DNA of 64,000 bases, taken from assembly GCF_024584705.1 (NCBI RefSeq), contig NZ_CP097384.1, forward strand, positions 310,001-374,000, given 5' to 3'. The position numbers were made by a program, and so were the translations under genes. Numbering within the stretch: the first letter of the stretch is position 1; each line of letters begins with the position of its first letter. Origin of the DNA: Blastopirellula sp. J2-11. Its GTDB lineage: Bacteria; Planctomycetota; Planctomycetia; Pirellulales; Pirellulaceae. The notes beneath the pieces are model-generated. The model searched no databases, was not told where the DNA came from, and saw nothing but the letters and a program-made list of their open reading frames with translations. Positions 1 through 64,000 of the stretch are shown here, piece after piece.

Positions 1-1626
1 GCGGGCGGCCGCGATGCCGACGCCGGCGGTGACGACGCAACCAACGGGAAACGGGCTCGACGATACTCATCGCAGGCCCTGTTGGAGCGGCGCGTTCGTA
101 TCGTGGATCTAATTCCGCTCCATTGGACCTCGGTTGGCGCCTACTATCTGTTGGGCATTGTTCTGATCGGTCTGTTGGCGACTTTGCACTACTACGTCAG
201 CCAAAAGGCGTCGTTCGCCGATTTGACCACCGTCAATAGTTTGGGCGGCTGGTTGGCGATCATCGCATTTTGGACCGCGACGCAAGCAGCGCTGGTGATC
301 TATCGCATTCGCCGTCACCGATTGGACGACTATCGGGGTCGCTATCATGTTTGGTTGTGGGCGGTCGCGGTGTTGGGGATTGCGGGAATCGATCTGCTGG
401 TCGACTTTCGCCATCCGCTGGGACAGTTAATCGAGCAAGCCAGTGGGCGCCAATTTGCCGATCTCGAGCATGGTTGGGCGTTGTTGGTCGCGACGTCCTT
501 CTACGGACTCGCTTTTGCCCGGATTGTTTGGGAAGTTCGCGCCAGCCGCGGCTCGGTGGTGGTCGCTTTGTTGTCGATCGCGACCTTCGGGACGTTTGTC
601 GCTGCGAAAGCGAATTTGATTTTATGGCCCCAGCAAATCGACGCAGCGCTCTCGACCTGCGTACTTTATCTCAGCGGCATGTGGCTCATGTCGATGATGT
701 TGATGCAGTACGCTCGTTTCGTCTGGATGGATGCGATCGGCTTGATAGCCGTCCGCGCCGCTGCCGAAACGACGGAGGCTGTGGAGAAGTCGCCGGCCAA
801 AACCACACGTCGCCGCCCGACGATTGTGAAGAAAGAAGAAGCGGAGCAAGCGACTGCCGCCGAGGCCGACTCAGAAGCAGGTTGGTTCTCATGGGGCGCG
901 AAGAAGTCGAAGCCCGCAGCTGACGAAGAAGCGGAGCAAGCCCCCGCGCCGAAGCGAACCGCGAAACCTGCCGCCAAGACAGCCAAAAAGGCCAACGAAG
1001 ACGAAACGCTGACGGAAAGAAAACGCGGCTGGTTTGGCTTTGGCGGCAAGCGACAATCGGCAACGGAGACTGCTGCTGCGGCCGTGAAAGAAGTAGCGAA
1101 ACCGGCCGCAAAGTCAGCGCCCCCCAAACCGTCGGTCGCCAAGCAAGAGGTCAAAACAAGCGAAGCGGAGTCGCCGAAACGCGGCTGGTTTGGCTTTGGA
1201 GCGAAAAAGGAAGCAGCCGCCGACGTAGAGGCCGAAAAGAAGCAGCCAGCCAAACCGGCCGCTAAATCGTCAACCAAGCCGGCGGAAAAATCCCCTGCCA
1301 AAGAGCAAGCGGCCGACGAGCAGAAGCGAGGTTGGTTCGGCTTTGGTGGGAAAGCGAAGTCGGAAGCAGAGGAGTCTGTCGAGAAAAAGCCGGCCGCATC
1401 TCCGTTGGCGTCGAGCGCGCGCCGCGCGATGCTAAAGCAACAACAAGCCGAGACAGCGGCTCCTCCGCAAACCTTAAAAATGGAACCGCTGACGCTTGGC
1501 GGAGGCAGTGATGACAACGGCAATGAGGACGAGATCGCGATGCTGGAAGCGAAGCCAGATCACTTGCTCTCCAAGGCTGAGCGACGCCGCTTGAAGAAGT
1601 TGAAGCGACGCGGCGTAGCGGCGTAG
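1..1626 (+). CDS. Multi-pass membrane protein with repeated WFGFG-motif tail, 5' partial
   Basis: The frame is open from base 1. The TTG at 82 is only the first candidate start, so the gene probably begins upstream of the window. Counting from 82, about six hydrophobic segments occupy residues 15-215. A long Lys/Ala/Glu/Pro-rich tail follows. The tail carries four copies of a Trp-Phe-Gly-Phe-Gly-like motif starting near residues 267 (variant GWFSWGAKK), 316, 368 and 417, each ending in Gly-Ala/Gly-Lys. The protein ends in a strongly basic helix (LSKAERRRLKKLKRRG). I do not recognise the family. By inference the tail is cytoplasmic and binds a partner, nucleic acid or membrane surface through the regularly spaced aromatic patches. 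Downstream, the glycosylasparaginase gene is convergent, 8 bases away. Confidence 0.7.
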   Translation, partial: AGGRDADAGGDDATNGKRARRYSSQALLERRVRIVDLIPLHWTSVGAYYLLGIVLIGLLATLHYYVSQKASFADLTTVNSLGGWLAIIAFWTATQAALVIYRIRRHRLDDYRGRYHVWLWAVAVLGIAGIDLLVDFRHPLGQLIEQASGRQFADLEHGWALLVATSFYGLAFARIVWEVRASRGSVVVALLSIATFGTFVAAKANLILWPQQIDAALSTCVLYLSGMWLMSMMLMQYARFVWMDAIGLIAVRAAAETTEAVEKSPAKTTRRRPTIVKKEEAEQATAAEADSEAGWFSWGAKKSKPAADEEAEQAPAPKRTAKPAAKTAKKANEDETLTERKRGWFGFGGKRQSATETAAAAVKEVAKPAAKSAPPKPSVAKQEVKTSEAESPKRGWFGFGAKKEAAADVEAEKKQPAKPAAKSSTKPAEKSPAKEQAADEQKRGWFGFGGKAKSEAEESVEKKPAASPLASSARRAMLKQQQAETAAPPQTLKMEPLTLGGGSDDNGNEDEIAMLEAKPDHLLSKAERRRLKKLKRRGVAA

Positions 1627-1634
1627 CGGCGCTG

Positions 1635-2645
1635 TCAAAGATTGACGCACGCTTCCAAACGCGTGCCGTCTCCGTCGGTCACGGCAATCTGCTTGGCGCC
1701 GCGGATCGCGACACCGGCATGGCGACCATCTTTGTGCAGCAGGAACAGTTGTAAATTAAAAGCGATCTTGCCGGCGTCGTCTCGTTCATGCGCGGCGGCA
1801 TGCTGGGCGATCATCGCCAGCGTTTCAAGGCCCGCATCGATCGGACTGGCTCCGCGGCCCATTTGGTAAACCGCTTGAAAGCTGGAGCAATTCAGCAGGT
1901 TCGCTTCACCATGACCGACGCTGCCGCAGGTTCCCATGTTGTTGTCGACATAGAGCCCGGCGCCAAAGATCGGTGAGTCGCCGACTCGCCCCGGCATTTT
2001 GAAGCAATGGCCGCTAGTCGTTGTCGCGCAGGCCAAATCGCTGCCGGCGTCGCGCGCCGCCAGATGAACGGTGCCTCCAGACGCTTTCTCACCGGTGATC
2101 GGGTAGTAGCGTTCGAACTCGGCGATTGTTTCGGCGTCAAACTCGCCTGGCTGCGGCGGGAGCCAATCTTTGCCCCGACATTCCAGCCGTTTCCAATAGA
2201 GCCAGATCTGGCGGGCCTTTTCGGTCAGCAGGTTCTCCTCGACAAATCCGTTGGCTCTGGCGAACTCCAACGCTCCGTCGCCGCAAAGCATTGCCCGACG
2301 AGTTTGCTGCATCACCAAACGCGCGACTTGGGCGGCGTGTCGTACGTTCTTGAGGCCAATAACGGAACCGCCGCGATGTTGCGGGCCATCCATCACCGCC
2401 GCGTCGAGCGTCACTTCGCCGCTGCCATCGGGAAGCCCGCCGTAGCCGACGGTCAATTCGTCGGGATCATCCTCCAGTAGCGTGACTCCGGCGACGGCGG
2501 CGTCGAGAGGAGAACTTCCCGTCGTCATTTGGTGGTAAGCCAGGCGAGTCGCTTCGAGCCCGTTGGCTGATGCGATGGTTTTTTGCAGGTTAGTCGTAGA
2601 CACCGCGTTCGTTTCCAGAGAAGGGCAAGCGTTGAAGTGGAACAA
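1635..2645 (-). CDS. N4-(beta-N-acetylglucosaminyl)-L-asparaginase family (Ntn hydrolase)
   Basis: A 336-residue protein of the glycosylasparaginase/isoaspartyl peptidase family. Members cleave themselves and use the newly exposed Thr to hydrolyse asparagine-linked sugars or related amides. The predicted nucleophile is Thr192 in SGGTVHLAA, and the substrate-binding stretch GRVGDSPIFGAG follows at 219-230. The N-terminal ANGLEATRLAY...SPLDAAVAGV segment also fits. Length is normal for the family. No clear signal peptide is visible, although many homologues are secreted or lysosomal, so the start is uncertain. The gene is convergent with the preceding membrane-protein gene. Substrate specificity cannot be read from the sequence. 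Confidence 0.88.
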   Translation of the reverse strand: MFHFNACPSLETNAVSTTNLQKTIASANGLEATRLAYHQMTTGSSPLDAAVAGVTLLEDDPDELTVGYGGLPDGSGEVTLDAAVMDGPQHRGGSVIGLKNVRHAAQVARLVMQQTRRAMLCGDGALEFARANGFVEENLLTEKARQIWLYWKRLECRGKDWLPPQPGEFDAETIAEFERYYPITGEKASGGTVHLAARDAGSDLACATTTSGHCFKMPGRVGDSPIFGAGLYVDNNMGTCGSVGHGEANLLNCSSFQAVYQMGRGASPIDAGLETLAMIAQHAAAHERDDAGKIAFNLQLFLLHKDGRHAGVAIRGAKQIAVTDGDGTRLEACVNL

Positions 2646-2660
2646 TCGTTGACAGCAAAT

Positions 2661-2843
2661 GGTTGGCCGCGATAGCTCTGCTATCGGGGCCGACGAAGTC
2701 GGTAAGCGGACTCAATCCGCCGTCAGTCTCTATGCGGACTTTGGCTTGGCGGATTGGGATGGAGAATCCTCATCCGGTACATTCCGCCAACAAAGTCCGC
2801 TTACGGCTGCGCCGCCCCGATAGCGGAGCTATCGCGGCCAACC
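2661..2843. repeat. Long imperfect palindrome, MITE-like or structured RNA element
   Basis: A 30-base arm at 2661-2690 is matched by its reverse complement at 2814-2843 with one mismatch. Inside it an 11-base arm at 2702-2712 pairs perfectly with 2794-2804, and a further 9-base pair (2713-2721 with 2749-2757) lies within. Each outer arm itself contains a smaller palindrome (GATAGC...GCTATC). The element fills most of the gap between the 5' end of the glycosylasparaginase gene and the 3' end of the DUF2207 gene. It has no credible coding capacity. It could be a non-autonomous mobile element, a REP-like dispersed repeat or a strong transcript end. Confidence 0.75.
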
Positions 2844-2889
2844 GGAAATTTGGCCCATAAGAAATCTCGTGGTGATTCGCGTACTAGTA

Positions 2890-4881
2890 TTACCAGCCGC
2901 CGCCGCCTCCTCCGCCACCACCGCCGCCGGAAGAACCGCCTCCGCCGCTGCTTCCCCCTTTGCTGGGACTGACCGACGAGGATGCGACCGCTCCGCCGAT
3001 TGCGCCGGCCAATGCTGCGCCTGTCAACATGCGGCCTGAGCCGCTCGTTCCAAACGGCAACGACGAATGCATGGGGCGATGATTCAGGTTGGAATTGAAT
3101 TGGCTTGCTTCCAACACCTTTTGACCGAGTTGCTCGTACCAGCCTTCTTTCATGTCAAACGCCATCGCCCAAGGAAGCCGATCGTCGTACAACATCGCTC
3201 CCTCTTCGGGCGAAGCGGCGTACTGCACCTGACGGATGAATTCTCCTTCTAACCATTGGCGATAACCTTCCAGTTGATCGAGCATTTGGCGTCCCTCGTG
3301 GGTGGGACGCTTCATCCAGTGATAAAATCGCCAGGCCATGATGACGAGCAGCACCACGCCCAGTGGAATGTAAAAGCTCACGTAATAGGCGAAGATTCCG
3401 AGCACCACAAATTCGGCGATAAAAAATGGAGTCGCAAACGCCGTGATGAAGAGCGCTCCGCCCAAGGCCAAGCCGCGCTGCACGGGGCCGCCAGGACCAA
3501 ACAGGACCAGGCTCCATGTGGTCCAGACCATCGTCCCCAGGAAGAAGACGCCGATCGTCCAGAACGAAAGCCAGGCCGTAAAGAACAGCCCCAGCGGATA
3601 GTTGGGGGACGAAAGAATCGCCATGACCATGCCGACGATCGAAATCGAAATGCCCCAGAAGGTCCACCAGCCGTTTACCCGGAAGTACGTGCCGCGATAG
3701 TTTTCGGCCAGAGCTGACTTGAACTGAGAAACGGCGGCGCCGATGACCTTGTGTTGCGATTTCTTGAAAATAATCTGCGTGCGATCTTCCAGCAGTCCGC
3801 GCAGCAGCGCCTCGACATCGGGAGGAAGCTCCGAGAACCGCGCTTCATCGATTTTACGCAAGGTATAATCGCCTGACTCGCTGCAAGATAATGACACGAT
3901 CCCGCGTGAAGCGGCGTAGACCAGGGCCGCGGCAAGACATTCGCTGTCGAATCCCATCCGCGCAACGTAACGCGCCGCCGCGGGAGAAATATTCGCCGGC
4001 GGATCATCTTGCACCAAGACGGCGCCCGGCGCCGGATCTTTGCCGACCATGATCCAGCCAGCCGTATAGGCGCCCAGCGCACAGCAAAGGGTCAGCAGCG
4101 TTAGAAGCACATCGGGATTGTCTTCGAGCAATTTGCCGGTCAGGTCGCTCGACGCAGGAAAGGTGACGGCGCCGGATGGAAATTTCACCGAAGCGGTCCA
4201 ACCTTCCTTCGCGCTCAGTACGGCGGTCGTCTCAAGCTTGACTTGATCGGCCGGCGCGTCCAGTTGACGCCAAGCTTGTTTCTTTTCTCCATCGGCGCCG
4301 GTCCATGCGGCGATGGTGATTTCGTCGGGCTGGAAGTCGCGAGGCAAATGAATCGTGACGCTCGAATGTTCAATCGGAAAATCCCAAAAGTTTCCGGTGA
4401 CGTTCCAATTGAGTTCGTCCACTTCTTCGCCGTCGTGCAGCCAGCCATCGGTCGTGTATTCGATCGTGTAGGTATACGTGCCCTTGGAGAGCGGCTTGTT
4501 CGCTTCGCCGAGATAGATGCGCGCTTCGTGGGGGCGATTGTCGTCCGGTTCTTCCACGCGGAAGTGTTCCGGCTTTCCGTCGCGCGTGGCTCGTACGACA
4601 TCCAAGTTGTGCAGCAGACGCAGTCCCAGCAGAGGATAGCTGATGACGGGAAAGTCGCGATAGACGTCGCGGCGGATCTTATCGCCGAGCGCGGTGACTT
4701 CGATCGTTTCGACGACGCGCAGCGTCGAGTCGGGTTGGATATCAATATCGACATCGTAGCGGTGAATGATTTCCGCGAGCGGCAAATCTTGGTTGTCGAC
4801 ATCGTCCGCATGCAGCCCCAGCGGCGGCAAGACGATAAAGAGCGCCAACAACGCTGCTTGAATAATTTTCCAGCCTTGCAT
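2890..4881 (-). CDS. DUF2207 membrane protein with poly-glycine tail
   Basis: A 663-residue protein that starts with a signal peptide (residues 1-25). A long extracytoplasmic beta-rich domain follows, typical of DUF2207, with the hallmark VDIDIQPDSTLRVVETIEV opening and the RRDVYRDFP motif. Several hydrophobic segments lie in the middle and second half. The last 25 or so residues are almost only Gly and Ser and end in Gly-Trp. DUF2207 (YciQ-like) proteins are widespread and of unknown role. Glycine-rich tails of this kind are common in them and in TPM-domain partners. A divergent-type gap of 257 bases separates the gene from the glycosyltransferase gene, which is on the same strand. Confidence 0.85.
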   Translation of the reverse strand: MQGWKIIQAALLALFIVLPPLGLHADDVDNQDLPLAEIIHRYDVDIDIQPDSTLRVVETIEVTALGDKIRRDVYRDFPVISYPLLGLRLLHNLDVVRATRDGKPEHFRVEEPDDNRPHEARIYLGEANKPLSKGTYTYTIEYTTDGWLHDGEEVDELNWNVTGNFWDFPIEHSSVTIHLPRDFQPDEITIAAWTGADGEKKQAWRQLDAPADQVKLETTAVLSAKEGWTASVKFPSGAVTFPASSDLTGKLLEDNPDVLLTLLTLCCALGAYTAGWIMVGKDPAPGAVLVQDDPPANISPAAARYVARMGFDSECLAAALVYAASRGIVSLSCSESGDYTLRKIDEARFSELPPDVEALLRGLLEDRTQIIFKKSQHKVIGAAVSQFKSALAENYRGTYFRVNGWWTFWGISISIVGMVMAILSSPNYPLGLFFTAWLSFWTIGVFFLGTMVWTTWSLVLFGPGGPVQRGLALGGALFITAFATPFFIAEFVVLGIFAYYVSFYIPLGVVLLVIMAWRFYHWMKRPTHEGRQMLDQLEGYRQWLEGEFIRQVQYAASPEEGAMLYDDRLPWAMAFDMKEGWYEQLGQKVLEASQFNSNLNHRPMHSSLPFGTSGSGRMLTGAALAGAIGGAVASSSVSPSKGGSSGGGGSSGGGGGGGGGGGW

Positions 4882-5138
4882 GAACCTTCTTCCCCAGATC
4901 AGTAATGAACCTTACCCACTTGGTCGCCCCCAACGATCCGTTGGATTGAAATCAAGTTGGCGTCGCGTTAAGGTTTGTCGGAAATCGTGGTCTCCCCATT
5001 TCAGGCTCTTGCAGGACGATTCGACAACCGACAGAATCTCCCTCGCTGTGAAATCTTTCTTCGTCGCCGGCTCCTGTTGCTTACAGGTCCGGCGATTTTT
5101 TTTCGACCGTGACGCCGTTTTGTTTACGGTCGGACCGG

Positions 5139-6410
5139 TTATTCGGCAGGGGAGTTGCAAGTCAACATACGCTCGATTTCGTCGGCCGTACGCGCGACTC
5201 CCTGGTGATTCGCCAGACGAGCCGAAATCTCGCGGCAGGCGGCGGCCGTTTCGTCCGATTGCAATAGATGTTGCAGTTTTTCCGCAATTTTTCTAGCCCG
5301 AAATTGATGGGGATAGAGCGTGCTCCCCAAACCAAGTCGCTCGATCCGCTCGGCATTGTCGGGCTGATCATGGCTGAGCGGCATAATCAAATGCGGAATG
5401 CCGGCCGCGATTGCTTGCGAGAGAGTGCCGATTCCGCCGTGATAGACCAGCGCCGCGCAGCGAGGAAGCAGTTGCGAGAGCGGCACGTACGAAAAATGAC
5501 GCACGCTGCTGGGCAACTGCGGCGGAAGTTGCTCGGGAAAGCGTGTTAACAGAATGCCGCGGCGCCCCAGCAGTTGGCAAGCGGCGGTCGCTTCGGCGAA
5601 GAACGAATGCCCGTTGAGCATCGCCGAACCAGGCGTAAAAACGATCGGCCGATCGCCGCCGTCCAGAAACGTTTGCACTTCTGTATCCAAGTCCCCCAGT
5701 TCCGATTCGTCCCAGAGCGGAAAGTCGGTCAGCACCGTATTCGCGGGCCAATCGGCTTGCGGCGGCGCGTACCACGCGGGAAACATGCCGATCACTTTCT
5801 GCGGCGAATGAAAGAGTTGAGTCGCACGAGCAATCGGCGGCAGACCAAGCTCACGACGAAACGTGTTGGTCGGACCTTTCAGCACAGGGTCGACCATGAT
5901 GCTCTGGGCCAGGCTATAGACGCCGGCGTTCCACCAGCGGGGAAGTCCAGGTCCCGCTGGCATGTGCCGCACCAATCGCGGGGGGCAGATGTCGCTCCAC
6001 ATTACCGAAGGTTGTAAGTGAACCGTGGCCAGCGACAGCCCCAGCTTTTCGTGAGCCATCTGCAGTCCTTGCGACAGCGCCGTTCCGACCAGCACGATAT
6101 CCTTGTCACCGGTAGCGGCAGCTTGAGAGATGATTTCGTAATGTCGGCGCTGCCAGGGCAAGATCAGGTTGCGGGCAATCGTGCCGAAACCACGCAAGGG
6201 ATGAAAGATATTGGGATCCTTGATGATCCGCTGGTACTCTTCGATCGTATCGATCGGCTGAAACTCGACGCCGGCTTTTTCGGCCAAGCCGCGAAAGTGT
6301 TCGCTGGTATGCAGACGCACTTGGTGCCCACGGCGCATGAGCTCGCAGGCGATTCCAATAAATGGATGTACGTCACCGTAGCTGCCGACGGGAAAGAGGA
6401 GCACGCGCAC
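5139..6410 (-). CDS. UDP-glycosyltransferase-like protein (GT1/GT28 fold)
   Basis: A 423-residue protein. The N-terminal motif RVLLFPVGSYGDVHPFIGIA marks the nucleotide-sugar glycosyltransferase family that also contains sterol and macrolide glucosyltransferases. The C-terminal donor-binding signature is clear: VYHGGIGTLSQAIAAGIP followed by PLSHDQPDNAERI, near residues 310-345. The protein lacks a signal peptide and is expected at the cytoplasmic face of the membrane. It probably transfers a sugar to a lipid or small hydrophobic acceptor. The acceptor is unknown. The gene stands alone, followed on the same strand by DUF2207 and preceded by the VWA lipoprotein gene. Confidence 0.87.
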   Translation of the reverse strand: MRVLLFPVGSYGDVHPFIGIACELMRRGHQVRLHTSEHFRGLAEKAGVEFQPIDTIEEYQRIIKDPNIFHPLRGFGTIARNLILPWQRRHYEIISQAAATGDKDIVLVGTALSQGLQMAHEKLGLSLATVHLQPSVMWSDICPPRLVRHMPAGPGLPRWWNAGVYSLAQSIMVDPVLKGPTNTFRRELGLPPIARATQLFHSPQKVIGMFPAWYAPPQADWPANTVLTDFPLWDESELGDLDTEVQTFLDGGDRPIVFTPGSAMLNGHSFFAEATAACQLLGRRGILLTRFPEQLPPQLPSSVRHFSYVPLSQLLPRCAALVYHGGIGTLSQAIAAGIPHLIMPLSHDQPDNAERIERLGLGSTLYPHQFRARKIAEKLQHLLQSDETAAACREISARLANHQGVARTADEIERMLTCNSPAE

Positions 6411-6448
6411 GGCGATGCCATTGGGTTCAGGGGAAGGCGTCGACTAGT

Positions 6449-8080
6449 TTAAGCTTCGGTCCATTGCCAGCCGATCGGCGTTTCGAGCTCGCGTCGGGCC
6501 AACTCGGCCCAGGGAGTATCGGGGTGCTCGTTGATTACCCGTTGCAGTGCGTCGACTGCTTGCTTCCGTACCTTTTCGAGTCGGCTGCCGGCTTCGCTGA
6601 GCGAATCGGCCGGCTGCAAGATCCATGTGTCATGGCTCGCATCGTCAAACTTGCGACCCGATTTCAGCAGCGCCAACATCTGGTTGTAGCCGTTGGTGCG
6701 GGCCAGTGCGGCTGCCGCTCTGCCCAGCGCCAAGTCATAACTGGCTTGCCAACGGGGATCGGTGATCTTATCACGATCCGATTCGGCGTCGCTGAGGCGG
6801 TTGTAGATCGCTTCTAGCGGCGGCGCCAAGCGGGCCGGAAGTCGCTGCGCTGAGTCGAGACTGCGCTTCAGCGCCGCTTCGTCGCCGGTGCGGAAGTTGG
6901 TCGAGGGAGCGGTGATCGCGCCCCCAGGCGGCAGATAGGATACGGCGTCGAGCGCCGCGAGCGCTTTGTTGCTCGACAACCTTTGTTGGTACTCGTCGGC
7001 CGAAATGAATTGCGGAGGATATTTACGACGATACTCGCCGCCGTAGACGCTGGCGTTGCCGGGCCACGATCCCAGCGCACTAGAGCGGACAATCAAATAG
7101 GCGCCGCCGGTTGCGCGGCACAGGTAGTTCAAGGCAAACGGTCCGAAGCCGCTGTCGATCTCTTGCGAGCCGAAACCGGACGACGTGAAGTCGAGATTGA
7201 TTCGTTGCAGGCGGCGAGTTTCGGGACCTTGTACGATCGCCGGCTTGCCGTCGCTGCGATTTTCGGCGGTCTGCATCAGCCCAGACAAGCGTCCAAAGGG
7301 CGCCGGCACGCCGATCGCGTGAATCTTGATTCCTAGCGGACGCGCCTTGGCGATCACCGCGTCGACCATGTCTTGATCGTCGCCGGCTTCGTCGGTGACG
7401 ATGACGATTGCGACGGCGCGATTTTGCGCCTGAAACTTCCCGTATTTATCGAGCGCCTGATCGACTGCGGCGAAGATCGGCTCGGCGCCGCTGTCATCGC
7501 TGGGCAGTTTGCCGATCTGATCGCGGACCATCGCGATGTCGCCGGTCGGCTGGTCGATCAGAAATTGAGGAGTTGCTCCGCCGACTGCGACCACGGCCGA
7601 AGTCAGTCGGTCCGCCGATTTGCCTGCCAGCGCGCCCGCCAAGTCGTCGTACATCTTAGGCGCCGCGTCTTGAAAGCCCCGTTTGAGCGCCGAGGCTGAT
7701 TGCGTCGTATCGACCATCCAGACGACCAGGGCTGGCGAATATTCGATGGTGTTTTTCAGGTCGTCGCCGATTCGCGAGACCGCATCACGTACGTCGAGTC
7801 GTTCTTCCATCGTTCCGCCGCCAGCTGTTTTTCCGCCGCGCAAAGAAGTGGTTCGGATCATCGTGCTGCGCGCTTCCGCTTCGCGATTCTGACGCGCCGT
7901 CACATTGGACGGCTTCGGCGGAGTCGTCGTTTGCGCCGGAGCCGTTGTCGCGGCCATCTTTTTGGCCGGCGCCGGTTTGGCGAACGGATTGCGGATTCCG
8001 ACATTGTCACAGCCGGCCAGCAGAGCAAGACCGAGCATCAAGAACCATGGATAGCTACGAACGAGCGGCATGAATCGCAT
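6449..8080 (-). CDS. VWA-domain lipoprotein
   Basis: The start is set at 8080 because it gives a lipoprotein signal (MRFMPLVRSYPWFLMLGL, lipobox LLAGC, Cys24). The open frame runs 92 codons further upstream with no signal. The mature protein begins with a Pro/Ala/Thr linker and then a von Willebrand A domain. Its metal site is a variant DxTxS (VVWMVDTTQSAS), and a second block reads AIVIVTDEAGDDQDMVD. The C-terminal third is helical and ends in a domain with regularly spaced Ala/Leu. It is likely membrane-anchored and exposed in the periplasm, with a binding role. The gene is divergent from the DUF1080 gene, which starts at 8262. Confidence 0.82.
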   Translation of the reverse strand: MRFMPLVRSYPWFLMLGLALLAGCDNVGIRNPFAKPAPAKKMAATTAPAQTTTPPKPSNVTARQNREAEARSTMIRTTSLRGGKTAGGGTMEERLDVRDAVSRIGDDLKNTIEYSPALVVWMVDTTQSASALKRGFQDAAPKMYDDLAGALAGKSADRLTSAVVAVGGATPQFLIDQPTGDIAMVRDQIGKLPSDDSGAEPIFAAVDQALDKYGKFQAQNRAVAIVIVTDEAGDDQDMVDAVIAKARPLGIKIHAIGVPAPFGRLSGLMQTAENRSDGKPAIVQGPETRRLQRINLDFTSSGFGSQEIDSGFGPFALNYLCRATGGAYLIVRSSALGSWPGNASVYGGEYRRKYPPQFISADEYQQRLSSNKALAALDAVSYLPPGGAITAPSTNFRTGDEAALKRSLDSAQRLPARLAPPLEAIYNRLSDAESDRDKITDPRWQASYDLALGRAAAALARTNGYNQMLALLKSGRKFDDASHDTWILQPADSLSEAGSRLEKVRKQAVDALQRVINEHPDTPWAELARRELETPIGWQWTEA

Positions 8081-8261
8081 CCTAAGTGAATCAGCGAGCA
8101 ATGGAGCGGCGGCGCCCCTTGGACCTTCCCGTATTCTACCTTTCCTTTCCGTTAGGTCGAGCTGACGGCGCCGGAAGCTTGCATCCCCCTGGTTGGTAAA
8201 CGAGAATAAAGGGACTTCTCCCCTTTTTTCTTCATTTCCCCGCGCTCGGAGTCTCCGTGCC

Positions 8262-9257
8262 ATGCCTCGCTTATTCTCGTTTCGGCTCGTTTTACCTCTC
8301 CTTCTGCTCGGCTGCGGCTCCAATTTGCTGGCCGGTCCGACGTTTACCGATCCCAAAGAAGCGGGCGAAGATTATGACGCCCAGGGGGAATACCAGGGGT
8401 ACCTTGGCCCCGACAAGGTGAAAATCGCCGCTCAGGTGATCGCCAAGGGGAAAGGGAAATTTCACGCCGTTGGAATGCCAGGCGGACTGCCGGGAGATGG
8501 GCTGAAGCCAGACGAGAAGAAGCTGGAAGCCGATGGAGAGCGGGAAGGGGAGATGATCGTTTTCCGTCATACGACCGAGGATGGCGGGGAAGTTCGCGCT
8601 GAGATTAAGGACGGAATTATGAACGTCTACGGCGGTGACAATCAGCTAGTCGTGGAGCTTTCTAAGGTCTTTCGCGAAAGCGAGACGATGGGCGCCAAAC
8701 CGCCCGCAGGCGCAGTCGTGTTGTTTGACGGCTCGAGTCTCGATGCCTGGATGAACGCGAAGATGACCGAAGATGGTCTGATGGAGCAAGGCGCGACCAG
8801 CAAGCAGTTGTTTGACGATCACTCGATTCATATCGAGTTTCTCTTGCCGTTCATGCCGGAAGATAGCGGACAAGCGCGCGGCAACAGCGGCCTGTATTTG
8901 CAAGGACGGTACGAAGTGCAGATGCTCGATTCGTTTGGTCTGTCAGGCGAGAACAATGAGTGCGGCGGACTCTACACGCTAAAGAAGCCGGACGTCAACA
9001 TGTGCTATCCGCCGCTGCGCTGGCAAACGTATGACATCGATTTTACCGCGGCGAAATATGAAGATGGGAAAGTCAAAAGCTCGCCCCGAGTGACGGTCAA
9101 GCAAAACGGCGTGCTGATTCATGACAATGTCGAACTGCCGGCCGACAAAAACACGCGAGCCGCTCCAGTGCAAGCGGGACCCGAGCCGGGACCGGTCTAT
9201 CTGCAGAACCATGGCAACCCGGTCCGCTATCGCAATATCTGGGCGAAGGCCAAATAG
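8262..9257 (+). CDS. DUF1080 (3-keto-disaccharide hydrolase-type) secreted protein
   Basis: The ATG at 8262 gives a 331-residue protein whose first residues form a hydrophobic export signal with a possible lipobox (LLLLGC, Cys18). An N-terminal domain of about 120 residues is followed by a DUF1080 jelly-roll domain (VVLFDGSSLDAWMN...). Typical later motifs are GNSGLYLQGRYEVQMLDSFG and QNHGNPVRYRNIWAK at the C-terminus. DUF1080 domains are greatly expanded in planctomycetes. Some characterised members hydrolyse 3-keto-glycosides, so a carbohydrate role outside the cytoplasm is likely but unproven here. The upstream gap is shared with the divergent VWA lipoprotein gene. Confidence 0.87.
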   Translation: MPRLFSFRLVLPLLLLGCGSNLLAGPTFTDPKEAGEDYDAQGEYQGYLGPDKVKIAAQVIAKGKGKFHAVGMPGGLPGDGLKPDEKKLEADGEREGEMIVFRHTTEDGGEVRAEIKDGIMNVYGGDNQLVVELSKVFRESETMGAKPPAGAVVLFDGSSLDAWMNAKMTEDGLMEQGATSKQLFDDHSIHIEFLLPFMPEDSGQARGNSGLYLQGRYEVQMLDSFGLSGENNECGGLYTLKKPDVNMCYPPLRWQTYDIDFTAAKYEDGKVKSSPRVTVKQNGVLIHDNVELPADKNTRAAPVQAGPEPGPVYLQNHGNPVRYRNIWAKAK

Positions 9258-9295
9258 CACCCGCCTGCGGCGACATTTCGGCTAAAATCAGCGGT

Positions 9296-9844
9296 ATGGA
9301 TAATCAGGCCGAAGAAAATCCGTTCGCGTCGCCGTCCGTGGTCCATATTCGGGAAGCTCCTAAACCCCCTGTGTTCACAATCGGCGTATCGCCGATCGAT
9401 ATCCGCGGCATTTGCTCGGTATGCGCAGCCGCAGCGCCACATGATTGTGAGCAGCGTTACCGTATAGCGAAGTTGATCGTGCGCTATTCGCTGTGCGAGC
9501 ATTGTCTTTGGCGCCGCAAATGGCAGCGTCTTCAGGCCTTCTTTGAAAATATGATCATCTATGGACTCTTCTCGCTCTTAATTTGGATCCCAATTTTCGC
9601 CTTGATTGCGCTGACTGATTTCCTGTTTTCCAGTTCTTACAGGGATGGGATACGAACAGGCGAATGGAGCGTCATCGCGCATCTGTTTGGCATCGGCGTT
9701 TTGATTGTTACTAGCATCTTGTTGCGGATCCCCTGCGTTTTTTTTCAACCTCCCGTTTCCAAAGAAAACGGGATTTACCAGGTCTTTCCGCGAGCGCCGA
9801 CGTTTGAAGCAGCTCTTCGTGATCATCGCGAGGCGTCGGCATGA
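9296..9844 (+). CDS. NPFASP-motif small membrane protein, paralogue 1
   Basis: A 182-residue protein opening with the motif ENPFASP (residues 7-13). A domain of about 60 residues with two CxxC pairs follows (ICSVCAA... and SLCEHCLWRRKWQR), which looks like a zinc ribbon. Two strong membrane segments come next, at roughly 90-115 and 130-150. It is the first of four tandem homologous genes. Its stop overlaps the start of the second in an ATGA, which implies translational coupling. Short proteins with an N-terminal NP[FY]xSP motif recur in planctomycetes, but I know of no assigned function. Confidence 0.75.
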   Translation: MDNQAEENPFASPSVVHIREAPKPPVFTIGVSPIDIRGICSVCAAAAPHDCEQRYRIAKLIVRYSLCEHCLWRRKWQRLQAFFENMIIYGLFSLLIWIPIFALIALTDFLFSSSYRDGIRTGEWSVIAHLFGIGVLIVTSILLRIPCVFFQPPVSKENGIYQVFPRAPTFEAALRDHREASA

Positions 9845-10365
9845 CTTCGGCCGATGATAACCCGTTCGCATCGCCGCATGCCGTTCAGACAAATCGTGAT
9901 GCGCCCAAGCAAATCGAAGGTGCGTCGCCGCTAGACGTTCGCGGTTTTTGCTACACCTGCGGCGCCGTCGGCGAACAAGACTTTCAGCAGTCGTTCTATT
10001 GGGGACGGCTGTTGGTCGACTACTCGCTTTGCCAAAATTGCCTTTGGCGCCGGCCCTGGCAACGAGCTTCGTTGTTGGTGAACGGCTCGCTGACGATCGC
10101 AGGTTTCTTGATCTCTGGGTATGCGGTAATCCTCGTCCGTTTGATCCTGGGAGGATGGAGCGATGGTTTCGCCAGACTGCTCGTGTCATTGGGAATCGTG
10201 GTCGCGATCGCCACCGGATTTTTGGTGCTTGCGAACATCGTGCTCCGGCTGTTTGCGGTATTCCATTGGTATCCGACCAGTGTCGGCCGCGGGGTTTATC
10301 GACTCACATCGCTGAACCGAAATTTCGCCGAGAACTATTTTCGCGGACTAGCGGAGGAAGAATGA
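9841..10365 (+). CDS. NPFASP-motif small membrane protein, paralogue 2
   Basis: A 174-residue protein, closest to paralogue 1. It has DNPFASP at residues 6-12, then the SPLDVRGFCYTCGAVG and YSLCQNCLWRRPWQR blocks that carry two CxxC pairs, then two membrane segments and a short C-terminal tail. The ATG lies within the stop of paralogue 1, and its own stop overlaps the start of paralogue 3, both as ATGA. This makes a tightly coupled operon. A membrane-anchored zinc ribbon is the best structural guess. Function unknown. Confidence 0.75.
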   Translation: MTSADDNPFASPHAVQTNRDAPKQIEGASPLDVRGFCYTCGAVGEQDFQQSFYWGRLLVDYSLCQNCLWRRPWQRASLLVNGSLTIAGFLISGYAVILVRLILGGWSDGFARLLVSLGIVVAIATGFLVLANIVLRLFAVFHWYPTSVGRGVYRLTSLNRNFAENYFRGLAEEE

Positions 10366-10955
10366 CGGAGCCGCCGGAAAATCCGTTCGCTTCACCTGGC
10401 GTCGATCAAACCTTTGAGTATGCTCCCGACGCAGAGTCTGCGCATAACGCCCGGTTTACGATTGAAATGGGAAAGATTGTCGGAGACTCGCCGCTGGCAT
10501 TGCCGATGGTTTGCTTGCACTGCGCGGCCAATATCAAAGAAAACTTGGGCGAGCGGATGATCGACAGTTTTGGGCGTCCAACATTGCGAAAGAATGAACA
10601 AGAGGGACCGCTATCCGTCTCTTATTCGATTTGTCCAGAATGTGGGGAGAAAGCACAGGTTTGGCAGCGTCGACGTGGAATCGCCCTTTGTGTCCTCGTA
10701 TGTCTTTTGATCGCTGGACCGGTGTCCCTTGGTCTGCTGTTCGCGGTTTTCTATTCGCCCACTGGTCTCGACCGCGCGGCTTTAATATTCGCCTTCGTCT
10801 TTATCTTTATCTTTATTGTTGACGTCGGCGGAATTTATGGTGTCGCCTATTGCGAAGCGAAGGCGCCAAATCGACTTGCCTTGTCCAGGGCCGTTGGAGA
10901 TACAATGGTGCTCTCTGGCGCAGGCAGAAAATTTGTCGAGCGATTTCAAGAATGA
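10362..10955 (+). CDS. NPFASP-motif small membrane protein, paralogue 3
   Basis: The ATG at 10362 overlaps the stop of paralogue 2. The resulting 197-residue protein starts TEPPENPFASPGVD. An open frame runs 138 codons further upstream but overlaps paralogue 2 entirely and is rejected. Two CxxC pairs (VCLHCAAN and SICPECGEKAQVWQRRRG) sit farther apart than in paralogues 1 and 2. Two membrane helices, one with an unusual Phe/Ile-only run, and a conserved tail (GDTMVLSGAGRKFVERF) follow. With paralogue 4 it forms a second subfamily. Confidence 0.75.
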   Translation: MTEPPENPFASPGVDQTFEYAPDAESAHNARFTIEMGKIVGDSPLALPMVCLHCAANIKENLGERMIDSFGRPTLRKNEQEGPLSVSYSICPECGEKAQVWQRRRGIALCVLVCLLIAGPVSLGLLFAVFYSPTGLDRAALIFAFVFIFIFIVDVGGIYGVAYCEAKAPNRLALSRAVGDTMVLSGAGRKFVERFQE

Positions 10956-10983
10956 TCGACGATTGTTACCTCGGGAACATCAA

Positions 10984-11571
10984 GTGAACCAACCGCCTGA
11001 AAACCCGTATGCTTCGCCTAGCGTCGATGAGACCTTGGAGGGGGACCCGGTCCTCGACGCGGAAGTCATGTGGAACGAAGAGTTTGCCATGCGTGTGGGG
11101 AATATCGTCGGTAATTCTCCTCTGTCCTTGCCCGATGTCTGTTTGTACTGCGCCGCTGATATCGTCGACGATCTGGGAATCCGACAGAGCGATAAATTCT
11201 ATCGACTTCGATTGTTGGAAGCGGAGAAACCCGTATCCATGAGCGTCTCCTATTCGGTCTGCTCGAAGTGTATCGAAGCTGCTCAGTCGTGGCGCCGCCG
11301 ACGTGGAAAATCGCTTTATTTCATTCTGGCCACTGTCGTGGGCGGAGCCATTTCTTTTGCGGGTATGGTCACCCTTTCGGACGGGGAACATAGTCCCAAC
11401 AGCATATTTACAGGGCTTTTCGGATTATTCGCCACGGCAGGCGTCGGCGGATTTTTTTGCGTCGCCTATTGCGAATCGCAATTGCCCAAAGGTCTCGCCT
11501 TGAAGAAGTTTGCCGGCGATACGATGACTCTCACTGGCGCGGGCTGGAAATTCATTCAGCGATTTCGTTGA
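10984..11571 (+). CDS. NPYASP-motif small membrane protein, paralogue 4
   Basis: The GTG at 10984 gives a 195-residue protein beginning NQPPENPYASPSVDE that aligns with paralogue 3 throughout. The open frame extends 56 codons upstream but would overlap paralogue 3. CxxC pairs appear as VCLYCAAD and SVCSKCIEAAQSWRRRRG, and the tail FAGDTMTLTGAGWKFIQRF matches paralogue 3. Twenty-eight bases separate it from paralogue 3. The alternative start codon suggests modest expression. Function unknown. Confidence 0.72.
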   Translation: MNQPPENPYASPSVDETLEGDPVLDAEVMWNEEFAMRVGNIVGNSPLSLPDVCLYCAADIVDDLGIRQSDKFYRLRLLEAEKPVSMSVSYSVCSKCIEAAQSWRRRRGKSLYFILATVVGGAISFAGMVTLSDGEHSPNSIFTGLFGLFATAGVGGFFCVAYCESQLPKGLALKKFAGDTMTLTGAGWKFIQRFR

Positions 11572-11659
11572 GTATCCTCTGCCGATGCGCAGCAGAACCA
11601 GAACGCGTTACAATTCAGTTGGAATGGGGCGACGCAACCAACAACAGTAGAGCAACCCG

Positions 11660-12463
11660 ATGCAAGGCGAACGAATTCCGATCGGCGAAGTAACCTTAAA
11701 CGTCGTCATCCGCGGCGAGGGAGAGCCAGTCCTCTTGGCGCATGGGTTTCCGCTGGACCATTCGATGTGGGAAGCGCAGATCAACGTGTTGGCGGCCGAA
11801 GGGTACCAAGTGATTGCGCCCGATCTACGTGGTTTTGGGGAGAGTGACCCCGCGGCCGACAAAACGACGATGGCCCAGTTTGCTGACGATCTGTCGCGTC
11901 TACTGGCCAAGTTGAACGTGACGCGACCGGTCACCTTTTGCGGGCTCTCGATGGGCGGCTACATCGCGTGGCAGTTCTTTCAGCGGCATCGCACGCGGCT
12001 GGCGCGGTTGATTCTATGCGACACGCGGGCCAACGATGATGACGAGAAAGTAGCGCGTGGGCGCCTAGTAATGGCGGCCGAAGTCGAACGATTTGGCGTC
12101 ACTAAAGTTCCCAGCACAATGGTCCCCAAGCTCCTCTCGCCGATCTCGCTGGAGAAGAACGCCGCCGTCGTGCAGTCGCTAGAAGCGATGATCTTGCAGC
12201 AAGATCCCGCCGGAGTCGCCGCCGCGCAGCGCGGCATGGCCGAGCGAGAAAATGTGGTCCATCTACTACCAACCATCGACGTTCCGACGCTGGTGATTTG
12301 CGGTGAGGTCGACTCGATTACGCCGCCCGACGTGATGCAAGAGATCGCCGCCGCGATTGTCGACGCGAAATATGTAGAAATCGCCGGAGCCGGACATATG
12401 GCGCCGATGGAGCGCGCCGTCGAAGTGACCACGGCGATACTCGACTTCTTGAAGACGAGTTAA
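11660..12463 (+). CDS. Alpha/beta-fold hydrolase
   Basis: A 267-residue single-domain alpha/beta hydrolase. The oxyanion-hole motif HGFPLDHSMW is at 28-37, the nucleophile elbow GLSMGG has Ser97, the acid is probably Asp in GEVDSITPP, and the catalytic His is in GAGHMAPME near the C-terminus. The family includes esterases, 3-oxoadipate enol-lactonases and haloperoxidase-like enzymes. The VIAPDLRGFGESD block is closest to enol-lactonase or general esterase annotations, so the substrate is open. No signal peptide is seen, so the enzyme is cytoplasmic. It follows the NPFASP operon by 88 bases and may be transcribed separately. Confidence 0.88.
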   Translation: MQGERIPIGEVTLNVVIRGEGEPVLLAHGFPLDHSMWEAQINVLAAEGYQVIAPDLRGFGESDPAADKTTMAQFADDLSRLLAKLNVTRPVTFCGLSMGGYIAWQFFQRHRTRLARLILCDTRANDDDEKVARGRLVMAAEVERFGVTKVPSTMVPKLLSPISLEKNAAVVQSLEAMILQQDPAGVAAAQRGMAERENVVHLLPTIDVPTLVICGEVDSITPPDVMQEIAAAIVDAKYVEIAGAGHMAPMERAVEVTTAILDFLKTS

Positions 12464-12474
12464 CCAAGTAGGGG

Positions 12475-12652
12475 CCGCTGTGCGGACCAAGTTAAGCGAA
12501 CGATTTGGATATTAAAATCAATTTGAGTAGCACGCTCAGAGCGGAGCGATAGGCGTGGTGGAACGGCAACCAACGAAACCAGACCATCACTTCGTTCGGA
12601 GCGCGCCACATTCCGTGAGAATGGTTGGCTCTTCTGATGGACCGCACAGCGG
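12475..12652. repeat. Non-coding spacer bounded by 15-base inverted repeat
   Basis: Between the convergent hydrolase and ptsI genes, the 15 bases at 12475-12489 are matched in inverse at 12638-12652 with one mismatch. The interior holds only weak further pairing. Its position resembles the palindrome at 2661, but the arms differ in sequence. It may be a decayed mobile element or a bidirectional transcript-end structure. Confidence 0.4.
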
Positions 12653-12670
12653 ATCCTACAAAAGGCGACC

Positions 12671-14449
12671 TTAGCCATCGGTATCGAGCTTCGCGATATC
12701 GGGCGAGATCTCTTCCAACTCCATTCGCAAGAATCGCTTCACCTGGTTGGTTGTTTTCATTTGCAGCGCGCGAGCCAATAGCGACTCGGCTCGTTCGATA
12801 GTAATCTGTGAGGCAAGTTGTTTGATCGTCGGCACAAACGCAGGGCTCATGCTGAAACTGCGGAGCCCCATTCCTAGCAGCAGGATGAATGCGCGCGGTT
12901 GGCCCGCCATCTCACCGCACAGGGTAACGGGAACGCGGGCCATGTTGCAGGCGCGGATGACGTCATTCAGCGTATGCACGACCGCCGGCGCGAGCGGTTG
13001 GCACAGGTTGCTGACCTTCGGGTTGTCACGATCGGCGGCCATGAGATATTGGACCAGGTCGTTGGAGCCGATCGAGACGAAGTCGACCAGATCGAGCATC
13101 GAACGGATCACGACTGCGGCGGCGGGAACTTCGAGCATCATGCCAACTTTGACGTCCGAGAACGGCTTTTTCTCTTCGGTCAGACGGCGTTGAGCGCGGC
13201 GCACGAAGCTGCGGATTTTGCGGAGTTCCTCGACCGTCGTGATCATTGGGAACATCATACGGACTTCGCTTCCTTCGATGTCGACGCCTGATTGCAGGAT
13301 CGCTCGAATTTGTGACATGAAGAACTCGGGATGCTCAAACGAAAGTCGAACGCTGCGCCACCCCATAAACGGGTTCGCCTCGTTGTGGTTGTGACCGAGA
13401 TAAGCGACGGTTTTGTCGCCGCCAATGTCGAGCGTACGAATCGTCACGCTGCGGTTGGGACTGGCGTTAATGACCTGACGATAGATGCCGATCTGCTCCG
13501 CTTCGTCCGGAACGTTCTCGTGCGTCAGATAGAGGTATTCCGTTCGATAGAGGCCGACTCCGCCGGCGCCCATCGCCGAGGCCGCTTCGGCGTCTTGCGC
13601 GTTGTTGATGTTGGCCATCAACTCGATATCTTGACCACAAGCGGTGCACGCCGGCAAATCACGATTGGCGGCCAGCTGATCCTTCAGGTCAAAGAATTCG
13701 CGTTCCAACTTGCGATAGGCCGACAACTCTTCCGCTTCGGGATTAACGACAACGATCCCTTCGCCGCCGTTGACGACGATTGTGTCGCCTGTTTTGACCC
13801 GGGCCGCGATCCCGGGTACTCCAGAGACCGCCGGAATGCCGCGACTACGAGCGATGATCGCGGCGTGGCTCGTCTGACTGCCGCGCTCGGTCACGATCCC
13901 GTGAACGTCAGCGTCTCCCAGCGCGACCGCTTGGGAGGGAAGCAATTCGTCAGCAACGACGATCAGGGGCCCCTTTAAACAGCCGTCTCCCCCATCGGGA
14001 TCGTTAAGGACATCGGTCAGATAGGCGCTCAGGCGGACGATGACATCGCGGATGTCATTCAGTCGCTCCTGTAGGTAGGGATCCCCCATCCGGGAAAAAA
14101 GTTGCGTGTATTCATCGAGGAGTCGATGGAGAGCGCCTTGGGCGGTCATTCGCTCGTCAACGATCCACTGTCGGATTTTGTTGGTGAAGGCGGGATCGCG
14201 CAGTATCGTGCGATGAGCGGCGAAAATCGCTGCTTCGTCTTTGCCTACTTGGCTTTCGACCTTCGACTGCAACGCGCTCAGATCCGAGGAGGTTTGGTCT
14301 CTGGCCGTCTCGTAGCGCGCGAGTTCCTGGGTGATCTCGTGGGGATCTAATTTCGTCTTTTCCGGATTCACGAAAATTTCGAGAATGCAGTAGGCGGTGC
14401 CGACTGCGACTCCGGGGGAGACTGCTATCCCCTTATGTAGGTCTGACAA
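12671..14449 (-). CDS. ptsI: Phosphoenolpyruvate-protein phosphotransferase (PTS enzyme I)
   Basis: A 592-residue enzyme I, about the length of the E. coli protein. It takes phosphate from phosphoenolpyruvate on an active-site His and passes it to HPr. The phospho-histidine motif ERGSQTSHAAIIARSRGIPAV puts the active residue at His195. The PEP-binding half shows GGVGLYRTEYLYL and TIRTLDIGGDK, and the catalytic Cys511 sits in VTLCGEMAGQP. The N-terminal HPr-binding helical domain is intact. HPr and enzyme II genes are not adjacent within this window, so the partner is encoded elsewhere and may serve regulation rather than sugar import. The gene is divergent from the acyl-chain operon at 14716. 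Confidence 0.95.
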   Translation of the reverse strand: MSDLHKGIAVSPGVAVGTAYCILEIFVNPEKTKLDPHEITQELARYETARDQTSSDLSALQSKVESQVGKDEAAIFAAHRTILRDPAFTNKIRQWIVDERMTAQGALHRLLDEYTQLFSRMGDPYLQERLNDIRDVIVRLSAYLTDVLNDPDGGDGCLKGPLIVVADELLPSQAVALGDADVHGIVTERGSQTSHAAIIARSRGIPAVSGVPGIAARVKTGDTIVVNGGEGIVVVNPEAEELSAYRKLEREFFDLKDQLAANRDLPACTACGQDIELMANINNAQDAEAASAMGAGGVGLYRTEYLYLTHENVPDEAEQIGIYRQVINASPNRSVTIRTLDIGGDKTVAYLGHNHNEANPFMGWRSVRLSFEHPEFFMSQIRAILQSGVDIEGSEVRMMFPMITTVEELRKIRSFVRRAQRRLTEEKKPFSDVKVGMMLEVPAAAVVIRSMLDLVDFVSIGSNDLVQYLMAADRDNPKVSNLCQPLAPAVVHTLNDVIRACNMARVPVTLCGEMAGQPRAFILLLGMGLRSFSMSPAFVPTIKQLASQITIERAESLLARALQMKTTNQVKRFLRMELEEISPDIAKLDTDG

Positions 14450-14715
14450 GGTCGAAAAATCCGCCGTTAACGTGGGGTTTGGAAGCGATACATCCGCTCG
14501 CGATTATAGTAGGGATTCGACCTGGACATACCCTAAGGCCACATTTTCCCGTCTGTTGATACGAAGCGAATTGGAGTAAAGTTTGCATAGCCGCGAACTG
14601 CTAAATGGCGCTCTTTAACCAGCTTGTGACGTTTTTTCAGCGTGGCTATACTAGTGAGCTTTGACTTTCGGACCTAGTTAACACTAGGGATTAGGTAGAA
14701 TTTTGGGACGCCGGC

Positions 14716-15192
14716 ATGCGATTCACCCTGATTGATCGAATCACCGATCTGGTTCCGGGGGAGCGAATTATGGCGACCAAATGCCTTTCGCTCGCCGAAG
14801 AATATTTAGAGGATCACTTTCCCAAGTTCCCGGTTATGCCGGGCGTATTGATGCTGGAAGCGATGACGCAAACCAGCGCTTGGCTGATCCGTGCTTCGGA
14901 GGATTTCGCGCATAGCGTGGTCATTCTGCAGGAAGCGCGCAACGTCAAATACGCTGACTTTGTCGAACCGGGGGAAGTACTGACGGTTACCGCCGATTGG
15001 GTCAAGCAAGAAGGAAGCCTGACCTCGCTGAAGGTAAAAGGAACCGTGGCCGGCAACATGGCGGTCAGCGCAAAATTGGTGTTGCAGCGCTATAACCTGG
15101 GTGGGGATGAGTTGACTCCCACCGATCGGTTTGCAATCGGCAAGTTAAAAGAAGATTTCAACTTACTGTATCCTGAAGGCGGCCGCGCTTAG
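14716..15192 (+). CDS. Hotdog-fold 3-hydroxyacyl-ACP dehydratase-like protein (FabZ/FabA type)
   Basis: A 158-residue hotdog protein. The catalytic pair of FabZ-type dehydratases is present: His34 in LEDHFPKFPVMPG and Glu48 in LMLEAMTQT. It is first in a four-gene operon with an acyl carrier protein, a second hotdog protein and a ketoacyl synthase, so it probably acts on carrier-bound acyl chains in the cytoplasm. The divergence from housekeeping FabZ (no FabZ-like N-terminal Ile-rich start, unusual tail) suggests a specialised lipid or secondary metabolite. The acyl carrier gene starts 101 bases downstream. Confidence 0.85.
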   Translation: MRFTLIDRITDLVPGERIMATKCLSLAEEYLEDHFPKFPVMPGVLMLEAMTQTSAWLIRASEDFAHSVVILQEARNVKYADFVEPGEVLTVTADWVKQEGSLTSLKVKGTVAGNMAVSAKLVLQRYNLGGDELTPTDRFAIGKLKEDFNLLYPEGGRA

Positions 15193-15293
15193 CCGGCTTG
15201 CTTAAGAAAGCCGCGGTGCGGCAAGCGACGATCTCACTCACCTTGGGTGAGAAGCCATATATTTCCTGGTTCAGCTTTGGAGAACGCATTCAG

Positions 15294-15680
15294 ATGCCGA
15301 CGGAACAAGAAGTCTTCGAGAAGGTTCGCGAGGCCTTAGTCGACGCCCTGGGAGTTGACGAAGATGAAGTAACTCCGGAAGCGACGATGGTCGGCGACCT
15401 CGGCGCGGAATCCATTGACTTCCTCGATATCGTCTTCCGACTAGAGAAGGCCTTTAGCATCGAGATTCCTCGGGCGGAATTGTTCCCCGAAGATATCTTG
15501 ACGAACGCCGAATACGTCAACGACGGAAAAGTCACTCCTGAGGGACTTTCTGAATTGAAAAAGCGGATGGCCTTCGCCGACCTGTCGAAGTTTGAACAAA
15601 ACCCGCAGGTATCGGAATTCGGTAACTTGCTGACGGTGAACGACATGTGCAAATATGTCGAGAGCAAGTTAGCTGCGTAA
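15294..15680 (+). CDS. Acyl carrier protein with C-terminal extension
   Basis: The ATG at 15294 is chosen because a GGAGAA ribosome-binding site lies just before it and the acyl carrier domain starts at once. The frame is open 32 codons upstream without a good signal. The phosphopantetheine site is Ser40 in GDLGAESIDFLDIVF. At 128 residues it is about 50 longer than a normal carrier. The extra segment (residues 80-128, ending NDMCKYVESKL) replaces the usual short last helix and may dock a dedicated partner enzyme. It lies between two hotdog genes, supporting a role as the carrier of this pathway. Confidence 0.9.
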   Translation: MPTEQEVFEKVREALVDALGVDEDEVTPEATMVGDLGAESIDFLDIVFRLEKAFSIEIPRAELFPEDILTNAEYVNDGKVTPEGLSELKKRMAFADLSKFEQNPQVSEFGNLLTVNDMCKYVESKLAA

Positions 15681-15698
15681 CGAGTCGTTGATCTTTGT

Positions 15699-15721
15699 GC
15701 TGATCGCAATCGGCGATCAGC
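15699..15721 (+). other. Intra-operon hairpin between acyl carrier and second hotdog gene
   Basis: A perfect 9-base stem (15699-15707 with 15713-15721) has a 5-base loop and no following T-run, so it is not a classic terminator. It sits in the 69-base gap of the operon and could protect the upstream transcript end or tune expression of the downstream genes. Confidence 0.5.
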
Positions 15722-15749
15722 GCGAAGGTCCGCTTGGAAGGGATCGGGA

Positions 15750-16286
15750 ATGCGTTGGTATTGGGTTGATCAGTTCCTCGAATTCGAGAGCGGAAAATCG
15801 GCCAAATCGATCAAATCGATTTCGCTTGCCGAAGAACATCTGCATGACCACTTCCAAGGCATTCCTATCATGCCCCACTCGTTGGTCATTGAGGGGATCG
15901 CCCAAACCGGCGGACTTCTAGTCGCCCAGTACTATGATTTTCGAGAACGCGTCATTCTGGCGAAAGTGTCGAAAGCGATCTTCCACTTTGCTGCAGTCCC
16001 CGGCACGCAACTGATTTACTCGGTCGAGGCGCATGATATCCGCGAAGATGGCGCCTATATCTCGGCGACCAGCCACTGTGGAGAGCGATTGCATGCCGAG
16101 GTCGAATTGTTCTTTGCTCATCTGGACGAGCAAGACAATGACCGAGAACTGTTTGATACCGCCGATTTGCTGCAACTGCTGCGACTTTATCGGCTCTTCG
16201 ACATCGGCAGAAAACCGGACGGATCGCCGATCCAACCGCCGCAATACATGCTGGATGCGGAAGCGGCCTCCTTAGGTCGAAATTAG
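15750..16286 (+). CDS. Second hotdog-fold dehydratase-like protein
   Basis: A 178-residue hotdog protein related to the one at 14716. It keeps the same spacing of catalytic residues, His34 in LHDHFQGIPIMPH and Glu48 in LVIEGIAQTGG. The Pro-His in place of Pro-Gly after the active-site Met is unusual, and a C-terminal tail of about 30 residues (IQPPQYMLDAEAASL) is added. Two different hotdog proteins flanking one carrier suggest either a heterodimeric dehydratase or successive steps. It is third in the operon, and the ketoacyl synthase follows 130 bases later. Confidence 0.84.
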   Translation: MRWYWVDQFLEFESGKSAKSIKSISLAEEHLHDHFQGIPIMPHSLVIEGIAQTGGLLVAQYYDFRERVILAKVSKAIFHFAAVPGTQLIYSVEAHDIREDGAYISATSHCGERLHAEVELFFAHLDEQDNDRELFDTADLLQLLRLYRLFDIGRKPDGSPIQPPQYMLDAEAASLGRN

Positions 16287-16416
16287 CCGCGCTCGGTGCT
16301 CGATCGGGCCGATAATATGAAGACGGAGCGGACTGGCCTGTATCTTTTGACGGCTTGTCTGCGTCTAATAATCGGTAATGTCCGCTTAGTTTCTCTTGTT
16401 TGGAGCTCCAGTCGTC

Positions 16417-17703
16417 ATGAGTCGACGAGTCGTCATCACTGGAATCGGTATGATCAATCCGATGGGGCACGACGTCGAGACCGTCTGGTCTGGCCTGAAA
16501 GAATCGAAGTCGGGCGTCGCCCGGACGACGGTTTTTGACGCTTCTAACTTTCCCACGAAAATCTCGGCCGAAGTGCGCGGTTGGAGCATCGACAAATGCG
16601 GTGAAGATCTCGATCGCTGGGAGAACATTGGTCGCCATACAAAATTTGCGATCGGCGCCGCCAAGCAGGCGGTTTCCGACTCCGGCGTGATGGACGGTTC
16701 GCTCGATCCGACGCGATTGGGGGTTTATCTCGGCTGTGGAGAAGGGGATCAGGACTTTTTCGCCTTCACCACGATGGTGACCGCCGCGATGTCTGTCGAA
16801 GGTGAATTCGACAAAGCCGCTTTCATTCGCAAAGGATTGGAAACGCTCAATCCTCGCCGCGAACTAGAGCAAGAGCCGAGCATGCCCAGCGCCCACTTAG
16901 CGTCGCTGTTCAACGCTCAAGGCCCGAACGCGAACTGCTTGACCGCTTGTGCTGCTAGCAGTCAGGCGATCGGCGAAGCGACCGAACTGATTCGACGTGG
17001 GACCGTAGATGTAATGCTTTCTGGCGGCGCTCACAGCATGATTCACCCGTTTGGCGTCACCGGCTTTAACCTGTTGACCGCGCTGTCGACCAGCAATGAC
17101 GATCCGACGAAAGCGTCGCGTCCCTTTGATCGGTTGCGCGACGGTTTTGTCCTGGGCGAAGGCTCATCGATGGTCGTGCTCGAAGAGCTGGAGCACGCCA
17201 AAGCTCGCGGCGCCCATATCTATGGCGAAGTCTTGGGGTACGGCACCACGGCGGATGCGTTTCGAATTACCGACACGCACCCCGAAGGTCGCGGCGCGAT
17301 CAGTTGCATGAAAATGGCGATGACCGACGCCAAAGCGAACGTCGAAGACATTGACTATGTCAACGCCCACGGCACCAGCACCGAAGTCAACGACAAGGTC
17401 GAGTCGCTTGCTTGCCGTCAGGTCTTTGGCGCAATGGCCGACAAGATTCCGGTTTCCAGCACCAAAAGCATGATGGGGCATTTGATCGCCGCCGCCGGAG
17501 TGACCGAAGCGATCGTCTGCTTGCTGGCGATTCGCGATAACGTGCTGCCGCCGACGATCAACTACGAAAACCCGGATCCAAATTGCGATTTGGACTACAT
17601 CCCCAACTTCGCGCGCGACGCGAAAGTCGACATCGCACTAAATAACAGTTTCGGTTTCGGCGGCCAGAACATCACGCTCTGTCTTGGTCGATTCAAAGCG
17701 TGA
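16417..17703 (+). CDS. Beta-ketoacyl-ACP synthase (FabF/KS family)
   Basis: The ATG at 16417, preceded by GGAG, gives 428 residues beginning SRRVVITGIGMINPMG, the standard ketoacyl synthase start. The Cys-His-His triad is complete: Cys178 in LTACAASSQAIG, His in NAHGTSTEVND, His in MMGHLIAAAGV. The enzyme condenses malonyl-carrier with an acyl chain. The surrounding hotdog and carrier genes make this a minimal elongation set without its own reductase or malonyl transferase, which would have to be borrowed from primary metabolism. The stop lies one base from the convergent PQQ-repeat gene, so the two transcripts must overlap at their ends. Confidence 0.93.
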   Translation: MSRRVVITGIGMINPMGHDVETVWSGLKESKSGVARTTVFDASNFPTKISAEVRGWSIDKCGEDLDRWENIGRHTKFAIGAAKQAVSDSGVMDGSLDPTRLGVYLGCGEGDQDFFAFTTMVTAAMSVEGEFDKAAFIRKGLETLNPRRELEQEPSMPSAHLASLFNAQGPNANCLTACAASSQAIGEATELIRRGTVDVMLSGGAHSMIHPFGVTGFNLLTALSTSNDDPTKASRPFDRLRDGFVLGEGSSMVVLEELEHAKARGAHIYGEVLGYGTTADAFRITDTHPEGRGAISCMKMAMTDAKANVEDIDYVNAHGTSTEVNDKVESLACRQVFGAMADKIPVSSTKSMMGHLIAAAGVTEAIVCLLAIRDNVLPPTINYENPDPNCDLDYIPNFARDAKVDIALNNSFGFGGQNITLCLGRFKA

Positions 17704-17704
17704 G

Positions 17705-18868
17705 TCACGGAATTTCACGGTTGTAGTTTCCTCGCTGCGGGCCACCACCATCCTGGGACCAAAAGCCGTTATTGCCGTTCCCAAGAGAGTAGCAGCTTAG
17801 AAGGCCGCGCTGTTGCTTTCGACAGATGATCACGTCATCCCAAAGGCATTCCATGAGATGGGCGCTGGGCATAGGGGACTGCCAATCGATGACGCCCTGA
17901 CTAGGATCGACGCAGTAGAGCTGGTCGATATGTTGCAGATATACCCGATCTTGTCCTGCGATCATGCGATCGATGGTTAAAGCCAAGACGACCGGAAGTT
18001 GGATCGTCCATGCTTCTTCACCGTTTCTCGCTTCGACCCCTACTAATCGGCAATCGTCATAAGCGGAGCAGATAACAACCCAGTCCAAACAAGGGACGAC
18101 GGCTGTCTTCAACCGGTACTTCGTTTTCTGCGACCATTTTTCGGCGCCTCGAGCAAGATCGTAGCAGCTGAGGCTAGATTTGTTTCGGTTGCAAGCATAA
18201 ACGTTGTTTCGATAGACAGAGTAATCGATTGCGTTGGATGCCGGCGCCCTCCAACGCAGTTTTCTGTTTTGATCATTCAAGCAATAAGCGTAGTTGGAAT
18301 CGCGGACAAGAACTCGGCCGGGCAAAAGAATCGGAGCGTCGGCAAGATAAGAATTGCCTTGCTTCAGCCACCAGTCGCCTTTTCCGTTTCTCGCGTCAAT
18401 CGCGAACAATCTGCCGCCTGCGTGAACAAAGATGTCATTTCCGTCAACAGAAATCATGCCGGACTTAAACGGCATTTGGACGTGCCAAATGGAATTGCCG
18501 GTTCTCGTTTCAATGGCGTAGAAGTCGCCGCGATCGGTGCTTACATAGAGTACATCGTCTGACAAGCAGAGATTGGCAAGTCTCAAAGCCGTCCCGGATG
18601 TCTCCGTTTCCCAGACGACGTTTCCCGACTTCAAATCTAGCGCGTAGAGGGCGCCAGTTTTTACATTACTACCTCGTCCGGTCGTGAAAACGAGGGAGCC
18701 GTCGGTGCAAACGGGTCCCAACTGATCGTGGAGTTCTCCGCGAGGAGAAACCCAGGTCCAAAGGAGTTGGCCTGGTTTGGCTTGGGCTAGGACAAAGGTG
18801 GGAAATATTGCAGAAACCGTGACCAATGAACAATAAATTGCCAATTGTCCGAAATATCGCTTACGCAT
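17705..18868 (-). CDS. Secreted PQQ-repeat (BamB-like) beta-propeller protein
   Basis: A 387-residue protein with an N-terminal signal (YCSLVTVSAIFPTFVLAQA) and repeated blades of the PQQ type, for example LYALDLKSGNVVWETE, FYAIETRTGNSIWHVQ and LFAIDARNGKGDWWLK. No cofactor ligands or dehydrogenase partner are seen, so it is more likely a structural or binding propeller in the periplasm than an enzyme. Such proteins are abundant in planctomycetes. It is convergent with the ketoacyl synthase gene, and a 78-base gap separates it from the chemoreceptor gene on the same strand. Confidence 0.85.
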   Translation of the reverse strand: MRKRYFGQLAIYCSLVTVSAIFPTFVLAQAKPGQLLWTWVSPRGELHDQLGPVCTDGSLVFTTGRGSNVKTGALYALDLKSGNVVWETETSGTALRLANLCLSDDVLYVSTDRGDFYAIETRTGNSIWHVQMPFKSGMISVDGNDIFVHAGGRLFAIDARNGKGDWWLKQGNSYLADAPILLPGRVLVRDSNYAYCLNDQNRKLRWRAPASNAIDYSVYRNNVYACNRNKSSLSCYDLARGAEKWSQKTKYRLKTAVVPCLDWVVICSAYDDCRLVGVEARNGEEAWTIQLPVVLALTIDRMIAGQDRVYLQHIDQLYCVDPSQGVIDWQSPMPSAHLMECLWDDVIICRKQQRGLLSCYSLGNGNNGFWSQDGGGPQRGNYNREIP

Positions 18869-18946
18869 TTCCTCTCCTCGCTAGTCGCGCCATAGTTACT
18901 AGCGAGGAATTCTAAGCGAACAATCGTCAATTCGCATCGGATTAAT

Positions 18947-21178
18947 CTAAACTTCAAACCGCGCCACCGCAGCCCGCAGTTTGTCGGCGATGGTCGACAG
19001 TTCGATGCTGGTCGTGTTGGCGGCCGTCGCGTGCGATGCGGTCGTTTCGGCCGCACTGCTGACCGCGACGATCTCGTTGACGATCTGCTCACCGGCGACA
19101 TTCGTTTCTGAGATGCCGGCGGCGACTGTTTCGAGTGACATCGTCGCGGAGCCGACGCTGCTGACCACGTGACGAGTCGTGACGTTCTGCTGTTCGACGG
19201 CCGAAGCGATCGATTGCGACATCGCGTCGAGTTCGGCGATGACTTCGGCGACGCGTGCGATCGACTCGATCGCGGCGCCGCTTGATTTCTGAATGCCGGC
19301 GATGCGACGGCTGATGTCTTCGGTGGCCGCGGCCGTTTGTTTTGACAGAACCTTGACTTCACCCGCTACGACGGCGAAACCTTTGCCTGAATCTCCGGCG
19401 CGGGCCGCTTCGATCGTCGCATTCAGGGCCAGCAGGTTGGTTTGCTCTGCGATGTCTTGGATCGTATCAATAAACGTGCCTATTTCGCTTGCGGCGTGAC
19501 CCAGCTCATCAATCGTCTCGCGACTATTGCCTGTCAGTTGGCTTGCGGCTCGCGCTGAGCCGGAGGTTCGTTCGGCGTTTTTCGCAATCTCGGTGATGCA
19601 AGACGACATTTCCTGCATGTTGTTGGAGATCAGCGAGAAGTTGCCCGAGATTTCTTCGGTGAGATGATTCATCGAATCGATCTGGGCCGAAATCTCTTCG
19701 GTCGCGGCGGTCGCGCTGGCGGAGCGAGTTCGCGTGTTGTTGGCTTGCTCCGTCAAAAATCCAGCGGTCGCCGCCATGTTGCCGGAGGCGCCGTTCAAGC
19801 TTTTCGCTTCTTCCGCTAAGCCTGTAATAATCTCACGTAAGTTGGAGATCAATTGGTTGAAGGCGATGGCCAGTTGACCGATTTCATCTTCACGACGAAT
19901 GTCGAGCGTTTGCTTTAAATCTCCCTTCGCCACCCGGGCGGCCAGCGTCGTCATCTGTGACAACGGCTTGGTGATCGAGCGGGTCAACATCCAGGCGATC
20001 CAAGCGCCGAGCAGAAGGGCAATTCCGCCGGCGAGCGTGGCGCGATACGTTGAAGTCGCCGCTCGATCGGCTGTTTGTGCGGCGATTTGCGTGGCGGAAG
20101 TTTCTGCATTTTGAGCGATTTGGTCGACCAGCGGTTCGATCTTATGCACAGCGGCGCGAAGTTGCTGTTCCAGGTTGGCGAGTTGCTGGTCTTCTTGCAC
20201 CAGCGCATCGAAGGCTTGGAGATAGTCGGTGGTCGACGTCCGAATTTGAGCGACGGAGTTGGGATCGACCAGCGAGTTTTCAAACGCGGCGACAAACTGC
20301 TGTGCCGCTGCATGCGTCTGTTGGATATATTTGGGATCGTTCCGCAGCAGATAATCTTTCTCGCGGCGTCGAATCATCAAAAGCTTCGCCGAAGCGCCGG
20401 GGACGTAATGCTTCAGCAATGCCTGCTCCATGGCCAAGGTGGCTCCCTCCAAGCTGATGTCGCTCGATTCGCCAGCAATTTCCTGCTCTAAAGCGGCGAC
20501 GACCCTGGTCAGTAGCTGCATCTGTTTTTCTTTCAGGTCGGCGTCGTAATGGCCCGTTTGCAGCGATTGCTTGACTTCTTCTATCGCTTTGACAATCGCT
20601 TTGCGGTTGGCGCTCTCAGCAATACGACCGCTGATGGCGCAGCGCTGCAGCGCCGCTACTTGGAGATACAGTTTGTCGACGGCGAACTTTTTAGCGTGAT
20701 CTTCCAGGTCGTGGACAACATCACGAAAATGGCCTTGCAAGCCGGAGTTATGATCGATGCCGCGCCGTGTCCAGCTTTCGGTCAACGCGACAAACGCATT
20801 TCGATAGTCCACAGCCGCAATCGCGATCGCGTTGGCGTCAGCCGCAGCGGCTTCATCCGCCAGGGATTGAGCCAGCACATCAATGCTCGCCGTTTCGGCA
20901 AGCAGTGACGCGTAGCTGGCGGCATGACTCTCGATGTATTTGGGATCGCGCCGCAGTAGGAAGTCTTTTTCGTTGCGGCGGCACTGAAGCATCGCGACGT
21001 TCGCCTTTTCGGCGTGCGTTTGCAGCGAGATTTGCTCGCTCAGCAGCAAGTTATAGTTCTCGACGGTTCGACGGATCGCCAAATGATAGATCGACATGCC
21101 GATACCCATGACGAGAAGCACGATCGCGAACGCTCCACCAATTTGGTAGCGAATACTGACGCGCCCGAGAGGATTCAT
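18947..21178 (-). CDS. Methyl-accepting chemotaxis protein with HBM-like sensor domain
   Basis: The ATG at 21178 gives 743 residues and places the first membrane helix ([18 protein letters not shown]) right after the start. The upstream open frame (140 codons) has no signal character. The periplasmic region of about 290 residues is all-helical and contains two copies of the motif RRxEKDxLLRxDPKYI, as expected for a helical bimodular (HBM) sensor such as McpS. A second helix, a HAMP domain ([21 protein letters not shown]) and a signalling domain follow. The hairpin tip reads [29 protein letters not shown] receptors known elsewhere bind organic acids, so that ligand class is a reasonable guess. 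No other chemotaxis gene lies nearby. Confidence 0.92.
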
Positions 21179-21541
21179 GCGAAACCGTGTAGACTTGTTG
21201 GGATCGATACTTGTCACTGAAATTGCCCTGAACCAATGTTGTGAATGAAAAGTGAAAGTGGAGCCTGGCAGATGCAGCCTGCCGCCCCGAGGAGGGGAAT
21301 AAAAATTGGCTATGAAAAATAGATCGCTCTTGATGGATGTGGCGAAAAAGCATCGTACGGTTCTCCGTAAATAAACGTCGTCAAGGCTGTCCTGATCGGT
21401 GGAATCGGAGTTTGCGGTCTTTCCGGTCCTCTGCATTGGACAAACGGGGAGAGAATCAGCGAGCGGCAGGTTATAATGGAATCGGATTTCTCCAAACCGA
21501 ACCCACCTGCCTACCCCCTCTCTCATTTCTCGATGCCGCCC
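21179..21541. other. Intergenic region between divergent genes, no gene seen
   Basis: These 363 bases separate the chemoreceptor start from the large ThuA/dehydrogenase fusion start. They must hold promoters for both directions. A short A+T-rich stretch (AATAAAAATTGG near 21299) and a GAGGAGGGG tract are visible, but no convincing promoter, hairpin or coding frame. Confidence 0.5.
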
Positions 21542-24500
21542 ATGAAACGCACTTCGCTCGCTCTGCTGCTTGTCTGTCTGATCATCACCTCGGCCCAAGC
21601 TCAGACGGCTCCCAAGCCGATCAAGGCCCTACTAGTGACCGGCGGTTGCTGTCACGACTACGACAATCAGAAGAACCTGATCAAAATCGGCCTAGAAGAA
21701 CGAGCGCTGATGGAAGTAACGGTGGTTCATCAAGGGGGCTCCACCACCGATACGAAGATTCCGCTTTATCAAGATCCGGATTGGGCCAAGGGATACGATA
21801 TCATCCTGCACGACGAGTGCTTTGCTGGCGTCAACGATCCTGCTTGGACGGCTCGCGTGTTAAAGCCGCATCAAGAAGGCGTGCCAGGCGTAGTGATTCA
21901 CTGTGCGATGCATTGTTATCGCGACAAGACGGATCAATGGTTCAAGTTTTGCGGCGTCACCTCGCATGGTCATGGGGCTCAATATCCGCACGAGGTTTTG
22001 AACGTCGACGCCGAACATCCCATCATGGAGGGGTTTGGCGCCGCGTGGGCTAATCCTCAGGGAGAGCTGTATCACATCGCCAAGCTGTGGCCCGACGCCC
22101 ACTCGTTGGGAGTCGCCAAAAATCAAGACAACGGCAAAGCCGAGACTTGCGTTTGGGTCAATCAATATGGAGACACGCGCGTTTTTGGCACCACGCTGGG
22201 ACACCACAACGAAACGGTCAGCGCTGACAAGTTTCTCGATCTGTTGACGCGCGGCGCGCTCTGGGCCTGCGACAAGCTAAACGCCGACTATCTAAAGCCG
22301 GAAATGCCGAAACTGGTTCCGGTCAACCTGGCGCAGGGAAAACCGACGACCGCTTCGAGTGAAGAGACCGGTAAAAGTAACTTCAAGCAACTTGCTGTCG
22401 ACGGCGATCCGGCGACTCGCTGGTGCGCCGGAAACGGCAGTGCGCCTCAGTGGTTGATCGTCGACCTCGAAACGCCGCAATCGATTCATGGCTGTAAGAT
22501 TGATTGGGAGTCGGATCAAACGATCTATCGCTATACGGTCGACGTCTCTTCGGATCAAAACGTCTGGAAGACCGTCGTTGATCGATCCCAGAATGACGGA
22601 GACCGCAATCACCAATTTGACTTTGCGGCCGATGACGTTCGTTATGTTCGCGTGCAATATCTCGGCAGCAACACCGGTGGTTGGGGAAGCGTTCGTGAGC
22701 TCTCCGTCTTCGGCGACCAGTGGACGACAATTGATCCGGTCGCGGACGCTGACAGCGCCGATGCCGAGCTGCTGGCGAAAGTAAAAGTGCCGGAGGAGTT
22801 TGACGTCACGCTGTTCGCAGCTCCGCCGGCGGTCACCTATCCGGTCTATGTAGCCGCCGCGCCCGATGGCGTCGTTTACGTTTCGGTCGACAAAAATGGC
22901 TCGCTCGACCGCAAGCTGAATCGCGGCGCCATCTATCGCCTGCGCGATATTGATGGAGACGGACGTGCGGATGAATCGAAGTTGTTCGTGTCGGATGTGG
23001 ACTCGCCGCGGGGACTGGTTTGGGATCGTGATCGCTTGTACGTGATGCACCCGCCGCATTTGAGCGCTTTCATCGATCATGACGGCGACGGCGTTGCGGA
23101 CGAAGAAAAAGTGCTGGTCAAAAATATCGCCTTTGATTTCAAAGATCGGCCGGCCGATCACACGTCCAACGGCGTGACCCTGGGTATCGACGGTTGGCTT
23201 TATCTGGCGATCGGCGACTTTGGATTTATGGAGGCCGAAGGCGCCGATGGGACCAAGTTGCAATTCCGCTATGGCGGCGTCATTCGCGTTCGTCCCGATG
23301 GCAGCGGATTGCAAGTCTACTCACGCGGCACGCGCAACATTCTGGAAGTGGCGCTCGATCCGCGACTGAACGGGTTTACTCGCGACAACACCAACGACGG
23401 CGGCGGCTGGGATATTCGCCTGCATCATTTCAGCGGGCACGAAACGCATGGTTACCCGCGACTTTATATGAACTTTGGCGATGAGATCGTGCAACCGTTG
23501 GCTGATTACGGCGGCGGTTCTGGCTGCGGCGCTTTGTACTTGAGCGAACCTGGTTTTCCGGGTGAATATGGGGATGCGATCTACACGGCCGATTGGGGCC
23601 GCAGCATGATCTATCGCCATCTGCCGAAAGCCAGCGGCGCCACGTTCACTGCGGACCAAGAGGAATTCATCAAACTGCCGCGAGTGACCGATTTGGACGT
23701 CGACGCGCAGGGTAACATCTACGCAACCAGCTGGGATGGGGCCACGTTTACTTATAACGGTGAGCATGTCGGCTCGCTGATTCGCGTGACCCCCAAGGGA
23801 TATCAGGCTAAACCGGTCCCTGATTTTCTAACGGCGACCGCGGAAGAACTGGTGAAGCTGATCGCCGATTCGGCCAGCCATCGCATTCGCTTAGCGGCTC
23901 AGCGAGAACTACTGGCCCGCAATGTCGATGATGCGTCGGTCGCCGCTTTGACCAAGCTGGTTGAAAACAAATCGGCGCCGCTCGACAATCGGGTCGCGGC
24001 AATCTTCACGCTCAAGCAATGGCTCGGCCAGAAAAGCCATGCGATTTTGGCCAGAGTCGCTGCTGACGAAAGCATGCGAGCCTTTGCGATTCGCGCGTTG
24101 ACCGATCGTTGGGATCAACAAACGGAAATTCCGGTTAACCTGCTGCTGGAGAGCTTATCGTCGAGCGATGCTCGGACGCAGCTTGAAGCGATCGTTGGCT
24201 TAACTCGTTTGGGCGACGTCAAAAATGGCGCTGCGATAACGGCCTATTTGGACCATCAAGATCCGATCATCGCGCATACCGCCGTGCAAGCGCTGATCAA
24301 GTTGCAAGCCGCGGGCGCCGCCCTGGCGGTGATCGACAATCCCCAAGCGTCGTCTGCTCAGCGAACCGGAGCGATTCGCGTGGTGCAATCGTTGCACGAC
24401 GCCGATGTCGTCACCGCATTGATCGAACGTTTGGCGAAAGAGCAAGACGCCGCGCGTCGCAGTGATCTGCTGATCGCGCTCTGCCGACTTTACAATCATG

Positions 24501-25792
24501 AAGGCAAGTGGACCGGGCAAAGCTGGGGAACGCGTCCCGATACGCGCGGTCCCTATTATCAGCCGGAGCCATGGAGCGAGTCGCCGCGCATCGCCGCCGC
24601 GCTGAAGAATCAGTTGGAATCTCTTTCGCCGACCGACGCCGAGTTTCTGCTGAAACAATTGGCCCGTCATCGCGTCGATCTCGACGGCAGTTTGCAACTT
24701 GTGTTGACTCGCGCCGCCGCTGACGCTCAGTTTATTCCCGCTGCCGTCACCAAGATCGCGGCCGGCGATTCGCTGCCCAGCGAAGCGATTCCGTTGCTCG
24801 AAAAAGTAGTTGCCGATGAAACCGCGGAAGCGGCCGTGAAATCGGCGGCGGTCATTGCTTTGCTACGTTCACAGAACAAAGACGTTTTGGCTACTGCTCA
24901 CGCCGGTCTGAATGCGCTGCATAGCGACACGAAGTCGAAGGCTGCTTATCTGGCGGCGTTTGATGCGTTTAAAGATTCGGGACGCTTGAGCAGTTGCGTT
25001 CATCCCTTGCAAGAGATGGCCGTCTCCAACGAGGGGATCGCATCGGTGTGGGCCGACGCCGGCCTGGTTTTGCTTTCGCAACAGAAAAAGCTTTCTCCGG
25101 AAGTGCAAGCAATCGTCGCGAAGTCGGTTGACTCTGGCTGGAGCGATCGTCCGCGTCAACGACTCGAGGCCGTCTATCTGGCGAATGATCGTCGAGCCGA
25201 AGAGAAAATCATCGAACTGCTCGCGTCCAACGATCCCCAAGTCAGCGGCGCCGCGCAGCGGATCGCCAACGCCTGGCAGATCAAAGCCCAAATGCCGAGC
25301 GGACCAAAGCTGAAGACGATGAAGCCGGAAGAAATCATCGCCCAGGTGATGAAGAAGAAAGGGGATGTCAAGCGAGGCGAGCAGCTCTTCGCCAAGCTTA
25401 CCTGCAATCGTTGCCATACGGTCGATCCGAACGAAAAGCCGATCGGTCCTTACTTGCCGCAGGTCGCCAAAACTTACAGGCGTGAGCAATTGGCCGAATC
25501 GGTGCTGCTGCCGAGCAAAACGTTCGCGCAAGGTTTTGTCACCAATATCTTTTTGCTGGACGATGGACGCGTCATGACGGCGTTTATCACCAGCGAAGCT
25601 GCCGACGAAATTATCATTCGTGACGAACAAGGGAATGAGCACAAGCTTGACCCGGATGCGATCGATGCTCGCAAGAAGAGCGAGGTCTCTGTGATGCCCA
25701 AGGGACTGACTGACGAGATAACGCTGGACGAGTTCACCTCGCTGATCGACTATCTGCAATCGTTGGCCGCAAAGGCTCCAGACGCCAAGTAA
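21542..25792 (+). CDS. Giant secreted fusion: ThuA, discoidin, PVC dehydrogenase propeller, HEAT, cytochrome c
   Basis: A 1416-residue exported protein (signal [20 protein letters not shown]; an in-frame ATG three codons upstream at 21533 is also possible). Domains in order: ThuA-like (about 25-260, [15 protein letters not shown]); F5/8 type C discoidin-like carbohydrate-binding domain (about 265-410, [16 protein letters not shown]...[13 protein letters not shown]); PVC-type membrane-bound dehydrogenase propeller (about 425-760); HEAT-like helical repeats (about 770-1240); cytochrome c with haem motif CNRCH at Cys1288 and a likely distal Met in the MPKGLTDEI region. The architecture suggests sugar binding, oxidation and electron transfer in one periplasmic protein. 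Substrate unknown. Such fusions are a hallmark of planctomycetes and verrucomicrobia. Confidence 0.9.
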
Positions 25793-25856
25793 GCGGATCG
25801 CCGACCTTTTCGTCGCGTGATCGGCGGTTTAAGCTGGCGGTTTTCGCTCCTCTTGT

Positions 25857-26291
25857 ATGCGGAACCGCCTGATGACTGACGAAGCGCCGTCGCTGAATAC
25901 GCTGATCGATCGTCTGACGACCGACGACCAAACCTCGGTCGCCGCGATCAAGCAAATGATTTCGCAGTTTGTCGCCGAACGGGACTGGCGGCAATTTCAC
26001 GCTCCCAAAAATATCAGCATGGCGCTGGCGGTCGAAGCGGCCGAACTGATGGAACATTTCCAGTGGCTTACGGTCGAAGCGTCGCGGGAAGTAGAGTCCG
26101 ACCCCGCCAAGATGACCGCCATCGGCGAAGAATTGGCCGATATCTTATGCTACGGGCTCGCATTGGCCAACGAGCTGAATATTGATGTCGCGGCGGCGAT
26201 GAGCGACAAAATGCGGAAAAACATCCGCAAATACCCCAAAGACGAATATCAAGGGCGGTACGGCAAAGACGATCCAGGGCGCCGCGACTAG
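25857..26291 (+). CDS. MazG-like nucleotide pyrophosphohydrolase
   Basis: A 144-residue all-alpha NTP pyrophosphatase of the MazG/RS21-C6 (dCTPase) type. Metal-binding acidic motifs are visible: VEAAELMEHFQW (ExxxE-like) and EELADILCYGLALANEL (EExxD). Members hydrolyse abnormal or excess (d)NTPs to the monophosphate. The translated start may be ATG 25857 or the in-frame ATG 25872, and neither has a strong ribosome-binding site. Its placement between two large secreted oxidoreductase genes seems unrelated to its likely housecleaning role. Confidence 0.88.
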   Translation: MRNRLMTDEAPSLNTLIDRLTTDDQTSVAAIKQMISQFVAERDWRQFHAPKNISMALAVEAAELMEHFQWLTVEASREVESDPAKMTAIGEELADILCYGLALANELNIDVAAAMSDKMRKNIRKYPKDEYQGRYGKDDPGRRD

Positions 26292-26439
26292 CCGCAGTCG
26301 ACCGAGCCCCTGACCAGGGAGTTGCTCGAAGTTTTTCAGGCGATTAGGCTAAAAGATTCGACGCCGTTTCCCTCCCGCCTAGGCGTCGTCGATCTCCCCA
26401 GGCCGTATTCTGTCGTTTGTTCTACCAAGGTCGATCGTC

Positions 26440-29400
26440 GTGAAGCTATTTGCACCGATTCTCGCGCTGGCGCTGTCGACGCTAGCGCTCCCTTCTTTCG
26501 TTCGTGCCGAAAACGATGTTCCCGAACCGGAGACGCCGCAAGTTGCGCCCGCCTCGGACGAAGGGAAGAACGCGATGTCGGGCTTCCAGATGCCTGCAGG
26601 CTTCCAGGTCGAGCTGTTCGCCGCCGAACCGCGGATCGCGAATCCGGTTGCATTTTGCTTTGATCCGACGGGACGCGTGTTTGTCGCTGAGACATTTCGG
26701 CAAAGCAAAGGGGTCGAAGACAATCGCGGACACAACTATTGGCTCCATGATGATCTGGCGGCGCAATCGGTCGAAGATCGCCGCGCCTACATCCTCAAAC
26801 ACCATCCCGAAGCGAAAGAGTCCTACACCAAACATGACGATCGCATTCGTCTGATCGAAGATCGCGACGGCGATCACCGGGCCGATCACGATTCGGTCTT
26901 CGCCGATCACTTCAACGATATCGTCGAAGGAACCGGCGCCGGCGTACTGTGGCTGAACGGCGATCTCTTTTACACGAACATTCCCAATCTCTGGAAGCTG
27001 CGCGATACCGACAACGACGGCGTCGCCGACCAGCGCAAGGCGCTTTATACCGGCTTCGGCGTGCGGTACGCGTTTCGTGGACATGACATGCACGGACTGG
27101 TCGTTGGCAACGACGGCAAGGTTTATTTCAGCATCGGCGATCGCGGCTACAACGTCCGCACCAACGCCGGCGTACTGAAAGATCCCGGTAGCGGCGCCGT
27201 GTTTCGTTGCAATCCGGATGGAACGGAATTGGAAGTCTTTTATACGGGGCTGCGAAATCCGCAAGAGCTGACGTTTGACGACTACGGCAATCTGTTCACC
27301 GGGGACAACAACTCGGACAGCGGCGATGCAGCGCGGTGGATCTATCTGGTCGAAGGGGGAAACAGCGGTTGGAATATGGCTTTCCAATATCTCAGCGATC
27401 GCGGACCTTGGAATCGCGAAAAGCTATGGCACCCCTTTCACGAAGGCCAGGCCGCATATCTGAATCCGCCGATTCGCAACTTTGGCGACGGGCCGAGCGG
27501 CCTGGCGTATTATCCCGGCGTCGGCCTCGGAGAAAAGTTTCGTGGGACCTTTTTCCTCTGCGACTTTCGCGGCGGTCCCGCCAATAGCGGCGTCCGTTCT
27601 TTTACGCTGAAAAACAAAGGCGCCACCTACGAAATGGTGGACCACCAACTGGCGATTTGGCACATTCTGGCGACCGACGTCGATTTTGGCCCCGATGGAG
27701 CCATCTATGTCAGCGACTGGGTCGACGGTTGGAACGGGCTCAACAAAGGGCGACTCTATCGCTTCTTCGATCCGAAAGAAATCGATCAGCCGATCGTCAA
27801 AGAGATGCAAAAACTGCTGGCCGCCGGGTTCACCGACAAAGCGACGGACGAACTTGGCAAGCTGCTGGCCCACCCCGATCGACGCGTTCGCCAAGGGGCT
27901 CAGTTTGAACTGGCTAATCGTGATGCATTAGACGTCTTCAACCAAGTTGCGACCAGCAGCGACAACCAATTGGCTCGCTTGCACGCGATCTGGGGCATTG
28001 GACAAATCGCCGACAAGCTGCGCGACGTTCGCGAACGGGCCGAGCCTGCCAAAGCGCTCAGCGAAACGATGGTGAAGGACGCCGATCCCGAAGTTCGCGC
28101 CCAAGCGGCCAAAGTCCTGGGCGATCTCGAAGTTCCGGAATCGCTCGTCGCGCTGCTTGACGACGAGAACCCGCGGGTGAAATACTTCGCCCTTGTCGGC
28201 GTTTCCAAGGGAAATCATTTTGGCGACACGCGGCCGATGTTCGAGCGGATCGTCGAGATCCTCGCCGAAAACGACGATCAGGACCCCGTCTTGCGACATG
28301 GCGCCGTGCTGGCCTTGGCAGCTACGCGAAACGTCCAGCAGATCGGCGATCTGTCAAAACATGACTCGGTCGCGGTTCGTCGCGCCGCGGTCGTGGCGCT
28401 GCGACGACTGCATAGTCCGTCGATCGTCCGGTTTTTGGGAGATGGAAATGAGTCGGTTGTTCTGGAAGCGGCTCGTGCGATTCATGATTTGCCGATGGAA
28501 GCCGCGATGCCGCAACTTGCCGGCCTGATCCATCGCGGGCTAAAAGACAACGCTTTATTACGCCGCGTCCTGAATGCAAACTTTCGACTAGGTGACGCCG
28601 AGACAGCCGCCGCCTTGGCCGAATACGCCGCTGATTCCAACGCGCCGGAAGCGATGCGGTTAGAAGCGCTCGCGATGCTGCAAGACTGGGCCGAACCGTC
28701 GCCGCTGGATCGCGTGCTGAACTTCCATCGTCCGCTGGAGAGCCGCGACGCCGAAGTAGCGAAAGCCGCGCTGGTCACCCAATTGCCGGGTCTGCTGGCC
28801 GGTACCGAGAAAGTTCGCAACGCCGCCGCGCAATTGGCCGCCAAGTCTGGTATTCAAGAGGTCGCACCGGTTTTGATCGCGTTGATGAATGACGCGGAGC
28901 AAACTCCGCAAACTCGGGCCGATGCGCTGACCGCTGCAGTCGCACTGAACGCTAACAACAAGTCGGTCGTGCTTGACGCGCTTTCGTCCGATGTGCCTGA
29001 GGTTCGCGCCGCCGCCCGTTCGTTGCTGGAGAAGGTCGCTCCTGACCAGGCGATCGCCAAGTTGGCAGGCGGAGCGAAAGCCGGCACGAAGGTTGAACGC
29101 CAGCAGGCGCTTGCTTCGCTGGCCGAGACCAAATTGGATGGCTCCGCCGCAGCGATAGCCGATCAAGTCGCCGCGTTGTTAGCCGGAGAAGTGCCGGTCG
29201 ATACGCAACTGGACGTGCTGCAAGCCGCCGAAGCGAAACGAGACGACAAAGCGGTAGGTGAGTTGCTAGGCAAGTACGAAGCGACGCTCGACGCATCCGA
29301 TCCGCTGGCGATGTATCGACCGGCTTTGGCGGGCGGCGATGCCGAGAAGGGACGTAAGATCTTCTTTGAAAAGACGGAAGTCTCGTGCGTCCGTTGTCAC

Positions 29401-29778
29401 CGTGCTCAAGGAACCGGCGGTCGCGTCGGTCCAGAACTCGACAAGATCGGCGCCGAAAAAAAGCCGGAGTATCTGCTGGAAGCGATCGTCCGCCCGAACG
29501 CGAAAATCGCGAAAGGATTCGAGTCGGTCATGGTCCTGACGGTCGACGGACAGACGCTCTCCGGCGTGTTGAAAGAAGAGACCGACGACGCGCTCAGTCT
29601 GGTCAACGCCGAAGGGAATTTGCTGACAATTTTGCAGGATGACATTGATGTTCGCAAAGCGGCGAACTCGCCGATGCCGGAAGATATCTACAAACATCTT
29701 TCGCGACAGGAAATCCGCGACCTGGTCGCCTTCCTGGCGAACCTTAAGAAGGGCGCAAAGGGCGCCGGGCACGAGTAG
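26440..29778 (+). CDS. Secreted PVC-type dehydrogenase propeller with HEAT repeats and cytochrome c
   Basis: A 1112-residue exported protein (signal MKLFAPILALALSTLALPSFVRA). A PVC-type dehydrogenase beta-propeller follows, starting at GFQMPAGFQVELFAAEP, with Asp-rich blade loops such as IEDRDGDHRADHD and RDTDNDGVADQRK that look calcium-binding. HEAT-like repeats fill roughly 470-940. A cytochrome c domain with CVRCH at Cys983 ends the protein. Compared with the protein at 21542 it lacks the ThuA and discoidin domains. It is likely a periplasmic oxidase or dehydrogenase passing electrons through its own haem. It and the sulfatase 196 bases downstream may serve the same polysaccharide-degrading lifestyle. 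Confidence 0.9.
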   Translation: MKLFAPILALALSTLALPSFVRAENDVPEPETPQVAPASDEGKNAMSGFQMPAGFQVELFAAEPRIANPVAFCFDPTGRVFVAETFRQSKGVEDNRGHNYWLHDDLAAQSVEDRRAYILKHHPEAKESYTKHDDRIRLIEDRDGDHRADHDSVFADHFNDIVEGTGAGVLWLNGDLFYTNIPNLWKLRDTDNDGVADQRKALYTGFGVRYAFRGHDMHGLVVGNDGKVYFSIGDRGYNVRTNAGVLKDPGSGAVFRCNPDGTELEVFYTGLRNPQELTFDDYGNLFTGDNNSDSGDAARWIYLVEGGNSGWNMAFQYLSDRGPWNREKLWHPFHEGQAAYLNPPIRNFGDGPSGLAYYPGVGLGEKFRGTFFLCDFRGGPANSGVRSFTLKNKGATYEMVDHQLAIWHILATDVDFGPDGAIYVSDWVDGWNGLNKGRLYRFFDPKEIDQPIVKEMQKLLAAGFTDKATDELGKLLAHPDRRVRQGAQFELANRDALDVFNQVATSSDNQLARLHAIWGIGQIADKLRDVRERAEPAKALSETMVKDADPEVRAQAAKVLGDLEVPESLVALLDDENPRVKYFALVGVSKGNHFGDTRPMFERIVEILAENDDQDPVLRHGAVLALAATRNVQQIGDLSKHDSVAVRRAAVVALRRLHSPSIVRFLGDGNESVVLEAARAIHDLPMEAAMPQLAGLIHRGLKDNALLRRVLNANFRLGDAETAAALAEYAADSNAPEAMRLEALAMLQDWAEPSPLDRVLNFHRPLESRDAEVAKAALVTQLPGLLAGTEKVRNAAAQLAAKSGIQEVAPVLIALMNDAEQTPQTRADALTAAVALNANNKSVVLDALSSDVPEVRAAARSLLEKVAPDQAIAKLAGGAKAGTKVERQQALASLAETKLDGSAAAIADQVAALLAGEVPVDTQLDVLQAAEAKRDDKAVGELLGKYEATLDASDPLAMYRPALAGGDAEKGRKIFFEKTEVSCVRCHRAQGTGGRVGPELDKIGAEKKPEYLLEAIVRPNAKIAKGFESVMVLTVDGQTLSGVLKEETDDALSLVNAEGNLLTILQDDIDVRKAANSPMPEDIYKHLSRQEIRDLVAFLANLKKGAKGAGHE

Positions 29779-29974
29779 GCGGCGCCGCTGGAATGCGGCT
29801 GGACACTTACTTTAAGCCGGGTTGGTATCGCCATCGTTTTCCCTCGCTGGCGCAACGGGCTAGTGTTGCGTCACGCGAGAATTTTTGGCTTTGACCAAGG
29901 GAGTGTGGAACGGCGCGTTTCGTTTGTGTAGCCTGGGACGTAGAAACCTGCCCGCCCATTGAAAGCCTACCGAC

Positions 29975-31429
29975 ATGCTATTCCGTGCTCTCTTCGCTTG
30001 CCTGGCCTTTGTTGCGTTTTTCGCGTCGCCGCTATTGGCGGCCCAGGATCGCCCCAACATCATTTTGGTGATGGCCGACGATCAGGGGTGGGGAGACGTC
30101 GGCTATAACCATGCGGCGCCGATCTTGACGCCGAATCTGGACAAAGCGGCTGCCGAGGGGGTTCGCTTCGATCGGTTTTACGCCGCGGCTCCGGTTTGCT
30201 CGCCGACACGCTGCAGCGTGTTGACCGGCCGCAATCCAAATCGTTCGGCGGTCTATGCTTGGGGGTGGCCGATTCGTCCGCAAGAGATCACCTTGGCCGA
30301 GCGGCTGCAAGTCGCAGGCTACGCAACGTCGCACTTTGGCAAATGGCACCTCGGTTCGGTACGCACTGACAGCCCGGTCAATCCGGGCAAGTGCGGTTTC
30401 GATCACTGGATCAGCGCTCCCAATTTTTATGACAACGATCCGATCTTGTGCGACCAGGGTCGTGCGATTCAGTATCACGGCGAAAGCTCGGACGTGACCG
30501 CTGACCTGGCGATCGATTGGATTCGCGAGCAGGCGAAAAGGGAGAAGCCGTTCTTTTCGGTCGTGTGGTTTGGTTCGCCGCATAACCCGCATATCGCCGC
30601 GGACGCCGATCGCGAACTGTACAAAGATGAGCCTGCCAAGTTTCGTGATTACTACGGCGAAGTGACCGGTATCGATCGGGCGTACGGCAAGATCCGCAAT
30701 ACGCTGAAAGAGTTGGGAATCTCTGACAACACGATTCTGTGGTACTGCAGCGACAATGGCGCCGACAAGGCGAAAGGCTCGGCCGGCCTCTTTCGCGAGA
30801 AGAAGGGTTCGATCTACGAAGGCGGTTTGCTCGTGCCGGGCATTCTCGATTGGCCGGTTCGCTTTCCGGCGCCGCAGACGACATCGCTGCGAGCGACCAC
30901 CTGCGACATCTTTCCGACGGTGCTGGCTGCCGCCGGACTGTCGCCAGATGAGGAACGTCCGCTGGATGGGATCAACCTGCTGCCGCTGCTGACGGCGAAG
31001 ACCGAAGCACGACCGCAACCGATCGGATTTTGGCAGACAGCCAACGGTGGAATGCCGGTTCGTTCCGATGCGATGATGCAAGAGCTATTGAACAAGCAAG
31101 CGGCTGGCGGCGATTTGCCGGTGGAAGAAGTGAGTATTCATGCGGCTGACCTGCCGCAACCGCCGGTCTCAACTGATACCTTTCCGGGACACGCGTCGCT
31201 GATCAGCGGCGATTGGAAACTGCATCGCATTGAGAATAAGAAAGGAGCGGTTCGTTTCGAGTTGTACGATTTGGCCGCCGATCCGTATGAGAAGCAAAAC
31301 GTACTGAAGCAGTATCCAGACGTAGCCGAGCAGCTGACGAAGCTGCAACACGATTGGCAACTTTCGGTCGTCAACAGCTTGAACGGCGCTGATTATTCGT
31401 TGCCTAATGGGCCAACTGTCCAGCCGTGA
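29975..31429 (+). CDS. Secreted sulfatase (arylsulfatase family)
   Basis: A 484-residue exported sulfatase (signal MLFRALFACLAFVAFFASPLLA). The metal-binding start NIILVMADDQGWGDVGYN and the modification motif VCSPTRCSVLTGR are intact. Cys75 is expected to be converted to formylglycine. Further hallmarks are HFGKWHLG and YCSDNGADKAKGSAGLFREKKGSIYEGG. The enzyme removes sulfate esters, probably from marine polysaccharides or glycans, in the periplasm or outside. An anaerobic or aerobic sulfatase-maturating enzyme is not encoded nearby. Family-level assignment is secure, substrate is not. Confidence 0.93.
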   Translation: MLFRALFACLAFVAFFASPLLAAQDRPNIILVMADDQGWGDVGYNHAAPILTPNLDKAAAEGVRFDRFYAAAPVCSPTRCSVLTGRNPNRSAVYAWGWPIRPQEITLAERLQVAGYATSHFGKWHLGSVRTDSPVNPGKCGFDHWISAPNFYDNDPILCDQGRAIQYHGESSDVTADLAIDWIREQAKREKPFFSVVWFGSPHNPHIAADADRELYKDEPAKFRDYYGEVTGIDRAYGKIRNTLKELGISDNTILWYCSDNGADKAKGSAGLFREKKGSIYEGGLLVPGILDWPVRFPAPQTTSLRATTCDIFPTVLAAAGLSPDEERPLDGINLLPLLTAKTEARPQPIGFWQTANGGMPVRSDAMMQELLNKQAAGGDLPVEEVSIHAADLPQPPVSTDTFPGHASLISGDWKLHRIENKKGAVRFELYDLAADPYEKQNVLKQYPDVAEQLTKLQHDWQLSVVNSLNGADYSLPNGPTVQP

Positions 31430-31573
31430 TTCGGCCTCTATAGGGGCTAAATGCTTCTATTTGACGGAGCGATCCTTGGTGCGCCTACAATTGCATTAAC
31501 GGGCAAACGGATTGCGACACACCTAACTTCTGCGTCGCATTCAGGTATCCCCTACGTTTCAAGGAGAGGCGCC

Positions 31574-31885
31574 ATGAACGACGTGCAAATGACCAAAGAG
31601 TGGCGACATGTTCGCGAACGGCTTGAAGCAGCCGCCGAGCGACACGTCGCTCATTATCCCGATACAGAAGATGCGGTTCGACGGCAAACAGCTCTTTTTT
31701 GCGCCCAAACGCCGCCAGCCGAAACGGAAGAATTGCTTGACCGAATTCTCGCGGCGAATGATCTAACCGCTTCCTGGACCCGTGATGAAGCGTCGGCCGA
31801 GGTGCCGAATGATCGCGTTGATGAGTCCAGCGTCGAATCATTCCCGGCCAGCGATCCGCCCAATTGGTCGCCGACCATTATTTAG
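31574..31885 (+). CDS. Small acidic protein with ESFPASDPP motif
   Basis: The ATG at 31574 follows a strong AAGGAGAGG ribosome-binding site, so the 103-residue form is preferred over the longer open frame that starts at 31451. Residues 1-70 are helical and charged. The C-terminus carries ESFPASDPPNWSPTII, a short motif that I recall in many small bacterial proteins of unknown function (usually DEASxESFPASDPP). No membrane segment or signal is present. Function unknown. It stands alone after the sulfatase gene, 144 bases downstream. Confidence 0.75.
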   Translation: MNDVQMTKEWRHVRERLEAAAERHVAHYPDTEDAVRRQTALFCAQTPPAETEELLDRILAANDLTASWTRDEASAEVPNDRVDESSVESFPASDPPNWSPTII

Positions 31886-32423
31886 GCGAAACAGGAGTTC
31901 GCGAGAGCAAACGACCAAACGTCAACATGCGAGAGTTGATTATATTCAGCGGTCAGCGGTCTGGTCGGCACGGTGGAAATCAGACTGCTGATCGCCTCAT
32001 AGCTTTCTCGGCTCGGTCGCTTGCTTGGCGATATTCGGGTTGAAGAGAACAACGTCCGTTTCCACTTTCCATTGTTACCGGCATCTTACTCAGCTTTCTC
32101 TTGAGCGGCGTGCTGTTATGGCGGAGATAGATTGATACAGCAAGCGGAGGACATTTTCTCTGCTATGAGTTTGGCGATCTCGCACTTGATCCCCAGGAAA
32201 CCGGGCTCAATTTTTCAGCGGTTTCCCTAGATGCTTAGGTAATGATGACTTGCCGGCCGCTAATCGTATGCGACAGGCAACCCCTTGATCTGGCGTTTTT
32301 TGAACCTAGGCCTTGGGTTCTGCGCGACTTCGCCGATCTGTCATAAAACGTTGAAGAACTTGGCGATCTTGTTGATAATAGCTGCCTCGCCGTTCTTCGT
32401 GCTGACATGCAGAATGAGATGTC
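31886..32423. other. Intergenic region, no gene seen
   Basis: These 538 bases hold only short overlapping open frames without homology, start signal or codon bias. The last part must contain the promoter of the AraC-type regulator. I see no clear hairpin, tRNA-like fold or repeat. Confidence 0.5.
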
Positions 32424-33374
32424 ATGAGTTCTCTGGACGCCATCCTATCCCAACGTGATTCTCTTTCGATGGGGGTCGATTCATGGGAGATGTATTGCCA
32501 GACGCCCAACTGGCAGCGTGAGCGGATGATGGCCGTGAATCACTTTCATGACCCCGGCGGGCAATTTGAAATTGCCGAAGTGCTGTTGTCCGAGGCGATC
32601 GATGACGGCGATCCCGGCGGGATGAAGCTTTTGTCGTTGTTGTTGAACAGCGGTGCAAAGCATCCCCTAGAATTGGATATGGGGTTGGGAAAATATCATC
32701 GTCCCAATCGACCAGGCAGCATCGTTTTCGTGAGCGATCAACTTCCGTCCGAGATTAAAGGAGTAGGTCCCTTTCACTCGATCGCTTGGTATATTCGGCC
32801 CGAAGTTCTGCAGCGGCGGGCCAGTCGCATCTTGGGACGCGAAGCCCCTGCGATGGACGTTTTGCACTCAAAATCGTTCCGAGACGATGCGATTGAAGTG
32901 CTGCTTAAGCGACTACTTCACCAGTTTGAGAGTCAGCCCGCGGCAGGCGCCAGGATGACCGCTGACGATCTGGTCGACGATCTCATTCGCCGCTTGTTAG
33001 TTCTTACTGAAAATCAGTTGCCGGAGCCGCTCGGACCGAAAGAACGCCTGCGACCGGCGTCGATCCAACGTACGCTGGAATATCTGCACGCAAATTTCGC
33101 CCAAGAAGTTTCGCGCGACGATCTTGCCCAAGCAGCCGGCGTTGATCCCTGTCACTTCACGCGTTTGTTTCGTCAAACCATGGAACTGACCCCTTCTCGT
33201 TATCTCTTGCAGGTGCGCATTGATCACGCGAAGTACCTGCTGCGGTATGGGAACCCGGATCTGACGCTTGACCAAATCGCCGCGCAATGCGGCTTCTATA
33301 ACCAATCGCACATGGGGCGAGAGTTTCGTCGTCAGGTGGGGACAACTCCTAACCTGTACCGGGTTTATTCTTAG
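32424..33374 (+). CDS. AraC/XylS-family transcriptional regulator
   Basis: A 316-residue regulator. The last 100 residues form the paired helix-turn-helix domain: ASIQRTLEYLHANFAQEVSRDDLAQAAGVDPCHFTRLFRQ for the first motif region and LTLDQIAAQCGFYNQSHMGREFRRQVGTTPNLYR for the second (each shown in pieces shorter than the whole domain). The N-terminal 200 residues do not match a clear cupin and may be a distinct sensor. It is flanked by non-coding DNA on both sides, so its target is not obvious. The downstream prepilin operon or the upstream sulfatase region are candidates by position only. Confidence 0.88.
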   Translation: MSSLDAILSQRDSLSMGVDSWEMYCQTPNWQRERMMAVNHFHDPGGQFEIAEVLLSEAIDDGDPGGMKLLSLLLNSGAKHPLELDMGLGKYHRPNRPGSIVFVSDQLPSEIKGVGPFHSIAWYIRPEVLQRRASRILGREAPAMDVLHSKSFRDDAIEVLLKRLLHQFESQPAAGARMTADDLVDDLIRRLLVLTENQLPEPLGPKERLRPASIQRTLEYLHANFAQEVSRDDLAQAAGVDPCHFTRLFRQTMELTPSRYLLQVRIDHAKYLLRYGNPDLTLDQIAAQCGFYNQSHMGREFRRQVGTTPNLYRVYS

Positions 33375-33676
33375 TTTCCGCCAGAGCCGATTGCTGAAAA
33401 GTCTCTCACGACTGCATGCTTTTTGCGCAATTTTCGCCCGGTTCTCCATGGTTGCTCGGCGAACGGTTTTCTCTCGCGCATTTTCTGTCTCATAGATAAG
33501 CGAGAGAGGGTTCCGGAGACGGTGCGGCATGTCGCTGGAATGTCCGTAAGCTGCTTTCATGCAAGGGATTGCGTCTATTTGGCGCCGCTGCTGTCGGATC
33601 CCCGAAAGAGATCGGTATAGCGTTTGCTAATTTTGACCAAGCAAATATCCCGTATTCCTTTTTGGGTGACGAATCG
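33375..33676. other. Intergenic region upstream of prepilin operon, no gene seen
   Basis: These 302 bases separate the AraC-type gene from the DUF1559 gene. The frame of the DUF1559 gene is open from 33569, but those 36 residues have no signal character and precede a clear prepilin start. No hairpin with T-run was recognised. Confidence 0.45.
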
Positions 33677-34582
33677 ATGAAAAAGCGTGGTTTTACATTG
33701 GTCGAACTATTGGTCGTGATTGCGATCATCGGAGTTCTCATAGGGCTTTTGCTTCCCGCAGTACAACAGGCGAGAGAAGCGGCTCGCCGAATGAGCTGTA
33801 CGAATAATATGAAGCAACAGGGGCTGGCCCTGCATAACTATCACGATACCTACGGCGCATTGCCGAACGGAAGCATCTCGACCAACTGCAGTCCCAATAT
33901 TTCAATCTTGCCCTTTCTAGAAGCCGGAAACGCGGAAGACCTTTACGATCATACTAAGCCGTACAACGATACCGAAAACCTTGATCTCAATAACAAAATG
34001 CCAGACGCCTACATCTGTGCGTCGACTCCGCAAGGAGGCGAGCCGTTGACGTCGTCCAAGGGCTTGGGCTTTCAAACTTCCGACTACAGTTATGTTCTAA
34101 ATTCGACATTGGGATATTCGGGAACATTCGCTCGCTATAGCCCATTCAGCAAGATAACAGATGGGCTGACCAACACTCTCTTTATGTATGAAGCCGCGGG
34201 GCGAGCGCACATCTACTTCAACAACACGCAGATGTCCTCAAGCTTTGAAGAAAACGTCGCAGGCACAGGCATCGTCTGGGGCGACGCTGTCAGCGTCTTC
34301 TCGGTGCCATGGACGGGATATTCAAACGGCCTGCGACTTCAAGCTCAGACTTATGTGCTGAACGCGATGACTCCGGCGGATACTTATCCGACAGTGATCA
34401 GCACCGGCAACGTCATGAATAACACCAACTTCTATGGGAACGCTTACTCGTTTCATACCGGCGGGATGAACTCACTATTGGGAGACGGGTCTGTTCATTT
34501 CATTCGCGAGAATATTGACGCTGCAACGATGGAAAAATTAACGAATCCGACCGATGGCGACGTAGTGGGGGCCTTTCAATGA
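33677..34582 (+). CDS. DUF1559 prepilin-like protein
   Basis: The ATG at 33677 puts a type IV prepilin-style leader first ([19 protein letters not shown]), with cleavage expected between Gly and Phe and Glu at position 5 of the mature form. The DUF1559 signature [18 protein letters not shown] and the [13 protein letters not shown] motif follow. The C-terminus contains the expected [18 protein letters not shown] motif. This family is massively expanded in planctomycetes and its role is unclear, probably a surface or secretion pseudopilin. The stop overlaps the next start (ATGA at 34579), so the lipoprotein is translationally coupled. Confidence 0.92.
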
Positions 34583-35073
34583 ATCTCAGCCACATGAATA
34601 TCAACCGGCGTTTTGCTGGGATCGTGATGAGTTTGTTGGTCGTGATCGGCTGCAATCGCGACTCTAGTTGGCAGGCGCGGACCTATCCTGTCACCGGCAC
34701 GATCACGATCAACGACATCTCACCCCAAGACGCGGTGTTGATGCTTTACCCCACCGGAGAAAAGCTCGATATGCGGGATTCGAAGAGCTGGGGACTGGTC
34801 AAAGAAGATGGATCCTATGAGCTTTCAACCTATGGGTTAGGCGATGGCGCGCCCGCAAGCAGCTACGTAGTGACGCTAACCTGGCCGCAAGGGACGAGAC
34901 TTTACCCCGTTGATCGTCTCGATGGCAAGTTCGCGAATCCGGACAATCCCGTGACTGAAATCCAAATTAAGCCCGGGCGAAACACGCTGCCGCCGATCAC
35001 CCTTTCTAATGTCAAGATCTTGCCCACGCCTTTGAACAATGAGTTTTTTACTCCCGGTCTTCCCAGCAACTAA
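34579..35073 (+). CDS. Small lipoprotein with carboxypeptidase-regulatory-like fold
   Basis: A 164-residue lipoprotein (lipobox VIGC, Cys25). The mature part has a beta-sandwich pattern ([23 protein letters not shown]... then [15 protein letters not shown]) like the transthyretin or carboxypeptidase-regulatory domains that often accompany DUF1559 genes in planctomycetes. It is coupled to the prepilin gene by ATGA overlap. A second pair of the same design lies at 45138-46623. The exact role is unknown. Confidence 0.82.
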
Positions 35074-35114
35074 GGGCCGGGGTTTTTGTCCAATAATCCT
35101 CGATTGATTGAAAA

Positions 35115-36257
35115 ATGAAAAAGTACCGAGTTCGATTTGGGCTGATGGTCCTGTGCATGGTTGTGCTGAATTGGGGCCAGCCCCCTATCTCATTCGCAAA
35201 TGAGACGGAAAAGTCTGAACCAGTGGAAGCTGTCAGCATCGCCAACCGACTTTGGAAGATTCAAGGAGCGGCTTTCAAATACGAAGGTGCGACCCTCGAA
35301 GAAAAACAGGCGTCGCTTCGTAAGAACCTCGCCGTCGGCGTCGAAGCGATGAAACCATTATTGGAAGAGGACCTGTCTGTTGATGATCGACTGCAAGCGG
35401 CGGCGCTTCAGCTAAAGCTGCTGAAGCTGCTGATGAAAGCCGGCGAAGCGGAAAGATCCGTCGAATTAGAAGCGGCCCTCCAGGGGTTAGCCGCTTCGGA
35501 CGAACCGCGACTCAGGACCTTGGGCGAAGAGTATGCGATTATGTTTTCATTAGACGGCGTCTCGACACTGGAGCCTGCCCTGCAGGTGAAGCGAATCGAC
35601 GCAGCGATCGCCTATGTGCTGGGGCAAGCGCCGACGAAAAAATTGCTGCAATTCGCCGTGAACTGCGCGGCCTTCATCGAGCCGGCGACAGAGTATGGTC
35701 CGGCCGCCAAGGCGCACCAGAAACTTGCCGAGCATTTTCTCTCGGCCGACGACCCTGCCTTAGAGAAGGGGGGCAAGAAGTTTCAATTGACTGCGAAGCG
35801 TTTGAGCTTACCCGGCATGTCGATGGAATTGACGGGGACCACGATGGAAGGCAAATCGTTTGATGTGAAGCAACTGAAAGGCAAAGTCATTTTGGTCGAC
35901 TTTTGGGCGACTTGGTGCGGACCATGTATCGCCGAATTTCCAAAAATGAAGGACCACTATGCAAAGTACCAATCGCATGGCTTCGAAATTGTCGGCGTGA
36001 GCATTGATGAGAATCGTGAACATCTCCAGCATTTTTTGGACAAGAACGAAATTCCTTGGATCATCCTGCACGAAGAAGGGGACGAAGAGAAGCAAGGATG
36101 GAAGCACCCAGTCGCCAAACAGTACGGCATTAGCGCTGTTCCTTGCATGATCTTGATCGACGCCGATGGGAATGTCATCACGACACAAGCTCGCGGCGAA
36201 GAGCTGGAGCGGCGATTGGAGTCGCTCTTCCCAGGCGTAGAATCGAGTGAGTCGTAA
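35115..36257 (+). CDS. Secreted TlpA-like thioredoxin-fold protein
   Basis: A 380-residue protein with a signal peptide (residues 1-29, ending SFANE). A helical N-terminal half of about 200 residues leads to a TlpA/ResA-type thioredoxin domain. The redox motif is Cys268-Gly-Pro-Cys271 in DFWATWCGPCIAEFP, and the cis-Pro region AVPCMILIDADGNV contains an extra Cys just before the Met. It probably reduces or isomerises disulfides in the periplasm. It follows the prepilin/lipoprotein pair by 41 bases, so the three genes may form one operon ending at the terminator at 36277. Confidence 0.9.
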   Translation: MKKYRVRFGLMVLCMVVLNWGQPPISFANETEKSEPVEAVSIANRLWKIQGAAFKYEGATLEEKQASLRKNLAVGVEAMKPLLEEDLSVDDRLQAAALQLKLLKLLMKAGEAERSVELEAALQGLAASDEPRLRTLGEEYAIMFSLDGVSTLEPALQVKRIDAAIAYVLGQAPTKKLLQFAVNCAAFIEPATEYGPAAKAHQKLAEHFLSADDPALEKGGKKFQLTAKRLSLPGMSMELTGTTMEGKSFDVKQLKGKVILVDFWATWCGPCIAEFPKMKDHYAKYQSHGFEIVGVSIDENREHLQHFLDKNEIPWIILHEEGDEEKQGWKHPVAKQYGISAVPCMILIDADGNVITTQARGEELERRLESLFPGVESSES

Positions 36258-36276
36258 AGTCGATCGTTGAAATATC

Positions 36277-36325
36277 ACAGCCAAGCGATTAGCAGGTATG
36301 TTTGCCGTTTGGCTGTTTTTCTTTT
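36277..36325 (+). terminator. Rho-independent terminator after the TlpA-like gene
   Basis: An 11-base stem (36277-36287 with 36306-36316, one G-U pair) encloses an 18-base loop and is followed directly by a T-rich run (TTTTCTTTT). It sits 20 bases after the stop of the TlpA-like gene. Confidence 0.75.
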
Positions 36326-36356
36326 CTTCGCAGAGTAGAGCGCTAGCTCGCGTTTC

Positions 36357-36695
36357 TTAAGCGCGCCAGTAGTACGGCGGCGCGTCTTGCCCGGCAAAGT
36401 CTAAATACTCGGATCCGTTGGTTGGCTGCGGTTCGGTCGTGGCGCAATCTGCGGCGGTCAACGGTCGCCAATCAGCGCAGCGGCGATAGGTTTCGACCAT
36501 TTGTTGGTCAAGGGGAAACTTTTTCAGCACCGCTTCTTGCCAGAGCCAAAGCGAGCCCTCGTTCGATCCGTACGGCAATTGGGGAAACCGCAACTGCACC
36601 GGGTCATCTTCCCAGCCGCAGACTGGGCAAATCTCGTAGCTGCCGGTTGGATCGTCAAAAACTTCAAAACCGCAAGCGGGGCATGGGTAGGGCAT
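36357..36695 (-). CDS. CPCC-domain cysteine-rich protein
   Basis: A 112-residue protein starting MPYPCPACGFEVFDDPTG, followed by YEICPVCGWEDDPVQL, which is the CPCC cysteine-rich domain. The two CxxC pairs likely bind one zinc. The start at 36695 is preferred because the domain begins at once, and the 18-codon upstream extension is not domain-like. These proteins are short, cytoplasmic and uncharacterised. It is convergent with the TlpA-like gene and divergent from the MMPL gene, 278 bases away. Confidence 0.85.
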   Translation of the reverse strand: MPYPCPACGFEVFDDPTGSYEICPVCGWEDDPVQLRFPQLPYGSNEGSLWLWQEAVLKKFPLDQQMVETYRRCADWRPLTAADCATTEPQPTNGSEYLDFAGQDAPPYYWRA

Positions 36696-36973
36696 CGTGA
36701 TCGGTTTTCCAATCCTTGTTCGCAGGAATATCAAAACATATCGAGGCAATCGATTCGGCCATCTTGGCGGCGATTCGCGAAATTGGCGCTCGCCTGCGTC
36801 TCGGCGCCATATTCTTCGACGGCTGCTCCATTCTCGCGCACAGCTTTCTCGGTTGTCTAGCGGAGTACTTGGTCATTGCTTGAGATCGATTTGTCGCAGC
36901 CCAGGGGAAATGCTACAAACGTGAAGCCTCTTCTAGGGGTGTCGACTAGAAACGACTCTCCAGCAGCACGCAC

Positions 36974-39229
36974 ATGCCTTACGAAAACGCCAGCATGCGA
37001 AGGAAGACCATCGTCGCGGTGGTGCTTTTTCAGTTTCTCATCGGCGCATCGATCTGCATCCTCGGCATTTTGAAGATCGATACGAACATCGAAGATGTGA
37101 TGCAATGGCTCCCCGACCATTCGGACGAGCGCGACCTTTATGAGTCGCTAGTGTCGCGGTTCGGCGTCGATGATTTTCTGCTGGTGACTTGGGACGACTG
37201 TACGGCCGACGACCCGCGCCGACAGTTGGTCGAAGATCGGTTGCAGCGAGACGATGTCAGCGGGCTCGTCGCAAAGACGATCTCAGGCGCCAACTTGCTG
37301 GAGAACAACAGTGCAGGCTATGAGACGCAGGGGGCGATTATCGAGCGGTTTCGCGGGTTCTTCTTTGGTGAGAACGACCAGACCTGTATTGCGATCATTC
37401 TGACTAAATCAGGCATGACGAATCGATTGGATTCGATGGAGTTTGTCGAAACGGCCGTGCGCGACAGTGTCGGCGCCGATCAAGCGGGATTGCTGATCGT
37501 CGGCTATCCGGCGATTTCAGCGGAAGGGGATAAGCTGATCCGCCAGAATTTGACCAACGCGCTGCTGCCGTGTTGCCTGTTGGCGACAATTGTGGCGTGG
37601 TTCTTTCTCCGAGACCTGCGGCTGGTTCTGGTGGTCTTCCTCACCAGCGGCGTCGCCAGCGGCATGAGCATCGCAATAGTGACCTTGAGCGGTTACAAAT
37701 GGGGCGGCCTGACTTCGGCGATCCCTGCGCTCACGTTTATCCTGTCGGTTTCCGGTACGTTGCATCTGATCAATTATGCCCGCGGCGCCGATCATTCTCA
37801 GATCGCCGCAACGGCGCTGCGGCTTGGTTGGAAGCCTTGTCTCTTTTCCGCATTGACCACGGCGGTCAGCATGTTGTCGCTCAGTCATAGTGAATATCAG
37901 GCGATCCGCGAATTTGGATTTTTTTGCGCAGCTGGCGTGGTGAATTCGGTCTTTTGGCAATTAGCGTTCGCACCTTGGGCGTTGCAGTTGATCGCAGGAA
38001 AAATCGAGACCGGGCGTGCTGGCGCGTCACTGGCTCCGTTACATGACTGGACAGCGGCGCATCCACGTTTTGTCTTTGGCTGGTTCGTCGTAGCGCTTGT
38101 GGTGACGGCCTGCGGCTTGCCGATGCTCCAAAGCGGGCTCGAGGTCGAAGAGATGTTCGGATCTGAGATCGCGACGATTCGCGACGTCGCCCGCTTTGAG
38201 GCGAAGATCGGTCCGATCGACCAAACCGAACTGCTGGTCGAATTTGTCGCCGCTGATCCGGCTCAGTTGGCGGATCGAGCGGCCGCGATTCGCCAACTGC
38301 AAACGGTTCTGGAAGAAACCGCGGAAGTCGACGCAACCTTGTCTGCGACTGCCTGGTTGCCGCCGGAATCGGAGAAGCGCGGGATCGCCGGCGTGAGCCA
38401 GCGCGTCTTGTACCGCAAAAAGCTGGCAGGCTTACGCGAGCAATTGACCGAGACTTCTTATTTGTCGCTTCAGTCGACGCCCTCTGGCGAAGCGATCGAA
38501 ACTTGGCGAATCAGTCTGCGCTTTCCCTTTTCGAAAAGCGTCGATTTTGAGCAGTTGCGAGATTCGGTGGCGATCGTCGCCAAGCAAGAACTGGCGAAAC
38601 GGTATTCGCCCGACGAGATCCAGATTCAACAGACCGGCGTTGGCCTGCTGTACCATGTCGCGCAAAACAAGTTGATGGCCGATCTCTTTTTCAACTATCT
38701 GCTGGCTTTCGCCGTCATCTGCCCGTTGATGATGCTGGCGCTTTGGTCGGTTCCGTTGGGCCTGCTGTCGATGATCCCCAACTGTTTTCCGGCGATCTGT
38801 TTGTACGGAGCGATCGGACTGTGGGGGCAACCGATCGATATCGGCATTGCCATCGCCGGTTGCATCGCGCTGGGAATTGCGGTCGACGATACGACCCATT
38901 TTATGATGCGGGCCAAAGAAATCGCGCTACGCGAAGAGGGATCGTCGAGAATCACTAGCAGCGCAATCCGAATCGCCTATGCGCAATGTTCACGCGCCAT
39001 GTTGGCGACAACGTTGATCGCGACGGTGGGACTCGCCGCCTTCTTAAATCAGACGTTGTTGGTGATGTCGCGTTTTTCGCTGGTCTTGATTCTCTCACTG
39101 CTCATCGCACTCGTTTGCGATCTGTTGCTGCTGCCGGCGCTGCTTTATACGTTTCGCGTGACGGGCCCGCCGGATGGTAGGCGGGTAGAAGTGGGAGATC
39201 GCAAATCGAGTTGCTCAAGCGGCTATTAG
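36974..39229 (+). CDS. MMPL/RND-superfamily exporter
   Basis: A 751-residue transporter with the RND duplicated plan. There is a first membrane helix near residues 8-30, a periplasmic loop (DTNIEDVMQWLPDHSDERD), five to six helices at about 210-350 including SVSGTLHLINYARG, a further helix near 360-380, a second loop, and a last helix bundle with GIAVDDTTHFMMRAKE, the hallmark that corresponds to the proton-relay segment. An in-frame ATG at 36995 is an alternative start. MMPL proteins export lipids and lipid-like products. Convergence with a fatty acyl-AMP ligase fusion gene 87 bases away suggests it exports that enzyme's product. Confidence 0.9.
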   Translation: MPYENASMRRKTIVAVVLFQFLIGASICILGILKIDTNIEDVMQWLPDHSDERDLYESLVSRFGVDDFLLVTWDDCTADDPRRQLVEDRLQRDDVSGLVAKTISGANLLENNSAGYETQGAIIERFRGFFFGENDQTCIAIILTKSGMTNRLDSMEFVETAVRDSVGADQAGLLIVGYPAISAEGDKLIRQNLTNALLPCCLLATIVAWFFLRDLRLVLVVFLTSGVASGMSIAIVTLSGYKWGGLTSAIPALTFILSVSGTLHLINYARGADHSQIAATALRLGWKPCLFSALTTAVSMLSLSHSEYQAIREFGFFCAAGVVNSVFWQLAFAPWALQLIAGKIETGRAGASLAPLHDWTAAHPRFVFGWFVVALVVTACGLPMLQSGLEVEEMFGSEIATIRDVARFEAKIGPIDQTELLVEFVAADPAQLADRAAAIRQLQTVLEETAEVDATLSATAWLPPESEKRGIAGVSQRVLYRKKLAGLREQLTETSYLSLQSTPSGEAIETWRISLRFPFSKSVDFEQLRDSVAIVAKQELAKRYSPDEIQIQQTGVGLLYHVAQNKLMADLFFNYLLAFAVICPLMMLALWSVPLGLLSMIPNCFPAICLYGAIGLWGQPIDIGIAIAGCIALGIAVDDTTHFMMRAKEIALREEGSSRITSSAIRIAYAQCSRAMLATTLIATVGLAAFLNQTLLVMSRFSLVLILSLLIALVCDLLLLPALLYTFRVTGPPDGRRVEVGDRKSSCSSGY

Positions 39230-39316
39230 GAAGCTTTCTCTAAGGTTGCTTGAAGTAAGCCGCGCATTGTCCTTATCCAGTGATGCGAAAAATTCGCACC
39301 GCTCTCCGAAATTCGA

Positions 39317-42300
39317 TCACGGCGCCGAGAATGAGGAGGAAGTACGAGAAACGGTAATGGTTCTCTTCTCCATTCCTTTCGCTTCCAACGCTCGCTCCAT
39401 GCGACTTTGAGATTGCATCGTTGACAATGCTTGGAAGACGCTCAACGCACTGTCGATTTCATCCTCGGTTAACGACGCAGTCACGGTCGCGCGGATTCTC
39501 GGCTTGTCCATCGGCACGGCTGGGTAGAAGACCGGAACGACAAAGAGCCCCTGATCGCGACAGAAACCGACGGCTTCCAACGTTTCTTTTTCGGTCGAGA
39601 AGATGATCGGAACGACCGCCGATTCGGTTGGCGGCACTTCAAAGCCGAGTTGCCGCAGCCCGCTCACAAATTGGTCGCACAGCCTTCGCAGCCGATCGGC
39701 CAAATGAGGCTCACGTTGAATGATCTCGAAGCACTTACGAGCCGCGCCGACTTGGGCCGCCGGCAATGCCGCCGAGAAGATGAAGCCTCGTGCGGTGTGC
39801 TTGAGAAAATCGATGATCTCTTGGCGAGCGGCGATGAAGCCGCCGCAGCTGGCGATCGATTTGGAAAGCGTGCCCATCTTGATGTCGATCGCGTCGTCCG
39901 GCAGGTCGAAGTGTTCTTGAATTCCCTTGCCGGTTTTGCCGATCACGCCCAAGCTGTGCGCTTCATCGACCATTAACAACGCGCCGTACTCGCGACATAG
40001 TTGGATGATGCGCGGGAGGGGAGCGATATCGCCTTCCATCGAATAGACGGCGTCGACGATGACAAGCATGCGTCGTCCACGGTGTTCTTTGAGAATCTCT
40101 TCCAGCTCTTCCATGTTGTTGTGCGAGAACATCAGGAAGGTCGCCGCCGAGAACTGGCAGCCGTCGACGATGCTCGCATGGTTCAACTCGTCGCCGATGA
40201 CGAAATCCCCTTTGCCGACCAGAGCGGCGACCGTCGCCAGATTCGTCATGAATCCGCTGCTATAGACGATCGCATCGTCGGAATGGAAAAATTCGGCAAT
40301 CTCCTGCTCAAGCTGTCGATGCGCGTCAAAGGTGCCGGCCAGCAGGCGCACGCCGTGGGCGCCTGTCCCATACAGGGCGATCGCTTCTTCGGCAGCCTGG
40401 TTGATCTCGGGCCGATTGATCAGGCCGAGATAACTGTACGACGCCATCATTAGCATCTTCTGGCCGCCGACCCAGGCATAGCTTCCTTCTTGTCTTTCGA
40501 TCACGGTGCCGAAATAGTCGTGCCCAGCATCCCGAAATTGGTGGAAGCGCTGGAGGCCTTCTTGGAAGAAGCCGAGATAGTCGGCCTGAGTCAGCGCGGC
40601 ATGACCGTTGCCGCCGGCCAACGAATTGGTCGGCACGCGGCGACCAAGGAATTGACTTAGCTCATCGATCGTATGTTGCTGGTAGAGCGTGTCAGCTTCA
40701 ACGCTGAAGCCAAGTTTTTTCTCTAGCCGAGCGCCGATGTCGGCGGCCGCCAGCGAGTCAACGCCGAGCGAAGTGAACGTCGTGTGTCCATCCAGCGGTG
40801 GGAGTTGTTGCTCTTCGTCGCGCGCCCATTCTTGCAAGATGTCGCAAATGATCGTGGTCAGTTCCGCCGAACCGGAGGGAGAAGTTTCGACCGTCTCCGG
40901 CGTGCGGACCGCCGATTCAAAGACGATTTCAAAATCGCCGCTCTCGAAGCGTTTTTTGGCCAGTTGCCGCTGTACTTTTCCGCTAGAAGTGGTCGGAAAG
41001 GTCGCGGGACGCACGAACATCAAATCGGTCAGCGCCACTTCAAACTGATTGAGGATCGCCGAGCGGAGCGTGTCGATCTTGTGGTGAAGATCCACCAACT
41101 CGCCGTTGCCGCCGCCGTTGTTGGACCAGCGAACCATCTCGCGGGTTCCTTCGGCGATCACCAGCAGTTTTTCTTCCCCATTGCTCTCGACGGAAAATGC
41201 GGCGCAACTGTTCGGTTCGATCACTTCGAAGTGTTGCTCGACCAGTTCCTCAATGTCTTGCGGATAGATGTTTCGTCCACGAATGATGATCAGATCTTTC
41301 AAGCGACCCGTCACATACAACTGTCCGTCTCGGAGAAACCCATAGTCGCCGGTACGGAGCCAATTGCGATCGTCTCCCTCGAGCTGGGCTTGGAACGCTT
41401 CGACGGTCTCGTTGGTCCGATGCCAGTATCCTTGAGCGACGCTGTCGCCGTTGAGCCAGATTTCTCCAACTTCATGGGGGCTGCGCTGGATGAAGGTCTC
41501 GGGATCGACAATCCGAACTTCGAGATCAGGTCCGACCTGGCCGCAACTGACGAGCGGTCGACCTTGATCCGAGTCGACGATCTGATGTTGGACAAGCTGT
41601 GCGGCGTCAACGGTGACAATATCGGTGTTCGCGAGCGGTGGTCCACCAGAAACAAGCAGCGTCGTCTCGGCCATGCCGTAGCAAGGGAAGAAGGCCTCGG
41701 GACGGAAGCCGCAATCGGCGAACGCTTCGCTGAATCGCTGCACGGTCTCAGCGCGAACCGGTTCGGAGCCGTTGAAGGCGATCGTCAACGACGAGAAATC
41801 GAGCTTTGTCTTTTGCTGGGGCGTGATTTTTTTCGCACATAGATCGAAGGCGAAATTGGGAGCGCCGGTCGCTGTCGCGCCGAAGTCCGTCACGGTTTGC
41901 AGCCACTTGATCGGTTCGCGCAGGAAGGTGTTGGGCGCCATCAACACGGATGGGAACCCGACAAACAGCGGCGCAAGAATGCCGCCGATGAGTCCCATAT
42001 CGTGGAACATCGGCAACCAAGAAACGACCGTCGACTCTTGGGTGAATTGGAAATACTGCTGGATCAGTTGCTCGTTGGCGACCATGTTTCCATGAGTCAC
42101 CATCACGCCCTTAGGAACAGCGGTCGAACCTGACGTGTATTGCAGGAACGCCAATTGATCGCTGTGGAGTTGCGGCAGCGATCCGCCGCTCGCAGCGCTC
42201 CGTTCATTGGTAGCAAGGACCGTCGATCTCGGCATCGCACGAGCAATTTCGCCTTCGACATTCCGCTTGGTCTCGGAAGCGCAGAGGAGCAAACGGGGCG

Positions 42301-42625
42301 AACAATCCTCGGCGATGGTGAGGATCCGTTCGGCGTTGCGATTCTTCTTGGGGGGATAGGCGGGAACCGCAACGATCCCGGCGTACAGACACCCCAGGAA
42401 CGCTTCAATGAAATCAAGACCGGCGGGATACATCAACAACGCTCGGTCGCCCGGTTCAACTACCTGCAGCAAGCGGTGAGCGATTTCCCGGGCACGTGAA
42501 TCAAGGTCTCGGTAATTGACCGAGATTTGCTCTTCATCCGATTTCAGAAAGGTAAATGCGGTCTTGTCCCCCTGCGATTCCACATGGGCACGCAAGGAAT
42601 CAAGGAGGGTCTCGGTTTTCTTCAT
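39317..42625 (-). CDS. Fusion of fatty acyl-AMP ligase, acyl carrier and alpha-oxoamine synthase
   Basis: A 1102-residue three-part enzyme. Residues 1-570 are an adenylate-forming domain of the fatty acyl-AMP ligase type (YTSGSTAVPKGVMVTHGN; IAFNGSEPVRAETVQRF; CYGMAETTLLVSGG; TGDYGFLRDGQLYVTGRLKD). An acyl carrier domain follows, with Ser624 in LGVDSLAAADIG. Residues 690-1080 are a PLP enzyme of the serine palmitoyltransferase/AONS/KBL family (GTGAHGVRLLAGT; DELNHASIVDG; VDEAHSLGVIGKTGKG; PLP Lys922 in GTLSKSIASCGG). The predicted reaction is activation of a fatty acid, loading on the built-in carrier, then decarboxylative condensation with an amino acid to an alpha-amino ketone. The amino acid and chain are unknown. 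Confidence 0.92.
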   Translation of the reverse strand: MKKTETLLDSLRAHVESQGDKTAFTFLKSDEEQISVNYRDLDSRAREIAHRLLQVVEPGDRALLMYPAGLDFIEAFLGCLYAGIVAVPAYPPKKNRNAERILTIAEDCSPRLLLCASETKRNVEGEIARAMPRSTVLATNERSAASGGSLPQLHSDQLAFLQYTSGSTAVPKGVMVTHGNMVANEQLIQQYFQFTQESTVVSWLPMFHDMGLIGGILAPLFVGFPSVLMAPNTFLREPIKWLQTVTDFGATATGAPNFAFDLCAKKITPQQKTKLDFSSLTIAFNGSEPVRAETVQRFSEAFADCGFRPEAFFPCYGMAETTLLVSGGPPLANTDIVTVDAAQLVQHQIVDSDQGRPLVSCGQVGPDLEVRIVDPETFIQRSPHEVGEIWLNGDSVAQGYWHRTNETVEAFQAQLEGDDRNWLRTGDYGFLRDGQLYVTGRLKDLIIIRGRNIYPQDIEELVEQHFEVIEPNSCAAFSVESNGEEKLLVIAEGTREMVRWSNNGGGNGELVDLHHKIDTLRSAILNQFEVALTDLMFVRPATFPTTSSGKVQRQLAKKRFESGDFEIVFESAVRTPETVETSPSGSAELTTIICDILQEWARDEEQQLPPLDGHTTFTSLGVDSLAAADIGARLEKKLGFSVEADTLYQQHTIDELSQFLGRRVPTNSLAGGNGHAALTQADYLGFFQEGLQRFHQFRDAGHDYFGTVIERQEGSYAWVGGQKMLMMASYSYLGLINRPEINQAAEEAIALYGTGAHGVRLLAGTFDAHRQLEQEIAEFFHSDDAIVYSSGFMTNLATVAALVGKGDFVIGDELNHASIVDGCQFSAATFLMFSHNNMEELEEILKEHRGRRMLVIVDAVYSMEGDIAPLPRIIQLCREYGALLMVDEAHSLGVIGKTGKGIQEHFDLPDDAIDIKMGTLSKSIASCGGFIAARQEIIDFLKHTARGFIFSAALPAAQVGAARKCFEIIQREPHLADRLRRLCDQFVSGLRQLGFEVPPTESAVVPIIFSTEKETLEAVGFCRDQGLFVVPVFYPAVPMDKPRIRATVTASLTEDEIDSALSVFQALSTMQSQSRMERALEAKGMEKRTITVSRTSSSFSAP

Positions 42626-43204
42626 CTGTTACCCTCATGGCATCAGAGCGTTTGAACATTATCGAACAATTGCATGGACGTCGAAGTGCCCACTAAATCC
42701 ACATTTCCCAATGTGTCCACAATGTCCAATGCAACTACAATACCCAATGTAATTACATAAGCAATCCTTTGCATGGCCGAAAATGGCTCGATTGGTTTTT
42801 ATCCAGAACCGAAGCGGAGGGGTTGACTTTTTTGGCTACGAGGTTTTTTCCGCCTCTAACTTCTCTTTTCACCAGCTCAAGGGCGATTTCTCGCGATCTC
42901 TCAAGGATCTGAACTGAGAATTGTAGCTCGCGAATTACCACTACGGGTGACAAGAACCACGCCATTGGAGATGTTTCACGGACGGAGCGGTCCGTCTGGC
43001 CGGAAGTTGTTTTATATCAAGGAGTATTGATCTCAGGCGATGGAGGCGTAGCCCAATTCGCTGCCGATCAAGATCTCGGCTGCTAGCGGTCTTACGTTGG
43101 CAACGTGAAAGCCCCTGAAAACGGGGTAAGGCAGGAGGCCTTCCTTGCGCCGCAATGGCTCGATGAGCGTTGCGAATGGAGGCAAATTTCGTCTCGGTTT
43201 GTCG
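42626..43204. other. Intergenic region upstream of the ligase fusion gene
   Basis: These 579 bases hold the promoter of the fusion gene and the 18-bp repeats listed separately. Short frames at 42753-42965 and 43033-43215 lack ribosome-binding sites and homology and are not called. No tRNA or terminator was recognised. Confidence 0.5.
42689..42760. repeat. Four degenerate 18-bp tandem direct repeats
   Basis: Units start at 42689, 42707, 42725 and 42743. The best-conserved core is CCCAATGT, exact at 42707 and 42743 with a variant TCCAATGC at 42725. A TCCACA block is shared by the first two units. The array ends 63 bases before the start codon of the ligase fusion, which reads to the left. The 18-base period puts successive units under two helical turns apart. 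A regulator-binding array is possible, but simple slippage of a short repeat is not excluded. Confidence 0.65.
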
Positions 43205-43639
43205 TTACTCCCCAATCACCTTGATCAAAATCCGCTTCCGCCGCTTCCCGTCAAACTCGTAATAAAAAATATGCTCCCAAGGCCCCAGATGGAGCTTGCC
43301 CCCTGTGATCGCCACAACGACCTCGCGTCCCATGATCTGGCGTTTGTGATGCGCGTCGGCGTTGTCTTCGCCGGTCCGATTGTGGAGATAGCCGCCTTGC
43401 TTCGGATCGCCGCCGGGGTTGAAAGGGACCAGTTCTTCGAGCCAGCGCTCATAGTCGGCGTGCAGGCCGCTCTCGTCGTCATTGATGAAAACGCTTGCCG
43501 TAATGTGCATTGCGTTTACAAGAACAAGTCCATCTTGAACCCCGCTCTGAGTAACCAGGTCCTCGACTTCGGAATGAATCGAAACGATCTGCCGCCGCTG
43601 CGGAATATCCATCCACAGTTCTTTAGTCAGCGTCTTCAT
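43205..43639 (-). CDS. YjbQ/UPF0047-family protein
   Basis: The ATG at 43639 gives 144 residues, the normal length of this family, and drops a 24-codon upstream extension. Conserved features are [43 protein letters not shown] and [14 protein letters not shown], containing the family's conserved His residues. Members are called secondary thiamine-phosphate synthases because some show weak activity, but the physiological role is unsettled. Cytoplasmic. It stands alone between the long non-coding stretch and the DUF4291 pair. Confidence 0.9.
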
Positions 43640-43759
43640 TTTGGATGTTCTTGGGGGCTTGAGGTCCGTTTGGGATCTCCAGGATCGCGTCCGAGACTGC
43701 GTCTGCCGCACTCAGTTACCTTTAAGACTAACACGACCCACATGACCTGGCGACAAAAG

Positions 43760-44398
43760 CTATATCGACTCAATTCCAATACGTGAGGATATTCGTTTGC
43801 TTGGAAGATAGGGACGTTCAAGTGGTGTGATGAGTTCCTCGATTCGCTCGCCGATTGCGTTTTCACGTTGGGCTACGACGAATTCGCTCATGTCCATAAT
43901 TTCGACAATCTCTTCTTTTCCATAGTCTTCAAGTGTGGACCCACGTAATCCAAGTTGAATCGCTCTTCGTTCATCCTTAGCTCCATTCGGAAGGTGATCT
44001 GGGTCCCATTGCAGTCGTACTTCCGATTGAGATACGGCAGACTTCCACTCATCCTGACTTGAGAATTGTTCTGGATTGAATGTAGAGGGTACGGCTTTTT
44101 CAAGAATCGAGTCAAAGAAGGTTCGGCGAAGTCGAATAGCCAAAATTATTTCCTGCCCGGAAGACTGCCCCCAATTGCTCCGATACATCATCCAAAGAAA
44201 GTTCGGTTTGATCCAACTCATTCGGTTGTAGCTGAAATCGCCGCCAAAGTACCCGTTGCGAGCAGCGAACAGGCCAATTGATGGGGAGTAAGCTTGGTAC
44301 ACCAAGATTGTTTCGTCATCAAAGCATGCCAGAAGATGCTTGCCAGACGACGGCCATTTCTCTTTCTGATTTCGATAACGCTCTGTGGGAATTGTCAT
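43760..44398 (-). CDS. DUF4291 protein
   Basis: The ATG at 44398 yields 212 residues with the DUF4291 landmarks: VYQAYSPSIGLFAARNGYF, RMSWIKPNFLWMMYRSNWG, then an alternating helix-strand region and VQLGLRG-like and PLERPYLPS segments near the end. The family is uncharacterised. Its start overlaps the stop of the upstream gene in ATGA, forming a two-gene operon. Base composition appears lower in GC than flanking genes, and codon use is less biased, which suggests recent acquisition. The 28 codons upstream of the chosen start belong to the overlapping gene region. Confidence 0.85.
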   Translation of the reverse strand: MTIPTERYRNQKEKWPSSGKHLLACFDDETILVYQAYSPSIGLFAARNGYFGGDFSYNRMSWIKPNFLWMMYRSNWGQSSGQEIILAIRLRRTFFDSILEKAVPSTFNPEQFSSQDEWKSAVSQSEVRLQWDPDHLPNGAKDERRAIQLGLRGSTLEDYGKEEIVEIMDMSEFVVAQRENAIGERIEELITPLERPYLPSKRISSRIGIESI

Positions 44399-44862
44399 GA
44401 TCTTGGAAACTCGACAAAACCGGCGCCATCTTCGATGCCCGTCACAACGCCGTCGAACGCCTCGATGAGTGCGACCATGCAACCGACGCCACCGTATGGG
44501 TAGGCAAGTGCATAGAAAGAAAGTCGTGCGTGGTTACCGCGAACGAGTTCGCAACGGATGAGATTGTATTCGCCGTTCACAAATGCATCGATGAGTGAAT
44601 CGAAGTCCCATTGAAGCTCGGTTGCCTGATCCGTTGGTATGATTGCAACAGGGCGAGTTCGTAAATCTTCAGTTCGCTTTTGCCTCAAGTCGTCAGGTGG
44701 CCAGTAGAATTTGGCCAGTGACTCTTCGTCAAAGAACTCAAGCAACTCTTCATTCGGCCGCCAGTCTTCGGCGTCCTTGTCGTGCTTGAACACATCGAAC
44801 ACCCGTTTCATTGCGGTGAATCGATCCAACGAAGCGATTGTGAAATCAACGTATTCACTCAT
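44395..44862 (-). CDS. Uncharacterised protein coupled to DUF4291
   Basis: A 155-residue protein with no signal peptide or membrane helix. I do not recognise the family. The sequence is acidic and rich in aromatic residues. One stretch (SFYALAYPYGGVGCMVALIEAFDG) is a likely core strand-helix unit and is followed by a Gly/Asp-rich end. Translational coupling to DUF4291 suggests a shared role. As with DUF4291 the base composition looks foreign. An immunity-type or toxin-related pair is possible but nothing in the sequence proves it. Confidence 0.7.
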   Translation of the reverse strand: MSEYVDFTIASLDRFTAMKRVFDVFKHDKDAEDWRPNEELLEFFDEESLAKFYWPPDDLRQKRTEDLRTRPVAIIPTDQATELQWDFDSLIDAFVNGEYNLIRCELVRGNHARLSFYALAYPYGGVGCMVALIEAFDGVVTGIEDGAGFVEFPRS

Positions 44863-45137
44863 GGCGGTGCTTCTGGTTTGGGAAATGGCAGGCTCACGCA
44901 GCCGCATTTCCGAGAAGGGGCATAAGGTGAGATAGTTCTGCGGAAATTTGGCGAAAAATGCCTTTAACGGGGCTGGTTCACCACGGATGCCGAAGCAAAC
45001 GAAAGTTGCTGGCTTTCGGGGGGTGCGAAAAAAATCTAGCTTCTATTGCGAAATAATTCTGGACGGATAGATTAGAGATTCCTTCTGCTTAGAGGGGGGA
45101 TTTTTCATTCTTATTCCTATTCTATTGGGGTTTATCC

Positions 45138-46106
45138 GTGTGCAAATCAAATCGTTGCTCCCGAAATGGGTTTACGCTCGTTGAGTTATTAGTGGTGATC
45201 GCGATCATCGGCGTCTTAATCGCTTTGTTGCTGCCGGCGGTTCAGCAAGCGCGGGAAGCGGCTCGACGGATGCAATGTTCCAACAATTTAAAACAGTTGG
45301 GAATTGTGATGCATAACTATCACGATACGTTCGGGCGTTTCACCCCTGGCGTTGTCGGACTCGTTAACTTTGACGGCGGTCGCGGCACCGGCAGCTTTGA
45401 CGGCAATCCGCCGACATGGATGCTCATGATTTTGCCGTTTATCGAACAGGCGGCGCTCTACGACGGCATGAAATCGCACTTGGATGGCGGCGGCAACCCT
45501 GCCACGGCGCCGGGGCGATTTACGGTGATCGACGGTTTGACCTGCCCGAGCGATCCGAACGGTCGGAAGATCACCAATATCGAACCGTCCGTCTGGTCAG
45601 GTAATTTTGGTTTTGCCGGCAACTATGTCAGTTGTAGCGGATCGGAAGTTTTCACCCCGACCACCGACGCCAACATGCGGAATCGCAACGGCATCTTCTA
45701 TGCGAACTCGCGGACCGATTTGGCCGACGTTACCGATGGCACCACCAACACGCTGCTAATGGGAGAGATCTTAGTCGTGCCCGACGTCGCTCCACGTAAC
45801 TCGACCAATCAAGATCTGCGCGGGTCGTATTACTTCGGGCGTCGCGCGAGCGGATCTTTCAGTACGTTGGAGCCGCCGAACACGCTGGTAGGCGATCGCT
45901 CTAGCAGTTGTCGCAACTTTATGCGGGCGCCCTGTAATGGGTCTGGCTTGGACAACATGGTGATCTACAGTCGCAGCTATCATCCTGGCGGCGCCGAATT
46001 TGGGTTGGCCGACGGATCGGTGCGGTTCATTTCGGAATCGGTCGATCGCATGGCTTATCAAGCGTATGGAACCCGCGGTGGCAACGAAACGCCTGGTGAT
46101 CTTTGA
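45138..46106 (+). CDS. DUF1559 prepilin-like protein, second copy
   Basis: A GTG start gives 322 residues with the prepilin leader [18 protein letters not shown], then [26 protein letters not shown] and HNYHDTFGRFTPG. Cleavage is expected between Gly and Phe. The C-terminal YHPGGAEFGLADGSVRFIS motif matches the family. A Gly-rich TTATTGGGG-type sequence precedes the start as a weak ribosome-binding site. It is followed after 106 bases by a small lipoprotein, the same pairing seen at 33677-35073, but the two DUF1559 proteins differ beyond the N-terminal 60 residues. Confidence 0.92.
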   Translation: MCKSNRCSRNGFTLVELLVVIAIIGVLIALLLPAVQQAREAARRMQCSNNLKQLGIVMHNYHDTFGRFTPGVVGLVNFDGGRGTGSFDGNPPTWMLMILPFIEQAALYDGMKSHLDGGGNPATAPGRFTVIDGLTCPSDPNGRKITNIEPSVWSGNFGFAGNYVSCSGSEVFTPTTDANMRNRNGIFYANSRTDLADVTDGTTNTLLMGEILVVPDVAPRNSTNQDLRGSYYFGRRASGSFSTLEPPNTLVGDRSSSCRNFMRAPCNGSGLDNMVIYSRSYHPGGAEFGLADGSVRFISESVDRMAYQAYGTRGGNETPGDL

Positions 46107-46212
46107 CGCTTGCCAATTCTTGTTTTTTTGGCAAGTGGACGCTGACGCCTGCGAAGTGAAGCGGCGTCATGTTTCCTGAATCATCCATCCTTCGTCCGTT
46201 CAGGTTTGACCC

Positions 46213-46623
46213 ATGGCATTTCGTTCACCCCTCGCCTGCGTTGCGCTCGTCGCGTTTGGCTCGATCGCTTTACTAGGATGCTATGACCGGGGGCCGAAGT
46301 TGCCTCCGACGGTGTCGGTCTCGGGCAGCGTTACGCTGAACGGGCAACCGCTGCCCAGAGCATTAATCACCTTTTCGCCGGTCGAGCCAGGTCCGGCGTC
46401 GAGCGGGCAAGTGCTTGACGGTCAGATTGTCGAACTGCGAAGCAACGGCATGAAGAGCGGCGTGGTCATCGGCGAGCATCGTGTGACCATCTATGACGAA
46501 GATGTCGAGTCAGGCTCGGTTGACGTTGTGCCAAACCGGTACGGTAGTCTTGATACGGCGATCTTGGCGACGGTGACGGAAGAAGGGCCGAACGAATTTG
46601 CGTTCGCATTGGAACGAAAATAG
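46213..46623 (+). CDS. Small lipoprotein with carboxypeptidase-regulatory-like fold, second copy
   Basis: A 136-residue lipoprotein (lipobox ALLGC, Cys23). The mature part shows the beta-sandwich motif VSGSVTLNGQPLPRALITFSP, typical of the small transthyretin-like lipoproteins beside DUF1559 genes in planctomycetes. It probably sits at a membrane surface. The transcript likely ends at the hairpin at 46656. Confidence 0.85.
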   Translation: MAFRSPLACVALVAFGSIALLGCYDRGPKLPPTVSVSGSVTLNGQPLPRALITFSPVEPGPASSGQVLDGQIVELRSNGMKSGVVIGEHRVTIYDEDVESGSVDVVPNRYGSLDTAILATVTEEGPNEFAFALERK

Positions 46624-46655
46624 CGGAGCGATCGCAAGCTGCTTAGCGATGAAAA

Positions 46656-46684
46656 AAAGGACCGCAATCGAATCGCGGTCCTTT
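46656..46684. terminator. Bidirectional terminator hairpin
   Basis: A perfect 10-base stem (46656-46665 with 46675-46684) with a 9-base loop has an A-run on its left and TTT on its right. It separates the convergent lipoprotein and aldehyde dehydrogenase genes, so it can end transcripts from both sides. Confidence 0.8.
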
Positions 46685-46712
46685 GGTTGTTTCTGGAGTG
46701 ATTGGTCGCCGC

Positions 46713-48299
46713 CTAACCAGCGACATCCCCCGTCGTCCAGTTTCCATCAATCAAGCGCCAAGTCTTGCCAGTGGGGTTCTTGTCTTGCAGTTCGGCCGGC
46801 AGTCGCGCGGCGCGAACATTGTCAAAACATTGCAGCATCCCAAAGCGGACCAGCGCCGCTGGAATGCCGACAGCGGTGAAAGCCGGATGCCCCGTCGCCG
46901 GGAAAGGCCCACCGTGGTTCATCGCCGGGCTGACCGCGACGCCGGTCGGCATCTTGTCGTTTAACAGGCGACCAACTTTCACACGCAAATGCGGTTCCAA
47001 CTGGGCGTAGGCGGCGTCGTCAGAACCTTGCGTGTCGCTGTAAACGCAGCCGGTCAAATTGCCTTCCAGCGAATCGATCACGGCGATGGCTTCGGCCAGA
47101 CCTTGAGCGACGACAATCAGCGAGCCGTTGCCAAACGCCTCGGTTTGGAAGACCAGGGGATCGGTCAAGAACTTCGCCGCGTCGACCTTTAGCAGCGTAT
47201 TGGCGTGGCTATAGCCGGTTCCGGCGCCAGGTGCGCCGCCGGCGAGTTGCTGAGCGCCTGCTTCTTTCAGCGTTTGAAATGCGACGGTCAGGCCGGTTTC
47301 GACATTCTTGGTCAACAGCGTACCGACCGGAGCGGCGGCGAACTTGGCGGCCGTGCCGGTCACGAACGCTTGGCTTTCGGCGCCGTCGATCACAAGCACC
47401 AGGCCGGGGTTGGTGCAGAACTGACCGGCGCCCATCAGGCAGCTGCCGGTGAACTCGTCGACCAGTTTGTCGCCGCGCTCTTTTAGTGCGCCCGGCAAGA
47501 TCACGACCGGATTCACGCTCGACAGTTCCAGATAGATCGGTTTGCCATGTTTGTCGGCCGCTTCTTTCAGCACCAAACCGGCGCGGCGACTGCCGGTATA
47601 GGCGGTCGCGCCGATACGCGGATCGGAAACCAACTTGGCGCCGTCGTCATAGTTGCAGTGATAAAAGAGTTGGAGCGTCGCCGGAGGGAGATCGGTTTCC
47701 TGCACCGCTTGGAAGGCGAGTTTCGCCAAAGCGAGCGTCGTACCGGGGCAGGAGGGATTTGCTTTGGCGATCACCGGATTGCCAGACGCGATCGCGGCGG
47801 CGAAGTCTCCGCCGGAGGCTCCGCCGAACGCAAACGGAAAGTTGTTGGGACCGAAGACGCAGACCGGACCGAGCGGCGCGAAGTAAGCGCGAATGTTGGC
47901 CTTGGTGTCGATGGTCGCTTGCTTCCACGATCGTTCGACCGCGGCGGCGGCGGCGGTGCGCAACTGATTGGAAGTACGCGGCAGCTCGACATCTTTCAGA
48001 CGGGGCGAGACCGGCAGTCCGCTTTCGGCGTTGGCGATAGCGCACAGCTCGTCCGCGTTGGCGTCGATCAATTCGGCGTAACGCGTCAGAAATTCGGCGA
48101 TCCGTTCTGGCGGCAATTGAGAAAGCGCTTTGAACGCTTCGTCGGCGGCGGAGAGCACCGCTTCGCAATCTTGCCAGGTGCTAATCGGATATTGGGCCGG
48201 CAGCGGTTGTTTGGTCGCAGGATTATCGGCTTGGAACGTGCCGGAAGCATCAGCCGCTTTCCATTGGCCGGCGATCAGAACAGGCTGGAGATCAGACAT
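46713..48299 (-). CDS. 2-oxoglutarate semialdehyde (2,5-dioxovalerate) dehydrogenase
   Basis: A 528-residue NAD(P)-dependent aldehyde dehydrogenase. It matches the 2,5-dioxopentanoate subgroup in length and start (VLIAGQWKAADASGTFQADNPAT). Catalytic Glu258 lies in LELSSVNP and Cys295 in GAGQFCTNPG. The cofactor-binding region includes GPNNFPFAFGGASGG and GSRRAG. It converts 2-oxoglutarate semialdehyde to 2-oxoglutarate, the last step of oxidative pentose or sugar-acid routes and of hydroxyproline breakdown. The FAH-family gene on the same strand 169 bases upstream fits the preceding dehydration step. An aldehyde dehydrogenase of another substrate class is less likely. Confidence 0.88.
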   Translation of the reverse strand: MSDLQPVLIAGQWKAADASGTFQADNPATKQPLPAQYPISTWQDCEAVLSAADEAFKALSQLPPERIAEFLTRYAELIDANADELCAIANAESGLPVSPRLKDVELPRTSNQLRTAAAAAVERSWKQATIDTKANIRAYFAPLGPVCVFGPNNFPFAFGGASGGDFAAAIASGNPVIAKANPSCPGTTLALAKLAFQAVQETDLPPATLQLFYHCNYDDGAKLVSDPRIGATAYTGSRRAGLVLKEAADKHGKPIYLELSSVNPVVILPGALKERGDKLVDEFTGSCLMGAGQFCTNPGLVLVIDGAESQAFVTGTAAKFAAAPVGTLLTKNVETGLTVAFQTLKEAGAQQLAGGAPGAGTGYSHANTLLKVDAAKFLTDPLVFQTEAFGNGSLIVVAQGLAEAIAVIDSLEGNLTGCVYSDTQGSDDAAYAQLEPHLRVKVGRLLNDKMPTGVAVSPAMNHGGPFPATGHPAFTAVGIPAALVRFGMLQCFDNVRAARLPAELQDKNPTGKTWRLIDGNWTTGDVAG

Positions 48300-48468
48300 A
48301 GTAGAAGCTCAACAGGTTTAGACGGAAATTGGCGAATGGGGGAACATTCAGCTTAATGCTTTCGCGCAATCGCGACTGCGGCGCCTACGCCGAACGTCAA
48401 CGATTTCGCCGAAAGTATAAATCGCCGAAAAATTCGACGATCTGCCGCTTGGTGCGCCGCACTGCTTG

Positions 48469-49323
48469 TTATCGCTGAATGATTGGATTGCGGAGCGTGC
48501 CGATGCCAGCGATCGTGATTTCGACAATATCGCCAGGTAAGAGCGTAAAGTCGTTGTCCGGAATCACGCCGGTGCCGGTCAGCAAAATGGCGCCGGTCGG
48601 AAAACTATTGTCGCGGCGCAAGTAGCCGATTAGATCTTCGAAGGAGCGAGCCATTTCGCCGATGTCGGTCGATCCGGTAAACGCGGCTTGTCCGCCGCGG
48701 CGAACGGCGAGATCGATCTTGATATCGGCCAGATTGGGCAGTTCGGCTTCAAAGTCTTCTCGCAGTGCGATACAAGGTCCCAATCCGCAGCATTGGTCGT
48801 AGACCTTGGCTTGCGGCAGATAGAGCGGGTTCTCGCCTTCAATGTCGCGGCTGCTCATATCGTTACCGATGACATAGCCAACCAACTGCAGCTTGGAGTT
48901 CAGGACCAGTCCCAGCTCGGGTTCGGGAACGTTCCACTTCGAGTCTTGGCGGATCCGCAGTGGTTGCTCGGGCCCGCTCACACGATGCGGCGTCGCTTTC
49001 ATGAACAATTCAGGTCGCGGCGAAGCGTAGACCCGGTCGTAACAGTCGGCGGCCGCTTCCGACTCTTCCATGCGGGCCGCTTTGCTACGGGTATAGGTGA
49101 CGCCGGCGGCCCAAACTTCGTGTTGCTCAACGGGGGGAAGCAAGGTGACGCTGGAGAACGGAATCGGCTCGCAGTGAGTCGAAACGTGGGACCTGGCGAC
49201 TTCCGCGGGGTCCATCATTTCCAACAAGGGAAAAAGTGACATCGTGAGAGGACGGATCAGGTCTCCATCCCACCAGCCGGTCCGGGGTAATTGGCCGGCG
49301 TCGAGATATTTGACGATTTTCAT
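48469..49323 (-). CDS. FAH-family hydrolase/dehydratase, probably 2-keto-3-deoxy-pentonate dehydratase
   Basis: A 284-residue protein of the fumarylacetoacetate hydrolase superfamily. Metal ligands are visible in WNVPEPELGLVL (ExE) and in the following Asp of NDMSSRDIEGENPLYLPQAK. The C-terminus has GTGVIPDNDFTLLPGDIVEI, typical of the fold. Sequence style (long N-terminal domain with WAAGVTYTRSKAAR) resembles 2-dehydro-3-deoxy-D-arabinonate dehydratases. It is placed next to 2-oxoglutarate semialdehyde dehydrogenase, the next enzyme in that route. Both genes read in the same direction, with this one first. The exact sugar acid (arabinonate, xylonate or another) is inferred. Confidence 0.82.
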   Translation of the reverse strand: MKIVKYLDAGQLPRTGWWDGDLIRPLTMSLFPLLEMMDPAEVARSHVSTHCEPIPFSSVTLLPPVEQHEVWAAGVTYTRSKAARMEESEAAADCYDRVYASPRPELFMKATPHRVSGPEQPLRIRQDSKWNVPEPELGLVLNSKLQLVGYVIGNDMSSRDIEGENPLYLPQAKVYDQCCGLGPCIALREDFEAELPNLADIKIDLAVRRGGQAAFTGSTDIGEMARSFEDLIGYLRRDNSFPTGAILLTGTGVIPDNDFTLLPGDIVEITIAGIGTLRNPIIQR

Positions 49324-49927
49324 AAAAGAATGAGATCACGCTGTGGGGGAGTGCTGTGGGGGAACGGTCTCATCTTAACGTACGGCGATGTCTGCAAAAA
49401 CCTTCTACACCGCTTTGCGAGCGATTTGTGCAAACCAAGCTGCATCCCAGGCAGCGGCAGTAAGCAGAACCACTGATTCGATCCGAGCCGGTAGAAGCGA
49501 ACGGCGTTAACCCCAGCCTGTTGCGCGTGTTAGGCGAGCGGTCATAAAATGGCCACATCTCATTGGGGCCCTAGGCATAAGTTTTGCAGCAGACTGGTTT
49601 TGGACCGACTGCGGTCTCTTCATTGCAAACTATATGGTGTGGCAACCAATCGTGGCTGACGTGCGCACCGTTGCCGTCCGGTAGTTCGGTTGTCGGGAGA
49701 GGGCGCTGGATTGCCGGCACGGCGCGGTGCGACGCCGCCCGTTTTAAATCGGTCGACAATACAAGATCGGCCTGGACGATAGCTTGGGTCTTCACGGATT
49801 AGGTCGGTCCGCATACGATATGACAGAGAGAACGTGCGGTTTTTAGGCCGTCACTTTCCCGGTCATTTTCTGCAAATGCCTCGCTGCCGACGCTTAGGCT
49901 AACTTCAAATTCGTCGGCCCTTCTGTA
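49324..49927. other. Intergenic region between divergent genes, no gene seen
   Basis: These 604 bases lie between the FAH-family start and the nucleotidyltransferase-HD start. Open frames of 60-74 codons on both strands overlap each other and lack start signals. No convincing repeat, hairpin or RNA gene was seen. A small RNA cannot be excluded by eye. Confidence 0.5.
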
Positions 49928-51037
49928 ATGGATGCTTCCAAGCTACGGCGACAAATCGCCAGTCAAGCGGCGCGCTTGATGTATGAACGGCAAGAATCGG
50001 AATATTACCGCGCCAAAATGAAAGCGGCTCGGCGACTCTGCCGAGGCTGGGTCAAACCGGCCGATCTCCCCAGTAACGCCGAGATCCGGGACGAAGTGCA
50101 GTCGCTCGCGCGGATGTTTGAAGGCGATGCGCGGCTCGACAATCTGCGGGAGATGCGTTTCGCTGCGCTCCATACGATGAAGCTGTTGGCCAACTTTCGC
50201 CCACGTTTGATCGGCAGCGTTTTGACAGGGCATGTTCGGCGGGGATCAGACATTGATATCCACCTCTTTTCCGACAGCGTCGAGCCGATCGCCGCAACGC
50301 TCGAGCGCGAAGGAATGTTCTTTGACATCGAGCGGAAAGAAGTTCGCAAGCACGGGGAAAATCAGGTCTATATTCACGTCCATATTCGCGACGTCTATCC
50401 GATCGAATTGACGGTCTATCCCAGCGACAAAACGCACTATATCTCCAAAAGTTCGATCACTGGCAAAGCGATCGAGCGAATGAGCATTCGCGAGTTAGCG
50501 CAGTTTCTGGAGACCGAATATCCCGATGTCGACGCCGACGAAGAGTTGGCCGCCGCCGAGAATCGCGTCGATCGCTTTTTGCACTACGAGATGCTGCTGT
50601 TGCCGCTGGAGCATGTAAAGCAGAACCCGCATTATCATCCCGAAGGGGATGCGCTCTATCACAGCTTGCAGGTGTTCGAACTAGCGCGGCGCGAGTCTCC
50701 TTACGACGAAGAACTGCTGCTGGCGGCGCTGCTGCATGATGTGGGGAAGGGGATCGATTTTCGCGATCATGTCGCTGCGGGACTCGAAGCGCTCGGCGAA
50801 ACGATTACGGAGCGGACGCATTGGTTAATCGAGCATCATATGGAAGCGCACGCGCTGCTGGACGGATCGATCGGCGCTAGGGCCAAGCGACGGTTGCAGC
50901 AGTCAGAGAACTTTGAAGACTTGCTGCTGTTGGGCAAATGTGACGAAGGAGGTCGCCAAATCGGCATGCAGGTCTTGGAAGTGGACGAAGCGATCGATTA
51001 TTTGCGCGATCTGGCCCGCGAATGCGGCGACTGGTGA
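49928..51037 (+). CDS. Nucleotidyltransferase-HD phosphohydrolase protein (CCA-enzyme-like HD)
   Basis: A 369-residue two-domain protein. Residues 1-200 hold a nucleotidyltransferase-like domain with GSVLTGHVRRGSDIDIHLF (Gly-Ser at 96-97, Asp108, Asp110) and a third carboxylate in IELTVYP (Glu160). Residues 215-369 hold an HD domain: HYHPEGDALYHSLQVFE and ALLHDVGKGIDFRDH, with His245 and the His270-Asp271 pair. The HD part resembles that of bacterial CCA-adding enzymes, but the transferase half is short and in a different order from tRNA nucleotidyltransferase. Possible roles are nucleotide or RNA-end metabolism or signal-nucleotide turnover. It is convergent with the SpoVG-like gene, 17 bases away. 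Confidence 0.85.
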   Translation: MDASKLRRQIASQAARLMYERQESEYYRAKMKAARRLCRGWVKPADLPSNAEIRDEVQSLARMFEGDARLDNLREMRFAALHTMKLLANFRPRLIGSVLTGHVRRGSDIDIHLFSDSVEPIAATLEREGMFFDIERKEVRKHGENQVYIHVHIRDVYPIELTVYPSDKTHYISKSSITGKAIERMSIRELAQFLETEYPDVDADEELAAAENRVDRFLHYEMLLLPLEHVKQNPHYHPEGDALYHSLQVFELARRESPYDEELLLAALLHDVGKGIDFRDHVAAGLEALGETITERTHWLIEHHMEAHALLDGSIGARAKRRLQQSENFEDLLLLGKCDEGGRQIGMQVLEVDEAIDYLRDLARECGDW

Positions 51038-51054
51038 ACAAGCGAGCTTACCGG

Positions 51055-51660
51055 CTATTCTTCGAAGATTCCTTGGCCGAACTTCCGTTTGCGCTGCGGT
51101 TGTGACGACCCGGCTGTCGGTTGATGCGGACCAGACGGGTTGGGCTGCGGAGGATGAGCTTGCCCTTGCGGTTCGCTCGCCGATTTTTGGGGAGACCTGC
51201 TGGCGTCGTCAAACGAATCTTCTTCAAAGAATTCTTCGCCGGCGTCACCATAGAAGTCGTCGTAACGCGAGCGATAGCCTGGTTGTTTGGCGGTTTCGAC
51301 CTCTTTTTCGTATTCCTCGATGACGCGATTTTGGATCATCTCGCGACACTCCGAATTGATCGGATGGGCGATATCGGCGTACAGTTTGGCGCGACCGTCG
51401 GCCGTTCGTTCGGCCGGCGGCAAGCGGAGACGAAAACCGCAGTTGTTGCAGTAGCCGGCGCGGAGATGGTTTTTGCCGCCACATTGCGGACAGTGGGCGG
51501 TCAGTTTGCGGCTGGGCATTGCGACAAACGGGCCGCTCGCGCCTTCGATGATCTTTAGGTCGCGCACGACGAACGAGTCGTCAAACGTGATCGAACAAAA
51601 TCCACGTAGACGGTCGCTGGCGTCTTCCATGAGTTTGATACGAACTTCGGTGATGTTCAC
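51055..51660 (-). CDS. spoVG: SpoVG-family protein with inserted zinc ribbon
   Basis: A 201-residue protein. Residues 1-52 are the SpoVG N-terminal part ([13 protein letters not shown]...[11 protein letters not shown]...FVAMPSRKL), and residues 95-111 are its C-terminal part ([17 protein letters not shown]). Between them lies a four-Cys zinc ribbon, Cys57, Cys60, Cys71 and Cys74 ([23 protein letters not shown], in part). A disordered acidic then Pro/Gln-rich tail follows. SpoVG binds nucleic acid in other phyla, so the added ribbon likely extends that. The gene lies downstream of ispE on the same strand with a 177-base gap, an arrangement also seen in Bacillus. Regulation of the target is unknown. 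Confidence 0.88.
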
Positions 51661-51837
51661 AGCGTATCTCTCCCTGTTGGCAGTCGCGCCGAACGCTGAT
51701 TCGCACTCGAAGTAGATAAAAAATCTTCGGTACGAACGCCGCGTCGCCTCTCAATGCCGTTAGTTCCCGTTGGATCCGTCGTAATGCCGCCTTGCTTGGT
51801 AGGTCCTTCCGCCGTCCGCTTTGCTCAAGTTGTCTGT

Positions 51838-52788
51838 CTAGTTCCAATGTACGCCGCAGTTGCTGGCGGTAAACACAACGCCCAAGCGCTGGTTCTTCAG
51901 TTTCGCCGCGACGCAGCGGGCATGCCGTGCATCTTTGCAGAGGGCGAAACAAGCGCTGCCGCTTCCCGACATTTGGCTGGAAACTGCTCCAGCTCGAATC
52001 ATGCAACTTGTTAACCGATCAATCTCGGTTGATAGTTGCCGCGATGGTTCGGTCAGCCGATTATGCATGCGGTGACCGATCTCCATCATTGAATGCGATT
52101 TTAATGAATCGCTCAAATCATGGGCCGCCAGCGGCTGGGCGGGAATGGTGCAGTGACGAAACACATCGGCCGTCGACAACCCTCCGGGGGGACGCGCAAC
52201 GACAAAATGCATTCGCCGTGCGATGGCCAGCGGAGTGATGATTTCACCGCGTCCGCGACAGAGGGCCAATCCACTGCCAAACAGGCCGGCATGCAAAAAG
52301 AAAGGGACATCACTGCCGAGTTGGGCGGCGAGTTCTGTCAGCTTGTCGCGCGACCAGCCGAGCTTCCAGACAATATCGGCCGCCAACAGTGCTGCGGCCG
52401 CGTCGCTGGAAGCGCCGCCTAGACCGGAAGCGGCCGGTATCCGTTTCACCAACTCGATCTTGGCGCCACGCTCGATTCCCGCCGTGCGGCGAACCAAGTC
52501 GATCGCTCGAAAGACCAAATTCGACGGGCCAGAGGGCAAATCTCCCAGCAACGCATCGGCGTCTTGGCGAGCCGCAGATGCGACGGTTCCGGCGGCAAAT
52601 CGGCAATGAAGCGAGAGTTGCGAGTCTTCCGTCGCCGTAAAACGAAGCGTATCAAAGACGTTGATCGCAGTCATGATAGTTTCCAATTCATGAAAACCAT
52701 CGCTCCGTTTACCCAGCAATTCGAGAAACAAATTCAGTTTTGCTGGCGCATGGACGGTAACCGAGTCTGCCGATCGCTCGAGAAACAT
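51838..52788 (-). CDS. ispE: 4-diphosphocytidyl-2-C-methyl-D-erythritol kinase
   Basis: A 316-residue GHMP kinase of the non-mevalonate isoprenoid pathway. It phosphorylates CDP-methylerythritol. The N-terminal APAKLNLFLELLGKRSDGFHELETI matches IspE, and the ATP-binding GHMP motif is KRIPAASGLGGASSDAAAAL. A third motif MSGSGSACFALC lies near the C-terminus. Length is in the usual range. Its neighbour in the same direction is the SpoVG-like gene. The gene is in a position divergent from the DUF368 gene at 53076, with a 287-base gap. Confidence 0.93.
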   Translation of the reverse strand: MFLERSADSVTVHAPAKLNLFLELLGKRSDGFHELETIMTAINVFDTLRFTATEDSQLSLHCRFAAGTVASAARQDADALLGDLPSGPSNLVFRAIDLVRRTAGIERGAKIELVKRIPAASGLGGASSDAAAALLAADIVWKLGWSRDKLTELAAQLGSDVPFFLHAGLFGSGLALCRGRGEIITPLAIARRMHFVVARPPGGLSTADVFRHCTIPAQPLAAHDLSDSLKSHSMMEIGHRMHNRLTEPSRQLSTEIDRLTSCMIRAGAVSSQMSGSGSACFALCKDARHARCVAAKLKNQRLGVVFTASNCGVHWN

Positions 52789-53075
52789 CCCTGTTGTTCT
52801 TGCCAGGAGATCACCGGCAAGACCTTTATCTGGTATCTGGTGGAATAGATGTGCTACGGGACAAGCGAAAATAACGACGTTATAAGTGACGGCGGCGAGC
52901 CGTTTGCTTGGGATCGGATTCCAGCAATGTAAGGCTCTAAAATGCGCCGGTCAAGCGAATTCGCTCCGGCGCCGAGCTGACTCGCCTATGGGGGAATGGG
53001 ATAGTTTTCTACAATCCTCTCAGACTTACCTCGTTTCCGCGAAACTCGCACTTTCTAGCGACAAGACTCCCGAAT

Positions 53076-54062
53076 ATGAACCAGAAGAGGCCCGATTTGA
53101 CTACTTCTCCCCAAGGGGCACTGCGCGATGCGGCTCGGCATGTCGGTTGTGGTCTGCTGATGGGCGCTGCGGACGCGATCCCCGGCGTCTCGGGGGGAAC
53201 CGTTGCGCTGGTGTTGGGCATCTATCGCCGTCTGGTCGCTGCGATCAGTCATTTTGACCTGATTTCGGTCAAGCTGCTGCTGCGGCGAGAATGGCGCGCA
53301 GCGGTGCAGAGGATCGATCTTTTTTTTCTGCTGGCGCTGGGCGGCGGGATTGTGATTGGGCTAGGAACCTTTATTCTGCTCATTCACGAGTTGATTGAAC
53401 CCCACAGTCCGGCGCGTCCTTATACCTATGCAGTCTTTCTTGGCGCGATCGCAGCGTCGAGTTGGTTGGTGATGAAACTGATCCATGCTTCGACAAACGA
53501 TCCGTTGTCGATCTGCTGGGCATTGGGGATCATTGGCGCAGCCGTCGCGTTTCTGTTGACGGGACCGCAAGTTTTTCCTGATGTGCAGCAAGCGCCGCCT
53601 CTCTTGTTTACGTTTTGTTGCGGCATGGTGGCGATCTGCGCCATGATCCTGCCGGGAATCAGCGGGTCCTATATTTTGCTGATTTTGGGGATGTATCGCT
53701 ATCTCAGCGGGATCCCCAAATCGCTTCTCAAAGGAGAAGCGATCGGCGGTGATCTGTTGCAGTTTGTCGTGTTTGCCGTCGGATGCGCCGTCGGCCTGAT
53801 TGCGTTCAGCAAGTTTCTGCGTTGGCTGCTGCACCGCTACGAGCCGCAGACAATGTCGCTGATGTGCGGGTTTATGATCGGCGCAATGCGTGCGTTATGG
53901 CCGTGGCGCGATGGTGACGCTTACATCGGTCCCCCGTCTACCGGCGAACTGATCGGCTGCGCCGCGTTGGCGATCACCGCCGCGCTGGTCGTCTGCGGCG
54001 CCGACTATTTCACCGGCGCGAATAACAAGATCGACGAAGCGGTGCAGGAACCGGTGGAGTAG
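53076..54062 (+). CDS. DUF368 membrane protein, PopT-type undecaprenyl-phosphate translocase
   Basis: A 328-residue polytopic membrane protein. The family signature is GLLMGAADAIPGVSGGTVALVLGIYRRLV, with a second GISGSYILLILGMY block in the second half, consistent with an inverted duplication. Members known as PopT return undecaprenyl phosphate across the cytoplasmic membrane for peptidoglycan and surface-polymer synthesis. About eight to ten helices are visible. The start has alternatives close by, and the predicted ATG at 53076 leaves a short polar N-terminus. It is convergent with the outer-membrane-like gene, 39 bases away. Confidence 0.9.
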   Translation: MNQKRPDLTTSPQGALRDAARHVGCGLLMGAADAIPGVSGGTVALVLGIYRRLVAAISHFDLISVKLLLRREWRAAVQRIDLFFLLALGGGIVIGLGTFILLIHELIEPHSPARPYTYAVFLGAIAASSWLVMKLIHASTNDPLSICWALGIIGAAVAFLLTGPQVFPDVQQAPPLLFTFCCGMVAICAMILPGISGSYILLILGMYRYLSGIPKSLLKGEAIGGDLLQFVVFAVGCAVGLIAFSKFLRWLLHRYEPQTMSLMCGFMIGAMRALWPWRDGDAYIGPPSTGELIGCAALAITAALVVCGADYFTGANNKIDEAVQEPVE

Positions 54063-54101
54063 CGATTGAAGAAGAGGGGAGAGGATCGCCGAATCACGTT
54101 T

Positions 54102-55358
54102 TTAGAAGCGAACGCGGAAGTCGGTGCGGAAGAGATAGTCGGCCCAGTGGTCTTCGGTGATACCGGTCGCACACGAGGCGCCGACATCGTAGCTCTTACA
54201 GATAAACCAGCGTATGCCGGCCGAGCTTTGCACAAAGGTCGCGCCGCTGGCGCTGGTCGCTACGCCTAAAGAGTTGGTGTAGGCGCCGGCTTGAAACGAC
54301 CAGGCTTCTAGTTCGAGCGTGCCGATCAGCGGCGAGCTCGGCGCTGGGTAGGCGAGCGTATGATTGATGCTGGTCGCCATATGCAACAGCGATCCGCCGT
54401 AGGTTGGATCGGCTGCGATGGGGATCCATTCGCCAACTTCCATCTGCATGTAGGTTTCGGAAGCCAGGTTGACGCCGACAACGACCGACGGTTCGAGCGA
54501 AACATGCCCAGTGCCGAGACCACGGGAGACGCGTCCAGCAGGCATATGCGTTTTCATCAAAAACGCGACCTGGAAAAGTCCGTTGTCGAAGAGCAGCGTT
54601 TTCGTGCCGATGGTCATGTCGCCGAAACCAGCGCCATGCGGCGCTCCTTCAGGATCGACTTCCATATAGCGATATTCAAACGTCGCCGAGAACTTTTTGC
54701 CGCCGGTTTCGGTGTATTGATAAAGGGTCATGTAATCGACATCCGGAACGTAAGTTCCGGTTGGAGTGGGCCCGGTGCCTGCTTTCGCCCAAAAATATTC
54801 GGCGCGATCGGGATGCGATAGGCCAAAGCCGGCGTCGTAGCGAAATCGCATGGTCCCTTGCGGTCGCGGCGAAGCGACGAAAAACGCCGAATCTTCCAAC
54901 GGTTTCCAGGCTGGCTCATAGCAGGGATCAACGCAGCAAACGGCATGCTGCACGAGCCACAGGAAACGTCCTGCCCGTGTCGTCGCCGTGCAAGGTTCGC
55001 AGCGACATTCGCCGCAAGTGCTGCACCCATTCAACGGAATTTGATAGGAGCCCCAGTCTTCCCAGGGTTGTTCATTCTGCAAGGGAGCGATCTGCGCGGG
55101 AGGGCCGAGCGGAACCACTTCGGGAGACTCGGGAGGAGTCGGTAAGGTCGGTTGCGACTCGAAACTAATGGGAGCCGAGTTGAAATGAAACGCGCGATCC
55201 GATGGCGAGTTGAAAATCGCTGGTTGCTCTGGCGGTTGCAGATCAACCGGCGGCAAGCGATAGATTTCTTGGGCGTCGGCTTCTGCGCAAACGCTTGCGG
55301 TGATCGACAGCAGGATCACTACGAAGGAGAAAATCGAATTGCGAGAAGGTTTGCCCAC
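54102..55358 (-). CDS. Secreted Cys-rich protein with outer-membrane beta-barrel-like C-terminus
   Basis: The GTG at 55358 is proposed because it gives a 418-residue protein with a signal right at the start (GKPSRNSIFSFVVILLSITASVCA). The frame is open 77 codons further, but that part is basic and signal-free. After a Pro-rich stretch comes a Cys-rich block (NGCSTCGECRCEPC and HAVCCVDPCYEP). The remaining 260 residues alternate in beta-strand style with Gly and aromatics and end in RVRF, as outer-membrane barrels do. It resembles barrels of the MetA-pathway/transporter-like group. The start codon and function are uncertain. The divergent neighbour at 55541 is also secreted and Cys-rich. Confidence 0.7.
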   Translation of the reverse strand: MGKPSRNSIFSFVVILLSITASVCAEADAQEIYRLPPVDLQPPEQPAIFNSPSDRAFHFNSAPISFESQPTLPTPPESPEVVPLGPPAQIAPLQNEQPWEDWGSYQIPLNGCSTCGECRCEPCTATTRAGRFLWLVQHAVCCVDPCYEPAWKPLEDSAFFVASPRPQGTMRFRYDAGFGLSHPDRAEYFWAKAGTGPTPTGTYVPDVDYMTLYQYTETGGKKFSATFEYRYMEVDPEGAPHGAGFGDMTIGTKTLLFDNGLFQVAFLMKTHMPAGRVSRGLGTGHVSLEPSVVVGVNLASETYMQMEVGEWIPIAADPTYGGSLLHMATSINHTLAYPAPSSPLIGTLELEAWSFQAGAYTNSLGVATSASGATFVQSSAGIRWFICKSYDVGASCATGITEDHWADYLFRTDFRVRF

Positions 55359-55540
55359 GCGGTGTGAATCGATGCTGTTAAGGAGTCGGATGATGCCGCG
55401 GCGGGGGTTGTAGGGAATTATGGAGCGAGCATCAAGGCGAATCTCAAATCTCTTCTCGCGTCGCGACTTGACCTTGACGCAGACTCGCGACGGCGAGTAC
55501 ATGCTGTAACGCTTTATTGCTCGTTTGAAGGTAGGGAAAT

Positions 55541-56689
55541 ATGCGACTGTTGCTAGCTGCCGTATCACCGGCCGTATTACTTGCGGCAAGCGTTTGCTGC
55601 GCGCAAGACGCCACCACGGGAACAGGAACCTCCGCCGCTGCGGCCGCTTATCCTACGGCCCCGTTAGCGCCAATTCCTGCGGCTACGTCCGGAGGCTTCT
55701 TCAGCGAGGTCTGCTCTTGCTTGCACGTAACGCATGCCAATTGTTGTAATTCGTCCTTTGGACACTTCCTGCATGACTCATTTGCACCGGTTAGCATGAT
55801 GACCGGCGGATTGCTGCCGCCTCCGTGCAATAGCGTTTACAACCAGGTGCAAAATCAAATCGCCAACGGCGTTGGCCCGAATGGCCAGCCGGTCTCTCCC
55901 GCACAAGCCGCCGCGGCCAAAATCGCCGCAGATCAGGCCCAAGTGCCGGCCCGCGTCGCTGCTGTAAAAGCATTGGCTTGCGTCGACTGGCATTGGTATC
56001 CCGAAGCGGAAGCGGCGTTGATCTCTAGCTTGCGGTCAGATCGCAGCGAGTGCGTCCGCTTTCAGGCGGCGATCGCGTTCGCCGAAGCGCGAACCATGAC
56101 GAAAGCTGCTTGCGAAGCGTTGCGCATTTGTGCCGAAGGGAGCGACAAAGATGGGAACCCGTCGGAGAATTCTCCCCGCGTTCGCATCATGGCGGTCGAA
56201 GCGCTCACCCACTGCATTGATTGTGGTCAGCTGTTTGAACGCCCTGAAGAAAACTACGATCGCCCGGAATTCCCCGAAGGAGCGTTGCCGGTTAACAAAG
56301 TGGCGCTGACCGGATATTATCTGCAAGCGGCGCAGCGATCTTCCGACGAACTGCTGGCGGCCGCTCGAAAAACGGTCTCCTCGTTTCGGGCGGTGGCGCA
56401 ACAGCCGACTCCGACTTTGGCCGGGGGAGGAGCTCCTCGCACGATCTTTGGCCTCTGGAAGCAATCGGCCGTCGAGCCGATTCCTGCTGGTCAACCAGCG
56501 ATACCGACACCGGCCGAAGCGATGGTCGAAGCGCCTTCGTTCGACTCACCAACCTACGTCGCGGAACAACCAGGGCAAACGCAGCCGCCCCCGAACGAGT
56601 GGATGCTCGAACCGGCCAACGCGAACCCGGTCCGCTACAGCCCGCCGCGAACATCGGTGGCCCCAGGGCAATCGATCCTGCAGCGCTAG
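55541..56689 (+). CDS. Secreted HEAT-like repeat protein
   Basis: A 382-residue exported protein (signal MRLLLAAVSPAVLLAASVCCA). After an Ala/Thr/Pro-rich linker and a Cys-rich segment (EVCSCLHVTHANCC) come three helical repeats of the HEAT kind (VPARVAAVKALACVDWHWYPEAEAALISSL; RVRIMAVEALTHC and similar). The C-terminal 100 residues are Pro/Ala-rich and probably unstructured. Such proteins are common in planctomycetes, with a likely scaffold role in the periplasm. It is divergent from the barrel-like gene at 55358, so the pair may share a regulatory region of 182 bases. Confidence 0.78.
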   Translation: MRLLLAAVSPAVLLAASVCCAQDATTGTGTSAAAAAYPTAPLAPIPAATSGGFFSEVCSCLHVTHANCCNSSFGHFLHDSFAPVSMMTGGLLPPPCNSVYNQVQNQIANGVGPNGQPVSPAQAAAAKIAADQAQVPARVAAVKALACVDWHWYPEAEAALISSLRSDRSECVRFQAAIAFAEARTMTKAACEALRICAEGSDKDGNPSENSPRVRIMAVEALTHCIDCGQLFERPEENYDRPEFPEGALPVNKVALTGYYLQAAQRSSDELLAAARKTVSSFRAVAQQPTPTLAGGGAPRTIFGLWKQSAVEPIPAGQPAIPTPAEAMVEAPSFDSPTYVAEQPGQTQPPPNEWMLEPANANPVRYSPPRTSVAPGQSILQR

Positions 56690-56911
56690 CAGAAAAAGGG
56701 ATGTAGCGCCGCTTGGGCTCCATTGCCACGGACTTGTGTGGCGATGGTTGTGCAAGCTAAAGAAATGGGGTTGGCTACTTTGATCCGCATCAGAAGGATC
56801 GAGCGATTTTCTCTTGCTTGCGCGAGCGATGAACAGAGACGCTCGGCTACGACTACAACTCGCGCAGCTTCCAACTGTGCGAGTGAGAGTGCAATGCGAT
56901 CGTAATCCCTT

Positions 56912-57775
56912 CTACTTCTTTGCGGCCTTCAGCCCTAGCAAACGGCAGACATAGATCGGCGAGAGTCCATCTTTGGGCGCCGGGGATGACAAGGATTCGT
57001 CGGTGACACGCGCGAAATGGGGTTTCTCGGCGGGCGGCTCCAGGGGCGTCTCGGCTGGATTCGCCAATTTGGCGGCGTCAGTAGTGACGGCATAACGAGG
57101 GGTGATTTTCGGCGCGGGAGCTTCGGCTTCCGGCGTGGTCGCTTGCGAATATCGTGACGCAACGACAGGTGTCGGCAGCGCCGGTTCAACGGCGACTAGA
57201 TTCGATTCCGGTTGGGTCGCGCCATTTTCGGGAGTCGTATGCGCCGGCATGATTTCGGCGGTGACGGCGTCGCGGGTCGAATTTTTGGGGGATGCTTTCG
57301 CTTGTTGCGCCACAGGCGCCGGCGTCACTGCGGCGGTGTCGCTAATCAGTCGAACTTGCGATTGATGCGGCGTCGCTTCGCCGGGAAGCGGCCCCATCAC
57401 CATCGCAGGACGGCGCCAATCGATCGGATCTGCCGGGGGAATACGAATCGGCGTCGTCGTCGCGGTGACGTTCTGGGGGGCTGTCTCGGAGGTGACCGGG
57501 GGTAATCGACGCAGACCGGGCGTCGAAGGCAATTCGGGCGCCGTCTCCGCGGTTGCCATGGGCGCAGAGGTGCTGGCAGGAGCCTTGGTCGCCAGGGGAG
57601 GCGCTGTCGTAGCAGGCGCCGCTGTTTCGGCAGCATTTTGCGGGGCCGAATCGGACCAGCGCGAAGCGTTGACGCTCGTTGGCTCGAGCGACAAAGGAAC
57701 GATGATCGTAAATCCGTAGGCGCAAAGCGTAGCGATATATCGCCGCGCTCGGCCGTTTGCTTGCGTCCTGCCCAT
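56912..57775 (-). CDS. Low-complexity Ala/Pro/Thr-rich protein with N-terminal signal or anchor
   Basis: A 287-residue protein. Residues 10-35 contain a hydrophobic segment (YIATLCAYGFTIIVPLSL) that can serve as a signal or membrane anchor after a basic start. Nearly all the rest is low-complexity Ala/Pro/Thr/Glu, with no domain I recognise. A short ordered C-terminus (LSPIYVCRLLGLKAAKK) is conserved-looking and could be a motif. Codon use looks typical of this genome, so it is probably a real gene. Function unknown. It is convergent with the HEAT-like gene. Confidence 0.6.
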   Translation of the reverse strand: MGRTQANGRARRYIATLCAYGFTIIVPLSLEPTSVNASRWSDSAPQNAAETAAPATTAPPLATKAPASTSAPMATAETAPELPSTPGLRRLPPVTSETAPQNVTATTTPIRIPPADPIDWRRPAMVMGPLPGEATPHQSQVRLISDTAAVTPAPVAQQAKASPKNSTRDAVTAEIMPAHTTPENGATQPESNLVAVEPALPTPVVASRYSQATTPEAEAPAPKITPRYAVTTDAAKLANPAETPLEPPAEKPHFARVTDESLSSPAPKDGLSPIYVCRLLGLKAAKK

Positions 57776-58045
57776 ACTACATACCCCCTAACAGATGTGC
57801 GGCATTACTGCGCCGCGCAGCGAATCAAACCTCTTCTTGATCGGGGCGGGGACGGAATCGAGTTGAATGATTATGCGGTTTTTGTGCGACAGGGGCTCTT
57901 TGCGGAAGATTTGGCTAGCATCGCAAGCTGACCAGTAGCGGCGATAGCGTCGGGTTCCCGCTGTCGGAAACAGGTTTCCCTCTCGCTAAGCCCCCCCATT
58001 TTCCGTTACTATAATTAGGTTTGGGACCAAGGATGGGAGCCCGGT

Positions 58046-58279
58046 ATGTCAAAGTGGGAATGGATTTTGTATGCGGCGGCGGCCTACATCGCCGTGATGA
58101 CGCTGGTCCGTTTTATGCGGCAGCGACGTAATGCACTGACTACCCAGTTGCGGAAAGCCTTTGACGAAGAGCATGCGCGTGCGCTCGAAGCGATGAAGAA
58201 GCAAAAGCGCCGCGACGAAGAAGAGAAGCGTCAAACGGTATTTGAGCAGATGCTCGAAAAATCACGTGACGCCGCCTAA
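58046..58279 (+). CDS. Small single-pass membrane protein with coiled-coil tail
   Basis: A 77-residue protein. A membrane helix (LYAAAAYIAVMTLVRFM) occupies residues 8-24, followed by an almost all-charged helical tail rich in Lys, Arg and Glu that looks coiled-coil. A GGGAGCCCGGT sequence precedes the ATG. The gene is 75 bases upstream of miaB on the same strand, so the two are probably co-transcribed. Function unknown. Confidence 0.7.
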   Translation: MSKWEWILYAAAAYIAVMTLVRFMRQRRNALTTQLRKAFDEEHARALEAMKKQKRRDEEEKRQTVFEQMLEKSRDAA

Positions 58280-58354
58280 CTAGTTACCGATCCAAATTTC
58301 GCCGGGATCGCCGCTTCCCACCGATGCGCGATCCGCCTCCCAACGATTTGATCC

Positions 58355-59782
58355 ATGCCCAAACGTCTTTACATCGATACCGTCGGCTGTCAGATGAACA
58401 TGCTCGATAGCGAGTTGGTTGTCGCCAGCTTGCGTCAGCAAGGATACGAACTGACGACCAAGCCGGAAGAAGCCGATACGCTGTTGTTCAATACTTGCAG
58501 CGTACGCGAGCAGGCCGAAAACAAAACGTACAGCCACTTGGGCGTTTTGCGCGACTTGAAGGCGAGCCATCCCGAAAAAATTATCGGCGTGATGGGCTGC
58601 ATGGCGCAAAATCATCAGAAGAAGATCTTTCAGCGCGCCCCCTATGTCGATCTGGTCGTTGGACCTGGGCAGTTGCATCAGATTCCCTCGTTGATTGACA
58701 AGGTCGCCGCCGGCGAAGGCCGGCAGATCGAAGTTAGTCTCGGTCGACGCGACGGATCGCGCGTCGAGATCGCGCGGAGTCACGAAAGTTTTGATCCCTT
58801 GCGTGATCCCGAGATGCGCCCGACGCCGTTTCAGGCTTACGTTCGCATCCAGATCGGCTGCGACAAATTTTGCACCTACTGCATCGTGCCCAGCGTTCGC
58901 GGTCCCGAACAGGGGCGTCGCCCTGAGGATATCTTGGCCGAGACGCGACATCTGGCCGATCAAGGAACTGTCGAAATCACGCTGGTTGGGCAAACGGTCA
59001 ACAGCTATCGCGGACAAGATGCGGCCGGCAAGAGTTGGAACCTGGCCGATCTGCTGGCGGCGATCCACGAAATCGACGGCATTCGCCGCATCAAGTTCGT
59101 TACGAATTATCCCAAAGATATGACCGACGATCTGTTGACCGCCGTGCGCGAGCTCGACAAGGTTTCGCCTTACTTGCATGTACCGGCGCAAAGCGGCTCG
59201 AACGATATGTTGAAGCGGATGAAACGCGGCTACACGGTCGAGCAGTATCGAGATATGATGCACCGGATTCGTGAAGGAGTTCCCGGCGCCGCGGTCAGCA
59301 GCGACTTTATCGTCGGTTTTTGCGGCGAGACCGAGGCCGAATTCCAGATGACAGTCGATCTGGTCGAAGAGTGCCGCTTCAAGAACAGCTTTATCTTCAA
59401 GTACAGCGAACGTGAAGGAACCCGCGGCGCCGAGCTCTTTTTGGACGACGTGCCGTTCACAGTCAAGCAGGATCGCAACAACACGCTGCTGGAGATCCAA
59501 AATCGGATCAGTCTAGAAGACAACCAAAAGCAGATCGGCAACACGCTCAACGTGTTGGTCGAAGGGATCAGCAAAGCGGCCGCCAAAAAAGAGGGTGCGG
59601 ATGATTCACCGGTCGTACAATTAACGGGACGAACCCACTGCGATCGGATCGTCGTGTTTGACGGCAATCGCCGTCAAATCGGTCAGGTCCTACCGGTTGC
59701 AATCTACGATTCGGCCTCGCATACGCTCTTCGGCGAAGTCATCACCGAAGAGTGCGGGTCGGAATTGTTCATGCTGGGCTAA
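58355..59782 (+). CDS. miaB: tRNA-2-methylthio-N6-dimethylallyladenosine synthase
   Basis: A 475-residue MiaB. It is a radical-SAM enzyme that adds a methylthio group to the i6A base at position 37 of tRNA. The MTTase domain has Cys12, Cys48 and Cys82, which hold one iron-sulfur cluster. The radical-SAM cluster is Cys169, Cys173 and Cys176 in GCDKFCTYCIVPSVRG. The TRAM domain is C-terminal (VQLTGRTHCDRIVVF). MiaB rather than MtaB or RimO is favoured by the short FNTCSVREQAENKTYSHLG stretch. It follows the small membrane-protein gene. Confidence 0.95.
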   Translation: MPKRLYIDTVGCQMNMLDSELVVASLRQQGYELTTKPEEADTLLFNTCSVREQAENKTYSHLGVLRDLKASHPEKIIGVMGCMAQNHQKKIFQRAPYVDLVVGPGQLHQIPSLIDKVAAGEGRQIEVSLGRRDGSRVEIARSHESFDPLRDPEMRPTPFQAYVRIQIGCDKFCTYCIVPSVRGPEQGRRPEDILAETRHLADQGTVEITLVGQTVNSYRGQDAAGKSWNLADLLAAIHEIDGIRRIKFVTNYPKDMTDDLLTAVRELDKVSPYLHVPAQSGSNDMLKRMKRGYTVEQYRDMMHRIREGVPGAAVSSDFIVGFCGETEAEFQMTVDLVEECRFKNSFIFKYSEREGTRGAELFLDDVPFTVKQDRNNTLLEIQNRISLEDNQKQIGNTLNVLVEGISKAAAKKEGADDSPVVQLTGRTHCDRIVVFDGNRRQIGQVLPVAIYDSASHTLFGEVITEECGSELFMLG

Positions 59783-59891
59783 AGTGATCCGCGCCTAGGC
59801 TGATCTTCGTCGCCCGCTGTGCAAGCGAGGGAAATGAGGTCTCCATTCAATGAAGAATGTCGAATCGCCAATGACGAATGAATGATCCAAT

Positions 59892-59923
59892 GCACGAATA
59901 ACGATCTAATTTGTTATTCGTGC
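59892..59923. terminator. Hairpin between convergent miaB and sigma factor genes
   Basis: A perfect 11-base stem (59892-59902 with 59913-59923) has a 10-base loop. The flanks are A+T-rich but lack a long T-run on either side. It stands between two convergent genes, so it could end both transcripts. Confidence 0.6.
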
Positions 59924-59984
59924 TTCATTTTACATTTAAGCTCGCTGGCGTAGCGGAGTACGAAGAGACGCCTGCTTCGCCGTA

Positions 59985-61538
59985 TTAACGTGGCTTTTGA
60001 GTTGCGGCGCGGAGGTCGCGAGCTTCCAGAAAATCGTCGAGCTTGCGGATCAGGTGCGGTTGTCGCAGTTTGCGGATCGCTGTGGATTCGATTTGGCGAA
60101 TTCGTTCTCGCGTTACCGAGAACGCCTGACTGACTTCTTCAAGCGTTTGTACGCGTCCGTCATACATGCCAAAGCGTCGCCGTACGATCTCTTGTTCGCG
60201 ACTGGTCAGTTCCTGCAGCAATTGATTGATCGCATGTGGGAGACGTTGTTCGTCGGCGGAAGACTGTTCGGCATCTCCTGACGCGAGGTTGTCTCCAAAC
60301 GAATCTTCGTCATTGCTCGAAGCGTCTAGCGACATGATTGTGCGACCCAATCGGTCAGCGGCGACCACTTCCCGTTCTGTCAGTTTCGCATGCTGTGCGG
60401 TCAATTCGATCGGCGGTTCGCTCCGATGTTCTTGGGACAAAATCGCTTTGGCGACGTTGATTTTTTGGATGCGATCCTGCATTCGCGCGGGCAGGCGAAT
60501 GGTTCTTCCCTGGTCGGCGAGTCCCTTCATGACCGCCTGACGAATCCACCACGTTGCGTACGTGGCGAATTTATAGCCCAAAGTAGGATCGAACTTTTCG
60601 ACCGCGCGCATCAAGCCCAGGTTGCCTTCCTGAATCAGGTCCAGATAGCTGAGCCCTCGCCCCCGAAATGACTTGGCGATCGATACGACCAGACGCAAGT
60701 TTGCGGACGTAATTGCGCGTTGGGCGCGGCAAAGTCCTTCATGCGCTTGCACGATTCGGGGATATTGCCAGACGAGCGTTTCGGGAAACTCTTGATACTT
60801 TTCGACCCAGATTTCAGCGCCAGCGCCTTGGCGGGGGAGTTGGAAGTTGGTCAGACTATTCAAATCGCTACGTTGTTTGCACAACTCTTTGACAAGCTTC
60901 TCCAGACGCGACAAGATGTCGGGCAGGAACTTGATCCGTAGGCTGAGCCCTTCGATCAGAATCGCGGTTTGATAGCGACGACGAATGAGGCGTTCGATCG
61001 CCCGATTACGCCGCTCGATGGACTCAGGCGAGAGGAGGATTTGCAGATCGTGGGCGTTGCGCTGTTTCGCGGCGCGGAGATTCGCTAGGGCTTGCTGCAA
61101 CTTCAGTATCTCCGCTTGCTTGCGAGCGGCGGAAGTAATCGTGATCTCGAACGTGCGATCCAAGCGGCGCGAACCAGCGAGCGTTTCTTCAAGCAGTTGT
61201 TCGACTTGCTGAACGGCGACTCCGCAGCCGAACAAACGACGCTGGAATTTTTTGCGCGAAGTGACAACGCGATCGGTGGCCAAACGTTCTTCGTTCGCCG
61301 AGAGCAACGGTGAACGCGACATCTCCTCGAGATAACGACGCAGCGCGTCATCGTCCCACGCGTCGTTTGGCGTTGAACTTTTTTTGGAAGCCGGCGCTGA
61401 TTCTTCATCGCGGGGCTCATCACGCCAGACCGCGGTAGAATTGGCCGCTAATGTCGGTAAGCTTTCGGTCGCTTGACCGGCTAGCCATCCTAGGTCGCTT
61501 GAATCATGTGGCTCAACGCCTTTGGCTGCCTGCAACAT
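59985..61538 (-). CDS. Sigma-70 family RNA polymerase sigma factor (primary-type group)
   Basis: The ATG at 61538 is preferred because AAGGAG lies 9 bases upstream on this strand. The frame is open 9 codons more. The 517-residue protein has a region 1.2 ([22 protein letters not shown]), a spacer of about 190 residues, region 2 ([45 protein letters not shown]), region 3 ([16 protein letters not shown]) and region 4.2 ([26 protein letters not shown]). This is a group 1/2 sigma factor, not an ECF type. Recognised promoters should be of the -35/-10 sort. The gene lies 96 bases downstream of the EF-hand membrane-protein gene on the same strand, which suggests co-transcription. Confidence 0.92.
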
Positions 61539-61634
61539 TCGCACTCGCTCCTTCTTGCGTCGCAACGCCGCCCAAGCTGGCTAGCGGACCAGCGCTGCGA
61601 TTGATTTTGAGGGGCGGCTCGATGAATTCGCGGC

Positions 61635-63083
61635 TTAGAGTCCGAGCGCGATCGTTTCCAGATGCAGGTAAAGCTCGTGCAGCGACAAGGTCTTGCGACC
61701 AGCGGCTGCAGCGGCAATTTCGGGCGTATCCAGGGCTCGGGTCAGTTCACGACCAGAGAGGGAGCCGTCGCCGCTTCGATCTAGCGAAGCGAACAAGCGT
61801 TGGGCCTGGGCCAGAATTTGCGAATCGTAAAGCTTGCCTTCAATCAGTTGGAACTCACGCTGCAGCGCCGAAGCGCCAAACTCCGCCTCCACGAAATTCA
61901 CCACGCCGTCGTGGTTCTGATCCCATAAGCGAATCTTTCGCGTGAATTCTTGGTCCAAACCTCCGGCAAGGCGAACGTTCTTCGTCACCTCTTCGTTGGT
62001 CCATACGCCATCATGATTGTCGTCGATTCGGAAAAACAGGCGAGCAACCTGACGCCCTGTTTCCGTTTCACGAAAACGTGCGTCCGCCAGGCAACTGGCT
62101 AGTTCGCGACCGTCGATCTGGTTGTTATCATCCAAATCGAGTTTGGAAATTAGTTCAACCTGATCTTCGTCCGTTGACTTTAAGACTTCGGGCAACTTTC
62201 GTAAACCCGCAAGCATCTCGAAGTCAGTAACCTCTTTCGCCGTCTCCGTCTTCTCGGTAGCGAGCAGCGAGAGCAAATGTCTCCTGCTTTCCGGCGAGAA
62301 GTCGGTCGGTTTTACAAAACGATCGAACGCCGCGTCCACCTTCTCCGTTAGGTTGGGCGTCGCGCGAGCAATCGTCCCCGTCCCCATCGGCTTTGTCGCC
62401 ATCTTGTCAGGCGACAGAACATCCGCAGGTGGGTTCGACGTAATCTTAATACGCATCCCACTCGGTTTGCGATCGGGCAAAGTTGCCGGAGAAGTCGGAA
62501 TTTCGGGTTTTACGCGATTGTCGCCGGTTCCCATCAGTTCGGTAAAGTTGGGGACGCGATCTGCGGGCTGCGAAACTGCCGTTTCTGGCTGGTTGGCGTC
62601 CTGCGTATTCTCGACCATGGGAACAGCGGCGGGATCCTCGTGTTTGGGTTCAACGTTCGCCACGTTGTTGTTATCAATGTCGCCGTTGTCACCCAGCCAA
62701 GCAGGGACTGCTAGCAGGCCAGCAACCAGCGCCGCTGCCGCCGCGCCAACGCCGATCCATTGCCACGATCGCGTCGAGCGAGGGCGATGTCGGTCGCTCA
62801 TGCGACCGGCAGGCATTGGACGAAGTTCGACTTCGACCTCGGGAGCGGCCGTGGTCGTCGCACTACGACGCGTGATTTCTGCAAAGATGTCGCCTGTCAG
62901 GTCACGTCCAACCGTCGCCGCTGGCAAGCTGCGAACGGCGTCACGAGCAGTTGCTAGGCTCTTCAGTTGATTCTGCAAAGCCGGAGACTCAGCCAGCGCA
63001 GCTTCGACGCGCTGTAGCTCGACCGGACCAAGTTGGCCGTCGAGATAAGCCGATAGCAGTTCTTCTGAGATCCCGGCGTTCAT
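61635..63083 (-). CDS. Anti-sigma-like membrane protein with four EF-hands
   Basis: The ATG at 63083 gives 482 residues. Residues 1-70 form an anti-sigma-style domain (ISEELLSAYLDGQL...VEAALAESPALQNQL) but without the His-Cys-Cys zinc motif. A membrane helix (WIGVGAAAAALVAGLLAVPAWL) is at 109-130. The outer part has a Pro/Thr-rich stretch and then four canonical EF-hand loops: 316-327, 354-365, 388-399 and 435-446. Each loop begins with Asp and ends with Glu at position 12, so calcium binding is likely. Inference: calcium sensed outside changes binding of a sigma factor inside. The obvious partner is the sigma-70 factor encoded 96 bases downstream. Confidence 0.82.
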   Translation of the reverse strand: MNAGISEELLSAYLDGQLGPVELQRVEAALAESPALQNQLKSLATARDAVRSLPAATVGRDLTGDIFAEITRRSATTTAAPEVEVELRPMPAGRMSDRHRPRSTRSWQWIGVGAAAAALVAGLLAVPAWLGDNGDIDNNNVANVEPKHEDPAAVPMVENTQDANQPETAVSQPADRVPNFTELMGTGDNRVKPEIPTSPATLPDRKPSGMRIKITSNPPADVLSPDKMATKPMGTGTIARATPNLTEKVDAAFDRFVKPTDFSPESRRHLLSLLATEKTETAKEVTDFEMLAGLRKLPEVLKSTDEDQVELISKLDLDDNNQIDGRELASCLADARFRETETGRQVARLFFRIDDNHDGVWTNEEVTKNVRLAGGLDQEFTRKIRLWDQNHDGVVNFVEAEFGASALQREFQLIEGKLYDSQILAQAQRLFASLDRSGDGSLSGRELTRALDTPEIAAAAAGRKTLSLHELYLHLETIALGL

Positions 63084-63442
63084 GATACTAGTTCGAGTGC
63101 AAAGTTTTTCCGCCAAGAATGTTACCGCGCATGATTCGCTGGCCCCAGGCGGATCAGGCCCCGCGATTCAAAACTTAAGACGGGACCTGTCCGGCAAAAG
63201 TTCCTTCCCATCGAGACGAAGCCCAGACATCGCAGGGGTAGACGTACTAAGTGTAACTCAAGTAAGGAGTTAACGCAGGGATGTGGTTTTCCTTTTTTCC
63301 AAAAACGATCTGCTATCACCAATCGTCTTCCTGATTGAAATAGTCTCCCTAAATCCTACAAAGATGGTGATTAGGGCCCTCCATCGTGGTAGAGTGGGAG
63401 AAAACTTTGAGCTTCGTTGGACCCTTTGCTCAACTTTCCATC
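63084..63442. other. Intergenic region between divergent genes
   Basis: These 359 bases hold the promoters of the EF-hand gene (left) and the secretin-like gene (right). Only short frames without signals occur. I see no terminator or repeat. Confidence 0.45.
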
Positions 63443-64000
63443 ATGCACCAGCCTGCGCTTTTCCCAATGATTAGGCACCTAACGGCCTTGCTCGTATTAC
63501 TCTGCGCTGCTTCCAGTTTTGCCCAAGAAGCGAAGATCGAAGCGGTTCAGGCGACTCCCGGCAGCGCTGTGGAGGGGCGTCCGTCTCCATCTAGCGCGAA
63601 GCCGAAGACGACCACGCCGGCAGATGCCGCCGCAAAGCCGGGTGAAACCAAACCAGGTGAAGCGAAGCCAGACGAAAAAAAGCCGATGGGGGAGAAGCCG
63701 GCCGATGGTCAGCCGAAACCGGGCGAGCCGATCAAGCGTCCAGATACGCCGCCGGATGAGGCCGATCCCCAAGAACTGAAAGTTCGCCCTGATCTGCAGG
63801 GGAAAGTGGAATTCAGCTTTCGCGGTCAGTCGTGGAAAGCGGTGCTCGATTGGTTGGCCGAAATCTCCGGCACAAGTCTCGACTGGCAAGAGTTGCCAGG
63901 CGACTATCTGAATCTGACGACGCAGCGTCCCTACAAAATTGACGAAGTGCGCGATCTGCTGAACGAGCGTCTGATGATGCGCGGGTACACCATTCTGCGT
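63443..64000 (+). CDS. Secretin-like secreted protein (GspD-type N0/STN domain), 3' partial
   Basis: The gene runs off the window end. The ATG at 63443 or the in-frame ATG at 63467 gives a clean signal peptide (MIRHLTALLVLLCAASSFAQ). A low-complexity linker of repeated Lys-Pro-Gly-Glu units follows, at about residues 45-95 from the first ATG. A folded domain begins at KVEFSFRGQSWKAVLDWLAEISG, the pattern of a secretin/TonB short N-terminal (STN or N0) domain. Such a start suggests a GspD- or PilQ-like outer-membrane secretin, but the barrel part lies outside the window. The DUF1559 prepilin-like proteins in this window would be natural clients. Confidence 0.7.
   Translation, partial: MHQPALFPMIRHLTALLVLLCAASSFAQEAKIEAVQATPGSAVEGRPSPSSAKPKTTTPADAAAKPGETKPGEAKPDEKKPMGEKPADGQPKPGEPIKRPDTPPDEADPQELKVRPDLQGKVEFSFRGQSWKAVLDWLAEISGTSLDWQELPGDYLNLTTQRPYKIDEVRDLLNERLMMRGYTILR

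Follow-up and report, generated by a model that had tools for sequence, protein, structure and literature searches.

A FAAL–ACP–alpha-oxoamine synthase fusion convergent with an MMPL gene in Blastopirellula sp. J2-11: a candidate self-loading synthase of long-chain alpha-amino ketones

Among the closest described systems to the protein reported here is that formed by AasR, AcpR and SPT in Caulobacter and E. coli BL21. It has been shown biochemically that a ligase of the fatty acyl-AMP ligase (FAAL) type charges a dedicated acyl carrier protein (ACP) and that a PLP enzyme carries out the condensation of the acyl-ACP with serine (PMC9386255). E. coli AasR and the FAAL in PDB entry 3pbk are almost identical. 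These three components are encoded by separate genes and their SPT lies inside the SPT clade, whereas the alpha-oxoamine synthase (AOS) described here is part of a fusion and lies beside that clade. A FAAL start and a carrier-linked AOS are united in one polypeptide, as in our fusion, in L196 of Streptomyces flavofungini, which we take to be of the prodiginine RedL type; L196 differs in having KS and AT domains between FAAL-ACP and AOS, together with a C-terminal epimerase domain. Related AOS domains (RedL type) in PKS lines release other products. The BioWF fusion likewise combines acid activation with AOS condensation in one protein and takes Ala, Ser and Gly; unlike the present fusion, it activates the acid to acyl-CoA, lacks a carrier domain and has a BioF as its AOS (PMC9544090).

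The same domain order as that of the fusion (AMP-binding, carrier, Aminotran_1_2) was tabulated in 2013 as A-CP-PLP2, with A3ZWL3 of the planctomycete Blastopirellula marina and A1ZVW4 of Microscilla marina as examples (PMC3870968, Table 2). The table gives the layout only, with no function, and A3ZWL3 may be of either of the two types distinguished below. Since a planctomycete A-CP-AOS had thus been listed, the FAAL-ACP-AOS layout is not new, and an earlier note on this DNA overstated how unusual such an enzyme would be in planctomycetes: a far commoner paralog is encoded in the same genome, and Spt-like genes have been reported from 138 Planctomycetota bins (PMC11334938). In the open-access literature, no paper was found on a FAAL joined with an oxoamine synthase, nor any assay of an enzyme with one ACP and no KS. 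Outside the Bacteroidota and Proteobacteria, the evidence for sphingolipid synthesis is mostly genome-based prediction.

Architecture and phylogenetic placement of the fusion

The window (the whole 64 kb stretch analysed, with open reading frames annotated over about 30–51 kb) encodes a fusion protein of 1102 aa at 39317..42625 on the minus strand, the strand of all its parts given here. The ligase part (residues about 5–566; 40928..42613), recognized by Pfam and NCBIfam models, scores highest against an NRPS/PKS model (597 bits), followed among ligase models by FAALs at 455–343 bits, each below its own cut-off; its fold was matched by Foldseek to 7r7f_A (TMt 0.94), and it belongs to the FAAL family by sequence and fold. 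The acyl carrier part (residues 596–660; 40646..40840; PF00550, E 1e-12) contains Ser624 (codon 40754-40756). Alignment of the AOS part (residues 676–1070; 39416..40600) to S. multivorum SPT identified the PLP lysine Lys922 (codon 39860-39862), the PLP-stacking His816 (codon 40178-40180) and a VDEAHS motif supplying the Asp to PLP N1. Domain models and motifs thus confirm the FAAL-ACP-AOS assignment, with Ser624 and Lys922, that had been proposed in the earlier note.

In a careful AOS tree of 58 rows, from which CqsA, ALAS, CFAT and PigH were left out, BioF, Kbl and Thermus-type enzymes are split from SPT and the carrier-linked AOS (100/96). The window fusions cluster with ACP-AOS didomain proteins (100/98), whose ACP immediately precedes the AOS and bears a DS(L/M) motif at 11 of the 12 family loci, the twelfth having TSM. 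This group is sister to a clade containing PKS-borne AOS and falls outside the clade of known SPTs, beside it. The AOS reaches none of the NCBIfam cut-offs: the BioF model scores 383 bits (cut-off 426), the SPT equivalogs 374, 328 and 260 bits (cut-offs 640, 500 and 670) and the CqsA model NF005526 190 bits (cut-off 428). The CAI-1-type synthase offered earlier as one possible identity is not supported by these scores. The position outside the SPT clade and below all cut-offs counts against the self-loading synthase proposed below.

Separate origin and proposed chemistry

The second FAAL-ACP-AOS of the genome is of a type present in 24 of 30 related genomes (the common type). The two types differ in both AOS and FAAL phylogeny, and a single origin for them was rejected; the window fusion and the other FAAL-ACP-AOS of the cell thus have separate origins. 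The fused window type was found in all four genomes of the genus, with no other fused copy in 241 family genomes, and its nearest kin, the ACP-AOS proteins, occur in 12 of these 241; relatives named here are a sample, the best 80 among the matches listed from a contig scan. Around the common fusion, the most widespread neighbour cluster (besides the fusion itself and overlapping frames) is present at 10 of 32 loci, and no obvious lipid gene was found among the conserved neighbours at those 32 loci.

The fusion is probably a single-chain, self-loading AOS that makes a long-chain alpha-amino ketone; because its AOS clade, beside SPT, also holds carrier-linked AOS, the sequence is best read as converting acyl-ACP to an amino ketone inside a single chain. 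From domains, motifs, phylogeny, distribution and synteny we infer each reaction step, the substrates, the transfer within the chain and the export. The FAAL part would adenylate a free long-chain fatty acid and the acyl chain would be transferred to the phosphopantetheine on Ser624, after which the PLP part, through Lys922, would condense a small amino acid with the ACP-bound acyl thioester to give a long-chain alpha-amino ketone and CO2. The protein would then act as a merged form of the separate Caulobacter and E. coli BL21 proteins AasR, AcpR and SPT, with the convergent MmpL-like protein as a candidate mover of the product. If this is correct, a single protein that converts a free fatty acid to an amino ketone would provide a compact marker and biocatalyst, and would explain how ceramides could be started in planctomycetes that bear bCerS and in which a free-standing SPT is not found; the presence of two paralogs in one genome could help to tell membrane from exported lipid roles.

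The MMPL neighbour and the nature of the product

Convergent with the fusion lies a gene for a 751 aa protein (36974..39229, plus strand), identified as the MMPL/RND protein that the earlier note had taken it for by its MMPL domains (PF03176) and by an RND fold over the whole chain; its functional link to the fusion is suggested by synteny. The convergent pair is kept in 4/4 genomes of the genus, and beyond the genus the closest MMPL homolog shares 32% identity. The fold is shared with mycobacterial MmpL3/4/5 and HpnN (13–16% identity), but AcrB-type pumps and SecDF score equally, so that fold cannot separate a lipid exporter from a drug pump; sequence matches in the PDB are weak only, to drug pumps (E 0.008). 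Two other neighbours are likewise conserved in the genus, a sulfatase gene and the gene for a small Cys-rich CPCC protein of 130 aa (36357..36749, minus strand; PF14206, E 2e-17), which adjoins the MMPL gene in all four genomes (84, 76 and 69% identity). The MMPL protein may export the product.

A special sphingoid-type lipid is the more likely product, rather than bulk ceramide base, because the window type is a genus-specific second copy beside an order-wide FAAL-ACP-AOS. One form of this, a sub-case of the self-loading synthase, is that glycine, alanine or another amino acid is used to make a special amino ketone (or a derivative) that is exported by the MMPL protein. This is possible, though less likely than not. 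The conserved convergent pair argues for it, as does the restriction of the fusion to one genus together with an MMPL whose next homolog is so distant, although the sulfatase and CPCC genes are conserved too and the MMPL fold fits drug pumps as well as lipid exporters. In the alignment, the position of SPT Ser81 is Val759 in the fusion, as it is Val in the glycine-using Kbl and the promiscuous ThAOS; against this, the site varies between Val, Ala and Ser in the nearest relatives, so that the amino-acid substrate is unreadable from sequence. Moreover, Ser81 in SPT touches the carboxylate, not the side chain (PMC10196870). In a doubtful, though possible, wider scenario, the first sphingolipid step of the order would have moved from a free-standing SPT to a self-loading FAAL-ACP-AOS, and the genus would have evolved another such protein on its own. 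Together with an MmpL-type exporter, this second protein would serve a distinct sphingoid lipid, secreted or at the surface, whose synthesis starts from free fatty acids and bypasses acyl-CoA.

Ceramide-pathway genes and remaining alternatives

The other sub-case is that the fusion is a second SPT, which would join acyl-ACP to L-serine and deliver 3-ketosphinganine for the cell's ceramides, either together with the paralog or in its place. This is somewhat unlikely, even though S. multivorum SPT is the best solved relative of the AOS part (298 bits) and a clade of SPT with the whole window-type group is unrejected (p 0.12; p 0.005 for SPT with the four window fusions alone). The genome encodes a bCerS (ceramide-synthase) homolog (39% identical to E. 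coli YghO), while a search of it for a free-standing SPT found none; this homolog speaks for the self-loading synthase in general and for this sub-case, and the chemistry proposed in the earlier note is supported as far as the domains imply it. However, bCerS is present in 37 of 40 relatives, and the fused window type, being confined to one genus, cannot serve those relatives. For that role the common paralog is more plausible, and the Ser81 site of the fusion holds Val, not Ser.

Reductase genes bear on the same question. At 5 of the 12 ACP-AOS kin loci there is a ceramide-reductase-like neighbour, an NAD-dependent epimerase/dehydrogenase 26–28% identical to E. coli Epi/CerR, and three of these, when compared, were 34–45% identical to those beside bCerS genes in the same taxonomic order. 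These neighbours speak for the self-loading synthase and for its SPT form. No reductase gene adjoins the window fusion, which counts against the self-loading synthase. Within the genome itself, the best match to the CerR-like L247 (G000:C1:201151-202128; 25%) was rejected as a CerR, being HpnA-like at 247 bits against a cut-off of 368.

Of 392 genomes sampled, 40 belong to the same class as the window; among these (counts read by hand), paralog-type AOS and bCerS occur together in 11, AOS only in one (G373) and neither in 28; a Fisher p for this co-occurrence means little because the genomes are related. Outside the class, a bCerS match was found in 0 of 8 genomes with carrier-type AOS (E <= 1e-100), which speaks against a fixed link of carrier-type AOS to ceramides, and among 30 relatives one (G397) has bCerS, yet AOS of BioF and Kbl type only. 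Free-standing AOS genes lie next to bCerS in other planctomycetes (44/44 pairs within 1 kb); as the typed pairs were preselected as adjacent, they show that the adjacency exists, its frequency not being inferable from them. As separate observations, an AOS is fused to DUF3419, which we take to be BtaA, in one relative (G234, L049), and DUF3419 lies about 6 kb from one ACP-AOS locus (L244). DUF3419 is present in 175 of 241 family genomes, so no AOS-DUF3419 link can be claimed and the BtaA connection was dropped.

Beyond the self-loading synthase, it is improbable that the product or acyl chain is passed to a PKS/NRPS line elsewhere in the genome, or that the AOS performs another acyl transfer: the sister relationship to a clade with PKS-borne AOS and the presence of a PKS-AOS with PPTase in the genome would fit such a role, but in domain searches neither the fusion nor the scanned neighbours showed a KS, AT or condensation domain. 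That the fusion is a primary-metabolism BioF or Kbl is highly improbable, despite a BioF score near its cut-off, since a true BioF above the cut-off is encoded elsewhere in the genome and AU tests reject grouping the window AOS with BioF (p 1.4e-10) and with Kbl (p 3.7e-10), the two placements that the earlier note had itself named as incompatible with its proposal.

Domains, motifs and proposed reaction

The fusion of fatty acyl-AMP ligase (FAAL), ACP and alpha-oxoamine synthase (AOS) lies at 39317-42625 (minus strand, 1102 aa) and the convergent MMPL/RND gene at 36974-39229 (plus strand, 751 aa), as the earlier note had read both frames. A domain profile search gave the order AMP-binding, PP-binding and Aminotran_1_2 in the fusion, where the proposed carrier serine, Ser624, and PLP lysine, Lys922, were found, alongside His816. 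Domains, motifs, phylogeny and distribution are directly established for this protein, and the reaction steps are what we infer: the FAAL part would form an acyl-AMP, the acyl group would be moved onto Ser624, and decarboxylative condensation would take place at Lys922. Among solved FAALs the closest is the domain from the olefin synthase of Synechococcus (42-43% identity), crystallised with palmitoyl and stearoyl adenylates; purely by analogy, this suggests C16-C18 acids as substrates.

Profile scores place the AOS part near-equally with BioF (383 bits), Bacteroidota-type serine palmitoyltransferase (SPT, 374) and BioF/Kbl-related enzymes (361), all below the NCBIfam models' own cut-offs. Against PDB sequences, the AOS part matched best to S. 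multivorum SPT (298 bits), Thermus ThAOS (273), Kbl (244), Sphingomonas SPT (231) and BioF (209; E. coli BioF 180), and the Foldseek E-values of Kbl, SPT and ThAOS were similar. In S. multivorum SPT, His138 anchors the substrate carboxylate and Ser81 reaches it via a water molecule (PMC10196870). The fusion keeps the SPT histidine and has Val759 at the Ser81 site, as do Kbl and ThAOS. Since this site is Val, Ala or Ser among the nearest ACP-AOS didomain proteins, serine, alanine and glycine each remain candidate amino acids.

Phylogeny and distribution of the AOS branch

A careful tree of 58 AOS domains separated BioF, Kbl and a Thermus-type group from SPT and the carrier-linked AOS (split 100/96). 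The earlier note had named membership of the PLP domain in BioF or Kbl as a result that would refute its reading; AU tests rejected a grouping of the window fusions with BioF and with Kbl alike. The four fusions of the genus (the window type) group with the nine ACP-AOS didomains included in the tree (100/98), and this group belongs to a larger one (95/95) with the AOS of genome G234 and free-standing AOS of Atribacteria, Coriobacteriia and Heimdallarchaeota bins. The larger group has as its sister (100/97) a carrier-linked clade (100/100) comprising a second, order-wide planctomycete fusion (the common type), the PKS-AOS of this genome, a RedL-like protein from Streptomyces, ligase-ACP-AOS proteins from other planctomycetes and from a Clostridiales bin, and a single free-standing AOS from Magnetococcales. 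Of the 11 SPT-labelled rows, 10 fall in one clade and the other (L080, G408) branches off earlier. The AU test did not reject SPT plus the whole window-type group (p 0.12); it rejected SPT plus just the four fusions (p 0.005).

A single clade of all FAAL-fused proteins (14 rows, a set suggested by earlier trees) was rejected (AU p 7e-55), and a quick FAAL tree placed the window FAAL outside a 37-row set holding the common fusions; judged from these trees, this genome therefore most likely acquired its two FAAL-ACP-AOS proteins by independent assembly. A-CP-AOS proteins of Blastopirellula marina and Microscilla marina have been listed in a table that gives them no function (PMC3870968), and BioWF shows that fusing activation and AOS can yield a functional protein (PMC9544090), so the fusion is a variant on a known layout; what is new is its probable independent assembly, its own AOS branch and the neighbouring MMPL gene.

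The window type occurs in 4/4 genomes of the genus, and a search of 241 family genomes with the AOS as query (E ≤ 1e-85) listed no further fused copy; two more fused proteins in that set match the window AOS at 40% and were placed in the common clade. Twelve of these genomes hold frames of 520-600 aa, ACP-AOS didomains with AOS 49-52% identical to that of the window, and one more such didomain (L255) comes from another family of the same order. A phylum scan (392 genomes, E ≤ 1e-100) gave one other close AOS (47%), that of G234, which a domain scan found fused to DUF3419 (L049 6356-9997, plus strand). We take this DUF3419 to be BtaA-like; the AOS-DUF3419 link showed no general association across family genomes. 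In the common type, FAAL and AOS share one frame of 1.1-1.26 kaa in 24/30 genomes, this one included.

Two further arrangements were observed: a single frame of an uncultured Clostridiales bin that combines AMP-ligase, ACP and AOS (L202 5442-9092, plus strand), and a RedL-like protein of Streptomyces flavofungini with an extra C-terminal epimerase domain beyond the AOS (L196 2139-10349, plus strand), presumably equivalent to RedL and RedK fused.

The MMPL neighbour

Fusion and MMPL are convergent neighbours in 4/4 genomes of the genus, with identities to the three relatives of 93, 78 and 75% for the fusion and 90, 76 and 73% for MMPL. Gene content between the sulfatase (at 29975) and MMPL varies: an AraC-type gene (93%) is found in one of three relatives, as are the fast-changing DUF1559 pseudopilin-like, 164-aa and thioredoxin-like genes (33569-36257; 42-53%), with at most remnants of either in the other two. 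Because the sulfatase and the small CPCC gene (36357-36749, minus strand) are likewise kept, synteny gives modest evidence for a link between MMPL and the fusion. Beyond the genus, the closest MMPL match in 40 genomes searched reaches 32% identity (E ≤ 1e-60). The MMPL model has an RND fold with MmpL at the top Foldseek rank, and VIA-align did not separate MmpL from SecDF or drug pumps; the protein may export the product of the fusion.

Homologs of ceramide genes and other AOS genes of the genome

Planctomycetes are already known as potential sphingolipid makers, Spt-like proteins having been reported in 138 Planctomycetota bins from the Black Sea (PMC11334938). In Rhodobacteria, the specialised acyl-ACP synthetase AasR charges a special ACP and SPT takes the acyl-ACP (PMC9386255); the steps after SPT are those of CerS and CerR (PMC11324152). 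Locus L104 holds the E. coli BL21 set, with an AasR near-identical to the FAAL of PDB 3pbk.

The N-acyltransferase YghO (bCerS/Aca) has a homolog in 37/40 genomes, including this one (39% over 372 aa; L293 9380-10525 = G000:C1:5864379-5865524, minus strand). Thirteen neighbourhoods were fetched, bCerS being present in 12 and L294 having been fetched for an epimerase. Among the 12 bCerS loci, a CerR-like epimerase adjoins in three (L299, L303, L304), an SPT-like free-standing AOS accompanies bCerS in one (L295 7983-11354, G408), and in another its partner is an ACP-AOS belonging to the common clade (L296 8111-11069, G393). At L293, 19.5 kb gave no match to an AOS or an epimerase; the bCerS neighbours there are an FtsX-type permease and an HlyD-like protein, both conserved in the genus. 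Among the didomain relatives of the window type, an epimerase of the CerR-like subfamily adjoins the ACP-AOS gene in 5/12 loci (34-45% identity to those adjoining bCerS, three compared), which ties the window-type AOS family, as distinct from the window gene itself, to keto-lipid reduction. A fixed link between carrier-type AOS and ceramides is contradicted by the 8 genomes outside the class of this strain that have such an AOS (E ≤ 1e-100), none of which has a bCerS match.

The genome, a single contig of 6.43 Mb (99.6% complete), was queried with the fusion and separately with the BioF model (threshold E ≤ 1e-40), and the second query gave four AOS: the window fusion and those in frames of 1150, 2564 and 448 aa, all three of which the fusion query also found. 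The BioF-model query at this threshold recovered no free-standing SPT, and the 448-aa protein is BioF, above the cut-off. The 1150-aa paralog (47% in FAAL, 34% over ACP-AOS) is the common-type FAAL-ACP-AOS (L040 6608-9982 = G000:C1:2484607-2487981, minus strand), a candidate for the SPT of a ceramide pathway. The 2564-aa protein, which ends in its AOS, is a reducing PKS (KS-AT-DH-ER-KR-ACP-AOS), preceded in a row by a PPTase and a small ORF judged by eye to be ACP-like (L042 177-9091 = G000:C1:6034176-6043090, plus strand); going by its domains, this polyketide line should terminate in an amino ketone.
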